A program made the translations under genes and the position numbers. This document shows positions 1 through 7,294 of a stretch of 7,294 nt of DNA, one piece after another (position 1 is the first letter of the stretch; each line of letters begins with the position of its first letter). The stretch comes from Pedobacter sp. UBA1654 (lineage in GTDB: Bacteria; Bacteroidota; Bacteroidia; Sphingobacteriales; Sphingobacteriaceae). The stretch covers positions 1-7,294 of the forward strand of contig DCLG01000029.1 of the NCBI GenBank assembly GCA_002320935.1, written 5' to 3'. Below the pieces are notes generated by a model that ran no database searches, had not been told where the DNA came from, and was given only the letters and a program-made list of their open reading frames with translations.

Positions 1-19
1 ATGTCTTGAATAATTTACT

Positions 20-883
20 TTACTTAAAAGCAGTGATGACCTTTTTGGCGCCAGTGATAACTGCAACTGCAATCAAACCTCCTCCCAGGCCAAAAAGAAA
101 CTCTTTGAGCGTTGAGGGCACTTTTGGGTACAAGTGGTGTACATATTCAATGTTGTGCACAAAAATGCCACCTGCAACCAGTACCAAGGCGATGGTACCA
201 ACAACATTCAATATCCGGATGATGATTGGCAAAGATTTCACCAGTAAATGTCCCAGTGTTGAAAGCAAACCTTTATCATTTGAACGCTTGATTAACTTAT
301 AGCCAGCATCATCCATCCTTACAATGAGTGCAACAATTCCATACACACCAACGGTTGCCAACAAAGCAACCACCGATACAGTAAGGATCTGTATGGTTAA
401 GGTTTCTGTTAGCACTGTCCCAAGGGCGATAATCACGATCTCAACAGACAAAATAAAGTCCGTGGTGACAGCAGATTTCACCTTCGCTTTTTCTGCCTCA
501 GGCCCATCTGTCCTGACCTCCTTGGCTGCTTCGTGCGTCGGCTTCTTTTTGTGGAAGAAGAATTCAATGATCTTCTCCACACCTTCGTAAGCCAGGTAGA
601 ACCCGCCAAGGATCAGAATGAACTTGATGGCAATGGGCAGAAAAGCATTTAGCAGCAATGCAATGGGAACAATGATGATCTTGTTTAACATGGACCCCTT
701 GGTAATCGCCCAGAGCACCGGTATTTCCCTGGAAGCGAGAAATCCAGTCGCTTTCTCGGCATTTACCGCCAGATCGTCACCTAAGATACCTGCAGTTTTT
801 CTGGTTGCGAGTTTCGCGGTTACCGCGACATCATCCATTAAAGCAGCTATATCATCTAAAATTGCAAAAAAACCTGAAGCCAT
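20..883 (-). CDS. DUF808 (YedI-family) multi-pass inner-membrane protein
   Basis: The 287-residue product matches the DUF808 family, whose E. coli member is YedI; its molecular function is unknown. The family signature is visible at the N-terminus: an Ala-Ser-Gly-Phe-Phe-Ala start, an Asp-Asp-Ile-Ala-Ala-Leu-Met-Asp-Asp-Val stretch (residues 10-19) and an Ala-Thr-Arg-Lys-Thr-Ala-Gly-Ile-Leu-Gly-Asp-Asp segment (26-37). Hydrophobic segments lie at about 68-85, 86-105, 146-190 (probably two), 215-242 and 262-284. A charged cytoplasmic-type loop (110-137, rich in Lys and Glu) lies between them. Length is close to the usual roughly 300 residues, so the gene appears intact. It lies 68 bp downstream of the DUF3072 gene on the same strand and may share its transcript. 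An imperfect TACTTTG element (minus strand, 904-910) just upstream resembles a Bacteroidota -7 box with one spacer base missing, so a private promoter is possible. Family assignment is firm; role is unknown. Confidence 0.9.
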   Translation of the reverse strand: MASGFFAILDDIAALMDDVAVTAKLATRKTAGILGDDLAVNAEKATGFLASREIPVLWAITKGSMLNKIIIVPIALLLNAFLPIAIKFILILGGFYLAYEGVEKIIEFFFHKKKPTHEAAKEVRTDGPEAEKAKVKSAVTTDFILSVEIVIIALGTVLTETLTIQILTVSVVALLATVGVYGIVALIVRMDDAGYKLIKRSNDKGLLSTLGHLLVKSLPIIIRILNVVGTIALVLVAGGIFVHNIEYVHHLYPKVPSTLKEFLFGLGGGLIAVAVITGAKKVITAFK

Positions 884-951
884 AATATTCTATAATTTGG
901 GCGCAAAGTATCGATAGGAATTGAAATTAAAAGGGAAATAACTAATTTCTA

Positions 952-1221
952 TTATCCCTGATTATTATCCAGCCCGCGTCCTGTTTTATGCTGAAGCTCG
1001 TCAATTCTTTTTGAAGCTTCTGATTTCGTTAAGCTTTCATCAAAAGGCTCTCCCGCCTCATCAGATAGTGTTTTCAAATATGATTGCTGGGCTCCCGTCA
1101 TTGGTTCATTTCCGGTAGTCCATTCATCAGGATCTTTAACGGTATTAGATCCTTTCGATGCGGTGCTGTCGTTCAACTGATCATCTTGTTCATTGAACAA
1201 TTCATCTTCTCTGTTTTCCAT
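952..1221 (-). CDS. DUF3072 small acidic protein
   Basis: This is an 89-residue, soluble, strongly acidic protein without signal peptide or membrane segment. Residues about 30-77 form the DUF3072 core: Asp-Pro-Asp-Glu-Trp-Thr-Thr-Gly followed by Glu-Pro-Met-Thr-Gly-Ala-Gln, Ser-Tyr-Leu-Lys-Thr-Leu, and a second half with Leu-Thr-Lys-x-Glu-Ala-Ser-Lys-Arg-Ile-Asp-Glu-Leu-Gln. The first 29 residues (Asp/Glu/Asn-rich) look disordered, as does the Gly/Asn-rich tail. The two short helices ending in Lys-Arg-Ile-Asp-Glu-Leu resemble the helix pairs of small nucleic-acid-associated domains, but that is only an impression. The function of the family is not known to me. The start is the only plausible ATG. 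The gene is divergent from the oxidoreductase (137 bp apart) and is upstream of the DUF808 gene on the same strand. Confidence 0.85.
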   Translation of the reverse strand: MENREDELFNEQDDQLNDSTASKGSNTVKDPDEWTTGNEPMTGAQQSYLKTLSDEAGEPFDESLTKSEASKRIDELQHKTGRGLDNNQG

Positions 1222-1358
1222 AGTTTAGTTGTAGGGTAGTTAAGATCAAAAACAGAATAGACGAGCCATTGTTTGAGGCAGCATCAAAGCTCAACTTATA
1301 GTAGAAATTTTAAACAGATCTCAATTCCTGATGTTGCTTAAAAATCAAAGACATCATT

Positions 1359-2672
1359 ATGGATGCGGAGCAGATATCCCGAAAAGATTTTTTAACCCTG
1401 ACCGGCAAATCAGTGGCCCTGGGTGTAGCAGGTACCTTAGCTGCTAATGGCCTGCTAAATCAAAACGTTCTGGCACAGACAAGACCAAGAGCGGTGTCCC
1501 CGCCGGCAAAGATTCCCTTAGGATTACAGGAACCAATTGTACTGGAGGCATGGAAGTCGGATGTGGACCAACAATCCGGTCCAACTCCAACACCGCTGCC
1601 GCCAGACAGGCGCATAGGCTATGCAGTAGTAGGCTTAGGTCACCTGGCCTTAGAGGAAATTTTACCTGCTCTGAGCAGTTGCGAGAAATCTAAACTTACG
1701 GCACTGGTAAGCGGCAGTCCGGAAAAGATGAAAAAAGTGGCTGCACAGTATGGTATTACAGCCCAGAACTGCTACAGCTATGAAACCTATGATCAGCTGA
1801 AGCATAATCAGGAGGTTGATGTTATTTACATCATTTTGCCAAATGCATTACACAAAGAATACGTTATTCGTGGTGCAAAGGCAGGAAAACACATCCTCTG
1901 CGAAAAGCCGATGGCCATAACATCAAAAGATTGTGAAGAAATGATTGCTGCATGTGATGCTGCGAAAGTGAAGTTGATGATTGCTTACCGTATTCAGTTC
2001 CAGCCACACAATAGGAAACTGCGGGAGATGGTACAGCACAAAACCTTTGGGGTTCCCAAGCTGATTGAATCGTCCAATTCACAAAGCAGTGCCAATCCGA
2101 ATCACTGGCGACATAAAAAAGCATTAGCTGGCGGGGGCGCACTGCCCGATATCGGCTTATATTGCCTGAACACCAATCGTTTTATCCTGGGTGAAGAACC
2201 AACAGAGGTGTTTGCCTACCAGTACAGCACACCAGGAAATCCCTTGTTCACAGAAGTTGAAGAGCTAATGTCATGGCAAATGCGATTTCCAAGTGGCGTT
2301 ATCGCAAATTGTTCCACAGACTATAATGTTCATGAAAGTCGGCACTACTGCGTGCTATGTGAGCGTGGCTGGCTAAATATGGATAAAGCTTATGCCTATA
2401 AAGGCCAAAAGTTCAGTACCGCGCGTGCCGAAGGTAAGATGGAACGTCAGGAAGAGATAGGCTTGGCAGAGAACAATCAGTTTGCTGCGGAGATGGACCA
2501 CTTCTCAGATTGTATCCTGCAGAATAAACGCCCATTTACACCAGGCGAGGAAGGCCTGCAGGACCACATCATAATGGAGGCAATATACCAATCCGCCCGG
2601 GAAGGGAAACCGGTGAAATTGGCAAATAGAAACATCAAACCTCAACGAGGACCTGAGCCGGAATTAGATTGA
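1359..2672 (+). CDS. Exported Gfo/Idh/MocA oxidoreductase, glucose-fructose oxidoreductase-like
   Basis: The 437-residue protein is of the Gfo/Idh/MocA NAD(P)-dependent sugar oxidoreductase family. Resemblance to the Zymomonas mobilis periplasmic glucose-fructose oxidoreductase runs over nearly the whole length. The N-terminus carries a Tat-like signal, Ser-Arg-Lys-Asp-Phe-Leu (7-12), then a hydrophobic stretch and a likely Ala-Gln-Thr cleavage site near 39-41; the motif is RK rather than RR. A Pro-rich arm (about 42-82) precedes the Rossmann fold with Gly-Leu-Gly-His-Leu-Ala (92-97). Catalytic-type residues are Lys183 in Glu-Lys-Pro (182-184), and Asp264 and Tyr268 in the Gly-Gly-Gly-Ala-Leu-Pro-Asp-Ile-Gly-Leu-Tyr segment (258-268). 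Tyr210-Arg211 and the Asn-Asn-Gln-Phe helix (372-375) are further family marks. It probably acts in the periplasm on a sugar with a tightly bound nicotinamide cofactor; the substrate is not readable from sequence. It converges with the MarR gene, 16 bp apart, with no clear hairpin between them. Confidence 0.88.
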   Translation: MDAEQISRKDFLTLTGKSVALGVAGTLAANGLLNQNVLAQTRPRAVSPPAKIPLGLQEPIVLEAWKSDVDQQSGPTPTPLPPDRRIGYAVVGLGHLALEEILPALSSCEKSKLTALVSGSPEKMKKVAAQYGITAQNCYSYETYDQLKHNQEVDVIYIILPNALHKEYVIRGAKAGKHILCEKPMAITSKDCEEMIAACDAAKVKLMIAYRIQFQPHNRKLREMVQHKTFGVPKLIESSNSQSSANPNHWRHKKALAGGGALPDIGLYCLNTNRFILGEEPTEVFAYQYSTPGNPLFTEVEELMSWQMRFPSGVIANCSTDYNVHESRHYCVLCERGWLNMDKAYAYKGQKFSTARAEGKMERQEEIGLAENNQFAAEMDHFSDCILQNKRPFTPGEEGLQDHIIMEAIYQSAREGKPVKLANRNIKPQRGPEPELD

Positions 2673-2688
2673 CAAGACAGAAAACAAG

Positions 2689-3306
2689 CTAGACAAGAAG
2701 ATTTTTTGAATTTTCAAGATGGTAGTCCTCCAGCTTTGCTAAAATCCGGATAAGCTCCAGTTTTTCCTGCTGGTTGATGTTCCCGGTGACGTCAATGCTG
2801 GCTTTACGGAATCGAGCCATACTATTCTCAACGGCCTGAACACCTTTTTCAGTGATGCTGATGATTTTATTCCGTTTGTCCTGATCTCCGGTATCTTGTT
2901 TTACAAGCCCATTGGTGATCAAACGGTTAATGATCTGAATACCGGCAGATTTCTCGTGCACATTCAACCGAATCAACGCCGTTTTGGTCATCTCTCCGAG
3001 TGCCTTTAAATTGATGAGGTAGATTAGCTCATCCGGTGTAGCGAAATCTGAACCCTCGATCGCTGCTTTTGCATGCAGTCTTGCATACCGATATAAATGA
3101 AATAATGATGTATTAATTGCACTCTCTGCTGTACGGCCCTTTGATTTTCCAAGCCATTCAGGCTCTGGCAGGGTTGCATGTTCTTCCGACTGGTTCCGCG
3201 TGTAAGTCCATTGTATAAATAAGTCTACATCTTCCGTTTTCGGTCTGACTTCCTTTTCATACTCTTCGACGAGGAGCAGCAGTTCTTGTAGTAATTTATA
3301 CATCAT
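2689..3306 (-). CDS. MarR-family winged-helix transcriptional regulator
   Basis: This 205-residue protein has a MarR-type winged helix. Residues about 88-112 form the first helices (Ala-Thr-Pro-Asp-Glu-Leu, then Leu-Gly-Glu-Met-Thr-Lys-Thr-Ala-Leu). The recognition helix is about 114-131 (His-Glu-Lys-Ser-Ala-Gly through Asn-Arg-Leu), followed by Gly-Leu-Val-Lys and a wing with Asp-Gln-Asp-Lys-Arg-Asn-Lys (141-147), the usual Asp-Lys-Arg wing signature. Ile-Thr-Glu-Lys-Gly (151-155) starts the C-terminal helices used for dimerisation. At 205 residues it is longer than the usual roughly 140-150; the excess is the N-terminal 60 or so residues, which start with a Leu/Glu-rich helix. Two adjacent ATG codons (3304-3306 and 3301-3303) can serve as start. 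The gene is divergent from the fasciclin lipoprotein. Palindromic elements in the shared 174-bp region, one over its own promoter, suggest autoregulation and control of that neighbour. The effector is unknown. Confidence 0.9.
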   Translation of the reverse strand: MMYKLLQELLLLVEEYEKEVRPKTEDVDLFIQWTYTRNQSEEHATLPEPEWLGKSKGRTAESAINTSLFHLYRYARLHAKAAIEGSDFATPDELIYLINLKALGEMTKTALIRLNVHEKSAGIQIINRLITNGLVKQDTGDQDKRNKIISITEKGVQAVENSMARFRKASIDVTGNINQQEKLELIRILAKLEDYHLENSKNLLV

Positions 3307-3319
3307 CTTAGGATTTACA

Positions 3320-3327
3320 CAAAGTTA
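3320..3327 (-). promoter_or_regulatory. Likely -7 element of the MarR gene promoter
   Basis: Read on the minus strand this is TAACTTTG, an exact fit to the TAnnTTTG element of Bacteroidota primary sigma-factor promoters. It lies 13 bp upstream of the first MarR ATG, which would give a very short leader. No clean TTTG -33 element occurs 19-21 bp upstream; the TTAGTG of the neighbouring inverted repeat occupies that position. The consensus is established knowledge, its use here is inference. Confidence 0.5.
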
Positions 3328-3333
3328 ATACAA

Positions 3334-3353
3334 TTAGTATTTAAGTACACTAA
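3334..3353. promoter_or_regulatory. Candidate MarR operator A (inverted repeat)
   Basis: This 20-bp element has outer arms TTAGT and ACTAA. Its right half, read on the minus strand, is TTAGTGTACTTAA, close to the AGTGTATTAA half-sites of the two other candidate operators (one extra base). It covers the place where the -33 element and spacer of the MarR promoter would be, the classical position for autorepression. Repeat structure is seen directly; operator function is inferred. Confidence 0.45.
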
Positions 3354-3416
3354 AAACATCTCATTTCTTTAACAAACACAGAAATAAAAGGTGATAAGGC
3401 AATGTTTACTTCATTG

Positions 3417-3437
3417 TTAGTGCATTAATACACTTTA
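3417..3437. promoter_or_regulatory. Candidate MarR operator B (16-bp near-palindrome)
   Basis: Positions 3419-3434 read AGTGCATTAATACACT, which is self-complementary at 14 of 16 positions; only the pair 3423/3430 fails. Its size and symmetry are typical of a site for a dimeric winged-helix repressor. The right half (3425-3434, TTAATACACT) is the exact reverse complement of the half-site at 3460-3469. It lies 47 bp upstream of the fasciclin start. Binding by the adjacent MarR protein is inferred. Confidence 0.5.
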
Positions 3438-3454
3438 TGGCATCTAAATTGTTG

Positions 3455-3469
3455 ACACTAGTGTATTAA
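3455..3469. promoter_or_regulatory. Candidate MarR operator C next to the fasciclin start
   Basis: Positions 3455-3464 form a perfect 10-bp palindrome, ACACTAGTGT, and 3460-3469 repeat the AGTGTATTAA half-site exactly complementary to one in site B. It ends 11 bp before the fasciclin ATG, so a bound repressor would block transcription initiation or early elongation. Alternatively, B and C could pair as a 10-bp stem in RNA with a 25-nt loop. The repeat is seen directly; function is inferred. Confidence 0.45.
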
Positions 3470-3480
3470 AAAACTAAAAT

Positions 3481-4434
3481 ATGAAAACAATATTCACCCT
3501 TAAAAAGACTGCAACGGTGTTAGCATTGGCAATAATCAGCATGGCCACCGCATGTAGCAAGGACGATGACAATGGACCGGCAATGACTGACCAGAATATC
3601 GTTGAAATTGTAGTAGCAGATAACAGTTTTTCGCTGCTGGAAGCTGCTGTTAAACATGCGGAGCTTGCAACGACACTATCGGGTACTGGTCCGTTTACCG
3701 TTTTTGCACCCACGAATGAAGCCTTTGCTGCTGCCGGCTTAGACACTGAAGCTAAAATTACAGCCTTGCCGAAAGAAGCTTTACGCAACATCTTGCTTTA
3801 CCATGTAACAGGCACAGCCATCCCCGCATCCGGGATCCAGACAGGATCTAATACTGCGGTTAAATCTAGCGCAAACCTTGATCTTTATGTAACCAAAAAC
3901 GACAAGGGTGTATTTATCAACGGTGCCACTGTCACAAAAGCTGATGTAACTGCAACAAATGGTGTAATCCATGTGATCAATAAAGTGCTGATGCCACCAA
4001 GCGGAAATATCGTGCAGGCAGCACAAGGCAACCCAAACTTTAGTTTTCTGGTTGCAGCAGTGTTAAGAGCCAGTCAAGGGCAAACTAACGTTGCCCAGGT
4101 ACTTTCAGGAGCTGGTCCTTTTACCGTATTCGCACCCACCAACCAGGCATTCATCAATGCAGGTTTTGCTAATGAAGCGGCTATACAAGCTGCAGACCCT
4201 GCTATATTGACCAGCATCCTGACTTATCACGTGTTAGCAGGCCGTGTGTTCTCAACTGATCTTGTTGACAACAGTATGCCAGCAACCGTAAACGGAGAAA
4301 CAGTAACCATCACCTTAAATGGAGGCGCGAAGGTTAAAGGCCTGAAGAATACAAGTGCCTCCACAATCAGCACAGCAGATATGCTAACCTCAAATGGCGT
4401 TATTCACGTAATCGATCAGGTACTCCTGCCATAA
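3481..4434 (+). CDS. Lipoprotein with two fasciclin (FAS1) domains
   Basis: The 317-residue product begins with a lipoprotein signal: basic start, hydrophobic core, and lipobox Met-Ala-Thr-Ala-Cys with Cys25 as lipidated residue. Cys25 is followed by Ser-Lys-Asp-Asp-Asp, the type of acidic stretch that sends Bacteroidota lipoproteins to the cell surface. Two FAS1 domains follow, at about 38-171 and 176-317. Each shows the first conserved block (Gly-Pro-Phe-Thr-Val-Phe-Ala-Pro-Thr-Asn, 70-79 and 212-221), a Tyr-His pair (107-108 and 249-250) and the closing Asn-Gly-Val-Ile-His-Val-Ile block (160-166 and 305-311). FAS1 domains mediate adhesion and matrix interactions, so a surface adhesion or cell-envelope role is likely, but no ligand can be named. 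The start is preceded by an A-rich leader typical of the phylum. A strong terminator follows, so it is probably a single-gene transcript, likely controlled by the divergent MarR protein. Confidence 0.92.
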   Translation: MKTIFTLKKTATVLALAIISMATACSKDDDNGPAMTDQNIVEIVVADNSFSLLEAAVKHAELATTLSGTGPFTVFAPTNEAFAAAGLDTEAKITALPKEALRNILLYHVTGTAIPASGIQTGSNTAVKSSANLDLYVTKNDKGVFINGATVTKADVTATNGVIHVINKVLMPPSGNIVQAAQGNPNFSFLVAAVLRASQGQTNVAQVLSGAGPFTVFAPTNQAFINAGFANEAAIQAADPAILTSILTYHVLAGRVFSTDLVDNSMPATVNGETVTITLNGGAKVKGLKNTSASTISTADMLTSNGVIHVIDQVLLP

Positions 4435-4461
4435 ATAGATATCATCCCTATATTTTAACTG

Positions 4462-4494
4462 CGCCATATGAGAGATCATATGGCGTTTTTTTTT
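4462..4494 (+). terminator. Intrinsic terminator after the fasciclin gene
   Basis: A perfect 10-bp stem (CGCCATATGA at 4462-4471 with TCATATGGCG at 4476-4485) closes a GAGA loop and is followed by nine T residues (4486-4494). It starts 28 bp after the fasciclin stop codon. It should end that transcript and isolate it from the kinase gene downstream. Confidence 0.92.
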
Positions 4495-4580
4495 AGTACC
4501 ACCTAAAAACCCCAGGATTCATATATATATCTTCTGACTGCTTGCATATTTAAAGTACTGATGTATAAATTAGCACGATT

Positions 4581-4605
4581 ATCTTCATAGTTGTTTTTTG
4601 AAGAT
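4581..4605. repeat. Short inverted repeat upstream of the kinase
   Basis: ATCTTCA (4581-4587) and TGAAGAT (4599-4605) are exact reverse complements with an 11-bp T-rich spacer. It overlaps the possible -33 element of the kinase promoter and could be a regulator site. In AT-rich intergenic DNA a 7-bp repeat can also arise by chance. Confidence 0.35.
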
Positions 4606-4627
4606 TACACTATTTCTCGTATTTTCT
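4597..4627 (+). promoter_or_regulatory. Possible promoter of the histidine kinase
   Basis: TTTG (4597-4600) is followed after 19 bp by TATTTTCT (4620-4627), which fits the Bacteroidota pattern TTTG / 19-21 bp / TAnnTTTG with a weak -7 box (the final TTTG reads TTCT). It would give a leader of about 55 nt before the GTG start. The rest of the 254-bp gap after the fasciclin gene holds the terminator and AT-rich DNA with no other gene that I can see. Confidence 0.3.
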
Positions 4628-4688
4628 CCTCTTATTTGAATGATGATTATCAATACCATGAATTCATTGAACTAAAAAGAGACTGCAT

Positions 4689-5933
4689 GTGAGTTTAGAC
4701 CTAATAGACCCTACATTAAATCAAAATCCGCCTTGTACGATGTGCCGCTCGGATAAACTGGCAAATACCACTGAGCACGCTAGCCTTGGCGATCAGGCCT
4801 TAGAATTTTTCAGCAGACTTTTGGACACTGGTGACTGGCCACCCCGCTGGCATTGTGGTCGTTGGACAGACTTTCATGGTTGGTTCTATATTGTTTCGGA
4901 CCTCATGATTGCTGCCGCTTACTTCGCAATACCGTTCTTGCTCTACAAGATTTTAGTGAAACGCAGAGATTTCCCATTTCCTTCACTCATTTGGCTGTTT
5001 ATTGCGTTCATTGTACTGTGTGGCACTACCCATCTAAGTGACGCCATCCTTTTCTGGTGGCCGGCATATCGCTTTAGTGGTCTGCTCCGGTTTGTGACGG
5101 GTGCCGTGTCCATCTTTACAGTAGTGATTCTTTACAGAATTTCGCCCATGATTTTAAGTCTTCGTACACAGGAGCAGTTGGAAACAGAAATCGAAGCACG
5201 AAAGAAAGCAGAGCAAGAGATGAAGCACCAGCAATTGATTCGGGAATCAACCGAAGAATTAATGAGAAAGAAAGATGAATTCATTAGTATAGCAAGCCAT
5301 GAACTAAGAACGCCCATTACAAGCATCAAAGCGTCATTACAAATCATTCAGGGTGCTGTGGCCAAGAATGAAGTTCTTGAGCCCTTCAGACCTATGGTGG
5401 ATAAGTCGGCAACTCAAGTCACTAAACTTACGAACCTGGTTAATGAACTCCTTGATGTTACCAGAATTCAAGCCGGGAAGTTGGGGCTGGTAAAATCAAC
5501 TTTCGTGTTGTATGACCTGGTTAAGGAATCTGTAGAGGGTTCGTTAATTAATAACCCAAATTACACGGTCTTAATCAATGGCGATAAGACGCTTACTGCT
5601 TATGCTGACAGAAACCGGATAGAACAGGTTTTAAATAATTTGCTCTCCAATGCAATTAAATATTCTCCAAAGAACTATCAGATAACAGTTTCATTTGAAA
5701 AACGCTCCAACGGGCAGACGAAAGTAAGTGTCATTGACAACGGAATTGGAATTGAGCAAAGTAAGGTTGCAGATATATTTGACCGATTCTTTCGAGTTGA
5801 ACATACGAACAAGAACTATGCGGGTTTAGGCCTGGGCTTATACATATCAGCTCAAATCATTAAGCAACACCTTGGGGAGATCGGGGTAGATACAGAGCTT
5901 GAGTCAGGAAGTACTTTCTGGTTCGTTCTATAA
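4689..5933 (+). CDS. Sensor histidine kinase with ethylene-receptor-like membrane domain
   Basis: The 414-residue protein starts at GTG. An N-terminal soluble stretch (1-65, with Cys16 and Cys19 and an His-Cys-Gly-Arg-Trp motif at 55-59) precedes three membrane helices (about 66-88, 98-121, 128-150). These helices match the copper-dependent ethylene-binding domain of plant ETR1 and Synechocystis SynEtr1: Asp71, Tyr78, Pro82, Phe107, Ile108, Cys111 and His115 correspond to ETR1 Asp25, Tyr32, Pro36, Phe61, Ile62, Cys65 and His69 with identical spacing. A coiled coil (about 158-195) leads into HisKA with phospho-acceptor His204 (Ser-His-Glu-Leu-Arg-Thr-Pro). The HATPase domain follows, with N box around Asn321, Asp350-Asn-Gly-Ile-Gly (G1), an Asp-Arg-Phe-Phe F box (365-368) and Gly-Leu-Gly-Leu-Gly-Leu (379-384, G2). 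All kinase motifs are intact. There is no GAF domain and no receiver domain, and no response regulator nearby, so the partner is elsewhere. Whether it binds ethylene, copper or another small ligand is untested. Confidence 0.9.
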   Translation: MSLDLIDPTLNQNPPCTMCRSDKLANTTEHASLGDQALEFFSRLLDTGDWPPRWHCGRWTDFHGWFYIVSDLMIAAAYFAIPFLLYKILVKRRDFPFPSLIWLFIAFIVLCGTTHLSDAILFWWPAYRFSGLLRFVTGAVSIFTVVILYRISPMILSLRTQEQLETEIEARKKAEQEMKHQQLIRESTEELMRKKDEFISIASHELRTPITSIKASLQIIQGAVAKNEVLEPFRPMVDKSATQVTKLTNLVNELLDVTRIQAGKLGLVKSTFVLYDLVKESVEGSLINNPNYTVLINGDKTLTAYADRNRIEQVLNNLLSNAIKYSPKNYQITVSFEKRSNGQTKVSVIDNGIGIEQSKVADIFDRFFRVEHTNKNYAGLGLGLYISAQIIKQHLGEIGVDTELESGSTFWFVL

Positions 5934-5962
5934 ATCTTTCAATTTTTCTTCAATCTTTGTGT

Positions 5963-6520
5963 ATGAAAAAAATTACGCTCTCCATTGCGCTAGCCATGTT
6001 GGCTACTTGCGCCTTCGCACAGAAAGATAGTTTATCAAAAGCAGTTGAAGCCAGATCTGCAGCAATTGGCCACACTGGTAATAATGAACTCAAGGTGAAC
6101 ATGTTTTACCTGGTGCTTGGTTTGCCAGAGATCAGTTATGAAAGACTGCTCTCCGACAACATGGGACTAGGTCTATCGGCAACCGTTGGGATTGAAAATA
6201 ACCAGAGCATGCGGTATGCCTTTCTGACAAGCTATCGCTTGTACTTCGGAAACAAAAAAGCAAACGGATTCTTTATAGAAGGCAATGCGGGTGTAGTTAC
6301 AGAGCAAAGAAGTTTTATTATCTATGTACATGAATATGAAAACTTCCTGGTTACCCGTAAAAACAAGGCCTATTTTGGGATGGGCGCTGCTGCGGGCGCC
6401 AAGTTCTTAACCAGGAAAGGATTTTTGGGAGAAGCCTACGTAGGCGCAGGCAGGATGTTGGGGAACAGTAACTCCGATTTATATCCAAGAGTGGGTATTA
6501 CGATTGGCAAGCGTTTCTAA
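5963..6520 (+). CDS. DUF3575 outer-membrane beta-barrel protein
   Basis: Starting from the ATG at 5963 the product has 185 residues. An upstream in-frame TTG at 5957 would only add two residues ahead of a typical Met-Lys-Lys signal start, so ATG is preferred. A signal peptide ends near Ala19-Gln20. The mature part contains the DUF3575 hallmark Asn-Glu-Leu-Lys-Val-Asn (41-46), then Pro-Glu-Ile-Ser-Tyr-Glu-Arg-Leu-Leu (55-63). Alternating hydrophobic and Gly-rich strands follow, and the chain ends in phenylalanine (Lys-Arg-Phe), the C-terminal aromatic signal of Bam-inserted barrels. A small outer-membrane barrel is therefore likely; its cargo or role is unknown. It begins 29 bp after the kinase stop, with no terminator or convincing promoter between, suggesting co-transcription. 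Confidence 0.85.
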   Translation: MKKITLSIALAMLATCAFAQKDSLSKAVEARSAAIGHTGNNELKVNMFYLVLGLPEISYERLLSDNMGLGLSATVGIENNQSMRYAFLTSYRLYFGNKKANGFFIEGNAGVVTEQRSFIIYVHEYENFLVTRKNKAYFGMGAAAGAKFLTRKGFLGEAYVGAGRMLGNSNSDLYPRVGITIGKRF

Positions 6521-6596
6521 AGTAACAATAACTTTATCCTGGTATAATATCAGAATTCAGAACTTTATTGATATTTACATATACTTAAATAAAAAC

Positions 6597-7294
6597 ATGA
6601 TTAAACGAATCTTTACACTTGGAATACTTGCGCAGTTGTCTTTATCAGCCCTTACCTTTGCGCAGACAAAAGTAGTTGCCCACAGGGGCGCATGGAAAAA
6701 CACTGCCGTTCCGCAAAACTCAATTGCAGCACTTAAAGAAGCCATTAAAATGGGATGTGACGGTTCAGAATTCGATGTACATATGTCTGCTGACTCGGTA
6801 ATTTTCGTGAACCATGATGCACATATCCAAGGGATTCCAATGGAAACAACATCTTCTCAGGTCTTGTCTGCAATAAAGCTGGAGAACGGTGAATCGCTGC
6901 CAACATTGGAAGCTTACCTGAAAGCAGGTCTCAAACAGAAAAAAACCAGGCTGGTATTGGAGATCAAACCTTCTGCTGTAAGCAAGGAAAGAGGCATCGC
7001 GCTTGCAAGAAAAGTTGTGGAAGTCGTAAATGCCACGAAAGCGGCATCAAAAGTAGATTACATCAGCTTTGATTATGAGATATGCAAAGAAATTACCAGG
7101 ATCGCCCCAAAAGCGACCGTGCAATACCTGAATGGCAATAAAGCACCGGATGAACTACTTGCAGATGGTGTTCATGGTCTTGATTACCACTTCTCCGTAC
7201 TTGAAAAGAATCCAACATGGATTAAAGATGCCAACAGCAAAAAGCTGATTACCAATGCATGGACTGTGAACGATGAGAAAGTCATGGACCGCCT
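6597..7294 (+). CDS. Exported glycerophosphodiester phosphodiesterase (3' end outside the window)
   Basis: The reading frame is open from ATG 6597 to the window edge (232 codons plus two bases), so the C-terminus is missing. A signal peptide (about 1-23, ending Phe-Ala-Gln) indicates export to the periplasm. The TIM-barrel GDPD family is shown by His29-Arg30-Gly31, Glu58-Phe-Asp60 (metal ligands), catalytic-type His73-Asp74, Leu-Glu122-Ile-Lys (metal ligand) and the late Ala-Trp-Thr-Val-Asn block (221-225). Such enzymes hydrolyse glycerophosphodiesters from phospholipid breakdown to glycerol 3-phosphate and an alcohol. The usual Pro-Glu-Asn segment reads Pro-Gln-Asn (39-41). The start follows an A-rich leader. 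The 76-bp gap after the DUF3575 gene has no terminator; TAACTTTA at 6529-6536 is a weak -7 box candidate, so either read-through or a separate promoter is possible. Substrate is inferred from the family. Confidence 0.92.
   Translation, partial: MIKRIFTLGILAQLSLSALTFAQTKVVAHRGAWKNTAVPQNSIAALKEAIKMGCDGSEFDVHMSADSVIFVNHDAHIQGIPMETTSSQVLSAIKLENGESLPTLEAYLKAGLKQKKTRLVLEIKPSAVSKERGIALARKVVEVVNATKAASKVDYISFDYEICKEITRIAPKATVQYLNGNKAPDELLADGVHGLDYHFSVLEKNPTWIKDANSKKLITNAWTVNDEKVMDR

Follow-up and report, generated by a model that had tools for sequence, protein, structure and literature searches.

A 414-residue histidine kinase with a predicted ethylene-binding domain and its relatives in Bacteroidota, Planctomycetota and Verrucomicrobiota

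The residues of the plant receptor ETR1 that are essential for ethylene binding are, in what we take to be the full list, D25, Y32, I35, P36, I62, C65 and H69. Papers are cited below by PMC number for the portions of their text that were available. Seven residues of ETR1 are described as required for ethylene binding (PMC11819568), most of them being named individually there and in PMC6586836, and ligands of the C65/H69 type are the copper-binding residues of this receptor (PMC6586836). Residue K91 of ETR1 has a predicted pairing with D25 and a role in output (PMC11819568). Plant receptors carry two N-terminal cysteines that form dimer disulfides, and a similar dimer link has been proposed for the single N-terminal cysteine of cyanobacterial receptors (PMC6682694).

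Published accounts place putative receptors in many proteobacteria as well as in cyanobacteria, and mention "other bacterial phyla" and a "wide array of bacteria" (PMC11819568, PMC7700396, PMC10518463, PMC6682694), and bacterial ethylene binding is reported in the literature consulted, as far as the portions available go, for cyanobacteria and Azospirillum only. Residues 1–130 of AzoEtr1, expressed in Pichia, showed saturable 14C-ethylene binding, and genes with the changes D35A or C75A did not rescue biofilm formation in a mutant, a result to which the authors attach a caveat concerning two-plasmid expression; the AzoEtr1 gene overlaps a gene for a 135-aa single-domain regulator (PMC11819568). 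A plasmid of A. brasilense Sp7 (locus L077) encodes a 525-aa protein with D35, Y42, I45, P46, F71, I72, C75, H79 and K98, which we identify as AzoEtr1 because its length and its residues D35, C75, H79 and K98 agree with the published protein (PMC11819568). A full-text search of the literature on ethylene receptors with Bacteroidetes, Bacteroidota or Mucilaginibacter found no report on receptors from these groups, the mention of Bacteroidetes that it returned relating to ACC deaminase; the key reviews lay outside its scope.

The kinase gene and its putative ethylene-binding site

The window, that is, the whole stretch of 7,294 nucleotides that was analysed, contains eight coding regions, and Pfam matches pointing to two-component signalling occur only in that at 4689–5933, whose product we call the window kinase. 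The features of this gene and of the following one are:

4689..5933, + strand: gene for the EBD histidine kinase (window kinase), 414 aa, GTG start, stop codon included; open reading frame with Pfam ETR1_N, HisKA and HATPase_c, the relative P0003 having likewise 414 aa
4734..4745, + strand: N-terminal cysteine pair C16/C19 (CTMC), presumably extracytosolic; pairs 3–5 residues apart are common in close matches
4854..4865, + strand: C56 and W59, juxtamembrane signature (RWHCGxW), from conservation in bacterial rows
4872..4961, + strand: predicted transmembrane helix 1, residues 62–91, with D71, Y78, I81 and P82 (AlphaFold2; alignment)
4875..5162, + strand: Pfam ETR1_N (PF25487), residues 63–158, E 3.1e-31
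4980..5057, + strand: predicted transmembrane helix 2, residues 98–123, carrying F107 and I108 as well as C111 and H115, the predicted ligands of Cu(I) (both models)
5067..5159, + strand: predicted transmembrane helix 3, residues 127–157, with R134 (ETR1 K91) and S141 (ETR1 S98) (both models; plant alignment)
5169..5270, + strand: helical linker from transmembrane helix 3 to the kinase, the model helix 161–226 continuing into HisKA (AlphaFold2; PAS/GAF match absent)
5271..5477, + strand: HisKA dimerisation domain, residues 195–263, with the predicted phospho-acceptor H204 (HELRTP) (Pfam; H-box)
5607..5930, + strand: HATPase_c, residues 307–414, with N, G1, F and G2 boxes (Pfam; motif positions)
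5957..6520, + strand: next gene, 187 aa, with a weak DUF3575 match below the cut-off and no receiver match, occupying the place of the response regulator of many relatives

The remaining coding regions include, on the + strand, a Gfo/Idh/MocA oxidoreductase (1359–2672), with named relatives in Mucilaginibacter and Dyadobacter of about 69–79% identity, and a lipoprotein-like protein with two fasciclin domain stretches (3481–4434, Pfam); on the − strand lie a 205-aa winged-helix regulator (HTH_27; 2689–3306), a DUF808 protein (20–883) and a DUF3072 protein (952–1221), all from Pfam. No Pfam match pointing to copper or ethylene was found in the other genes of the 7.3-kb window. The named relatives of the kinase gene and of the oxidoreductase gene come from Mucilaginibacter, Dyadobacter, Pedobacter and further Bacteroidota, which makes a member of this phylum the most likely host.

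The closest relative among the matches listed, the window's own record aside, is P0003 (81% identity), whose N-terminus and 414-aa length match the window kinase as started from the GTG (76% identity over residues 1–165); a start at the ATG of position 4740 would instead shorten the product to 397 aa. The top match listed, P0002, is the window's own protein from a 45-kb contig. Pfam already covers the ethylene-binding family to which this protein belongs: the ETR1_N profile scored 108 bits (cut-off 27), with profile positions 2–97 of 97 aligned, a near-equal value to the 112.3 bits of the plant receptor P0122. A first-pass annotation of this DNA had proposed a minimal ethylene- or copper-sensing kinase candidate with an ETR1-type site, and had named a profile search as the way to check it. 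That search strongly favoured the ethylene-binding domain, and the candidate that the annotation proposed is the best reading. The annotation had also described a direct coupling of the domain to HisKA/HATPase without a GAF domain, in agreement with the absence of any GAF or PAS match in Pfam at E ≤ 0.01. The N, G1, F and G2 boxes of two-component histidine kinases are present at 316, 350, 364 and 379.

Asp71, Tyr78, Pro82, Phe107, Ile108, Cys111 and His115 lie at the positions given by that annotation when residues are numbered from the GTG at 4689 (its interval, 4884–5138, corresponds to residues 66–150), with codons for C111 at 5019–5021 and for H115 at 5031–5033. Residues D71, Y78, I81, P82, I108, C111 and H115 align with D25, Y32, I35, P36, I62, C65 and H69 of plant receptors; no gap falls between D71 and H115 in the alignment with the four plant receptors P0122, P0225, P0199 and P0211. 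For P0122 and P0225, whose numbering was printed, the partners of these residues and of F107 are 25, 32, 35, 36, 61, 62, 65 and 69, and the ETR1 spacing given by the annotation is therefore correct. Since Ile81, equivalent to Ile35 of ETR1, is also present, the window kinase has all seven essential residues.

In a full-length AlphaFold2 model of the window kinase (mean pLDDT 78.6, pTM 0.49), helices span residues 62–91, 98–123 and 127–157, followed by one at 161–226, and the domain modeled alone is helical with a pLDDT of 95.4; the prediction thus gives ETR1_N three transmembrane helices. Sequence searches found no solved ethylene-binding domain, and fold searches with the domain returned generic helical matches only and no clear relative. 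Structure alignments included 49 of the 120 close matches and 63 of the 69 listed domain references.

Conservation of the site was examined in the 120 close matches listed, which are 55–99% identical to the query stretch, and in 77 bacterial rows, including the window, that were left after removing 13 partial domain matches and near-identical two-locus copies; L105, L106 and L109, found by Pfam and missed by the profile built here, are absent from all row counts. When the 116 positions are ranked by conservation in the bacterial rows, the seven site residues take places between the 3rd and the 16th, and 118/120 close matches, among them the window's own protein (P0002), have all seven. Position 134, equivalent to K91 of ETR1, is Arg in the window kinase and in 109/120 close matches. 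Ahead of helix 1, W59 is present in 77/77 bacterial rows, window included, C56 in 72/77 and in 120/120 close matches, and a Cys pair 3–5 residues apart in the N-terminal tail in 101/120 close matches. By analogy with described receptors, C56 and the C16/C19 pair may act in dimer linking.

Distribution, phylogeny and regulator genes

The first-pass annotation regarded receptors of this type as established in plants and cyanobacteria, which stands; a confinement to these groups does not, given that AzoEtr1, from a proteobacterium, binds ethylene and that ETR1_N occurs in 21/395 genomes of Bacteroidota, the phylum of Mucilaginibacter conchicola. In the family of this species it was found in 21/201 genomes at E ≤ 0.001 and in 19/201 above the cut-off. 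ETR1_N was also found in 11/149 Planctomycetota genomes (phylum of a Planctomyces genome), 9/145 Verrucomicrobiota (phylum of Cerasicoccus) and 23/349 Pseudomonadota (phylum of a gammaproteobacterium), every phylum or family survey giving no match in control genomes (0/14). Eighteen plasmid records carry a match, seven of them from Azospirillum. In two Bacteroidota genomes (L043, L045) the ETR1_N match lies within a 1567-aa open frame, and is internal in the available stretch. The ETR1_N matches of L072/L073 and L044 contain or adjoin an in-frame stop and seem to reflect broken genes or sequence errors.

A tree was built from 81 domains (27 from Bacteroidota, 18 from Planctomycetota, 26 from Pseudomonadota, three cyanobacterial, two from Verrucomicrobiota, four from plants and the window); it rests on few columns, leaves many forks unresolved and is midpoint-rooted on a long branch. 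The window falls in a clade of 33 rows with support 98/83, formed by 15 rows of Bacteroidota, 16 of Planctomycetota, one of Verrucomicrobiota and the window itself, its nearest rows being L042, Desertivirga and Mucilaginibacter. AzoEtr1 and the cyanobacterial and plant rows are outside this clade, as are 12 Bacteroidota, two Planctomycetota and one Verrucomicrobiota rows; since these three phyla have rows both in and outside the clade, they hold both kinds of domain. The clade has a signature of its own, with R53 in 32/33 rows (H in 41/44 other bacteria) and W54 in 33/33 (G in 42/44), and with the further residues G57, G64, F122 and R128.

All seven site residues are present in 29/33 clade rows, 33/44 other bacterial rows and 4/4 plant rows. 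Four of the 33 clade rows thus miss at least one, three of them at D71: L020 (D71N, I108L, C111G), L050 (D71N), L003 (D71E) and L011 (I81L). Position 134 is R in 11/33 clade rows and K in 20/33, and C56 is found in 31/33, against 41/44 of the other bacterial rows. Core site residues are missing from the ETR1_N-like domains of L020 (C111G with D71N), L059 (C111N) and L103 (H115R), which are possible natural negative controls.

As the first-pass annotation noticed, there is no adjacent response regulator gene, and a receiver profile built here found none within the 7.3-kb window. This absence is notable because many relatives have such a gene adjoining that of the kinase. A same-strand single-domain regulator gene adjoins the kinase gene in 8/12 usable Bacteroidota clade rows, and in 8/8 of these its first ATG overlaps the end of the kinase gene, as in AzoEtr1. 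Over the whole clade, 23 usable rows comprise 10 with an adjacent regulator, seven with a fused receiver and six with neither; the 28 usable rows outside it comprise eight, 14 and seven, respectively, one row having both a fused and an adjacent receiver. Rows with a broken frame or little downstream DNA were unusable (9/32 in the clade, 16/44 in the others), except that, outside the set of 12, rows in which a receiver was found were counted as usable even with little downstream DNA. L011, left out as unusable, has a receiver gene downstream.

In a second set, from the family of Mucilaginibacter, a regulator gene lies within 60 bases or overlaps in 6/15 rows with an intact domain, L131–L133 being omitted because their domain is not intact. 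When Sphingobacteriaceae from both sets were pooled, omitting L135, L076 and the window, a regulator accompanied 2/10 kinases of up to 440 aa versus 9/12 of at least 500 aa (Fisher p 0.03, in a post hoc contrast). With 8/10 short kinases of this family lacking a regulator, the window kinase therefore resembles a short orphan form. Short forms are frequent, 96/120 relatives listed having up to 460 aa, lengths that the limits of the search favour.

Three genomes have two paralogues each. In G987 (L123, L134) the regulator adjoins the 538-aa paralogue and the 420-aa one has none, in G007 (L007, L026) the arrangement is the opposite, with the regulator beside the 417-aa paralogue, and the third is G930 (L119, L135). 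At L110 (4149–7244), convergent to the nearest genome-borne relative, lie two open reading frames, of 472 aa and of 558 aa, the latter matching the receiver at its N-terminus.

Proposed function and alternatives

With the seven ETR1 residues at the right places, copper binding and ethylene sensing by the window kinase are likely; judged from its sequence, it is probably an ethylene receptor kinase that depends on Cu(I) at a Cys111/His115 site and signals via His204, a proposal in which we infer ligand, copper and output. We count in favour of this reading the ETR1_N score near that of a plant receptor, the seven residues, the match to AzoEtr1, the conservation of the site, the pLDDT of 95.4, the kinase boxes and the AzoEtr1-like gene order in 8/12 usable Bacteroidota clade rows. 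Against it count Arg134 in place of Lys, the site losses in 4/33 clade rows, the separation of the clade from described receptors (in a tree of few columns), the fold searches, the window neighbours, the lack of a regulator gene within 7.3 kb and the fact that no published ethylene or copper binding test was found for any clade protein.

The window kinase would sit in the membrane with its three helices forming the ethylene-binding domain, a fold predicted with high confidence, and the KRR loop suggests a topology with the N-terminus outside and both the loop between helices 1 and 2 and the kinase inside. Ethylene would bind at Cu(I) held by Cys111 and His115, and Asp71 may position His115 and pair with Arg134, as predicted for Asp25 and Lys91 in ETR1. 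Helix 3 would then pass the change along the helical linker, free of PAS and GAF, into HisKA, where ethylene binding would alter phosphorylation of the predicted phospho-acceptor His204; extracytosolic cysteines could hold the dimer together. The acceptor of the phosphate in AzoEtr1, and in many Bacteroidota relatives, would be the single-domain regulator from the overlapping gene; the regulator gene is absent from the window, and the partner would therefore be encoded elsewhere.

In ETR1 the residues equivalent to the predicted ligands bind copper (PMC6586836), and the Cys pair and C56 ahead of helix 1 add further cysteines, as might be expected of a copper sensor in which Cys111 and His115 bind periplasmic or membrane Cu(I) and the kinase reports copper status, ethylene being irrelevant. 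We nevertheless consider a copper sensor quite improbable, because no window neighbour has a copper-related Pfam match and because Y78, I81, P82 and I108, whose equivalents ETR1 needs for ethylene binding besides the two ligands, also rank very high in conservation. A different small molecule (CO, a membrane quinone or an alkene other than ethylene) sensed by the same fold would fit the residues fixed in this clade near the helix ends (R53, W54, G57, G64, F122 and R128), and we found no solved relative tying the fold to one ligand; yet the seven site residues are identical in plant receptors and AzoEtr1, which makes a different ligand unlikely.

A degenerate domain that is no more than a membrane anchor, with a constitutive kinase, could be suggested by the losses of site residues in some relatives and by a partner regulator not in the window; that 118/120 matches listed keep all seven residues across a range of 55–99% identity, and that the kinase boxes are present, renders this very improbable.

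We think it somewhat more likely than not that ethylene receptors have a second major branch, which spans Bacteroidota, Planctomycetota and Verrucomicrobiota and is recognisable by PRWxCGxW and FWWPAYR; the window kinase would be its minimal form (binding domain, straight helix and kinase), with its regulator encoded elsewhere. If such a branch exists, ethylene would be a signal for Bacteroidota such as Mucilaginibacter, far beyond the plant-cyanobacterial line, and if the clade binds ethylene this sense would extend to three more phyla, Mucilaginibacter and related genera among them. In the 414-aa form an ethylene site would be connected compactly to a kinase, which would help reconstitution work and studies of how the Cu(I)-olefin event switches a kinase on or off and would supply a part for an ethylene biosensor. 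Site residues lost in natural relatives, and the change from Lys to Arg, provide ready-made controls.

Comparison with described receptors

The Bacteroidota relatives from Mucilaginibacter (L002, L004–L006), Desertivirga (L003) and Arsenicibacter (L001) belong to the same clade as the window kinase and have a closely similar signature. They differ from it in the PAS domain of L002, absent from the window kinase, and in the overlapping response regulator gene of L001, L002 and L004–L006, whereas L003 has none adjacent.

SynEtr1 from Synechocystis and the cyanobacterial receptors combine, like the window kinase, an ethylene-binding domain with a histidine kinase output, although SynEtr1 has in addition a phytochrome-like light-sensing part (PMC10452086, in the portion available). 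The three cyanobacterial plasmid rows, which do not include SynEtr1, read PHGHC where the window kinase reads PRWHC.

Plant ETR1/ERS1 share with the window kinase the seven essential residues, free of gaps from D25 to H69, as well as S98, 34/96 identical positions and a near-equal Pfam score. They differ in their two N-terminal cysteines, in a segment between H69 and K91 that is longer by three residues, and in the Lys at 91; moreover, the plant receptor P0122 has a GAF domain and a fused receiver, whereas the window kinase, without GAF, is not of the plant type.

In AzoEtr1 the seven residues are spaced identically (D35/Y42/I45/P46/I72/C75/H79), and it too has a juxtamembrane Cys and a histidine kinase output. 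In contrast, its length of 525 aa, the PAS domain before the kinase and the overlapping gene for a single-domain response regulator (PMC11819568, in the portion available) have no counterpart in the window, it has Lys98 where the window kinase has Arg134, and it falls outside the clade of the window kinase. Over 96 domain positions, 38 are identical between the window kinase and AzoEtr1, 34 between the window kinase and the plant receptor and 35 between AzoEtr1 and the plant receptor; with 34/96 versus 35/96, the window domain is therefore as near to the plant domain as is that of AzoEtr1, a known ethylene binder.
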